Source: a virus
IMG/VR virus record: IMGVR_UViG_3300031951_000830
Coordinates: 1-30,877 of that record
Direction: 5' to 3' (one strand)
DNA length: 30,877 nt
Shown here: piece by piece, positions 1 through 30,877 of the stretch
Layout: the number at the start of each line of letters is the position of its first letter
Numbering within the stretch: position 1 is the first letter of the stretch
Position numbers and translations under genes: made by a program
Notes under the pieces: generated by a model
Databases searched by the model: none
Told to the model about the DNA's origin: nothing
What the model saw: only the letters and a program-made list of their open reading frames with translations

Positions 1-1
1 T

Positions 2-544
2 GTTGGTGTTTGGGTTATGCTAGGTCTTGGTGTTGGCTCTACATTTAGTGGAACTGCTGGTGCTTGGGCTGGAAGTAACTTTATATCAGCCACAGGTGCA
101 ACATCCGTAGTAGGAACAAACGGAGCCACCTTCTACATTACTGGAGTCCAGTTCGAGGTTGGCACAACAGCCACTAACTTCGACTTCCGTTCTTATGGTA
201 CAGAATTAAACCTTTGCCAACGCTATTATCAAAAACTTACTTATGATGGTACTGGCGGTGAAGTTACTTATGGTGTTGGCGCACAACAAGGGACTACTTA
301 TGCGTATGTTTATACGCCATATTTACAAACAATGCGTTCAGAACCAACCGCAGCTATTTCTAATTTACAAGTAAGTAACTTTAGGTCTTATTCCACTGAC
401 TGTACATTGACATCAATACAAGCTGGGTATAGCTCTTGTTCAATCATTTATGGATTTGCTTCTTCTGGTTCTGCTGATGCACCAGTATATGTTCAAAACA
501 AAAACAATGTGGCTGGTTTCTTATCTTTTTCTGCGGAGTTATAA
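2..544 (+). CDS. Tail fibre / receptor-binding protein, C-terminal part (5' end outside window)
   Basis: The reading frame is open to the left edge, so the visible 180 residues are the end of a longer gene; the first ATG at 17 is probably internal. The protein is rich in Gly, Thr and Ser. It contains the segment FEVGTTATNFDFRSYGTELN followed by LCQRYY, a conserved motif seen near the end of many phage tail fibre proteins, where it follows a carbohydrate-binding-like beta domain. The remaining 100 residues are beta-rich with many Tyr and Ser, as in receptor-binding tips. Two small tail genes follow directly. Role as a distal tail fibre is inferred from motif and position; the receptor is unknown. 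Confidence 0.65.
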   Translation, partial: VGVWVMLGLGVGSTFSGTAGAWAGSNFISATGATSVVGTNGATFYITGVQFEVGTTATNFDFRSYGTELNLCQRYYQKLTYDGTGGEVTYGVGAQQGTTYAYVYTPYLQTMRSEPTAAISNLQVSNFRSYSTDCTLTSIQAGYSSCSIIYGFASSGSADAPVYVQNKNNVAGFLSFSAEL

Positions 545-715
545 ATGTACAAATTATGTCCAAACTCATGGAATGGAAATCCTGCAAGGTCAGTTATACG
601 ATTAGAAGATGGTGCAGCAATTCCATTCGACCCTGACAACACAGACTACCAACAATACCTAGCATGGTTAGCCGAGGGTAATACCCCAGAACCCGCAGAT
701 GAAGGAGTTGCATAA
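545..715 (+). CDS. Small tail-fibre-associated protein (56 aa)
   Basis: The ATG begins immediately after the stop of the tail fibre gene, and the TAA shares its last base with the ATG of the next gene (TAATG), which suggests translational coupling. The protein is acidic and contains [20 protein letters not shown] followed by NTPEPAD. This Y[13 protein letters not shown] pattern recurs in short proteins encoded right after phage tail fibre genes (YorD/XkdW-like small proteins). No membrane segment or signal peptide is visible. The function is unknown; a tail assembly or fibre-accessory role is inferred from location only. Confidence 0.6.
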
Positions 716-1221
716 TGGCATTAACACAAGTACAAGGCGCAATGGTTGGACCTACAGGGTTTGCTAACCTAAGCGGTATTACATTCCCAGCAACACAAGT
801 ACCAAGCTCTGATGCAAATACATTGGATGACTATGAGGAAGGTACTTGGACACCAACCGCTTTTGGTTCAAGTACCACTGGTACAACTACGTATGCCGAT
901 AGAGCTGGTTTTTATACAAAAATTGGCAATCAAGTAACTGCAAGTTTTTATGTTGACTGGACTTCACTAACTGGAACAGGCGCTTTAAGATTTGGTGGCA
1001 TTCCATTTACTGTAAAAAATGTATCAAACATAAATATTACGGGAACTTTAATGACGAATGGTCTTAATTGGACAGGTGGCACAAGCATAGTTTTGTACTG
1101 CAATCAGGCAAGCACTTATTTTATGATGTATGGCTCTTCAGATGATGCTGGATGGGCTGCTCAACAATGCGTTAATGAATCTGCGGCAGTTATTGGAACA
1201 ATTACATATTTTACAGATTAA
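715..1221 (+). CDS. Tail fibre / tailspike-tip domain protein
   Basis: A 168-residue protein that begins with a short Gly/Thr-rich lead, then the motif ANTLDDYEEGTWTPT near residues 35-49 and a later YTKIGNQVTASF near 67-78. This combination is typical of the C-terminal beta-sandwich of many phage and prophage tail fibre proteins (the EEGTWTP...Y-x-K-x-G-x-x-V signature). Here it stands alone as a small gene rather than the end of a long fibre, so it may be a separate tip subunit. It overlaps the preceding stop by one base. Host receptor binding is inferred. Confidence 0.6.
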   Translation: MALTQVQGAMVGPTGFANLSGITFPATQVPSSDANTLDDYEEGTWTPTAFGSSTTGTTTYADRAGFYTKIGNQVTASFYVDWTSLTGTGALRFGGIPFTVKNVSNINITGTLMTNGLNWTGGTSIVLYCNQASTYFMMYGSSDDAGWAAQQCVNESAAVIGTITYFTD

Positions 1222-1224
1222 TTA

Positions 1225-1244
1225 ACCAACATGGACTTGTTGGT
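1225..1244 (+). other. Stem-loop between tail and lysis genes
   Basis: A perfect 7-bp inverted repeat (ACCAACA / TGTTGGT) with a 6-base loop lies four bases after the stop of the tail tip gene. No T-run follows, so it is not a classic rho-independent terminator; it may protect or process the late mRNA. AAAGG at the end of the same gap serves the next gene as ribosome site. Confidence 0.3.
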
Positions 1245-1264
1245 CGGACACTAAAGGATTAAAA

Positions 1265-1522
1265 ATGGCATTAACAGAAAAAATTGAAATTGACCGAATT
1301 GAAATGCAAGGCGATTGGAACATTCAAGTTCGTCAATCTACTGTTATCGAAAAAGATGGAAAGCAGGTTTCCCGTACATTCCATCGCTGGGTATTAACTC
1401 CAGACGATGACATTAGCGGTCAAGAGCAAAAAGTTCAAAATATTTGCAATGCCGCATGGACACCAGAAGTTCGCCAAGCATACGAAACATTTAAGGCTGA
1501 ACAAGCACAAAGAATGTTATGA
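1265..1522 (+). CDS. Conserved phage protein of unknown function (85 aa)
   Basis: A soluble, charged 85-residue protein starting MALTEKIEIDRIEM, preceded by an AAAGG ribosome site. The N-terminal half looks like alternating beta strands (QVRQSTVIEKDGKQVSRTFH), the C-terminal half like an amphipathic helix (EVRQAYETFKAEQAQ). There is no membrane segment. It overlaps the next gene by four bases (ATGA). Similar small proteins often sit between tail fibre and lysis genes in phages, but I do not recognise a function. Confidence 0.6.
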   Translation: MALTEKIEIDRIEMQGDWNIQVRQSTVIEKDGKQVSRTFHRWVLTPDDDISGQEQKVQNICNAAWTPEVRQAYETFKAEQAQRML

Positions 1523-1731
1523 GTGAAGATTTCTTAGACCCCTATAAATATGGGAAACTTGTAGCCCAAGTAGAAACCATGGAGAAGAAGATTGACATTA
1601 TGGAAGCTGACATTAAGAAGCTTGTCATGATGGCTGAAAGATCTAAGGGTTCCTTGTGGGCGATCATGGGTGCTGCCTCAGTATTTGGTGGCTTTGTAGC
1701 ATGGATGGCTGATTTAATATTTAGAAAGTAA
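1519..1731 (+). CDS. Small one-helix membrane protein, holin or lysis-accessory candidate
   Basis: 70 residues. Residues 14-42 form a heptad-like coiled coil (VETMEKKIDIMEADIKKLV), then one hydrophobic helix spans about 44-66 and the protein ends with the basic tail FRK. This coiled coil plus single C-terminal helix layout is that of XhlA/hemolysin-type phage accessory proteins. It overlaps the upstream gene by ATGA and leads a run of membrane proteins ending in the lysozyme, which supports a lysis role. Which of the three membrane proteins is the true holin cannot be decided from sequence alone. Confidence 0.55.
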   Translation: MSEDFLDPYKYGKLVAQVETMEKKIDIMEADIKKLVMMAERSKGSLWAIMGAASVFGGFVAWMADLIFRK

Positions 1732-1739
1732 GCCTATGT

Positions 1740-2192
1740 ATGTCAGATCAATTCGGATTTATAGAAGGAGCAAAGTCTGTAACAAGTAGTATGGATGCCA
1801 GCCGACAGGCTAGTCATTCTATTACAAAGAGTATTACCGATGTACAGAAGGAAGCTGCATCAGCAGCCCAGCAGAAAGATCTAGAGCGTAAAAGACAGAT
1901 AAGAGAAGCACAGGTCTTTAAAGAGCAATACTTTAAACGAGCAATGATGGAATGGCAACGACAAGAAACCATTCGTATTGAAGAAGCAAAAGTAAAAGCT
2001 GATTTCATTAGGAGGCATGGCAGTAAACGCTGGGGTGAAATCGAATCCATTAAACAAAAGATAGAGAAACAGGACAATGAACTTAGTCGAGAGTTTAAAC
2101 AAGATTTGGAAAAGAGTCGTAGAGCAATGTTCGTGTGCTATGCAGTGGCTGCAATCATTGCTTGGTACCTTACTTGGGGTCATAAAGGGTAA
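1740..2192 (+). CDS. Tail-anchored coiled-coil membrane protein of the lysis cassette
   Basis: 150 residues. Residues 1-125 are highly charged and helical, rich in Lys, Glu, Arg and Gln, with coiled-coil character. One hydrophobic segment at about 129-146 (MFVCYAVAAIIAWYLTW) is followed by only a few residues. This is an anchored-at-the-end topology with a large presumably cytoplasmic domain. It lies 8 bases after the small holin candidate and 3 bases before the GTA-type holin. It could be a lysis regulator, a spanin substitute or a virion protein; no catalytic motif is visible and I do not recognise a family. Confidence 0.55.
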   Translation: MSDQFGFIEGAKSVTSSMDASRQASHSITKSITDVQKEAASAAQQKDLERKRQIREAQVFKEQYFKRAMMEWQRQETIRIEEAKVKADFIRRHGSKRWGEIESIKQKIEKQDNELSREFKQDLEKSRRAMFVCYAVAAIIAWYLTWGHKG

Positions 2193-2195
2193 ATA

Positions 2196-2681
2196 ATGTT
2201 CACACTAATATCAACTGCTTTGTCCTTCCTAATGGGTGGACTGCCTAAACTACTAGACTTCTTCCAAGACAAGTCTGATAAGTCACATGAACTAGAGCTT
2301 GCTCGTATGCAAACAGAACGAGAACTTCAGATGCTAGAGCGTGGCTATGCAGCACAAGCTAGGGTCGAGGAGATTCGTACAGATCAAGTGCAGATGCAAA
2401 CGCAGGCACAAGAACGTACAGCTATGTACCAACATGACATTGAGATTGGTAAGGGTGCAAGCCAATGGATCATTAATCTACGGGCTTCTGTACGTCCTGT
2501 AGTTACTTACCTATTTGTATTATTACTTATCATTGTAGATATAGCATCTATTATGTGGGCATGGTCTAGCGGAGTAGCATTTGTAGAAGCTATCCCTATG
2601 GTATTTGATGCCGATGAGATGCAAATCCTTGCCTCGATTATTGCCTTCTGGTTTGGTACCCAAGCATTCGCTAAGAAATGA
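2196..2681 (+). CDS. Holin, GTA-type three-helix family
   Basis: 161 residues. An N-terminal hydrophobic stretch (1-21) is followed by a charged helical region (25-90) and then LRASVRPVVTYLFV entering a membrane helix at about 101-122, with another at about 140-156 ending FWFGTQAFAKK. The LRAS-x-RPV-x-TY entry and the FWFG-x-x...K exit are hallmarks of the holins found in gene transfer agents and many marine phages. Holins form holes in the inner membrane and release the lysozyme. The stop overlaps the lysozyme start by four bases (ATGA), the usual holin-lysozyme pairing. Confidence 0.75.
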   Translation: MFTLISTALSFLMGGLPKLLDFFQDKSDKSHELELARMQTERELQMLERGYAAQARVEEIRTDQVQMQTQAQERTAMYQHDIEIGKGASQWIINLRASVRPVVTYLFVLLLIIVDIASIMWAWSSGVAFVEAIPMVFDADEMQILASIIAFWFGTQAFAKK

Positions 2682-3151
2682 TTGATAAAAAAGTCTTAGA
2701 CATGATAATTCATCATGAAGGTTTTAAGACAAAACCATACCAATGCCCTGCACTTTTATGGACTGTCGGGGTAGGTCATGTAATAGATCCTAACCATGCT
2801 AGGGTACCATTGGCAGAAAGAAAAGCATTGCCAATCCCTGCAGGTTGGGATAGAATATTAAGTGGGGATGAGGTCAATGAAATTCTTGCTAAAGATTTGG
2901 AAAGATTTGAAAGTGGTGTACGAAGACTGTGTCCTACTGGTCTTAATACTGGTCGCTTTGGTGCACTTGTATCATTCGCCTTTAATGTTGGACTTGGTAA
3001 TCTCCAAAATTCTACCCTTCGGATGAAGCATAACCGAGGTGAATACGAAGCAGCTGCCGATGAATTCTTAAAGTGGAATAAGGCAGGTGGTAAAGAATTA
3101 AAAGGTCTTACCACTAGACGAAAAGATGAAAGAGCGTTATACCTTTCATGA
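2678..3151 (+). CDS. Endolysin, GH24 phage lysozyme (muramidase)
   Basis: 157 residues, the usual length for T4/lambdoid-type lysozymes. It cleaves the MurNAc-GlcNAc bond of peptidoglycan. The catalytic Glu is E14 in HHEGFK; the segment ALLWTVGVGH gives the catalytic-site Thr T29. The position of the second acid (Asp20 in T4 lysozyme) is occupied by Cys23 (PYQCPALLWTVG). Later conserved blocks are FAFNVGLGNLQNSTL and LKGLTTRRKDERALYL at the C-terminus, both typical of the family. No signal peptide or SAR anchor is visible, so export through the adjacent holin is expected. It overlaps that gene by ATGA. Confidence 0.9.
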   Translation: MIDKKVLDMIIHHEGFKTKPYQCPALLWTVGVGHVIDPNHARVPLAERKALPIPAGWDRILSGDEVNEILAKDLERFESGVRRLCPTGLNTGRFGALVSFAFNVGLGNLQNSTLRMKHNRGEYEAAADEFLKWNKAGGKELKGLTTRRKDERALYLS

Positions 3152-3180
3152 TAATCAATTATAAGTAAGGGTTGCATAAT

Positions 3181-5298
3181 ATGGCAGATAAAACATTTAC
3201 AGAAAAACAACGGGAAGTAATCGCTCGTAGGATGGGCTATGATGGTCCTATGCAAATGTTCGATGAGTATCTAAAGTCTAGTCCTAATGATGCTAGGAAG
3301 TTTGGTTTGATTACAGATAAGTTTATGGCTCGTGGTGGTATGGTTAAGATGGCTGAAGGGGGAACAATTGAGCCAGTTGCAGTTAATAAAATAACTGGAG
3401 AGCCAATTAATACAACTTCAGACAATCTTTTAGAGGCTTCTACCCAACAATTAGTATATGGTCCAGACGGCACAGTATATGGCAGCCCCCTAGCAGCACG
3501 AGAAGCGGGTGTAACTAACTATACGAATACACCGCCTCAAACCCCAGCAGGTACAACCACTACTAATGCTGTAACTAATATGCCAGTTCAACCCCAAGCT
3601 GCTCAAGTAGCACCTGCATTGCAGGCAGTTCAAGCTGGTCAGACACTTGCTACTGAGTTAGCCCCAACACAAGCAGCCCAAGCTACTGCTGCTGCACCTA
3701 TTACTGCAGCCACTACAACTGCTCCCACTGTAACCCCTACAGCTACTATGGAGGCTGTACAAGCTGCACCTGCAGTACAACAAGCAACTGCTGCAGTTAA
3801 ACCTGCACAGGGCACTGTATCACAGCAAGCCCAAGTACAAGCTGCACAGGCTACGCCTACTGAGACTGCTGTTGGTCAGTTAGATGCTGCTCAAGGTTTA
3901 ACCAGACAAGTAACTGGTGCACCTGTACGTGGTGAACAAGTCGGTGAAATGGTCAGTGGTCCTGCTGTGGACATGGCTAAGGTAGAAGATACCCTAACTA
4001 AAGCAGAAGCTGCTCAAGGTGTAGTTACAGAAGATATGACAGTTCAAGGGCAGTTAGCTAAATTAACTGCTGGCTTTGAATCGGGTAATCCTCCATCATG
4101 GGCTGCTGCATCCTTACGTAATGCTACAGCACAGATGGCTGCTCGTGGTTTAGGTGCATCTAGCTTAGCAGGTCAAGCTATTATTCAAGCTACCCTAGAG
4201 GCTGCTGTGCCTATCGCTAGTGCTGATGCTCAAGTGTTCCAGCAGATGGGTATGCAGAACTTATCCAATCGTCAGCAGGTAGCTGTATTAACTGCACAGC
4301 AACGTGCCCAGTTCTTAGGTCAAGAGTTTGATCAAGGGTTCCAAACCCGTGTAGTTAATGCTGCTCGTGTAGCTGACATTGCTAACATGAACTTTACTGC
4401 ACAGCAACAGGTAGCCTTAGAGAATGCACGTCTAGCACAGACAATGGACTTGGCTAATCTGAATAACAGACAAGCTCTTACCATGGCTGAAGCTGCTCAG
4501 ATTGCTAACTTAGAGACAGCTAACTTAAATAACAGACAGCAAGCTGCCGTAGTGAATGCTCAGACATTCTTGCAGATGGATATGACTAACCTACAGAATG
4601 AGCAACAGACAGAGATGTTCAAGGCTCAATCTAATATACAGTCTATCCTAACAGATCAAGCTGCAGTTAATGCATCTAGACAGTTTAATGCTTCTAGTCA
4701 AAACCAAGCAGATCAATTCTTTTCTAATCTGACTGCACAGGTAAAGCAGTTTAATGTCCAGCAATCAAATGCTATGGCACAGTTTAATACCGATCAGGCT
4801 AACACTGTATCTAAGTTTAATACTGAAGTACAGAATCAGCGTGACCAGTTCAATGCCCAGAATCGTCTAGTCATTGACCAGTCTAATGCTCAGTGGCGTA
4901 GAGAGATTTCTACAGCTAACACAGCAGCTATCAATCGTGCCAATGAGTTCAATGCTACTAAGGCTATGGAAGTTACTATGGTTGAGTATAACAATATGTG
5001 GCAACAGTTCCGTGATGAGATTGAGTATTCGTGGAAGTCTGCTGAGAATGCAGCTGATCGTGTTAATCAAGTTACCCGTCAAGAGATCTCCTCAAATGCT
5101 ACAATATTAGCTGCAACCATGGCTAAGGATGCTGAGATTACTAAGACCATTGGTTCATCTGCAGCCACTATCCTAAGTGGTACATCTGGTGCTAAGGTAT
5201 TCGGTGAGATCTTTAACTGGGGTTACGATAAAGCTGGTGAGTTAATTGACTGGGCTGGTGGATTATTTGATACAGGTCCAGAGTTATTAGCAGGCTAA
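3181..5298 (+). CDS. Large Ala/Gln-rich virion protein, putative internal/ejection protein
   Basis: About 705 residues from ATG 3181, which has an AAGG ribosome site 10 bases upstream; a TTG at 3172 would add three residues but lies too close to it. Three zones are visible: an N-terminal domain with the Gly-rich KFMARGGMVKMAEGG; a low-complexity Ala/Gln/Thr/Pro linker (about residues 110-240); and a long helical domain with repeated NLNNRQQ- and QFNxxQxN-type units (about 350-580). The C-terminus is short and hydrophobic (WAGGLFDTGPELLAG). It resembles internal virion proteins of marine podoviruses in size, composition and place. No enzyme motif is visible; ejection or core function is inferred. 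Confidence 0.6.
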   Translation: MADKTFTEKQREVIARRMGYDGPMQMFDEYLKSSPNDARKFGLITDKFMARGGMVKMAEGGTIEPVAVNKITGEPINTTSDNLLEASTQQLVYGPDGTVYGSPLAAREAGVTNYTNTPPQTPAGTTTTNAVTNMPVQPQAAQVAPALQAVQAGQTLATELAPTQAAQATAAAPITAATTTAPTVTPTATMEAVQAAPAVQQATAAVKPAQGTVSQQAQVQAAQATPTETAVGQLDAAQGLTRQVTGAPVRGEQVGEMVSGPAVDMAKVEDTLTKAEAAQGVVTEDMTVQGQLAKLTAGFESGNPPSWAAASLRNATAQMAARGLGASSLAGQAIIQATLEAAVPIASADAQVFQQMGMQNLSNRQQVAVLTAQQRAQFLGQEFDQGFQTRVVNAARVADIANMNFTAQQQVALENARLAQTMDLANLNNRQALTMAEAAQIANLETANLNNRQQAAVVNAQTFLQMDMTNLQNEQQTEMFKAQSNIQSILTDQAAVNASRQFNASSQNQADQFFSNLTAQVKQFNVQQSNAMAQFNTDQANTVSKFNTEVQNQRDQFNAQNRLVIDQSNAQWRREISTANTAAINRANEFNATKAMEVTMVEYNNMWQQFRDEIEYSWKSAENAADRVNQVTRQEISSNATILAATMAKDAEITKTIGSSAATILSGTSGAKVFGEIFNWGYDKAGELIDWAGGLFDTGPELLAG

Positions 5299-5319
5299 TT
5301 TAATTAAGGCGATATACAA

Positions 5320-5535
5320 ATGAGCGTAGACATTTATAAAAAGAAAATAGAGGAATACATTAGCAAGAAAGAAAGTTCTAAGACTGAACTAGATTCTGCT
5401 CGTGGATTGCTTGCACCTAAAACTATGAATAAAGAAGTCAAGCAACAACAAGATATGATTTCTAATATTGGTGAGTTTGTATATGCCTTACGCCAAAAGA
5501 GAAAAGAATTAAAAATGAAAAGGGGTAAGAAATAA
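5320..5535 (+). CDS. Small basic coiled-coil protein, virion cluster (71 aa)
   Basis: 71 residues, rich in Lys and Glu, almost fully helical by eye (YKKKIEEYISKKESSKTELD) with a strongly basic end (RQKRKELKMKRGKK). An AAGG ribosome site precedes the ATG. The stop overlaps the next ATG by one base (TAATG). The basic tail could bind DNA or an acidic partner in the capsid. Function is not recognised; a structural or scaffolding-type role is only suggested by the neighbours. Confidence 0.55.
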   Translation: MSVDIYKKKIEEYISKKESSKTELDSARGLLAPKTMNKEVKQQQDMISNIGEFVYALRQKRKELKMKRGKK

Positions 5536-6023
5536 TGCCAGCAGATGCAGCGTTTGTCAATGCTCCGATTCCCGGTATGTCACTCACCAGTGAGCCGGGC
5601 AATCGCCCATGGGAGAATCCTCCTAACTTAGTATCTGTAGAAGATGCCATGGAGTTCTATACAAGACGTATCTTAGGCACCCCTGAAAATTATGATCAGG
5701 TATTAGACATCATTGAATCTGGTTTACCTATCCGTAACATTGCTAATATTCTCATGAAGACTAGCGTCATGGAAGGCTACCATACCATTGACGTAGGTAT
5801 CCTTGTATTGCCTGTTGTTGAAGAACTACTCATGTCTGTAGCAGATATGCATGATGTGTCGTATGTAGAAACAATTGACGAAGTATTTAAAGAGAATGTT
5901 GTAAGCCGTAGACAAGCTCGTCTAGCTGTACAAGAATTAAAAAAAGAAAGAGTACAACCTAAAGTAGAACCAACAGAACAGCCAAAAGGATTGATGGCTA
6001 AACCTCAAGATATGGTGGAATAA
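5535..6023 (+). CDS. Conserved phage protein, virion cluster (162 aa)
   Basis: 162 residues. The N-terminus has the phrase PIPGMSLTSEPGNRPWENPP, a Pro-rich motif I associate with conserved hypothetical proteins of marine podoviruses. The middle (about 35-125) is helical, with the hydrophobic segment IDVGILVLPVVEELL that is too short and interrupted to be a firm membrane helix. The end is charged and Pro-rich. It sits between a small coiled-coil protein and a larger helical protein, spaced by only two bases from the latter. Probably a virion or virion-assembly protein; no catalytic motif. Confidence 0.6.
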   Translation: MPADAAFVNAPIPGMSLTSEPGNRPWENPPNLVSVEDAMEFYTRRILGTPENYDQVLDIIESGLPIRNIANILMKTSVMEGYHTIDVGILVLPVVEELLMSVADMHDVSYVETIDEVFKENVVSRRQARLAVQELKKERVQPKVEPTEQPKGLMAKPQDMVE

Positions 6024-6025
6024 TT

Positions 6026-7273
6026 ATGGCATTTGATCTAGGTGCATTTATTGCTGGTGCCTCGGAAGGTGCAGCCAGTTCTATTGAAAAGCGGAATAAA
6101 GAGATTCGTCAAGCTGCCTTGCGTGAGTTTGATGCTCTACAGAAACAAGCAGATGAGCAGACAGAGAAGTTACGTACTAAACGTGATGAGATGAAAGCTA
6201 CTGCTGACGTACTATCTAACTATCGTGGTGCTAACAATACAGGCTTTACTCCAGCACAAGTAGTAGGGCTATTACAGAATCCTGCTGTAGCTAAGCGTGT
6301 TACTGAACAGTTAAAAGCTAATGAAGATGGGTTAGATCAAATTGATTTCGCTAAACTGTATACCGTAACTAAAGGTAAAACAGACATTACCCCAGAAGAA
6401 TTTATTAAGCAGAGTACTTCTATCCCTATGGGGATGCCAGAGGCACCACAGAAAGTAGTACGTGGAGCATTTGGACTTGAATCGCCTGCTATGGCTCAAG
6501 CACAAGCAGAGTTTGAAGCATCTACAGGTAAGTCATTAAGAGAAGTTAGAGCTACTGCTAAAGGAGTATCACAGACAGAAGCCATGGTTCAAGGCACAGT
6601 AGACTTCTCACAGTTTAAGAAACCAGATACACTCGCTAGTGTTCAGGCTCAGTTAAGAGATATCGTTGCAAATGGTGGCGATACTAAGACTGGCAAAGGT
6701 AAAGTCTTAATGGATAAGTTAGCTGCAAACGCTATTATTGAATCTAAGTTCAAGGAAGGCGAAGGAAAGGAAAGAACTACAGCACAAATTAATTCTGTGT
6801 TTAATCAATCCTTGCGTGTTGGATTAGAGCCTTTGTTAGTTAAAGGCACTGTAAGATTTAATCCAGAAGCAAATGATTATGTACCTATAGTCGGTGATGC
6901 TGCTTCTATTAGAGAGTTCCAAGATCAAAAGAATAAAGTAGTTAGAAACCAAGCAATTGCAATGGGTATCTTAGACAACGAAGGTAACATTATTGGTGGA
7001 AGAAATTCACAAGATGCATTATTGCCATATGCCAATATAGAAAAAGGTAAGGTAGTATCATGGAAAACTGTAGCTCCTGCTGAGGGCGAGAAGAAACCAG
7101 CAACAGAGGCACCTGCAGCCCCAGCTAAACCAGCTGCAGCACAAAGCACAGAAGTATTACCTCTTCCAAAAACTAGAGATGGTAAATTGGATGGATCTAA
7201 ATTAGTAGCAGGGAAGTCATATAAAGCTGCTGATGGATCTGTAAAAATTTGGAATGGTTCAGGCTGGCAATAA
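6026..7273 (+). CDS. Putative internal virion protein (415 aa)
   Basis: 415 residues. It opens with the small-residue helix LGAFIAGASEGAASSIEKR, then a coiled coil (about 25-65, LREFDALQKQADEQTEKLRT), a mixed domain, an Ala/Pro-rich linker at about 350-372, and a compact C-terminal tail (LVAGKSYKAADGSVKIWNGS) resembling the short LxxGKxY...WNG ends found on other phage virion proteins. It begins two bases after the upstream stop and 12 bases before the largest virion gene, so the proteins are likely made together. An ejection/core role is inferred from layout; no enzyme signature was seen. Confidence 0.55.
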   Translation: MAFDLGAFIAGASEGAASSIEKRNKEIRQAALREFDALQKQADEQTEKLRTKRDEMKATADVLSNYRGANNTGFTPAQVVGLLQNPAVAKRVTEQLKANEDGLDQIDFAKLYTVTKGKTDITPEEFIKQSTSIPMGMPEAPQKVVRGAFGLESPAMAQAQAEFEASTGKSLREVRATAKGVSQTEAMVQGTVDFSQFKKPDTLASVQAQLRDIVANGGDTKTGKGKVLMDKLAANAIIESKFKEGEGKERTTAQINSVFNQSLRVGLEPLLVKGTVRFNPEANDYVPIVGDAASIREFQDQKNKVVRNQAIAMGILDNEGNIIGGRNSQDALLPYANIEKGKVVSWKTVAPAEGEKKPATEAPAAPAKPAAAQSTEVLPLPKTRDGKLDGSKLVAGKSYKAADGSVKIWNGSGWQ

Positions 7274-7285
7274 TAAAGGATAAAG

Positions 7286-10200
7286 ATGGCTAGTGAATTT
7301 GACTTGCCAATAGTTGGACTACCTAAGAAACCTGTTAGTCCTGCTGTTGCACAAACTACAGCATTAACTCAAACTCCTGAAGAGCAGCCGCCAGCCTCAG
7401 AGTTTGATTTGCCTATTGTAAATAAGAAACCATTAGATCAGCAAGTACAGAGAATCAAGAAGGAAGAACAGATTCCCTTTGAGTCTTTGTATAAAGATCC
7501 TGAGAATCTTAAAGTAATTAAAGAGTACGGTGAAGTACGCTTTGGTGAATCAGGTAAGCAAAAGAAGGGTGAGTCTGACGAAGACTATGCCAAACGATTC
7601 ATGACAGCAATGCGTCAGGTCGAATGGAATACTTCTCTTAATGCTATCCCTGAATTAAACTGGATTAATAATGCCAAGCCAGAAGAAGTTGTTAAAGCTT
7701 CTCGTGCACACAATCTATACGATAAGATACCTGCATGGTATGAGAAGGGTGGGCAACCGGGGGCTAGACCTTTTGGTGAGGCTTTACTATCTGCTGTATC
7801 TGAGCCTACTAATATTCTTAGTGCTGGTATTGGTGCTACTGCTAGATATGCCGTAGCTAGACAAGCTATTAAGAATGCAATAAGTACTAAAGCAAAAACT
7901 GCAGCTATTGCTGGTGGTGCTGAAACAGTTATTGGTGCTGGTCAAGACGTAATCAGTCAAGATATTCGCATGAAGACAGGTGTACAAGAAGAGTTTAGCT
8001 ATGGTCAATTGGCTCTTGCTGCAGGTCTTAGTGCTTTTGGTGGTTCATTAGAAGCTATTACAGCAGTCGGTACTAAGCCAATTAAAACCAGCAAGCAAGA
8101 ACTAGCAGATAAGCTACAGGGTAAGAAGCAGGTTAAAGATGATCCTGCTACCACTGAACTTAATAAAGCATTCGATAAGTCCCAAGAAGATCTACTCAAT
8201 GAGTTTGATATCTTTGAAGGTCGTAAGACTTTGGATGCAGTCTCAGCCCCAACAGATTTAACTCAGGCACAAATCCGTACAGACATTAATCGCAAGGCTA
8301 TTGATGTAGCTAAGTATGTTATGCTGCTTGCCCCTGAGTATCGTCCCGCACAAGGACAAAAGGTAAGTGATGCAGTTAAGAATGTCTTTATGTCTATGGA
8401 TAACATTGACAATGATGTCATTGATGCTGCATTAAAGAAAGCTAATCTAACCCCAGTAGACTTTGCTCAAGCTACCCGTACTACTGTAGCTGACGCAGGT
8501 AATATCATGCAAGGATATTCTGCCTTAGCTCGTACTTTAAATAAAGTAAAACAGATAGACCCGGAGGCACAGAAGCTTATTAATGATATGTACGGCAGGG
8601 ACCATGAAGCTGTATCTATGATGGGCAATACCCTACGTGCAATCAATAGATTAGAGCGTGAGTCCAAGGCTATCGTGGTATCGGGTATTGGTACTACAGT
8701 ACGTAACGTCATGGGTACAGGTACTGCCATGACCTTTGATGCTGCCTCTAAGTTAATGGAAGGTACTCTATATACCACAGGTAAAGCCCTGACTGGTATG
8801 GCTACTGGTACTTACAATAAAGGAGATGTATCTAGAGGCTTAGTCGATACGGTTAAGGATGCCTTTGCTACCTTTGGTCACATGTCAAATGCTGGGCTTA
8901 CCGCTGAAACAGTAGACCTCTTGCTTAAGGATAACCCTAGACTACAGAATCAATTGTTTAGTGCACTGCAAGAAAGTAATAAGGCAGACTTAAGTAAGGT
9001 AGCTAGAGTAGTTAATACCCTTAACGTAGCCCAAGACGTATTCTTTAGACGGGCTATCTTTGCATCTACAGTAGAACGTCAGCTAAGACGTGTTGGCATT
9101 GATATGTATGACCTCCTAGCCAACAATAAAACAATCCCCGTAGACGTGCTTAAAAACGCCACAGACGAGACTTTGAAGGCAACCTTCTCCTACATGCCAA
9201 AACAACAGGCAGCGAAGCAGAAGGGCGTTGAAGCGATTTCAGAGGGGTTGGCACATAACTTTGTTAATATCTTTGAGAAGATGCCCGGTGGTTCTTTGAT
9301 TGTAACTTTCCCAAGGTTCATGTCCAATGCTATGGCATTCCAATATCGGTACTCACCTTTCGGTGCAGCATCGGGTATGGGTGATATTGCCAATGGTGCA
9401 AGACGTATGGCTAAAGATGAAGATGGTGGATTAGCTCAATTAAATCAAGGACTTGGGAAACTTAGTCGAGGTACTGTTGGTATGGCTGCAATTTATGCTG
9501 CCTATAAATATCGTCTAGAGAATCAAAGCAGTGAATGGTACAACGTCACTGGTGAAGATGGAAGTACTGTAGACATTCGTGCCATATTCCCGATTGCCCC
9601 ATACCTAGCAGTAGGTGACTTTATTGCTAAGCAAAAGTTAGGTAGACCAGAGGACGCTAAGCTTACAGAACTAGCTGCATCAATTGCTGGTATGAAAATG
9701 CCTGCTGGTACACAGGGATATTTGTTAGACCAGATACCTCAGTTTATTGCAGGTGCAGAAGGTAAGGAAGCAGACAAAGTATCTAAGGCATTAGGTCGTG
9801 TCATAGGGGATTTTTTTGGTCGCTTTACTACGCCCGGCAAACCAGTGTTTGAATTCCTAGATCTGTTTGATCAAGAGGGTCAGATTGCCCGTGATCCTAA
9901 TGTAGTAGAGGGAGATAACTTATTTACTCAGACAGCAGTACAACGTGTCATGGCTAAGTTACCTGAACTTAAAGAAGATTTACCAGAGTTCCAACCTTAC
10001 TTCTCAAATAAAGCTCCAGTACGTGCAGGTGAATTCTTTAATACCTTAACAGGTGTACGTGTTACACCCGAAAGACCACGGATTGAGCGTGAGTTTGTAG
10101 CCTTGAACCTAGATCCCTATGCATTCTTTGGTAGCACTGGTGACAAGGTCTATGACCGTGCCTTTATTAAAGAGTCTGTACCTTTTGTTGAAAGACGATT

Positions 10201-10495
10201 GAATACCTTGCTAGATAGCGAAAGGTACAAGGGATATACACTAGACCAGAAGCGTTTAGCTGTAGCTACAAATATGCAAGAGACATTGGGTATGGCTCGT
10301 GATATTACACAGGCTAAGATGACTAGTGAAGATAGAGATCGTGTCAATAAGATGAGATTCAATAAGCTACCACCAGTAGCCCGTAGAGCAATCAATGAAC
10401 TCTATGCAAAAGAAAATAATGGTACTACAATGGATGAGGCAAAAGACTATAAACAAGTCTATAAGTATGAAGCACTCATTCAAAGGTACCGTTAA
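7286..10495 (+). CDS. Giant virion protein, putative ejection/internal core protein (1069 aa)
   Basis: The largest gene in the window, size-matched to T7 gp16-like internal core proteins but without a visible lytic transglycosylase motif. The N-terminus carries a duplicated peptide ASEFDLPIV (residues 2-10 and 37-45) separated by a Pro/Thr/Gln-rich linker. Around 165-260 the sequence is rich in Ala and Gly (EALLSAVSEPTNILSAGIGA and LALAAGLSAFGGSLEA), consistent with membrane-active helices. The rest is helical and basic/acidic mixed. It lies last but one in the late operon. Delivery of DNA across the envelope is an inference from size and order. Confidence 0.6.
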   Translation: MASEFDLPIVGLPKKPVSPAVAQTTALTQTPEEQPPASEFDLPIVNKKPLDQQVQRIKKEEQIPFESLYKDPENLKVIKEYGEVRFGESGKQKKGESDEDYAKRFMTAMRQVEWNTSLNAIPELNWINNAKPEEVVKASRAHNLYDKIPAWYEKGGQPGARPFGEALLSAVSEPTNILSAGIGATARYAVARQAIKNAISTKAKTAAIAGGAETVIGAGQDVISQDIRMKTGVQEEFSYGQLALAAGLSAFGGSLEAITAVGTKPIKTSKQELADKLQGKKQVKDDPATTELNKAFDKSQEDLLNEFDIFEGRKTLDAVSAPTDLTQAQIRTDINRKAIDVAKYVMLLAPEYRPAQGQKVSDAVKNVFMSMDNIDNDVIDAALKKANLTPVDFAQATRTTVADAGNIMQGYSALARTLNKVKQIDPEAQKLINDMYGRDHEAVSMMGNTLRAINRLERESKAIVVSGIGTTVRNVMGTGTAMTFDAASKLMEGTLYTTGKALTGMATGTYNKGDVSRGLVDTVKDAFATFGHMSNAGLTAETVDLLLKDNPRLQNQLFSALQESNKADLSKVARVVNTLNVAQDVFFRRAIFASTVERQLRRVGIDMYDLLANNKTIPVDVLKNATDETLKATFSYMPKQQAAKQKGVEAISEGLAHNFVNIFEKMPGGSLIVTFPRFMSNAMAFQYRYSPFGAASGMGDIANGARRMAKDEDGGLAQLNQGLGKLSRGTVGMAAIYAAYKYRLENQSSEWYNVTGEDGSTVDIRAIFPIAPYLAVGDFIAKQKLGRPEDAKLTELAASIAGMKMPAGTQGYLLDQIPQFIAGAEGKEADKVSKALGRVIGDFFGRFTTPGKPVFEFLDLFDQEGQIARDPNVVEGDNLFTQTAVQRVMAKLPELKEDLPEFQPYFSNKAPVRAGEFFNTLTGVRVTPERPRIEREFVALNLDPYAFFGSTGDKVYDRAFIKESVPFVERRLNTLLDSERYKGYTLDQKRLAVATNMQETLGMARDITQAKMTSEDRDRVNKMRFNKLPPVARRAINELYAKENNGTTMDEAKDYKQVYKYEALIQRYR

Positions 10496-10752
10496 TGACA
10501 CGACAAGACATAGAAGATAATTACCCAGACTCAGCACTCTTGCTACTAGAGGAGAAGTATTTTGACGAAGCTATCCTTGGGGTAGCCAGTCGAGTAAACA
10601 CTCCATGGGCTGTATGCTATGACGCTAATAAATGTATTGAGTTATTAGCCAAGCATGAGGGTATGACATTAGATGAAGCTGATGAATACTTCCACTACAA
10701 TACTGCAGGGGCATACGTTGGTGAGCATACCCCTGCATTTGTATATTACTAA
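10495..10752 (+). CDS. Conserved small phage protein (85 aa)
   Basis: 85 residues, acidic. It overlaps the stop of the giant virion gene by one base. The core YFDEAILGVASRVNTPWAVC then YDANKCIELLAKHEGMTLDE and FHYNTAGAYVGEHTPAF matches a small protein family that recurs in many phages, usually without a known role (pattern D-x-AI-GV-x-R, VxYD-x-xK, EA-x-E-x-x-x-FN-x-x-GA-x-x-GE-x-TP). Its stop overlaps that of nrdB on the opposite strand. It is the last gene of the late operon. Confidence 0.65.
   Translation: MTRQDIEDNYPDSALLLLEEKYFDEAILGVASRVNTPWAVCYDANKCIELLAKHEGMTLDEADEYFHYNTAGAYVGEHTPAFVYY
10704..10737. terminator. Candidate bidirectional terminator hairpin at the convergent junction
   Basis: An 8-bp GC-rich inverted repeat (TGCAGGGG / CCCCTGCA) with an 18-base loop lies inside the last plus-strand gene, just before its stop and that of nrdB. 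The plus side is followed by TTTGTATATT, a weak U-tract; the minus side has no good T-run. It is the only hairpin seen where two opposing transcripts must end. Terminator function is inferred. Confidence 0.35.
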
Positions 10753-11726
10753 GCTGCTAGTTTTTCCTCCGTAGTACCCCAACCCCAATCACCTTCCATG
10801 CCGGCTGCATTGTAGTCGGTTACTACGCCTTCAAAGAAGTTCTTGAGGCTATCCCCACTGATGACCCAGTCTAGCCACTCTAATGGGTTCTCTTTAACCT
10901 TCCAGTTACCCTTCAAGCCAAGCTGAATCAATCGTCTGTCAGCAATATAACGGATGTACTTCTTAACGTCAGCTGCAGTTAAGCCTTGGATCTCGCCCAT
11001 CTCAAATGCTGCATCGGTAACAGCATCCTCAAGTGCTACACCTTCTCTGAACATCTCATAGATGTCCTTCTTGAAATCGTCAGTCACAATACGTGGATGC
11101 TCATTGCAGAACTCACGGAACAGTTTAACCATTCCCTCGCAGTGCATACTCTCATCCCTCACGGACCACTCTACGATCTCGCACATACCTTTCATCTTAC
11201 CGAAACGCTGGTAGTTAAGGAGCATTGCAAAGGCTGAGAACAAAGACATGCCCTCATTCATAACTGATCTTGCAATAGCCTTAGCTAAACCGGCATGGCT
11301 ATTGGTATCAATCTGTGACATGAAGTCAATCTTCTCACTCATCTGCTTGTACTTTAAGAATGCCGAGTACTCTTCCTCTGGCAATCCAAGTGTGTCATTT
11401 AGTAATGCATAGCTACGCTGGTGCACGAACTCACGATTAGCAAAGCTAGTGAGCATGGCACGGATCTCATTGTTCTTAAACTTCTGCACATAATGCTCTA
11501 GATAATTCGTACCTACAGCAACATCACTCTGTGTAAATAATCTTAGGATTTGTGTGATGTGATTTTTCTCTTGTGGTGTTAGCTTACCACCTTGCCACTG
11601 TGCCAAGTCATCCTGCAACTTAGCTTCCCACTCACCCCAGTGGGCTTTCTCTGACTTGATGGCGTACTCAACAGCCCAAGGTGCAAAGAAAGGTTTATAG
11701 GAAACGCTGGGCGATATTAAACTCAT
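10749..11726 (-). CDS. nrdB: Ribonucleotide reductase class I, small (beta) subunit
   Basis: 325 residues. The subunit houses a dimetal centre and stores the radical used by NrdA to turn ribonucleotides into deoxyribonucleotides. Ferritin-like ligands line up as D68 (TQSD), E99 and H102 (REFVHQRSY), E158 (NEG), E192 and H195 (VRDESMH). The radical tyrosine of class Ia enzymes is present as Y106, spaced as in E. coli Y122 (H+4). The C-terminal tail ends GWGTTEEKLAA. A GGAG ribosome site lies 9 bases before the ATG. The gene is separated from nrdA by four other genes and has its own candidate promoter. Its stop overlaps the convergent late operon. Confidence 0.93.
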   Translation of the reverse strand: MSLISPSVSYKPFFAPWAVEYAIKSEKAHWGEWEAKLQDDLAQWQGGKLTPQEKNHITQILRLFTQSDVAVGTNYLEHYVQKFKNNEIRAMLTSFANREFVHQRSYALLNDTLGLPEEEYSAFLKYKQMSEKIDFMSQIDTNSHAGLAKAIARSVMNEGMSLFSAFAMLLNYQRFGKMKGMCEIVEWSVRDESMHCEGMVKLFREFCNEHPRIVTDDFKKDIYEMFREGVALEDAVTDAAFEMGEIQGLTAADVKKYIRYIADRRLIQLGLKGNWKVKENPLEWLDWVISGDSLKNFFEGVVTDYNAAGMEGDWGWGTTEEKLAA

Positions 11727-11764
11727 AGATTGGTACTCCGAGGAATTGATTGTGGAAATAAATA

Positions 11765-11780
11765 GGAGCAGAAATGCTCC
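11765..11780 (-). terminator. GAAA/TTTC-loop hairpin in the nrdB leader, terminator-like
   Basis: A perfect 6-bp stem (GGAGCA / TGCTCC) with a 4-base loop. On the minus strand it is followed by TATTTATTT, so it could end transcripts coming from the lipoprotein gene. It also lies just downstream of the candidate nrdB promoter, so it would form at the very 5' end of that mRNA and may instead stabilise it or attenuate it. Confidence 0.45.
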
Positions 11781-11792
11781 CTTGGGATTCTA

Positions 11793-11821
11793 GTTATATG
11801 CAAATTGGTCCTTTAAATCAA
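11793..11821 (-). promoter_or_regulatory. Candidate sigma70-type promoter for nrdB
   Basis: Read on the minus strand: TTGATT (-35, 11821-11816), a spacer of exactly 17 bases, TATAAC (-10, 11798-11793). It lies in one of the few real intergenic gaps on this strand (11727-11854), about 70 bases before the nrdB ATG. The -10 hexamer is identical to that of the promoter at 21056-21084. Confidence 0.6.
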
Positions 11822-11854
11822 CCCCCTTTGTATCTTATTGTTTTTGTTATTCAT

Positions 11855-12118
11855 TTATTTGTAGTACTGAATTGTCCGTGGTGCACAGGTAACATCCACA
11901 ATGACATCCGAATAGTATTCATCAATACGCCTCTTAGACATAATGATAATAGGTCTCGTTCCGGCTGCCTCACAATCCGTAATACCATTAATAACTTCTT
12001 GCCTACTCATGGCATGTACTTTCTTTTGTACCCGTAACTCTGACTTCGTACCATATGGATCAGAAGCACAACCAGTTGCTACAATTACTATGCCTGCTAC
12101 CAATAATAGTGATTTCAT
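11855..12118 (-). CDS. Small predicted lipoprotein (87 aa)
   Basis: The first 16 residues are a short signal peptide (MKSLLLVAGIVIVATG) ending in a lipobox-like ATGC, with Cys17 as the expected lipidated residue, followed by ASDPYG. The remaining 70 residues are a soluble domain with two more Cys (C49 and C78 approximately). It overlaps the upstream gene by four bases (ATGA). Phage lipoproteins act as outer spanins or as superinfection-exclusion proteins; this one is far from the lysis cassette and lies with early/replication genes, which favours the second, but the sequence does not prove either. Confidence 0.6.
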   Translation of the reverse strand: MKSLLLVAGIVIVATGCASDPYGTKSELRVQKKVHAMSRQEVINGITDCEAAGTRPIIIMSKRRIDEYYSDVIVDVTCAPRTIQYYK

Positions 12119-12462
12119 TTTATCTCCGCATTTCTAATAGCCTCAGCTATCTCCGTTAATAAACTTCCATTAGCGGGAATTACTACGGGGCAGTCAGCAA
12201 ATCGCTCTACGATCTGTGCTATCTGTTCCTTGATACATTCTATCTTGGGCAGATTTCCCGTAGTTTCCCAGCTTACTTCATCTTCAAATTGAAATATTGC
12301 ATCTTCTAATAATACACTAGCTTCCCATAAAGCATAGTCAATCTGTTCTGATCGATCTATTATTTTACTTCCTGCTGCTTCCATTGCACACACAACGATA
12401 CCGTGTGCCTTTCTTAATGCAACAATAGTATTATCAAATGTGTAGTTTGGTATGATAGCCAT
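12115..12462 (-). CDS. Hypothetical protein (115 aa)
   Basis: A soluble, helical, acidic protein of 115 residues (LRKAHGIVVCAMEAAGSKII, LLEDAIFQFEDEVSWE, IKEQIAQIVERFADC). No known motif was recognised. The ATG lies 8 bases after the ClpP-like gene stop and its own end overlaps the lipoprotein start by ATGA, so it is translated as part of the nrdA-to-lipoprotein operon. Confidence 0.55.
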   Translation of the reverse strand: MAIIPNYTFDNTIVALRKAHGIVVCAMEAAGSKIIDRSEQIDYALWEASVLLEDAIFQFEDEVSWETTGNLPKIECIKEQIAQIVERFADCPVVIPANGSLLTEIAEAIRNAEIK

Positions 12463-12470
12463 GGTATCTC

Positions 12471-13034
12471 CTAGAGTATGTGGTCGGCAATATTTAATTC
12501 AACTAATTCTTTGGCAGTTAAAAATACATCACTTGCAGGTAACAGTTTTTGTTTTACTACTGTTGCTGACATGCCACTTGCATCACGTAAAATCTGTATC
12601 ATCTTCTGATTACAGATGTCTGCTTCTTTAACTGCAGATTTAAAGTCGTGATACTTACTATCGATGTTGTCTGAAAACTGGTGACACATAGCACTGGTAT
12701 TTACAGCAATGTATCTTTCTCCTTTGGTACCAGCACAGAAAATTAAGAATGCTGCACTCATAATAGAACCAACACCTACAGTGCGGATCGGATGACTGCT
12801 GTTCCGCATTACATCAATCAACGCAAAGGCTTGATATAGATCCCCACCACCAGAGTTAATGTAGATAGTTAAAGTCTTTTCTTTCTTATCTACATTCTCA
12901 TAGGTAAGCCACTTAATACACTTAGCTATATTGTCTGCTTCGATCTCATCATACAAATAGAATATGTGATTCTCTAACAGTACAATATCAATGCGATCTT
13001 CTGCTGTCTGATCGTCATGTTTCCTAGTTGCCAT
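12471..13034 (-). CDS. ClpP-like serine protease
   Basis: 187 residues, close to the ClpP subunit length. The fold signature is clear: TLTIYINSGGGDLYQAFALI (oxyanion-loop Gly run), IMSAAFLIFCAG with the nucleophile S93, NTSAMCHQ with H118, and LPASDVFLTAKELVELNIAD with D169. The full Ser-His-Asp triad is therefore present. ClpP degrades proteins fed by a host AAA+ unfoldase (ClpX/ClpA); no unfoldase gene is seen here. In phages such proteins are more often head-maturation proteases near capsid genes, but this one is embedded in the nucleotide-metabolism cluster, overlapping the nuclease upstream by 11 bases. Confidence 0.85.
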   Translation of the reverse strand: MATRKHDDQTAEDRIDIVLLENHIFYLYDEIEADNIAKCIKWLTYENVDKKEKTLTIYINSGGGDLYQAFALIDVMRNSSHPIRTVGVGSIMSAAFLIFCAGTKGERYIAVNTSAMCHQFSDNIDSKYHDFKSAVKEADICNQKMIQILRDASGMSATVVKQKLLPASDVFLTAKELVELNIADHIL

Positions 13035-13470
13035 TTGGTATCTCTACTATTGATATTAAATTAATGGGTACCTGAAAGAACATCTCACCTTTGTATACAT
13101 ATTTATTAGGCACCTCAACTACAGGCGATGATAGAAGTATACTGGATGGGCATAGGAATGCATGGGTAACTTCATTATTAAATACCATAAAGTATGCAGG
13201 CTTATCTAACTTAGCAAACTTAGACTTACGTTCTGGTATTTGTAATGTGTCATACTTAAATGTAGTACCTGACCATACTTTCTTAATCTCTACTTCACAA
13301 TAAAATGTTTCAGTTCCTGTATCCACAATTAAATCTACGGCATACCTATCAGGATGGTCCTCTACTGTATGCCCTAACGATTGCCAGTACAGTTTAGCTG
13401 CTGCTCTTGCAGAAGTATCTGTCTCATCAAATAGACTTTTACTAAACACCTTACGTGTTGAATTAGCCAT
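13024..13470 (-). CDS. PD-(D/E)XK-type nuclease-like protein
   Basis: 148 residues. The core reads YAVDLIVDTGTETFYCEVEI then K, giving D46...E61-x-K63, the spacing of a PD-(D/E)XK nuclease active site on two beta strands. A helix before it (SARAAAKLYWQSLGHTVED) fits the first alpha helix of that fold. The rest is beta-rich. It overlaps nrdA by 8 bases upstream and the ClpP-like gene by 11 downstream. Host DNA breakdown that feeds the reductase would fit the location, but this is inferred; a non-catalytic relative cannot be excluded. Confidence 0.6.
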   Translation of the reverse strand: MANSTRKVFSKSLFDETDTSARAAAKLYWQSLGHTVEDHPDRYAVDLIVDTGTETFYCEVEIKKVWSGTTFKYDTLQIPERKSKFAKLDKPAYFMVFNNEVTHAFLCPSSILLSSPVVEVPNKYVYKGEMFFQVPINLISIVEIPNGN

Positions 13471-15208
13471 GGCAGCTTATGCACTCCTCGGCATCTTTAA
13501 GGGCATCACGTTCTACCTTAAGACCTACCTTGTCGGCTTGCACACCTGCACTAGTACGTAAGTAATACAATCCTTTTAGTCCTGCCTTCCATGCACGTAA
13601 GTGTATTGCATTGACATACGACTTATTGCTACCTGCAGGAAAGAATAGATTGACAGATTGCCCTTGGCATATGTACTGCTGTCTATCCGATGCATGCTCA
13701 ACAACCCACGCTTGATCGAGTTCAAAGGCTGTCTTGAATACACTCTTCTCATCGTCCGTTAAGAATGGCAGGTGCTGTACAGAACCTTCATTCATAATGA
13801 TTGATGCCCACACTTCATCTTTGTTTTCGTGATGCTCGTCTAAGACTCTAGCCAAGCTATCACTCTTGACGAGATGCGAACCAGCCCTTGTACGATGCAC
13901 ATAAGCATTCGACTTAACAGGTTCAATACTTGGAGAGCAACCACAGATAATAGAACTATTGGCATTAGGAGCAATTGCAATAAGATGAGCATTCCGAACC
14001 CCAGACTTAACCATATCGGGTGCAGCCCCTCTCTCTTGGGCAAGTACTTTGGTCTCATGGGTTGCTTCCTCCTTCATGTGTTTGAACATATTGCGATTGA
14101 TTAACTTAGCTGCCACACTCTCAAATGACACACCTCTGTTCTGTAGATAACCATGGAATCCCATTGCACCTAGCCCTAAGCTACGCTCTTGCTGTGCACT
14201 GAATCGTGCCTTGGCAATATCATCAGGAGCATTGTCAATGAATACTTGCAATACATTATCTAAGAAACGAATGAGATCACGAACCATCTGTGTATCCTTC
14301 CACTCGTCAAACTTTTCTAAGTTCACACTAGACAGACAGCACACTGCAGTACGGTCTGGTGATGTAGCTAAATGAATCTCATTGCATAGATTACTGCCAT
14401 GAATTTTTAGACCCAAGTCTTTCTGTTCTTGTGGCAATCCTTTGTTAGCTGTATCAATGAAGTTAATGTAAGGACTTCCAGTACGGAACCGTGCCTCCAA
14501 GATACGTTGCCATAGATGACGGGCAGGTGTAGTCTCACGTACTACCCCGTTGGATGGGTCCTTTAACTCCCACTCTGTGCCATCAACTACTGCTTGCATA
14601 AATGCATCAGATACATTTACTGCATTAAATAAATTAAAACACTTGCGATTAATGTCACCACCAGTGGGCAACTTAAAATTAGTAAACTCGACAATATCGG
14701 GATGACTAACATCCAAGTACGCAGCATAGCTTCCTTTCCTAGTCTTGCCCTGCTTGTATGCAGTCATCTGACTATCTACTACTTTAAGAAATGGTATGGG
14801 TCCCGGTGCCTTATCACTGACACCCCTTACATCTGACCAGTGTCCACCCACCCCACCACCTTTAACTGACAGCCAAGCTACCTCAGCATTGTGGTTAATC
14901 AATTCGTCTAGGTTATCCCCTACGTAGGTAAGGAAACAGGATATGGGTAGTGCCTTGGGTTTCTCCCCGTATCTAGGTGCATTACTTAACACAGGACTAG
15001 CGTACATAAACCAGCCCTTAGAGGCGTAATCGTAGACCCGTTGGGCTAGACCTATATCCCCTGCAGAATAAGCCAATGCAGCCCTTGCAAACGCTTCCTG
15101 TGGGCTTCGTTCTTCGGTGAGTAGGTAGTAGTCCTGAAGCAGTTGCATTGCCTGCTCAGATAAACGACTATCCCTAGCTGTATCTACTATTATTCCATGG
15201 TAGTTCAT
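13463..15208 (-). CDS. nrdA: Ribonucleotide reductase class I, large (alpha) subunit, short form
   Basis: 581 residues, shorter than the about 760 of E. coli NrdA: the N-terminal ATP-cone is missing, so dATP overall-activity inhibition is probably absent. Catalytic residues are visible: C91 (SCFL) and C290 (CCLSSVNL) as the redox pair, N273-L-C275-N-E277 as the radical site, and the YY pair 548-549 (GLYYLRTS) that accepts the radical from NrdB. The C-terminus ends C576-I-S-C579, the thioredoxin/glutaredoxin-reduced arm. A phosphate-binding segment APNANSSIICG is present. It begins by overlapping a 59-aa gene (ATGA). Together with nrdB it supplies dNTPs. Confidence 0.95.
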   Translation of the reverse strand: MNYHGIIVDTARDSRLSEQAMQLLQDYYLLTEERSPQEAFARAALAYSAGDIGLAQRVYDYASKGWFMYASPVLSNAPRYGEKPKALPISCFLTYVGDNLDELINHNAEVAWLSVKGGGVGGHWSDVRGVSDKAPGPIPFLKVVDSQMTAYKQGKTRKGSYAAYLDVSHPDIVEFTNFKLPTGGDINRKCFNLFNAVNVSDAFMQAVVDGTEWELKDPSNGVVRETTPARHLWQRILEARFRTGSPYINFIDTANKGLPQEQKDLGLKIHGSNLCNEIHLATSPDRTAVCCLSSVNLEKFDEWKDTQMVRDLIRFLDNVLQVFIDNAPDDIAKARFSAQQERSLGLGAMGFHGYLQNRGVSFESVAAKLINRNMFKHMKEEATHETKVLAQERGAAPDMVKSGVRNAHLIAIAPNANSSIICGCSPSIEPVKSNAYVHRTRAGSHLVKSDSLARVLDEHHENKDEVWASIIMNEGSVQHLPFLTDDEKSVFKTAFELDQAWVVEHASDRQQYICQGQSVNLFFPAGSNKSYVNAIHLRAWKAGLKGLYYLRTSAGVQADKVGLKVERDALKDAEECISCHG

Positions 15209-15384
15209 TCAAGTCCCTCAATATCCATTCTTACATTGCTAACCTTCTCTGCCCCAATGTCATACATGGCATCGTGGATAGCCTCCTCAATGATTTCTTC
15301 TAGGTAATCTGGGTCGGAGTACGTATTGGGCATACTCTCAGGATCTAAGATTACCTCAAAATGTACTTCGACTATAATGCTCAC
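15205..15384 (-). CDS. Small acidic protein with GTG start (59 aa)
   Basis: A gene in the gap between nrdA and the DUF3310 gene. It starts GTG at 15384 inside GTGA (overlapping the upstream stop by four bases) and ends TGA inside ATGA with nrdA, so it is coupled on both sides. The product is acidic: a beta-like start (IIVEVHFEVIL) then the helix PDYLEEIIEEAIHDAMYDIG. No motif recognised. Coupling on both ends is the main evidence that it is real. Confidence 0.6.
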   Translation of the reverse strand: MSIIVEVHFEVILDPESMPNTYSDPDYLEEIIEEAIHDAMYDIGAEKVSNVRMDIEGLE

Positions 15385-15782
15385 CAGTGCAGCCCCTCTG
15401 TTTCTTCTAGTAATTGAATCATCTTATCTAGATACCATCTTGCTTTCTTGCAATCAGTAATGGGTCTATCCTTGTGCCACATTCTCATGGTGTACTTAAG
15501 TACGTTACCATGGCAGTAGCTGATCGCTTCAAACTTACCCAGTGTATCTATGATTACATCAATGGTTTCAAACTTGCCGTAGTTGTAATGCTGTGGTTCA
15601 TTGACTTCATCTTCGTCTTCTTCTTCTTTTCTTTTAAACAGATCTTCTGCCTTGTCAAACAAACTCCCATTAAAATAATCTTCTGATCCTACCTCCGGAT
15701 ACTTGTAGTTCTTAACCGCACTGTCCCACTCATCCGGTGTTGCATCGTTTAATCTTTTTGTATTGAATGGATCTACGCTCAT
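15381..15782 (-). CDS. DUF3310 protein (T7 gp1.7-like nucleotide kinase family domain)
   Basis: 133 residues from ATG 15782; this start sits in ATGA with the upstream stop and has AAGGGGG five bases before it, so it is preferred to the ATG at 15806. Residues 1-60 are acidic and disordered, with RKEEEDEDEVN. The C-terminal half carries the DUF3310 pattern: HYNYGKFETIDVI, FEAISYCHGNVLKYTMRMWH, DCKKARWYLDKMIQLLEE. T7 gp1.7, a dGMP/dTMP kinase, has this domain, so a role in nucleotide supply beside nrdA is plausible. Many DUF3310 proteins have not been tested. Confidence 0.75.
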   Translation of the reverse strand: MSVDPFNTKRLNDATPDEWDSAVKNYKYPEVGSEDYFNGSLFDKAEDLFKRKEEEDEDEVNEPQHYNYGKFETIDVIIDTLGKFEAISYCHGNVLKYTMRMWHKDRPITDCKKARWYLDKMIQLLEETEGLHW

Positions 15783-16114
15783 GCATTCCCCCTTGTCTGT
15801 GTCCATTGTGTTAGATCAATTACATTGCTGAATTCATTCTGTGAATTTAAATCATTAAATACTATTTCACCAGACTTAACCATATCATCCATTTCATCTG
15901 AAACAATATTACCAAAAGCTTCATCACGATTTAATAAATGAAAACAAGTAACAATGCCCTTCATCAAGTGCAACAATTCACGATACGAATCCTCAGACAA
16001 TTTATCAGATGGCATGCACATCATGTTTAAGTCTACTGTCCCATTCCAATCTTCATCATCAAAGTTAGGTCGAATAATTAGTACGATGTCATCTTTTTTA
16101 ATGGGGTTACTCAT
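15779..16114 (-). CDS. Hypothetical protein (111 aa)
   Basis: A soluble acidic protein of 111 residues, with a beta-like beginning (DDIVLIIRPNFDDEDWNGTV) and a helical middle (SEDSYRELLHLMKGIVTCFH). The start overlaps the endonuclease I stop by 8 bases and its stop overlaps the DUF3310 start by ATGA. Proteins of this look are common as unassigned genes in replication clusters of podoviruses; I do not recognise a domain. Confidence 0.55.
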   Translation of the reverse strand: MSNPIKKDDIVLIIRPNFDDEDWNGTVDLNMMCMPSDKLSEDSYRELLHLMKGIVTCFHLLNRDEAFGNIVSDEMDDMVKSGEIVFNDLNSQNEFSNVIDLTQWTQTRGNA

Positions 16115-16565
16115 GTTTGGTTCCTTTATATGGATTAAATTCTAATGGCATTATTTTCTTAGGTGCTTCTCTAGTCCACTGCTCTGGTATCTTCTTATCT
16201 GCGTATAAGAAATTGTATTTCTCACACCATTCTGCATACGTTGTTTTAGATACCTTGCTTAATCTTCTTTTGCTACTTGCAAATACAAATCGAATATCCA
16301 ACTCAGGGTGTTGCTTCTGTACCAGTAGATGCTTACGCCTATCTGCTACAGTAAACAACCCCTTCGTCTCAACTATGATGCCATTGGGTAGTAGAAAGTC
16401 AGGAGTGTACTTTCGGTAACACAAGTCTTCCCATTCAATCTTAATAGATTCGTACTTCACATCTACATTTAATTGCTTTAGATCTTCCTCAACAGTTTTC
16501 TCTAGTCCACTACGATAGCCATAGGCTTTAGCTGCATCATATGCCTTCTGGCTAAACTTACGCAT
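16107..16565 (-). CDS. Endonuclease I, T7 gp3-like Holliday-junction resolvase
   Basis: 152 residues, matching T7 gp3 length (149). The protein resolves branched DNA before packaging and breaks down host DNA. Catalytic residues of the family align well: E22 (YRSGLE; T7 E20), D56 (YTPDF; T7 D55), E66 and K68 (IVETKG; T7 E65, K67). The motifs LLPNGIIVETKG and DRRKHLLVQKQHPELDIRFV are typical. The gene abuts the Cas4-like nuclease (one shared base) and overlaps the next gene by 8 bases. Confidence 0.92.
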   Translation of the reverse strand: MRKFSQKAYDAAKAYGYRSGLEKTVEEDLKQLNVDVKYESIKIEWEDLCYRKYTPDFLLPNGIIVETKGLFTVADRRKHLLVQKQHPELDIRFVFASSKRRLSKVSKTTYAEWCEKYNFLYADKKIPEQWTREAPKKIMPLEFNPYKGTKHE

Positions 16566-17422
16566 TACTCTGTGTCTTTCTTAGCAATGTGTACATACGC
16601 TACCATTGGGGGATTCTCTGCTCGTGATACAAGAGATGGTCTCTCTTCTAATCCTTCCCAACATTTATATCTATAAGAACACCAACCACATTCCCTTCCG
16701 AGTACAAGGTTGCCTGTCTCTTTCTTGCGATAGGTTTCAGGTATAGCTTCATAGCATCGTTCAAACTCATTGTTCTTTAGTTTGTCTGCCTTCTCTTTAA
16801 TCTTCTGCACCTCTGCATCTAGATCAATCGTATCAGCAGCTACATACTTAAACTCACCATTCGCTTTATTGATTACCCACCAACCGCCTGCTTTAATATC
16901 CATTGCCTTAGCATAACCAGCTAGTTGTCCTACATATCCAAATGAATCATTGTCATGTAGGGTTTTGTAATCCACAAACTTATTGGCATAGGACCATGGG
17001 CTTGCAGACTTTACGTCATCGACTGCACCTTCAGTGACTAGGTCTGGTGTGCCATGAATCGTGTGATCACCAGCAACCAGAGTTACCTTATCCCCATTTG
17101 CATATGCCACACCTGCTTGAGTTAATAAACCTTTGAACACAGCCTCAGCTATGTCACCCATCATCATGTTGATTATGAAATTTGTAGAGTGAGGAACAGC
17201 ATCTTGTGGACTGTTCTTATCAAACCAAAGCTGACAGTAGTCACGCCCTACGTTTGACATTCGCAATGAGAAGTTGTTATCCCTCTTATCTACAAACTGC
17301 CGGAGTAAGGCAGCACGGACATCACTAACGACTTGTTCTACAACCTCCTCGCTAAGTGTACTATCGCCATGTCTGACCTTACTGAGATACTGGTGTATCT
17401 TTAACTCGGCAGGATGATGCAT
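16565..17422 (-). CDS. Cas4/RecB-like exonuclease with predicted Fe-S cluster
   Basis: 285 residues. PD-(D/E)XK core: MGDIAEAVFK (E93 region), HGTPDLV with D126, DDVK with D136-x-K138, and YVGQLAGY (Q166-x-x-x-Y170) as the RecB-type motif IV. One Cys near the N-terminus (C63, GRDYCQLW) and three near the C-terminus (C245-x-x-C248-x5-C254, RECGWCSYRYKCW) form the pattern that holds a 4Fe-4S cluster in Cas4 and AddB proteins. Such enzymes resect DNA ends; in phages they act in recombination or host DNA degradation. It abuts the candidate SSB gene and endonuclease I. No CRISPR array is nearby. Confidence 0.85.
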   Translation of the reverse strand: MHHPAELKIHQYLSKVRHGDSTLSEEVVEQVVSDVRAALLRQFVDKRDNNFSLRMSNVGRDYCQLWFDKNSPQDAVPHSTNFIINMMMGDIAEAVFKGLLTQAGVAYANGDKVTLVAGDHTIHGTPDLVTEGAVDDVKSASPWSYANKFVDYKTLHDNDSFGYVGQLAGYAKAMDIKAGGWWVINKANGEFKYVAADTIDLDAEVQKIKEKADKLKNNEFERCYEAIPETYRKKETGNLVLGRECGWCSYRYKCWEGLEERPSLVSRAENPPMVAYVHIAKKDTE

Positions 17423-18309
17423 TACTCTACCTCTACGTCAACAAACTCTTCAACAATTTCAGCAAGCTCTGCATCAGGCTGTGCCTTAACATTGTCATTG
17501 AACTCCTTGACGATGTAGTCATTGTAGTTATCAATCCACGCATTGAAGTCAGCAAACAATACCTGATCAGTATCAACTAGATCAATTGTCCAGCCGAGTT
17601 CTAATGTTGCTGTAGGTAAATAGTACGATGCACCTGTAGGTAAAGACTGCTCATCGGAACCTAGAGTAATTGAATGCTGTGGCAGAATACGATTCTGCTT
17701 AGCCATCTGTGCAATAGGAGCACCTAATGTTTTAAATGCATCCTTGTTATCTACTTCCCAAATGAATGGAACAGACTCAACATCACCGAGTTCTTCACCC
17801 TTTGCATTGACTGCACCTTTCATGGTCACCTGACCAAACAGTACACGTACACGCTTGATGGATTTCAACAGTGTCTTAGTCTCAGCAGGCAGTGCAGCGT
17901 AGTCTTCAATCCAACCACTTGGTTTACCACAGTTAAATCCACCTGCATTGTCACGTAAGTCTTCCTTCAAATCCTTAGCCATGATAGTCTTGACATACTT
18001 GCCTTTGCTATCACCACTGCCTTGGATGTAACGCTTGTACATGAAGCGTTGATTAAACAAACGGATAGATACATCCGATGCATACACTGGGTCAAGGTTA
18101 GGACGATCCAGTACGTAGCTACCTGCAGCTACAACTTCTACCTTCTTCTTCTTACCATTGACAGTGCTCTCGCCCATAATGCCCTTGTGATCCAACTTCA
18201 ATCGGGCTAGTGTGTTTTGTTTCTTAGGCACAGCAATATCTGCACCCATACCCATGGCTTGTGCCATTGCTGCAAAGTTACTATTGTTTACTAATGTAAG
18301 ATCTGACAT
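17422..18309 (-). CDS. Conserved phage protein, candidate ssDNA-binding protein
   Basis: 295 residues from ATG 18309, chosen because GAAAGG lies 5 bases before it; an ATG 48 bases upstream would run into the preceding gene and lacks such a site. The protein has basic patches (NGKKKKVEVVAAGSYV, RFMYKRYIQG), aromatic residues and mixed beta strands, then a long helix and a strongly acidic tail (DAELAEIVEEFVDVEVE). An acidic tail is typical of phage SSBs, which use it to recruit partners. It lies between polymerase and exonuclease, where T7-like phages keep the SSB. I do not recognise a named family; the SSB role is inferred. Confidence 0.5.
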   Translation of the reverse strand: MSDLTLVNNSNFAAMAQAMGMGADIAVPKKQNTLARLKLDHKGIMGESTVNGKKKKVEVVAAGSYVLDRPNLDPVYASDVSIRLFNQRFMYKRYIQGSGDSKGKYVKTIMAKDLKEDLRDNAGGFNCGKPSGWIEDYAALPAETKTLLKSIKRVRVLFGQVTMKGAVNAKGEELGDVESVPFIWEVDNKDAFKTLGAPIAQMAKQNRILPQHSITLGSDEQSLPTGASYYLPTATLELGWTIDLVDTDQVLFADFNAWIDNYNDYIVKEFNDNVKAQPDAELAEIVEEFVDVEVE

Positions 18310-18319
18310 GATTACCTTT

Positions 18320-18481
18320 CTATATTTGATATTTACTTCTGCTTGATTCTTGTGCATCGTAGCTTAGCCGGTACTTCTTAACCTTCTGTACTAGTTGATG
18401 CACATTACTACTTCTTTCTACGACAACGCCATCGATACTGAATGTGAATTGTTTGCCGTCATGTTTGTATTCGAGTTTCAT
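18320..18481 (-). CDS. Small hypothetical protein (53 aa)
   Basis: The real start is ATG 18481, which overlaps the DNA polymerase stop as ATGA and has GGAGG seven bases upstream; a longer frame to 18508 would run into the polymerase. The 53 residues (MKLEYKHDGKQFTFSIDGVV then VERSSNVHQLVQKVKKYRLS) suggest a beta hairpin followed by a basic helix. No known motif. Small basic proteins coupled to polymerase may act as accessory factors, but this is only suggested by position. Confidence 0.6.
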   Translation of the reverse strand: MKLEYKHDGKQFTFSIDGVVVERSSNVHQLVQKVKKYRLSYDAQESSRSKYQI

Positions 18482-20526
18482 TGGTGAACCTCCTTTTGCT
18501 CTAGCCAATTATCCCCTATCTTTGCTTCAAGTGCAAGGGGAACATTGAAATTTATACTCCATTTGTTATTAATCAAACCTACTAGATCTGCCTGTACTGA
18601 ATCGATTACATCCACTATCTGTTGGACCTCGTCAGGGTGTACGTCAATCACAATAGAATCGTGTACTGAATTAACCACACAGCTTTGGTATGATTTCAAT
18701 CTCTTGTAGATCTCTACCAGTGCCAAAGGTACGATGTCAGCAGTAGCAAAGGATTGAACTGGGTAGTTCTTGATGGCAGTAAAGTGTGTCACTGTGCCAT
18801 CCCTCTTACGCTTGACATCAGGGAATGAAAACTCCCTGTTGCTAGGGATTTTAATGTAGCCATAATTCAATGCTTGCTTAGCCAGTACACTGTGCCACCT
18901 TGCCACACCACTGTACTTCTCCATGAAGTGTGTGTAATAAGCAGCCTCAGATTGGGTACGACCATACCCAGTAGCACCATACAACGGGGCAAAGGTATGT
19001 GTCTTAGCTACCTGCCTAGATGTAGGCTGACCTGCATCCGTAATAACCTTAGCTGTGTACGAGTGCACATCAAACCCTTCCGATACTTCCTTCATGGCAA
19101 CTGGATCTTGGGATAGGAATGCAGCTACACGAAACTCTAGCTGTGCAAAGTCAGCTTCCATAATCTTGCCACCACCAAAGCGAGATACAAACACACGCTT
19201 AACTGGGAACGTACCACTCCTTGGCATGTTTTGCATATTAGGATTAGCCCCACTGAACCTACCAGTAGATGTGATGTGTTGATTCAATCTAACGTGTAGC
19301 ATTCCATCGGGTTTAATGAAGTCAGATATGCCACCTACAAAGTTATTCAGGTAGCTATCCAGTGCAGATAACCTACGCAACTTGCCTAAAAATTCAGCAG
19401 CATCATCCATACCCTTGGATGTAGCTACACGCTCTAGTGTCTCTAGATTATCTTTACCAGTACCAAAGCCATTGGCACTAGCCCACTTCACATTAGGTGC
19501 AGTGAACTTTAAACCTGCAACTTCTTTAGTTGGCTTGAACTCAAAGCCTACACCATTGCATGTACCACACTTAGTGGATTTCTTAAATGCATTACCATCC
19601 TTCTTAGTCCGGTGGAAGAACCCTTTACCACTACAGCTATGGCACTTCTCTGCCCGTGTCTTGTACACCATATCAAAGTGTCGCTTAACTGCATCCTTAA
19701 ACTCAGTGTCTTTCATGTAGGGTGTGATGGCTGTAGCCCATGCATCTTTACTCCTTGGCTTACGACTGTATATGATCCACGATAACTGCTCTGGACTATT
19801 GAGATTGATTGGGGTATCACCCATCAACTTACGTACATGCTCTTGCAATAGCTTCTCAGTCTGTGCCTTCTCATTCTCAAACTCTACACGCACCTTATCC
19901 AGTGCATCTAGATCAACTCGTATGCCTGTCTGATATATCCGTGCCAATACAATGCACACCTCATTGGACATCTCTATCGTACTAGCTAAGCCCTGATCCT
20001 GTGGTGTCTGCAACTTACGCTGTATAGATTTGTAGATACCTTCAGTCGCACCCAAGTCATGCTCAAGATACATACTCAACTCTGCATGTGGGATATCACG
20101 AGTGCTGTACCCACGCTTGAAGTATTCCTTCATCGTGTCTTGCTTTAGTACCTCGCAGTTATGCCGGATAGCTACGGTGCCTAGGTCTAGTGGCATCTTA
20201 ATACCACGCTGCAATACGTAGTCACCTAGCATGGTATCGAATACTTTACCATCGTACTTAAAGCCAGACTCCCAGAGCCACACTAAATCGTGACTGATAT
20301 TGTGCCCAATTAAAAGTGTAGTCTTGTCTAGTAACTTCTGTACTGCAGTATGATTAGCCGGCACATCTTCTTGTACATCTGTGTGATCGAATGTATATAC
20401 TTGGCATGGCTCATCCAAGGGTTTGCATCCAACCATCACGAGAGTATTGCCAGTCTCGAATGGGTCTAAGTGCTTACGTCCATCCCGATTACTAACTGTG
20501 TTCTCCACGTCAAGGGTTAGTATCAT
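18478..20526 (-). CDS. DNA polymerase, family A, with embedded DnaJ-type zinc finger
   Basis: 682 residues. The 3'-5' exonuclease domain has Exo I D6-V-E8, Exo II GHNISHD (N76, D80) and Exo III YLEHD (D157). The polymerase domain has motif A MEADFAQLEFRV (D459), motif B RQVAKTHTFAPLYG (R504, K508, F512, Y516) and motif C VHDS (D623). F512 is the E. coli Phe762 position. Motif C has Ser after Asp instead of the usual Glu. Between them lie two CxxCxGxG repeats (C295-C298 and C320-C323), a zinc finger like the centre of DnaJ. This insertion is known from SAR116 phage HMO-2011. The start overlaps the HNH gene end by 17 bases. Confidence 0.93.
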   Translation of the reverse strand: MILTLDVENTVSNRDGRKHLDPFETGNTLVMVGCKPLDEPCQVYTFDHTDVQEDVPANHTAVQKLLDKTTLLIGHNISHDLVWLWESGFKYDGKVFDTMLGDYVLQRGIKMPLDLGTVAIRHNCEVLKQDTMKEYFKRGYSTRDIPHAELSMYLEHDLGATEGIYKSIQRKLQTPQDQGLASTIEMSNEVCIVLARIYQTGIRVDLDALDKVRVEFENEKAQTEKLLQEHVRKLMGDTPINLNSPEQLSWIIYSRKPRSKDAWATAITPYMKDTEFKDAVKRHFDMVYKTRAEKCHSCSGKGFFHRTKKDGNAFKKSTKCGTCNGVGFEFKPTKEVAGLKFTAPNVKWASANGFGTGKDNLETLERVATSKGMDDAAEFLGKLRRLSALDSYLNNFVGGISDFIKPDGMLHVRLNQHITSTGRFSGANPNMQNMPRSGTFPVKRVFVSRFGGGKIMEADFAQLEFRVAAFLSQDPVAMKEVSEGFDVHSYTAKVITDAGQPTSRQVAKTHTFAPLYGATGYGRTQSEAAYYTHFMEKYSGVARWHSVLAKQALNYGYIKIPSNREFSFPDVKRKRDGTVTHFTAIKNYPVQSFATADIVPLALVEIYKRLKSYQSCVVNSVHDSIVIDVHPDEVQQIVDVIDSVQADLVGLINNKWSINFNVPLALEAKIGDNWLEQKEVHQ

Positions 20527-21031
20527 TTAATTTCTTCCTAAGATTATTAACTAACATTTCAAGCTGATCAATCGAGGCATCACTTTTAATTGTATTTGCC
20601 TTGTGAGAGATAACCCACACGTTACCTTTAACATAACCAAGATTAGAATCAATCCTATCTACAGATGGTGAACCATCACACAAATACCCAATCCCAAGCT
20701 CAAATGATATGCCTAGTAGGGGACACACTTCAGGTATCACGATGTCTTCCTTATCTAAGTTAAAGTCAAGACCTTTTAACTTTGCCCTAGATTTGCAGTT
20801 CCAATAAAGCTTAACAGCTGGGTTATTTTTATTGTAAGCATTCCTGTAAGCTGCTTTTTTTTTCATATATTCGGGATCTTTTTTTATCCCCAATGTACGT
20901 TCTTTCGTAGCCTTACATGAGTAGCAAGTCCTCTCCACGTATCTCTTAACCTCTCCTGTTTTAAGTCGAGCTTTAGATTTAGGAAACTTACTTTCATCTT
21001 TTTCTTGATTGCATACATGACAAGTTTTCAT
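20510..21031 (-). CDS. HNH endonuclease, probably a free-standing homing type
   Basis: 173 residues. An N-terminal zinc site (C4-x-x-C7 and C36-x-x-C39) precedes a basic linker and an HNH-like domain: PEVCPLLGISFE, SPSVDRIDSNLGYVKGNV, WVISHKANTIKSDAS. The S-x-DRIDS-x-x-GY-x-x-GN phrase with later H/N residues marks a family of phage HNH endonucleases. A strong ribosome site AAGGAGG lies 8 bases before the ATG and a near-consensus promoter just upstream. Local sequence is more A/T-rich (long T runs at 20866-20890) than its neighbours, which fits recent arrival. Its end runs 17 bases into the polymerase gene. Confidence 0.85.
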   Translation of the reverse strand: MKTCHVCNQEKDESKFPKSKARLKTGEVKRYVERTCYSCKATKERTLGIKKDPEYMKKKAAYRNAYNKNNPAVKLYWNCKSRAKLKGLDFNLDKEDIVIPEVCPLLGISFELGIGYLCDGSPSVDRIDSNLGYVKGNVWVISHKANTIKSDASIDQLEMLVNNLRKKLNDTNP

Positions 21032-21055
21032 GGAAAATACCTCCTTATGCCATCA

Positions 21056-21084
21056 GTTATACCTATTAAGTTCACAGATGTCAA
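21056..21084 (-). promoter_or_regulatory. Strong sigma70-type promoter before the HNH/polymerase genes
   Basis: Read on the minus strand: TTGACA (-35, 21084-21079), a spacer of exactly 17 bases, TATAAC (-10, 21061-21056), then the AAGGAGG ribosome site and HNH start. The -35 box overlaps the helicase stop codon (TGA within TTGACA). It would drive HNH, DNA polymerase and the genes after them. Confidence 0.75.
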
Positions 21085-22307
21085 GAGGAGTATATCCCAG
21101 TGGTGTAATCAAACTCACAATGCACAATCCTGTGAATGCCGTTGATTTTATTCTTTACAATATTTAGATGGCGTTGACCGTCATCACCATCAGTAGAATC
21201 TTGCAATGGTGGGTTACGTGCAATCAAGATCATGAGATCTGTCTCACCTGCCAAGCCAGTCTTACTGCCCTCAATCATTGCCTGATTTAATACAATCTTA
21301 CCTTCAGCCTCGGCACTTAACTGTGTGCAATACACGACTAGGCAGTTGTACATCTTACCTATATTGCGTGCGTATATAGCAGTAGCCTTGAGTGATTCGT
21401 GATCATTGGTACTTGAGCCAGCTTCAGCAAACTTACTGCCGATGTCCATCACGACAATGTCAGGCTTGTGCTTCTTGATAACTGACTCAGCCCACTTCAT
21501 TGTCTTGCCAGTAGCATCGACAAACTTTAGGTTGTCCTTGATAGGATCATACACACGATGTGCTGTGTTCTTATCTGCCACGATCTGTGCCATAGTCATA
21601 CCAGTAGCAGCAGTCATGTAACGTGATGCTACACGCTCAGGCTTCTCCTCATTACACAGGATTAAAATCTTAGCACCTTGGTGTGCCCATCCATGTGGTG
21701 CAGCACACAGCGTACTGTGAAAGCTTGACTTACCTACGTTACTCCGTGCACCAATCACAAACAGCATGCCATTGTCTAGTCCATTGACTGACTGGAACAG
21801 TGACTGGATATTAAATCTCCACTTGGTGTTGGATGCAGATGTAGCCAGTAGATTGTCAATGCTATTGTCTACGTATGTAATACGAATCGATGGAGTGAAG
21901 TCATCTTGATATTGATTCAAGATATTGCGTAATGGTTCCATCGTAGTCTCATCACCATTGACATACGAGAATCCTAGGTTAGCTACCTCCTCACCGACTA
22001 CCTGCCTGAACATATTGCTCAGCACTTCAGTAGCTACATCAGAACCCATGACATTCTCATGACGAATCTTATTGAACTGCAATTCGTATGAATGTTTCTG
22101 TGCTGTAGTTAGTGTGGGGTTTGCTGCAAAGAATAATGCTTGGACTTCATCGACAGTTAAATCTCTTTTGTACTGCTCCATCGCACTGTCTATGATGGAT
22201 TTAATCTTACGGGTATCTTTGGTGAATAGCTTTTCAGGACATCTGTTACCTCTTGTCTCATCGTAGAAGTCCTTGTTCATAAGACTTCTAATCAGCGTGA
22301 GTTCCAT
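21081..22307 (-). CDS. DnaB-like replicative helicase
   Basis: 408 residues, a RecA-fold helicase of the DnaB/T7 gp4C superfamily. Walker A is GARSNVGKSS (G186, K193, S194); the catalytic Glu region is ILCNEEKPERVASRY (E220/E221); Walker B is IVVMD (D288); the H3-like Gln is Q329 in CTQLS; and NKINGI matches the end motif region. The first 150 residues lack a zinc or toprim domain, so this helicase is separate from its primase, unlike T7 gp4. It abuts the primase stop without a gap. It unwinds the duplex for the polymerase. Confidence 0.9.
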   Translation of the reverse strand: MELTLIRSLMNKDFYDETRGNRCPEKLFTKDTRKIKSIIDSAMEQYKRDLTVDEVQALFFAANPTLTTAQKHSYELQFNKIRHENVMGSDVATEVLSNMFRQVVGEEVANLGFSYVNGDETTMEPLRNILNQYQDDFTPSIRITYVDNSIDNLLATSASNTKWRFNIQSLFQSVNGLDNGMLFVIGARSNVGKSSFHSTLCAAPHGWAHQGAKILILCNEEKPERVASRYMTAATGMTMAQIVADKNTAHRVYDPIKDNLKFVDATGKTMKWAESVIKKHKPDIVVMDIGSKFAEAGSSTNDHESLKATAIYARNIGKMYNCLVVYCTQLSAEAEGKIVLNQAMIEGSKTGLAGETDLMILIARNPPLQDSTDGDDGQRHLNIVKNKINGIHRIVHCEFDYTTGIYSS

Positions 22308-23090
22308 TTACTCTCCTATAATTTGTTTCAACATTTCTATATCTTCTGGAGTTCGATACTTGATATCATCGTGTAGGTTAAGTGCCTTAGCATTAATACC
22401 ACCGGCTCGTAACTCACGGGTAAACATCAAGGTCTTACTCATTGCGTCAGGATCTAATGCTACCACAACAGTGGGGTACTTGTAAAGCATATCCTTGTGT
22501 TCATCCAATAGTGCAGTGCCTAAGAGGGCGAAGCCTGTGCCACCTAACGTATCGACTACGGCTGCACTAATACAATCCTCTACGACTATAGCTACGCTTG
22601 AGTCACCTACGATATAGGGAAAACGTGCCTCACCATAGCGTCTCCACTTAGGCTGTGTCTCAGGATGACCGGCACGACCAGTGGCATCAGCTAACTTACC
22701 TTCATGTCGGATGGGGAATACTATTCGATCTTCACGAATGTCATAGCGTAGGTCTAGCCAGTGGGGATCTAATCCATACCTGCTACATAAAGTTTTTAGA
22801 TACGGCTTCTCATAGTCCACAACGATCCACTCCGGTAGATTGAATTGGATAGGTAAGTCGCTGTGAAATACTTCCTCTCGCATCATCTTGTACAAATCAC
22901 CTGCAGATAGGAGTGTGCGTGTAGCACCGGCTACATTACAGCTATTGGCATAGCAGTTCCACATTAACCTGCCATTGTCATTGATAGCTGTGAATGTTTT
23001 GTATCGCTTACATGCAGGGCAGTTACCCCTGTGCATCTGACCCAGAGATAAGTCTAGGTCCTGTACGTATCTACGCACATCAACTGTCAT
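22308..23090 (-). CDS. DNA primase (zinc ribbon plus toprim)
   Basis: 260 residues. Zinc ligands C24-x-x-C27 and C46-x4-C51 (GNCPACKRYK...WNCYANSCN) form a T7-like zinc-binding domain that reads the priming site. The toprim domain has the catalytic E171 in IVVEDCISAAVV and the metal-binding D213-P-D215 in VVALDPDAM. It makes RNA primers for lagging-strand synthesis. The start overlaps the upstream gene as ATGA, and the helicase ATG follows directly after its stop. Confidence 0.9.
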   Translation of the reverse strand: MTVDVRRYVQDLDLSLGQMHRGNCPACKRYKTFTAINDNGRLMWNCYANSCNVAGATRTLLSAGDLYKMMREEVFHSDLPIQFNLPEWIVVDYEKPYLKTLCSRYGLDPHWLDLRYDIREDRIVFPIRHEGKLADATGRAGHPETQPKWRRYGEARFPYIVGDSSVAIVVEDCISAAVVDTLGGTGFALLGTALLDEHKDMLYKYPTVVVALDPDAMSKTLMFTRELRAGGINAKALNLHDDIKYRTPEDIEMLKQIIGE

Positions 23091-23557
23091 TTCTTACTGG
23101 CTTTCTTCTCGGTAGGTATCTTCTTGGATGCGACATGATCCTGCATTACAGATGCTGACAGTTCCTCTAATGCTTTAGTGTGCATTTCTATTACGTCTCT
23201 TACCATCCAGAGTGCACCACTAAGTGGATCATCAACAGTATCCACTGCTAGTATTTCTACTGTGTTTGCTAGATTCTCTAGCTTGTATTGAATGACATCG
23301 ATTGAATTACTTATGTCCCAGTATCTGCTCATTGTATTTCCTTTCATTGTTAATCTTTTATTTGCGAATGCTTCAGCTTGTTCCAAGGAACATACCACAT
23401 ACTCATCCTTCATTTTCATGCTGTCTGCCCCTAAGTAAAGTGGTATTAAGTCTTCTTGTAAATCCGTATCGAAAGACTTGTATTGTTCCGGAGTATAAAA
23501 CTCCATGTCATCTTTGTACGCTACAGGTTTATGCTTTGCTTTCAACTGCGACCCCAT
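23087..23557 (-). CDS. Hypothetical protein with possible internal start
   Basis: Start uncertain: ATG 23584 overlaps the upstream zinc gene by 43 bases, ATG 23557 by 16; the second is listed, without a strong ribosome site. The N-terminal half is acidic with DMEFYTPEQYKSFDTDLQED. The C-terminal half (from ATG 23332, which has AAAGGA 7 bases before it) has helical SIDVIQYKLENLANTVEILA and ends in a Lys-rich tail (EKKASKK). The internal start could make a separate 82-residue product. No domain recognised. It overlaps the primase start by ATGA. Confidence 0.5.
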   Translation of the reverse strand: MGSQLKAKHKPVAYKDDMEFYTPEQYKSFDTDLQEDLIPLYLGADSMKMKDEYVVCSLEQAEAFANKRLTMKGNTMSRYWDISNSIDVIQYKLENLANTVEILAVDTVDDPLSGALWMVRDVIEMHTKALEELSASVMQDHVASKKIPTEKKASKK

Positions 23558-23784
23558 TGATGCCCACAATCTGGACACTTCCATGCTGTAGTTCTGTCTA
23601 ACTCCATGTCGTATAACCCGATAGCCCTACCCCATTGTCCTTGGGTTCTATCTGCACCATACGATTTAGCACTCTTGTCTGCCTCTGCCTCTGAACCTGT
23701 TTTCTCAAAGAAGTGTTCCCATATAGAGCCACCATCTAAGTCAACATTACACTTTGGACAATACCCATGTTCATTTGATGCCAT
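23542..23784 (-). CDS. Small zinc-ribbon protein (80 aa)
   Basis: 80 residues with two CxxC knuckles, C9-P-K-C12 near the start and C70-P-D-C73 near the end, which together could bind one zinc ion. Between them is a helical, polar segment (EKTGSEAEADKSAKSYGADR). The ATG overlaps the upstream stop by 14 bases. Zinc-ribbon proteins of this size in phage early regions may be nucleic acid-binding or adaptor proteins; the exact role is not known. Confidence 0.55.
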   Translation of the reverse strand: MASNEHGYCPKCNVDLDGGSIWEHFFEKTGSEAEADKSAKSYGADRTQGQWGRAIGLYDMELDRTTAWKCPDCGHQWGRS

Positions 23785-24019
23785 GATGTGCCTCGATTGC
23801 TCTAACGAATTGTACTACCCCAGCATGAGTATTAATGTATACATCTAAGGAGTCTAAGATTCTATCTAGTTCGTCCTCAGTCATAGGCTTTCTACCCAGT
23901 GCTTGAGTAATCTTATCTGCTAATGACTGTTCATCTAAATCTTTAGCTATCTTACGTGCTCTATCAAAGAACTCTTTTGTATCTTCCATATCATTCCTTA
24001 CGTTAGTCATAACACTCAT
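23771..24019 (-). CDS. Small protein with PLT-x-EE / FARAIE-type module (82 aa)
   Basis: 82 residues. The C-terminal half reads KPMTEDELDRIL then VVQFVRAIEAHHGIK, a short helical module that recurs in small phage proteins and also in two other genes in this window (25431-25646 and 26069-26305). The N-terminal half is a helix-rich region (EFFDRARKIAKDLDE). It starts as ATGA over the recombinase stop. Function unknown; it is soluble, with no enzyme motif. Confidence 0.6.
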   Translation of the reverse strand: MSVMTNVRNDMEDTKEFFDRARKIAKDLDEQSLADKITQALGRKPMTEDELDRILDSLDVYINTHAGVVQFVRAIEAHHGIK

Positions 24020-24921
24020 ACTGTATCACCTGCCGTGTTAAAGCGGAGCTTAGCAGCATTTCTTGCACTTGTCAAGGTATTTTTCATGTAGGGTTTTACT
24101 GACTGGGGATTAGCGTGACCAGTAACTGCCATGATCTGGGGCATGGATACACCGGCATCAATCATCTCGACTGTGCCTGTCCTACGCATGTCCATAATCT
24201 GGTACTCCGTGGGTAACCCTGCTGCACGGATGATGCTCCTGCCTAATGCGGATAGTGCCTTCCTATCATACGGCTTGGCTATGATCCTATTGTCCTTACA
24301 GTAAGGTGCGATGTACTGCTGAAAGTCTACGTCAGCTTTCTGCTGTACCAACATCTCATGTAACTCATCCGTAGTGGGTAGTTCTACCCTAGCCCTACGC
24401 TTAGATTGTTGCAGGTACAATACTCTCTTATCAAAATCGTAGTTATCCCATGTCAGATTAGCCATATCACCTAGCCTCTGACACCACTCGTATGCCATCT
24501 GCACAATAAGACCCACGCTACGCCATCTAAAACGGCTGTAGGCTGTGTCCAAGAACAACTTGATATCCTCCCTCGTCCACACCACTTTGCGTGGCGTATG
24601 CCTGCGTTTAGATACCTTGCTGAACGGATTTATCTGGGCATACCCTAGCTGTATCGCATAGTTGTACAGCTTACTGACTACAGCATGGGTATGGTTGGCA
24701 TATGGGACACCCCTTTCTGCCCATTTATTGTATGCAGTCTGGGCATTGGGGGTATCAATTGAATCGATATACATCTTGGATATATCCCTACTACGTACAT
24801 GGGTACTTAGGAATGTCTGGATGCAATAGCGATAGTCTCTTTGGGTGGTTGGTGAGAGAACCCGATAGTCTAAGGATTGGTAGTACTCATCAATCACAGC
24901 TACCAGTTTCTTCTTAGCCAT
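24016..24921 (-). CDS. int: Tyrosine recombinase / integrase
   Basis: 301 residues. N-terminal core-binding domain (about 1-105) has the SAM-like helical look (SPTTQRDYRYCIQTFL, AVVSKLYNYAIQLGY). Catalytic residues: R149 (WCQRLGDM), K174 (QSKRR), R246 (MDMRRT), H269 (VTGHANPQS) and nucleophile Y278 (VKPYM). The first His of the usual H-x-x-R motif is replaced by Met243. Such enzymes join phage and host attachment sites. AAAAGGAGG precedes the ATG. No attachment site or excisionase was recognised, so lysogeny is possible but unproven. Confidence 0.88.
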   Translation of the reverse strand: MAKKKLVAVIDEYYQSLDYRVLSPTTQRDYRYCIQTFLSTHVRSRDISKMYIDSIDTPNAQTAYNKWAERGVPYANHTHAVVSKLYNYAIQLGYAQINPFSKVSKRRHTPRKVVWTREDIKLFLDTAYSRFRWRSVGLIVQMAYEWCQRLGDMANLTWDNYDFDKRVLYLQQSKRRARVELPTTDELHEMLVQQKADVDFQQYIAPYCKDNRIIAKPYDRKALSALGRSIIRAAGLPTEYQIMDMRRTGTVEMIDAGVSMPQIMAVTGHANPQSVKPYMKNTLTSARNAAKLRFNTAGDTV

Positions 24922-25199
24922 CAGTCTGCCTCCTTTTCCTCCTTGGATTCATTCTCGAATGTGCTCTCCATTAACTTGGTATTCCACTGGCGAATATAGT
25001 TTGAGTAGTCAGGTCCAAGCATGAAGTACGATAAGACTTCAGACAGTGCAGCCTGCCTACGGATTACATCTTCAACCGGGTCAAACATCTGACGTGATTG
25101 CTGCATGAGTGTAGTAACGCATGACTCGTATGCCTCTTTCAAAGTTGCGATAACTAACTTGTCGGTCTGCTCATCAGGTAATTCAAAAGTTACTTTCAT
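24921..25199 (-). CDS. Hypothetical protein upstream of the recombinase (92 aa)
   Basis: 92 residues, acidic at the end (ESKEEKEAD). The start KVTFELPDEQTDKLVIATLK suggests a short beta strand then a helix. The stop TGA shares bases with the recombinase ATG, so they are co-translated. It has its own AAAGGA ribosome site. No excisionase-like helix-turn-helix is clear. Function not recognised. Confidence 0.55.
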   Translation of the reverse strand: MKVTFELPDEQTDKLVIATLKEAYESCVTTLMQQSRQMFDPVEDVIRRQAALSEVLSYFMLGPDYSNYIRQWNTKLMESTFENESKEEKEAD

Positions 25200-25218
25200 T
25201 TCTATTTCCTTTCAGTGG

Positions 25219-25434
25219 TTAAGTGGACATCAGTGCTACAGTTAAAATAAATAAAACAACAACAGTATAAATACGGGTAGTCCAGTACTCCCTGTTTATA
25301 ATTCTAGGATCGTGGATCAGGTAACTCTGTAGTTCAAGCATGTCTACATCCTGCTCAATGTACTTAGGTCTTAGTGGATTCAGATAGTACTCTGAACCAA
25401 TCTTAATCTTGCCGTTGTTATAAGGTACGTTCAT
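25219..25434 (-). CDS. Small C-terminally anchored membrane protein (71 aa)
   Basis: Residues 1-50 are polar (MNVPYNNGKIKIGSEYYLNP start), and one hydrophobic helix spans about 54-70 (TRIYTVVVLFILTVALMST). The start overlaps the upstream stop as ATGA. A tail-anchored small protein placed in an early-type cluster may act on the host envelope, but no known family was recognised. Confidence 0.55.
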   Translation of the reverse strand: MNVPYNNGKIKIGSEYYLNPLRPKYIEQDVDMLELQSYLIHDPRIINREYWTTRIYTVVVLFILTVALMST

Positions 25435-25646
25435 AGCTTGTTCTTCTCCTTAATAATATTCTCAATGTCCCGTGCAAAATCAAAGATGTCTTGTCCCTTA
25501 CGGCATGACTCGATGTCATCATCTGTAAGGGGTATGTATTCTTCCTTGGGTGCTACGATTACTTTCCTACGCTCAAGCTTAGGTCTCTCCTTCTTCACAG
25601 GTACAAACCCTTCGGGTAACTCAGTCAACTTCATTGCATCATCCAT
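25431..25646 (-). CDS. Small soluble protein with PLT-x-DD / FARDIE module (71 aa)
   Basis: 71 residues. ATG 25646 is preferred because AGGAG lies seven bases upstream; a second ATG at 25634 is in an ATGA overlap. The middle is basic (KKERPKLERRKVIVAPKEEY) and the end has IPLTDDDIESCRKGQDIFDF then ARDIENIIKE, a variant of the module in 23771-24019 and 26069-26305. It has no membrane segment. Function unknown. Confidence 0.55.
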   Translation of the reverse strand: MDDAMKLTELPEGFVPVKKERPKLERRKVIVAPKEEYIPLTDDDIESCRKGQDIFDFARDIENIIKEKNKL

Positions 25647-25852
25647 GTAATGGCTCCTATTAAATATAAAGTTACAGCTACAGCTTCTACTAAAATCAAT
25701 GGTAAGTCATCTTGCAGATACCCTGCCCATGTCCACAGTGCACTACCCACCAGACTCAAGAACACATTCAGTGGGTACACATTAAAGCTTGTGAGTGCAA
25801 TACCTACAAGACACAGCAATGTACCTGCCCACTTGATGTAATTACTTGACAT
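25631..25852 (-). CDS. Three-helix membrane protein (73 aa)
   Basis: Start taken at ATG 25852 with AAGG eight bases upstream; a TTG three bases earlier is less likely. Almost the whole protein is hydrophobic: helices at about 8-24, 28-46 and 50-70, with polar points YPLN, GYLQDDLPL and the end TWMMQ. The compact three-helix layout is like a small transporter fragment or a holin, but it is far from the lysis cassette. Role unknown. Confidence 0.6.
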   Translation of the reverse strand: MSSNYIKWAGTLLCLVGIALTSFNVYPLNVFLSLVGSALWTWAGYLQDDLPLILVEAVAVTLYLIGAITWMMQ

Positions 25853-26072
25853 CAATTACACCTTGTAGTTTCACTCTGTGTGGGTAATCTTTCTCAATCC
25901 AAAAGCACCGGTACACACCATGACGTACAGATAACCATGCCTCGTATCGTGTGTATGTACCTTGTGAGTCTACACATCCTTCATGGTCCCACTCCATACG
26001 ACCTGCAATAAACCCTACCCACACACCAAATACAAATGCACACATGATGAATGCTCTTGTTAGGATCATCAT
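25842..26072 (-). CDS. Membrane-anchored protein with two Cys (76 aa)
   Basis: One hydrophobic helix at about 5-24 (TRAFIMCAFVFGVWVGFIAG) followed by a 50-residue polar domain with two Cys (C33, C56), which could form a disulfide outside the cytoplasm. The start overlaps the upstream stop as ATGA. It looks like an N-anchored periplasmic protein. No family recognised. Confidence 0.55.
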   Translation of the reverse strand: MMILTRAFIMCAFVFGVWVGFIAGRMEWDHEGCVDSQGTYTRYEAWLSVRHGVYRCFWIEKDYPHRVKLQGVIDVK

Positions 26073-26305
26073 TTAATCCCATGCCTTTCTTCTATTGCTC
26101 TAGCAAACTTAATAAACGAATCTTCATAATCACGCACCTCAAAAGTTGTATCAAAGATTTCGGTTATTTCCTCATCTGTTAGTGGCTTTGATTTCCACAG
26201 CATCTTAGATGGATTCATGCCGGTGTACTTAGGTGTCGGAGGTACAACTGCATCCTCGTAGCCCGGATGATAAGGTGCTTCTTCTAGTTTCTTTTGATAT
26301 GTCAT
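26069..26305 (-). CDS. Small protein with PLTDEEI / FARAIE module (78 aa)
   Basis: 78 residues. A Pro-rich start (EEAPYHPGYEDAVVPPTPKY) leads into KPLTDEEITEIFDTTFEV and FIKFARAIEERHGIK. The end matches that of 23771-24019 (RAIE-x-x-HGIK) and the PLT-x-EE start of the module matches both that gene and 25431-25646. It starts inside ATGA with a 34-aa membrane gene. Function unknown. Confidence 0.6.
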   Translation of the reverse strand: MTYQKKLEEAPYHPGYEDAVVPPTPKYTGMNPSKMLWKSKPLTDEEITEIFDTTFEVRDYEDSFIKFARAIEERHGIK

Positions 26306-26406
26306 TTTGATAACAGCCCCATTGCTACATCTATTAGTATCACTACCAGTACAGCTATGCCAATGATGGATAAGAACATCACCATGTCTAGTAGAAATTG
26401 TGTCAT
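26302..26406 (-). CDS. Very small membrane protein (34 aa)
   Basis: 34 residues: MTQFLLDMVMFLSIIGIAVL then VVILIDVAMGLLSK, one long hydrophobic helix. The ATG overlaps the previous stop (ATGA), the stop overlaps the next ATG (ATGA), and GGAGGA lies nine bases upstream. Coupling on both sides supports it as real. Possible host membrane-acting peptide; function unknown. Confidence 0.6.
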   Translation of the reverse strand: MTQFLLDMVMFLSIIGIAVLVVILIDVAMGLLSK

Positions 26407-26579
26407 TTAAAAAAGTCCTCCAGTTTGTAGCCCTTCTGTTCTAGCTTGTGCTTGATCTTCTTCAATGCCCGTTGCTCGATGTCAGCTACGCTGTTACGAT
26501 GTATGCCTATCTCTCTACCGATGTCAGCATATGACTGGTCATACAGCTTTGCTTCGTGGTTTTCTTTTAACTTTGGCAT
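26403..26579 (-). CDS. Mini helix-turn-helix protein resembling sigma70 region 4 (58 aa)
   Basis: 58 residues, with AAAGGA 11 bases before the ATG. The middle reads SYADIGREIGIHRNSVADIE followed by QRALKKIK, closely like sigma region 4.2 (EIG-x-x-LGVS-x-x-x-V-x-QIE-x-x-AL-x-KLR), which binds the -35 element. It has no region 2, so it is not a full sigma factor; it could compete with, redirect or mimic host sigma, or act as a repressor. The end is KLEQKGYKLEDFFK. It overlaps the upstream gene by 41 bases in another frame. Confidence 0.7.
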   Translation of the reverse strand: MPKLKENHEAKLYDQSYADIGREIGIHRNSVADIEQRALKKIKHKLEQKGYKLEDFFK

Positions 26580-26733
26580 TTTGTTTTTCGTCCTTTAGTT
26601 TCTGCGCATATTCTTTGAGCATACCTGTGATGGCGTATTCAACCATATACTCCAGTGCTTCCTTGTCATAGGTGGCTTTGGCTTCTGCACTACCATCAGG
26701 ATTCTCTTTGATGATCTCAATGCGAATGTTCAT
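26539..26733 (-). CDS. Hypothetical protein (64 aa)
   Basis: 64 residues: a beta-like start (MNIRIEIIKENPDGSAEAKA), then a helix (KEALEYMVEYAITGMLKEYA) and a strongly basic end (KVKRKPRSKAV). The start overlaps the upstream stop by four bases (ATGA). The long overlap with the sigma-like gene in a different frame is unusual here. Function unknown. Confidence 0.55.
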   Translation of the reverse strand: MNIRIEIIKENPDGSAEAKATYDKEALEYMVEYAITGMLKEYAQKLKDEKQNAKVKRKPRSKAV

Positions 26734-27086
26734 TTATTTTTCTTCCCTTTCTTTTTCTTTTGTTGCACCTCCTGTGCCTCATTAATTTCACGCTGACACG
26801 CCTGCACTTCCTCTGCTGTACCATACCCATCCAAGTGGTGTGCCTGACTGAACGTATCCATAAGTACTTGCATACGCATGTCATGTACTGTCTTGATACT
26901 GTCAATGTAATTCCATACGTCCTGCTCATCAAGACGTACATCGGGATGATCTACCAACAGTTGAATGAACTGCTCTAGATCTTCCTTCGTACCCCATGCA
27001 GCCATGATGTCATTCTCTAAATGCATACGAGTCTTGGTTGCTATCTTGTCCTTGATCACATGTAAAAATCTTAAATCATTACTCAT
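26730..27086 (-). CDS. Hypothetical protein with Lys-rich tail (118 aa)
   Basis: 118 residues: a helical body (MHLENDIMAAWGTKEDLEQF, VWNYIDSIKTVHDMRMQVLM) and a Lys-rich tail (QQKKKKGKKNK). No membrane segment or zinc site. The tail suggests nucleic acid contact. It follows a GC-rich hairpin after the DUF932 gene and has AAAGGG before its ATG. Not recognised. Confidence 0.55.
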   Translation of the reverse strand: MSNDLRFLHVIKDKIATKTRMHLENDIMAAWGTKEDLEQFIQLLVDHPDVRLDEQDVWNYIDSIKTVHDMRMQVLMDTFSQAHHLDGYGTAEEVQACQREINEAQEVQQKKKKGKKNK

Positions 27087-27106
27087 TGTCTTTCCCTTTC
27101 TAAAGT

Positions 27107-27125
27107 AGGGGGCACGAAGCCCCCT
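27107..27125 (-). terminator. GC-rich hairpin after the DUF932 gene
   Basis: A perfect 7-bp stem (AGGGGGC / GCCCCCT) with a 5-base loop, six bases past the DUF932 stop, in one of the few gaps on this strand. No T-run follows on either strand, so it may be a partial terminator or an mRNA 3'-end protector rather than a full stop. Confidence 0.45.
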
Positions 27126-27130
27126 GTTAG

Positions 27131-28012
27131 TTACGCTACTGCCATCTCTTCACCAGCAATCAAACGCTGGAACTCAGCACCCTGAATCACAGACTCGATG
27201 TCCTGCTCAACACGGATACGCTTACGCTCTACCTCAGTGCCGTCACGCTGTGCTTCTACGTGGGTACTGATGTGAGTGAGTGTGTTGTAAACACGATATG
27301 CATCGTGACCGATCTCAGTGTAGCTATCGTAGATACCGATGATCTTCTCAAGCCATTTGTTATTTACCTTCGGACCAGTCTTGGTCTGATAGGTAGCTAC
27401 ATTTCTACGGAAGAAATCAACCGAGTAATCACGGGCTACAGGGATCTGACGCATCTGAGCCATGATTTCTGCATCACGCTCTAACTTCTCAGGGAAAGTC
27501 GCAGCCACTTTGCCGATGACCTCTGGATCGTAGAACGTGGTGTGCTTCTGTGCAATACCGACACGCTCTCGTGGTGCAACCATACCATTCAAGCAAGCAA
27601 GGCGGTAGATCATTGCATTGATCTGCATCTTGACTGACTGGTCATGTGAGTCACGTACATGCATCACCATCTTGGCTGCCTCACCTAACTTCTTCTCGAA
27701 GTTGTATGCCTTGAGTACAATCTTGGCTGAGAATCCTGCACCATTACCGAGTGCATGAAAGTCTACATCGACATTGCTTGTGTCTAACTTAGCCAAGGAT
27801 AAACCCTCACGCATGTTGTCCCACATGATGCGGAAGTTCTTGGGATTGTGCACGGACTTGCCGTCACCGATCACCTCGTCAGTGATAGGGTTGACTACCC
27901 AGTAACGATTGGGGATAGCCAAACCATTGCGTGTCTGTTGCTCACGCTGTGGCTCGAAGTCCAGTACTGCTGGCAATGCTGGGATGTGATCTAACGATTT
28001 AAATGTAAGCAT
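27131..28012 (-). CDS. DUF932-type phage/plasmid-like protein
   Basis: 293 residues. The body carries the hallmark segments of DUF932/DUF945 proteins: VRDSHDQSVKMQINAMIYRL followed by ACLNGMV, and AYRVYNTLTHISTHVEAQRD near the C-terminus (yN-x-x-T-x-x-x-H). The N-terminus contains GLAIPNRYWVVNP and LGNGAGFSAKIVL. The family is common on plasmids and phages, is often near replication genes, and has no firm biochemical role. TAGGAG precedes the ATG by eight bases. Confidence 0.85.
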   Translation of the reverse strand: MLTFKSLDHIPALPAVLDFEPQREQQTRNGLAIPNRYWVVNPITDEVIGDGKSVHNPKNFRIMWDNMREGLSLAKLDTSNVDVDFHALGNGAGFSAKIVLKAYNFEKKLGEAAKMVMHVRDSHDQSVKMQINAMIYRLACLNGMVAPRERVGIAQKHTTFYDPEVIGKVAATFPEKLERDAEIMAQMRQIPVARDYSVDFFRRNVATYQTKTGPKVNNKWLEKIIGIYDSYTEIGHDAYRVYNTLTHISTHVEAQRDGTEVERKRIRVEQDIESVIQGAEFQRLIAGEEMAVA

Positions 28013-28023
28013 GTTTACTACTC

Positions 28024-28443
28024 CTATTCAGGTTTAAAAGTTTTGTTGACCCAACGAATTGAATAAGTCGGGCATGTTGATACATCTACTACGATACGAT
28101 ACTTGTTAGCTACATGTTGAACAAACTTGTGGGGTGCCTCATGAAGTGACTCCATCGCTACCCACAAACTATTACCATCGTGCTTAGCTACGGGACTGTC
28201 TCGGTATGACCATCGGCTGACACTCAGCGTAGGACAATCTCTGTCAGGTACATAGCCCAATGCATGCCATGGATCTAAGGTAGTGAACGCATCCTTGATG
28301 GGCTTGTACTCCTGTGGTTCACCTCTGAACTTGATGTTCGAGTGTACCCAGTTGTGTGTCTTGATATCGACTGCCCCACCTAGATGGTTGTACTGCCTAG
28401 CCATTGGATGGTTCGGTACTACTACGTCTGTTGAATCTTGCAC
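28024..28443 (-). CDS. Hypothetical protein, GTG start (139 aa)
   Basis: 139 residues. GTG 28443 is taken as start since AAGGAG lies a few bases upstream; the next ATG (28404) has no such site. It overlaps the previous gene by 22 bases. The protein is soluble, rich in His, Trp and Tyr (HNWVHSNIKFRGEPQEY, DPWHALGYVPDRDCP, LSVSRWSYRDSPVAK). No motif recognised. Confidence 0.55.
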   Translation of the reverse strand: MQDSTDVVVPNHPMARQYNHLGGAVDIKTHNWVHSNIKFRGEPQEYKPIKDAFTTLDPWHALGYVPDRDCPTLSVSRWSYRDSPVAKHDGNSLWVAMESLHEAPHKFVQHVANKYRIVVDVSTCPTYSIRWVNKTFKPE

Positions 28444-28628
28444 AGAACTCCTTTCTTTTTTCTATTGTAGGTACAACTATTAACCTTGTCAAGTACTACC
28501 TTACTAATAATCCGAAGCCCTGTCTTCAAGCCCCATCCAAACTCCGATGCACGAGCATCCTTCAAGCGAGGGAATACATAGTCCGTATCCTTCTCTCGTA
28601 TTACCCACAACACTAGCTTGCCTGTCAT
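28422..28628 (-). CDS. Small basic protein (68 aa)
   Basis: Start ATG 28628 (TGATG overlap with the upstream stop; GGAGG seven bases before it) rather than TTG 28631. The 68 residues are basic (RLKDARASEFGWGLKTGLRI, SCTYNRKKKGVLCK) with two Cys near the end. No known motif. Confidence 0.55.
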   Translation of the reverse strand: MTGKLVLWVIREKDTDYVFPRLKDARASEFGWGLKTGLRIISKVVLDKVNSCTYNRKKKGVLCKIQQT

Positions 28629-28984
28629 CAAAACACCTCCTTCACTTTTATTCTAGCTTCCATTACCCACAAGGGGAACTTGTCTACCAGTAAGTTGACC
28701 CAGTCAGATGTATCAAGTCCATCATCATTGCAGAGGTAGGCTGTGATCACCATGCTACGCCTGCCATCATCGTCAGGGAAATCATCGTGCTTGACCACGG
28801 GTCCCCACTTCGTACCTGCAGTAGTGCCATCACCCCACTGGCAGTCATCCCATATGTTGATGCCCCACTCCTCATCATCCACTGTGACGTAGTGCCACCA
28901 GTCATCACTGCCATCGAAGTGCAATCCCAGTGCGATGTTAGCCTGACGCTGAAGCTTATCTCGTTTGTCTTGGGTTATGTCCAT
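28628..28984 (-). CDS. Acidic Trp/Asp-rich hypothetical protein (118 aa)
   Basis: 118 residues, strongly acidic and rich in Trp and Asp (DGSDDWWHYVTVDDEEWGIN, IWDDCQWGDGTTAG, HDDFPDDDGRRS). This composition is seen in DNA-mimic and anti-restriction proteins, but no specific family was recognised and many acidic phage proteins do other things. The ATG follows the upstream stop directly. Confidence 0.55.
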   Translation of the reverse strand: MDITQDKRDKLQRQANIALGLHFDGSDDWWHYVTVDDEEWGINIWDDCQWGDGTTAGTKWGPVVKHDDFPDDDGRRSMVITAYLCNDDGLDTSDWVNLLVDKFPLWVMEARIKVKEVF

Positions 28985-29212
28985 TTATGTAGATCTCCTC
29001 TCGTTTAGTTCAAAGTTAGCCAAGTCCTGCCCTCCTATATCTTTGATCCACCCACTGCCGTGCCAGTACCCATGAATGTTCTCAAAGTCTAGCCAGTTCT
29101 CACCCCAAAATACTTGGATGTGACTCCATCCATCTTTGATTAATGTACGGACATGTTTTAATACTTGCTGTTTGCTAGGCTTACGACCATTGAAATGTAT
29201 TTCTCTTGGCAT
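28985..29212 (-). CDS. Hypothetical protein (75 aa)
   Basis: 75 residues starting MPREIHFNGRKPSKQQVLKH with aromatic-rich QVFWGENWLDFENIHGYWHG in the middle. The start shares a base with the upstream stop (TAATG). Soluble, no motif recognised. Confidence 0.55.
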   Translation of the reverse strand: MPREIHFNGRKPSKQQVLKHVRTLIKDGWSHIQVFWGENWLDFENIHGYWHGSGWIKDIGGQDLANFELNERRST

Positions 29213-29451
29213 TACGATCTCTCCTTGTCCATCAAGTTAAACAATAGGTGCTTGGCTTTGTTGATAAACTGTCTAGCACACTCAGTGTTACCCCCTGCCA
29301 TGACTTCCTGTGCATCGCTGAGGATGGAACAGGCAAGCCATATGCTACCCAGTCCCTCACCATGCATGTTTATGTAGATATTGTTTTTCTCCATGTAATC
29401 TAACTCCTCCATGGAACAGCCAAACATTTTGATTGCAGTTTCTTTATCCAT
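29212..29451 (-). CDS. Hypothetical helical protein (79 aa)
   Basis: Start set at ATG 29451 (MDKETAIKMFG): GGAGG lies nine bases upstream and the ATG shares one base with the stop of a 32-aa gene. A longer frame to 29490 overlaps that gene. The protein is helical with SMEELDYMEKNNIYIN and RQFINKAKHLLFNLMDK. Function unknown. Confidence 0.55.
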   Translation of the reverse strand: MDKETAIKMFGCSMEELDYMEKNNIYINMHGEGLGSIWLACSILSDAQEVMAGGNTECARQFINKAKHLLFNLMDKERS

Positions 29452-29549
29452 TACAGCATCCCTCCGATTGTGTACCCAATTAATAAACACCCAGCCATGA
29501 AGCTTGTACTAGCTAGGAAGACAGCCAAAACAGTAATTGCATATCGCAT
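29451..29549 (-). CDS. Very small membrane peptide (32 aa)
   Basis: 32 residues, MRYAITVLAVFLASTSFMAG followed by CLLIGYTIGGML, hydrophobic throughout; the FMAGC phrase looks like a lipobox but leaves only a short tail. GGAG lies eight bases before the ATG, and the stop forms TAATG with the next gene. Coupling and ribosome site support it. Function unknown. Confidence 0.55.
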   Translation of the reverse strand: MRYAITVLAVFLASTSFMAGCLLIGYTIGGML

Positions 29550-29590
29550 TTATTGATCTCCAGTTTAGTGACGAACATTCGACAGTACAA

Positions 29591-29770
29591 TCAATCCTTG
29601 TACCCTTGATATATATTCATGATGTAATAGTGTGCACTCCCACATTTTGGGCACAGCACTTCTGCTTCCTCCCGATCCTCGTGATCTATCTCGCCATAGT
29701 CAAAGCCTTCATACTTGCAATCTAAACATTCCTGTAGATCATCACTTTCTAAAACTCTATCAAATTTCAT
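29591..29770 (-). CDS. Small zinc-ribbon protein (59 aa)
   Basis: Start ATG 29770, with AAGGAG six bases upstream; the ATG two codons earlier abuts that site and is less likely. Two CxxC knuckles, C15-L-D-C18 and C40-P-K-C43, flank an acidic stretch (DYGEIDHEDREEAEV), a likely single zinc site. It is the first gene after the candidate promoter at 29793-29822. Confidence 0.6.
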   Translation of the reverse strand: MKFDRVLESDDLQECLDCKYEGFDYGEIDHEDREEAEVLCPKCGSAHYYIMNIYQGYKD

Positions 29771-29792
29771 AGTCATCTCCTTGAGCCTTGCT

Positions 29793-29822
29793 AGTATCGT
29801 AGCTACAATATATTCCTGTCAA
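29793..29822 (-). promoter_or_regulatory. Candidate sigma70-type promoter
   Basis: Read on the minus strand: TTGACA (29822-29817, full consensus), an 18-base spacer, GATACT (29798-29793, four of six). It lies in the 71-base gap between two genes, just before the zinc-ribbon gene at 29591-29770. A short 5-bp palindrome (TATCC/GGATA, 29837-29851) lies upstream. Confidence 0.5.
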
Positions 29823-29841
29823 TTAGGACAAACCCTTATCC

Positions 29842-30207
29842 TTATAGGATAGCCCCTACACTTTTATCCCTACCCATATGTACCCAAGATGCAGTATGCA
29901 CTGGCATGAAGTCGTTGTACTTACGGACAAATGACTCATACTTGTATGGATTGTAGGTAACAGATACCATCTGTGGCATGTAGTTAACAGGGACATTTGT
30001 CTTGATGAGTTCCCCCATCACACCTGCATGTACATTCTTTCTACGCTCTCGCAGCACACGCTCCCTGCCTGCCTTGGAGACCTTGAATGTACAGTTTGTG
30101 AGGGTCACATCCTCTGCATGGTAAATGACCCTACCCTTGTTCTCACCTTCGAGTGCCTTGATCGACCAACAGTTCTTGTGCAAGTTACGATAGACAAATA
30201 CTTTCAT
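29842..30207 (-). CDS. Conserved small phage protein (121 aa)
   Basis: 121 residues. The beginning MKVFVYRNLHKNCWSIKALE and the phrase AGRERVLRERRKNVHAGVMG match a recurring early-region phage protein type (VYxNLH-x-x-x-x-S, HA-x-x-V-x-L, GR-x-RVL, KNVHA-x-x-G). The function is not known to me. The protein is basic and soluble. The ATG sits in ATGA with the previous stop. Confidence 0.65.
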   Translation of the reverse strand: MKVFVYRNLHKNCWSIKALEGENKGRVIYHAEDVTLTNCTFKVSKAGRERVLRERRKNVHAGVMGELIKTNVPVNYMPQMVSVTYNPYKYESFVRKYNDFMPVHTASWVHMGRDKSVGAIL

Positions 30208-30344
30208 TCTTCATCCTCCAGTACCTTAATTACTTTCTCGGCTTGTTCTTCGGTATTACATACCTTAATCAAGTCCTCGCCATTAACATGAGAAAACAAA
30301 ACTTCCCACTTACCTTCTCGTTCTACTGTGAAATAAAAAGCCAT
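30204..30344 (-). CDS. Small acidic-tailed protein (46 aa)
   Basis: AGGAGG seven bases before the ATG. The 46 residues are MAFYFTVEREGKWEVLFSHV, then NGEDLIKVCNTEEQAEKVIK and VLEDEE. The last codons (GAG-GAT-GAA-GAA) double as the ribosome site GGAGG of the next gene, which starts in ATGA. No motif recognised. Confidence 0.6.
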   Translation of the reverse strand: MAFYFTVEREGKWEVLFSHVNGEDLIKVCNTEEQAEKVIKVLEDEE

Positions 30345-30355
30345 TGCTCATCCTC

Positions 30356-30538
30356 CTATTCAAGCTCATTGATCTCGTGGGTTTCTTCCTCGCCATACAC
30401 TACATCTTCATCTGCAATGTCATTCTTGGCAAACTTTACATAAGCTTTCGTCTCTGCTTCTTCTTCTGACTTAGCCATCACCTCAATGGTGTAGATAGTG
30501 GTTTCATTTCTAGCTATGAGTACCTCATACTTTTTCAT
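30356..30538 (-). CDS. Small protein resembling DpnD/PcfM-type proteins (60 aa)
   Basis: 60 residues: KKYEVLIARNETTIYTIEVM then AKSEEEAETKAYVKFAKNDI. A beta-beta-helix pattern with VxAxSEEEA recalls the DpnD/PcfM family, whose role is unclear. The likeness is modest. GGAGG, encoded by the end of the upstream gene, precedes the ATG. Confidence 0.55.
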   Translation of the reverse strand: MKKYEVLIARNETTIYTIEVMAKSEEEAETKAYVKFAKNDIADEDVVYGEEETHEINELE

Positions 30539-30699
30539 TCTTCATCCTCCTTATCTTTATCTTCTTCACCATGCTTTTCTTCCCAGTAGTCAATGAAGTC
30601 TTCGACCTCACGAACTAATCCCATGGATACATAGCTACTCACTTCATGTACCGATCCATCTTCCCATGTCAGGTGTAAATCCCAGTGCTTGACTTTCAT
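30535..30699 (-). CDS. Small acidic protein (54 aa)
   Basis: 54 residues: MKVKHWDLHLTWEDGSVHEV, then SSYVSMGLVREVEDFIDYWE and an acidic tail (KHGEEDKDKEDEE). GGAGGGC lies upstream of the ATG. The DEDEE-type tail is encoded by a GGAGGATGAAGAATGA stretch that gives the next gene its ribosome site. No motif recognised. Confidence 0.6.
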   Translation of the reverse strand: MKVKHWDLHLTWEDGSVHEVSSYVSMGLVREVEDFIDYWEEKHGEEDKDKEDEE

Positions 30700-30702
30700 T
30701 CT

Positions 30703-30877
30703 TTATGCCCTCCACGATGCGTCATCAATTCTCTGAGCTTCGGCTTCATCCTCATCTTCTTCCTCCTCATCCTGTGCAGGATCTGTATCAATTGTTATGT
30801 GTCCAAAGCGTAGCTTCCCGTCACCATTACTGCTACATTTAGTGGGCTTATCGAATGTGACTACAGTACACAGGTCA
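30703..30877 (-). CDS. Acidic protein, partial (5' end beyond right edge)
   Basis: 57 residues are visible to the stop at 30703; the start is off the window. The visible part reads DLCTVVTFDKPTKCSSNGDG, LRFGHITIDTDPAQD, an acidic run of about ten Glu/Asp, and ends RIDDASWRA. A short gap separates it from the next start. Acidic tails of this sort are seen on SSB-like and chaperone proteins, but nothing specific can be said. Confidence 0.5.
   Translation of the reverse strand, partial: DLCTVVTFDKPTKCSSNGDGKLRFGHITIDTDPAQDEEEEDEDEAEAQRIDDASWRA

Follow-up and report, generated by a model that had tools for sequence, protein, structure and literature searches.

The window analysed here, a 30,877-base (30.9-kb) IMG/VR virus record that may be a fragment, carries a minus-strand run of genes in which a candidate single-stranded DNA-binding protein (SSB) lies directly between a family A DNA polymerase and a Cas4-like exonuclease. 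Endonuclease I is the next gene in the run, and genes for an endonuclease VII-like protein, a DnaB-like helicase, a primase and a tyrosine integrase lie further upstream (Table 1). The first-pass annotation had called the open reading frame of 295 aa without naming a strand; translation confirms a single open frame of 295 aa plus stop on the minus strand, and the plus strand of the same interval is closed by stops. A ribosome-binding-like AGAAAGG is found 5' of the ATG at 18309, and an alternative ATG at 18357 would yield 311 aa. The candidate gene and the exonuclease gene have one base in common, and the gap to the polymerase is 168 nt, compared with a family median of 47. Between these two genes there is also a 53-aa ORF (18320-18481, minus strand) with a strong AAAGGAGG, the ATG of which overlaps the polymerase stop. 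Elsewhere on the minus strand are a class I ribonucleotide reductase pair (10749-15208; large subunit 13463-15208, small subunit 10749-11726), which encloses a ClpP/head-maturation-protease-like gene (12471-13034; PF00574, E 1.5e-29), and a gene for a DUF932 protein of 293 aa (27131-28012; PF06067, E 2.8e-10).

Table 1. Features of the candidate SSB gene and its immediate neighbours in the window
Feature	Coordinates	Strand	Details and basis
Candidate replicative ssDNA-binding protein	17422..18309	-	295 aa; orthologue of HMO-2011 gp13 and CRP-1 gp20; translation, relatives, model, fold match
gp32-like OB core and long C-terminal helix (predicted)	17479..18213	-	Residues 33-277, range aligned to 1gpc; secondary structure
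Acidic C-terminal tail	17425..17484	-	Residues 276-295; ends EEFVDVEVE
N-terminal short helix	18256..18285	-	Residues 9-18; low confidence, pLDDT 44-65
Ribosome-binding-like AGAAAGG	18315..18321	-	Sequence
Family A DNA polymerase, directly upstream of SSB candidate	18478..20526	-	PF00476, E 8.9e-53; phrog_17
DnaJ-type zinc insert of polymerase	19540..19659	-	Residues 290-329; CxxCxGxG at 295 and 320; PF00684 match, motif count
Cas4-like exonuclease, directly downstream of SSB candidate	16565..17422	-	phrog_1990, E 6.7e-34
Endonuclease I, next gene in run	16107..16565	-	PF05367

Relatives of the window protein were recovered by tblastn from phage HMO-2011 and nine Roseobacter CRP phages, with a best identity of 48%, and every one of them is annotated in GenBank as 'hypothetical protein'; the CRP-738 protein as query added Pelagibacter phage HTVC033P. 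Scans of IMG/VR uncovered at least 295 loci of this family, named here after HMO-2011 gp13, with at least 205 distinct full-length proteins, and six loci seen in marine MAG contigs, which are probably phage contigs, were set aside. A profile of 88 family sequences (alignment A3) matches the window protein at E 1.1e-125 and finds the family in 16 of the 24 records compared. The placement between polymerase and exonuclease that was initially noted in the window recurs in the 11 named records, where the family gene sits between the polymerase and the gene in the exonuclease position; in HTVC033P, one small gene separates it from the polymerase. Of the 295 IMG/VR loci listed, 258 could be tested for an upstream polymerase and 257 have one; for a downstream exonuclease the figures are 278 and 277 (the misses are loci L228 and L129, and the flank was too short on the polymerase side in 37 loci and on the exonuclease side in 17), counts that are not independent because many loci are near-identical. 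The distance between the aligned ends of candidate and exonuclease has a median of 9 nt in the listed loci, three of which have a polymerase gap of more than 400 nt. The gene is thus real, conserved and fixed in place.

The protein itself has the sequence features that had drawn attention to it, namely an acidic C-terminal tail and basic and aromatic patches. Its last 20 residues carry a net charge of -8, the lowest among the 40 genes of the window (the next is -4), and a tail of net -3 or lower is kept in 84 of the 88 family members, with, on average, 7.6 acidic residues and 0.75 basic ones. R83 and K107 are present in 88/88 members, residue 153 is R or K in 87/88 and residue 189 K or R in 88/88; aromatic residues occupy positions 65, 76, 91, 94 and 229 in 87-88 of 88 and position 85 in 86/88. 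These aromatic (65, 76, 85, 91, 94, 229) and basic (83, 107, 153, 189) positions are as expected of an OB-fold ssDNA site and would be the ones to contact DNA. Near the N terminus, A16, A18, M19, G20 and M21 are invariant in 23 family sequences, and the short helix there is possibly a protein-protein element that serves cooperativity. The zinc site of gp32 consists of three cysteines and one histidine; it is absent here, since the window protein has one cysteine and CxxC occurs in 0/88 members.

Sequence profiles of established SSB families do not match this protein, in agreement with the first-pass statement that no known SSB family is recognisable in the window, itself possibly a fragment of a genome. 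A Pfam scan of the window protein returned nothing, and the PDB, searched by sequence with the protein and with two profiles, yielded no matches at E <= 10. Neither the gp32 profile PF08804 (E <= 1; T4 control E 1.7e-68) nor the gp2.5-like profile phrog_112 (T7 control E 1.3e-59) matched in any of the 16 carriers, the window included. The Enc34-type profile PF10991 matched in 0/16 carriers, with T7 and HTVC103P weakly matched below the cut-off, and the bacterial SSB profile PF00436 in 0/15 records, with its control matched in 12 of 14 genomes; the phage ssDNA-binding profile PF24083 matched in 0/24 records, where the control was silent as well. HHalign gave a probability of 0.2% against the gp32 profile and 0.2% against a CRP-13-type gp2.5-like profile, and 99% between two subgroups of the family itself. 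Across 23 relatives, the Pfam scan produced weak chance matches (best E 0.018), and we reject the FliD_C note in the HMO-2011 record, which rests on such a weak match (1/23 relatives, E 0.069). A weak local match over approximately 45 residues also links the family to phrog_25014 and Campylobacter phages, in which CP21 gp223 (L083:3785-4471) resembles residues 62-105 (profile E 1.8e-4). CP21 carries a true gp32 as well, so a protein of related fold need not be a replicative SSB, and we therefore do not count this match as support; gp223 may be a second OB protein beside gp32, and one relative is annotated as a major tail protein.

Structure prediction for an OB fold had been suggested as a check on the candidate, and the resulting model aligns best with gp32 cores and then with other OB-fold ssDNA binders. 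The AlphaFold2 model, built on alignment A3, has a pLDDT of 85.1 and a pTM of 0.77, with poorly predicted ends. Run against the 1000 best PDB chains from Foldseek, VIA-align placed the T4 gp32 core first (Z 8.3, rmsd 3.8 A, 171 residues, 12% identity), followed by RB69 gp32 (Z 8.2, 174 residues), the phiC31 recombination directionality factor (RDF; Z 7.4) and gp32-Dda (Z 7.0), scores to be read in light of the fact that best Z values of 7-8 are common with this method and lie near the typical level for models without a clear match. After gp32-Dda the scores fall to 4.4, and BRCA2, RPA, LEF-3, CST and bacterial SSBs appear below this gap; by title, 17 of the 27 entries listed are gp32, SSB, RPA, BRCA2, LEF-3 or CST. 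A second model from 24 sequences of the CRP-738 subgroup alone, whose members share 19-24% identity with the window protein, has a pLDDT of 71.1 and matched RB69 gp32 (Z 7.1), T4 gp32 (7.0), phiC31 RDF (6.7), gp32-Dda (6.2) and an RB69 gp32-polymerase fusion (6.0) before dropping to 4.3, placing gp32 in four of the top five rows, and is not fully independent of the first because the subgroup is also part of A3. We read the fold as gp32-like because of the score gap below the gp32 rows and because the result repeats with the CRP-738 subgroup. With Foldseek by itself, nothing in the PDB matched at E <= 0.001 (a mycobacterial SSB ranks fifth, E 0.17), and BFVD yielded 33 matches at that threshold, nearly all of them uncharacterised phage proteins and one named SSB (A0A8D9C9R8, E 7e-4). 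A gp32-type core fold is predicted for the window protein.

The gene order of related phages, another check that had been proposed, points in the same direction. With the exonuclease as query, phages with other replication modules were brought into the comparison, and in CRP-13 and CRP-4 the slot between polymerase and exonuclease holds a gp2.5-like SSB (phrog_112, E 1.7e-10 and E 5e-4, respectively). In 51 CRP-13-type IMG/VR loci, the polymerase is upstream of the gp2.5-like gene in 48/48 and the exonuclease downstream in 50/50 testable cases. HTVC115P and HTVC103P have no gene between polymerase and exonuclease and carry a gp2.5-like SSB before the primase. The candidate had been said to occupy the place of SSB in T7-like gene orders; this does not hold for T7 itself, in which gp2.5 lies upstream of the endonuclease and helicase rather than between polymerase and exonuclease, but it does hold for cobavirus-type modules, in which a gp2.5-like gene is found in exactly this slot. 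Among the 24 records, 16 carry the gp13 family, none carries both types, one (phiM6) carries neither, and 7 carry a gp2.5-like gene, a count that includes SIO1 gp16 and ICBM1 gp21, which gave weak 50-residue matches in a six-frame search (E 4e-4) and no gp2.5-like match at the protein level, so that the slot argument rests on CRP-13 and CRP-4. This exclusion represents few evolutionary events, not 24, because whole replication modules are exchanged between these phage groups, as described in passages of PMC8528129. In Sinorhizobium phage phiM6 (L315:3986-5924), unknown genes lie between the polymerase and a Cas4-like exonuclease, where another SSB might be sought; two of the four slot genes were scanned and gave no SSB profile match worth the name.

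The type of polymerase follows the same division. A DnaJ-insert motif, with at least one CxxCxG, is present in 12 of 12 carrier polymerases inspected in the window and in named phages, and in 214/214 IMG/VR polymerase ORFs of at least 560 aa beside a gp13-family gene (in the listed loci; eight shorter ones were excluded, and none of the remaining loci among the 295 has a polymerase ORF of 500 aa). It is found in none of the polymerases beside gp2.5-like genes, either named (0/7, T7 included) or of the CRP-13 type in IMG/VR (0/36, from 51 loci with two short ones dropped), and the phiM6 polymerase has no such motif. That HMO-2011-type polymerases carry a DnaJ-type domain is stated in passages of PMC9038755 and PMC6918029; the pairing of this domain with the gp13 family is unexpected and newly observed here, and it may be mere co-inheritance.

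Taken together, the predicted OB fold and the synteny with sister phages support the SSB candidate of the first-pass annotation, and we estimate a probability of about 85% that the window protein is the phage's replicative SSB, a gp32-like OB protein without the gp32 zinc site. We infer ssDNA binding, regulation by the tail, cooperativity and a set of partners. The gp32-like core, lined by the aromatic and basic residues kept throughout the family, would grip the ssDNA that the helicase exposes; the disordered acidic tail would lie over the DNA site while the protein is free of DNA and, once DNA is bound, would dock on replication partners such as the polymerase, helicase or exonuclease; and the N-terminal helix may help the protein to pack cooperatively.

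A protein of this kind could also bind ssDNA chiefly to serve the Cas4-like exonuclease as its annealing partner in recombination, with replication left to the host SSB. Exonuclease and annealing protein are a common phage pair, the candidate and exonuclease genes adjoin each other in the window as in the majority of loci, and phrog_112 labels T7 gp2.5 as both ssDNA-binding and annealing. The fold matches listed, however, are to gp32 and other SSBs, and HTVC115P and HTVC103P, with the same exonuclease type, leave the slot empty and keep their gp2.5-like SSB elsewhere. We regard a mainly annealing function as unlikely, and the two roles are not mutually exclusive.

Two other explanations depend on the fold and on the polymerase pairing. 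The constant company of DnaJ-insert polymerases would fit an OB-like protein with no ssDNA binding that assists the polymerase or helicase, for instance by acting on the DnaJ insert; the basic and aromatic residues conserved along the strands and the exclusion with gp2.5-like SSB make this reading very improbable. The least probable of all is an RDF like that of phiC31, which is suggested by the third-best match in both models (9teh_I, an integrase-RDF fusion). The serine recombinase domain PF00239 is found in 0/16 carriers, and the integrases are of the tyrosine type in 15 of 16, the remaining one, HTVC033P, keeping the gene without a PF00589 match.

In a widespread group of aquatic phages, a gene that had no name thus very probably encodes the protein that coats ssDNA during replication, with a predicted gp32-like fold and no recognisable sequence kinship to gp32. 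This would be a case in which one SSB has taken over the fixed gene slot of another without detectable sequence kinship between them, and the assignment would fill a missing part of the replisome of HMO-2011-type phages, which according to the abstract of PMC9038755 are dominant in the ocean and broadly distributed there. That paper counts ten core genes, of which several are listed 'with no known function', and the word 'single-stranded' does not occur in its text; the legend of the four-panel figure 2 of PMC6918029 lists the abbreviation SSB. The literature passages covered for HMO-2011 and SSB, to which the original HMO-2011 genome paper does not belong, hold no statement naming this gene as SSB. 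A further proposal, tentative and on balance doubtful, combines two parts: a separate SSB family beyond the curated profiles tested replaces gp2.5 in the module of very common aquatic phages, and the DnaJ insert of the polymerase provides the site at which the acidic tail, or the complex of SSB and DNA, docks. The pairing offers a direct test of what this otherwise unexplained insert is for.

Among the closest known systems, HMO-2011 gp13, CRP-1 gp20 and their kin are orthologues in the same gene place, 48% identical across 92-95% of the protein; about half of the residues differ, and a class I ribonucleotide reductase pair is present in the window phage. Like the gp2.5-like SSBs (phrog_112, PF21265), the window protein occupies the polymerase-exonuclease slot, as they do in CRP-13, CRP-4 and CRP-13-type contigs, and like T7 gp2.5 it has an acidic tail. 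Unlike them, the family has no gp2.5-like profile match in its 16 carriers and the window protein is longer (295 aa compared with 143-232 aa in those seen); T7 gp2.5 sits elsewhere in its gene order, and its tail and that of CRP-13 gp24 (VEDDAIPF) end in F, whereas that of the window protein ends in E. The phiC31 RDF has a comparable predicted fold (9teh_I), but the carriers are without its serine recombinase. The lack of a profile match, an identity of 11-12% over the structural alignment, the missing zinc site and different gene neighbours separate the window protein from T4 and RB69 gp32 (PF08804), with which it nevertheless shares a predicted core fold, a length of approximately 300 aa, an acidic C-terminal region and a short N-terminal helix before the core.

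Follow-up and report, generated by a model that had tools for sequence, protein, structure and literature searches.

The family A DNA polymerase encoded in the window (the whole stretch of DNA analysed, a virus record of 30,877 bases) carries a four-cysteine finger at the tip of a thumb insertion. We give about an even chance to the reading that this finger, stiffened by zinc, forms a basic tip of the thumb with which the polymerase grips the primer-template and so becomes more processive. The placement of the finger, its conservation, its charge and its restriction to a single clade are supported directly, and its fold class weakly; zinc occupancy, contact with DNA and the effect on processivity we infer. 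The fusion of polymerase and finger is itself already known, since the record of the HMO-2011 polymerase labels a DnaJ_CXXCXGXG motif and a partial DnaJ domain is a published diagnostic criterion of HMO-2011-type polymerases (PMC9038755). The window thus provides a further polymerase of this type, and what is refined here is the position of the finger, the identity of its zinc centre, its charge and its likely role. According to PMC9038755, HMO-2011-type phages are widespread in the ocean and dominant there. In the literature on the finger, we found no functional test or biochemistry, in agreement with the original prediction, which had treated its function as open.

Table 1. Positions of the polymerase gene, its thumb features and nearby genes in the window.
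Feature	Position	Strand	Basis
Family A DNA polymerase gene P0001, 682 aa, with proofreading exonuclease	18478..20526	-	ORF, Pfam, conserved motifs
Thumb insertion, residues 254-357, between helices H1 (245-253) and H2 (358-370)	19456..19767	-	AF2 model, motif spacing, Klenow alignment
Strands within residues 284-294, first side of beta-stalk	19645..19677	-	model secondary structure
Putative zinc knuckle with basic hairpin, residues 295-327 (C295, C298, C320, C323)	19546..19644	-	motifs, alignment, charge, structure matches
Strand, residues 328-336, second side of beta-stalk	19519..19545	-	model secondary structure
Conserved gene following the polymerase; its product ends in an acidic tail and is a candidate single-strand binding protein that may partner the tip	17422..18357	-	tail charge, position
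HNH/endonuclease VII-like gene (PHROG 3322, 1035)	20510-21031	-	
Class I ribonucleotide reductase, small and large chain	10749-11726 and 13463-15208	-	
ClpP-type protease gene	12471-13034	-	

The polymerase belongs to the HMO-2011 lineage

The polymerase ORF is a single unbroken frame with its ATG at 20526 and its stop at 18478, that is, on the minus strand, which the original prediction had left unstated. Pfam matches to DNA_pol_A (8.9e-53) and a 3'-5' exonuclease (9e-5) were obtained. In an alignment of 49 sequences, the exonuclease motifs (D6/E8, N76/D80 and Y153/D157) and polymerase motifs A (D459), B (R504/K508/F512/Y516) and C (H622/D623) are conserved. The intact 682-aa frame, the Pfam matches and the motifs together identify a complete family A polymerase with a 3'-5' exonuclease at the coordinates first proposed. 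F512 places a Phe in motif B at the Pol I 762 position, and a tyrosine integrase is encoded at 24016-24921. The polymerases of Zobellviridae (MEP402, Saratov-15) and of an Alcaligenes phage (L085, L189 and L191) each come as two ORFs, with the split near motif A. A small ORF lies between the two halves in MEP402, and an ORF lies inside the polymerase gene of ICP2.

The closest annotated match to the window polymerase is that of Puniceispirillum phage HMO-2011 (62.5% identity), followed by Roseobacter phages CRP-1, -345, -2, -603 and -207 (53-60%), Pelagibacter phage HTVC033P (42%) and CRP-3, -212, -235 and -738 (36-37%). HMO-2011, CRP-1/2/3 and HTVC033P, at 36-63% identity, share with the window the domain order, the two CxxCxGxG motifs and the gene neighbourhood; a partial DnaJ domain with two such motifs, the feature used to define the type (PMC9038755), is present in the window protein. 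In a 64-row tree, 58 polymerases with the zinc motif, including that of the window, fall on one side of a branch with support of 99/95, and the window polymerase groups with those of HMO-2011 and the CRP phages. The remaining six rows are outgroup polymerases without the motif; their branches are long and the exact sister is unsure. Every HMO-2011-type polymerase examined retains the finger, across divergence down to ~35% identity, and a single-sequence search with the insert gave significant matches confined to HMO-2011-type polymerases in phage records. The tree and the full retention are consistent with one acquisition and zero losses. Both the kinship to HMO-2011 and the use of the finger as a lineage mark, as originally predicted, are therefore borne out by identity, tree and shared motifs, and no close relative without the insertion, which would have spoken against that prediction, was found.

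The genome scan returned mostly phage contigs binned in metagenome-assembled genomes (MAGs) of several phyla. The same HMO-2011-type phage contigs (L216/L217 and L220/L221) occur in two MAGs that are assigned to different phyla, Flavobacteriales TMED123 and Neomarinimicrobiota MED589, and the host can therefore not be read from the bins.

Four invariant cysteines

The two CxxCxGxG motifs are located at C295/C298 and C320/C323, exactly where they had been noticed. The polymerase holds nine cysteines, and none of 20,000 residue shuffles yielded two such motifs; together with their conservation, this rules out a chance origin of the pair. Of the homologues of near-full length, drawn from viral contigs and from named phages, 172 of 173 contain the paired CxxC, the sole exception being the outgroup polymerase of Caulobacter phage Lullwater (L192), and the pairs are separated by 21 residues in 170 of the 173. 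In two polymerases (L178 and L179), the hairpin between the pairs is 12 residues longer and likewise lysine-rich. All four cysteines, A292, G300, G311, G327, A337 and G338 are invariant in the 49-sequence alignment, while K308 and K309 are conserved in at least 90% of the sequences. The four invariant cysteines suggest that the finger binds zinc.

The finger caps an insertion in the H1-H2 loop of the thumb

An AlphaFold2 model built with the 49 sequences had a mean pLDDT of 91.3 and a pTM of 0.84. As a whole, the model is similar to the Bst, Taq and Klenow polymerases (VIA-align Z ~31-33). Foldseek with the whole polymerase returned polymerases only among the best rows listed and is uninformative for the fold of the insert. 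The thumb helices in the model, named by helix order and by the NLNSPEQL motif, are H (206-235), H1 (245-253), H2 (358-370) and I (374-403). The distance from the NLxS motif to H2 is 119 residues in the window protein, 40 in StenR_269 and 32 in T7. Since H1 and H2 of T7 polymerase span 339-348 and 365-372 (PMC9198812), this spacing places the window insertion in the H1-H2 loop; the T7 mapping uses the published helix numbers and motif spacing, the MAFFT alignment having put the T7 thumb wrongly. In addition, the family profile aligns to Klenow through window residue 256 (chain residue ~271-272) and then breaks off. The published Klenow thumb-tip deletion, residues 590-613, would presumably fall in the same loop.

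In the model, the two sides of a beta-stalk are capped at the tip by the knuckle with the four cysteines (Table 1). The finger had been placed between the exonuclease and polymerase domains, an arrangement that only the Pfam borders suggest; it lies within the polymerase thumb. As for the expectation that the cysteines come together in a structure model, the zinc-site region is predicted with good confidence, and the check, as far as it was run, gave no sign that they are kept apart.

The thioredoxin-binding domain of T7 gp5 is likewise a thumb insertion in a phage replicative family A polymerase. However, it has no zinc and is located between helices H and H1, whereas the window insertion lies between H1 and H2, and this difference in loop position rules out homology of the two. 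We take the T7 domain to span residues 258-333; the T7 FNPSS motif, at 334, follows just after this range.

Related sister phage polymerases carry different, cysteine-poor, non-zinc inserts in the same H1-H2 loop. Their presence could be read to mean that the zinc merely stabilises an enlarged thumb loop that makes no contact of its own, and zinc knuckles often act as small scaffolds. We regard such a structural brace as doubtful, since K308 and K309 are conserved and no loss of the finger is seen over the range of identities given above.

The finger resembles half of the DnaJ central domain

Pfam DnaJ_CXXCXGXG (PF00684) matched the polymerase at 1.8e-4 with 22.2 bits and the isolated fragment with 27.6 bits, in both cases below the gathering cut-off of 32.7 bits. 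Profile HMMs place the finger on DnaJ motifs 2-3, and the same motifs are covered by the best solved-structure match by sequence, E. coli DnaJ 1exk (E 0.0014). With E values up to 1, the sequence matches of the insert to solved structures were DnaJ, lambda Q and anti-TRAP, all weak. Folded alone, the insert (pLDDT 84.1) was nearest to DNAJA2 (7zhs; Foldseek probability 0.99, rmsd 2.6 over 39 columns, E 0.11), with BSD2, lambda Q with DNA, UvrA (rmsd 2.0 over 36) and anti-TRAP as further neighbours. None of these had E <0.1, and VIA-align of the insert against its structure neighbours gave Z of just 2.1-2.6.

DnaJ has four CxxCxGxG motifs and two zinc centres, of which motifs 2 and 3 form centre II. 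The polymerase shares the motif type and may share a zinc hairpin like that of motifs 2-3, but has two motifs and one putative centre, no J domain, a strongly basic loop and a location embedded in the thumb. Judged by its motifs, the finger is half of the DnaJ central domain, with one zinc centre matching centre II. The DnaJ-like motif of the original prediction is supported, with the correction that half of the central domain is present. According to Linke 2003, as cited in PMC4428491, DnaJ requires centre I to bind substrate and centre II to interact with DnaK. The accompanying statement that the zinc centre binds unfolded protein therefore points to the wrong centre, as the substrate-binding centre I is missing in the polymerase.

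The match to motifs 2-3, the centre reported in that citation for DnaK interaction (PMC4428491), might mean that the finger imitates DnaJ or brings in the host DnaK, in the manner of lambda replication initiation. We set this role aside as a leading idea and consider it very unlikely. The N-terminal J domain with HPD that marks type I DnaJ/Hsp40 proteins is absent: no J domain (PF00226) was found in the polymerase, the window record or five relatives, some of them incomplete, and the single HPD, at residue 630, belongs to the polymerase motif C region. Centre I is missing, the charge of the finger is unlike that of DnaJ, and long ORFs that we read as UvrA from their length and sequence score 21.6-23.2 bits with this Pfam model, as weakly as the polymerase does. 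The Pfam name is thus no argument for a chaperone role. Nor is the single-zinc fold confined to chaperones: the UvrA zinc module and the finger of the lambda antiterminator Q are likewise single-zinc DnaJ-like hairpins inside DNA-working proteins, although the UvrA loop is acidic, the sequence kinship is weak or undetected and the proteins that carry the hairpins are unrelated. Weak thiol-reductase activity has been mentioned for the DnaJ zinc domain in PMC4428491, and a redox or zinc switch, in which cysteine oxidation would set polymerase activity, can be imagined on this basis; we hold it to be extremely improbable.

Among predicted viral structures, many small free-standing proteins have a similar hairpin (high probabilities, best E 0.013) and form a plausible donor pool for the finger. 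We tentatively entertain, as possible though not the likelier outcome, that the finger acts by itself, with zinc, as a processivity element, and that it was captured once from such a free-standing single-zinc phage protein and put in a thumb loop other than that used by T7 for thioredoxin.

A basic loop that may grip DNA

The loop between the cysteine pairs has a net charge of +4 to +8 (mean +5.4) in HMO-2011-type polymerases. This charge averages the 98th percentile of equal-length windows in the same polymerase, the whole protein being approximately neutral. In eight genomes searched with the same Pfam model, UvrA loops have charges of -2 to -4 and DnaJ loops of -1 to +4, the latter being approximate since most were measured from motif 1. 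Conservation of K308, K309 and G311 supports a grip on DNA, as the zinc fold itself needs no lysines.

We propose that one zinc held by C295, C298, C320 and C323 would lock the end of the two-stranded stalk. Between the cysteine pairs, the loop KxKK[D/N]Gx[P]F, rich in lysine, would then face and clamp the primer-template duplex, and DNA affinity and processivity would be raised without a partner such as thioredoxin. In T7 polymerase, crosslinks to nucleic acid have been mapped to peptides of H1, 6c, 6d and H2 (PMC9198812). For Pol theta and Pol nu, insert 1 at the thumb tip has been linked to processivity and DNA binding; in plant organellar polymerases, a lysine-rich insert 1 of the thumb has been linked to the rate of polymerisation as well as to the binding of DNA (PMC9962433, PMC7699545, PMC13365964). 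By analogy with these cases, the zinc tip most likely clamps the primer-template. The inserts are likewise thumb insertions near DNA; however, no zinc is described in them, and their origin is unrelated to that of the polymerase finger.

Searches of the window and of five relatives, some of whose records are fragments, gave neither a thioredoxin nor a PCNA-family sliding clamp; a host thioredoxin could still serve as the polymerase partner. Going by the title of Croteau 2006, as listed in PMC7835731, the C-terminal zinc finger of UvrA regulates DNA binding with no direct binding, which speaks against a grip on DNA, and the basic surface could just as well bind the acidic tails of proteins.

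Such binding underlies the main rival reading, in which the basic zinc tip docks onto acidic tails of phage replication proteins, foremost that of the neighbour encoded after the polymerase, and couples the polymerase to an SSB or primase-helicase. The protein encoded by the next gene has ~275-311 aa, and its last 20 residues have a mean net charge of -7.3 over 131 loci and -8 in the window. The tail is like the acidic one of T7 gp2.5. To judge by the entry for Hamdan 2005 listed in PMC9198812, the polymerase of T7 has a unique loop to which the primase-helicase, SSB and processivity factor bind. On the other hand, acidic tails are common, and the neighbour has no significant Pfam match and no recognised SSB domain, its SSB role being suggested by position and tail. 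We consider docking possible but rather unlikely.

The defined thumb loop, the one zinc centre and the conserved basic loop indicate specific residues to mutate, namely, the four cysteines, K308 and K309. In the neighbour, a long-unexplained mark of these polymerases gains a named candidate partner gene.

Neighbouring genes

The HNH/endonuclease VII-like gene lies between the helicase and polymerase genes and overlaps the polymerase start by 17 bases. Of the loci compared, L001, L004 and the window alone have this gene, whereas the helicase abuts the polymerase in L002, L003 and HMO-2011. The junction of helicase and polymerase is a hot spot for insertions: it contains a C5 cytosine methylase in L017 (1428-3000) and other ORFs in L010 (2064-2994), L011 (1698-2869) and L019 (2391-3000). 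The 155-aa ORF of L019 looks similar, by eye, to window positions 13024-13470.

The window also differs from HMO-2011 in its ribonucleotide reductase, which is of class I, while the HMO-2011 counterpart is a class II, adenosylcobalamin-dependent enzyme. The ClpP-type protease gene is located among the nucleotide-metabolism genes.
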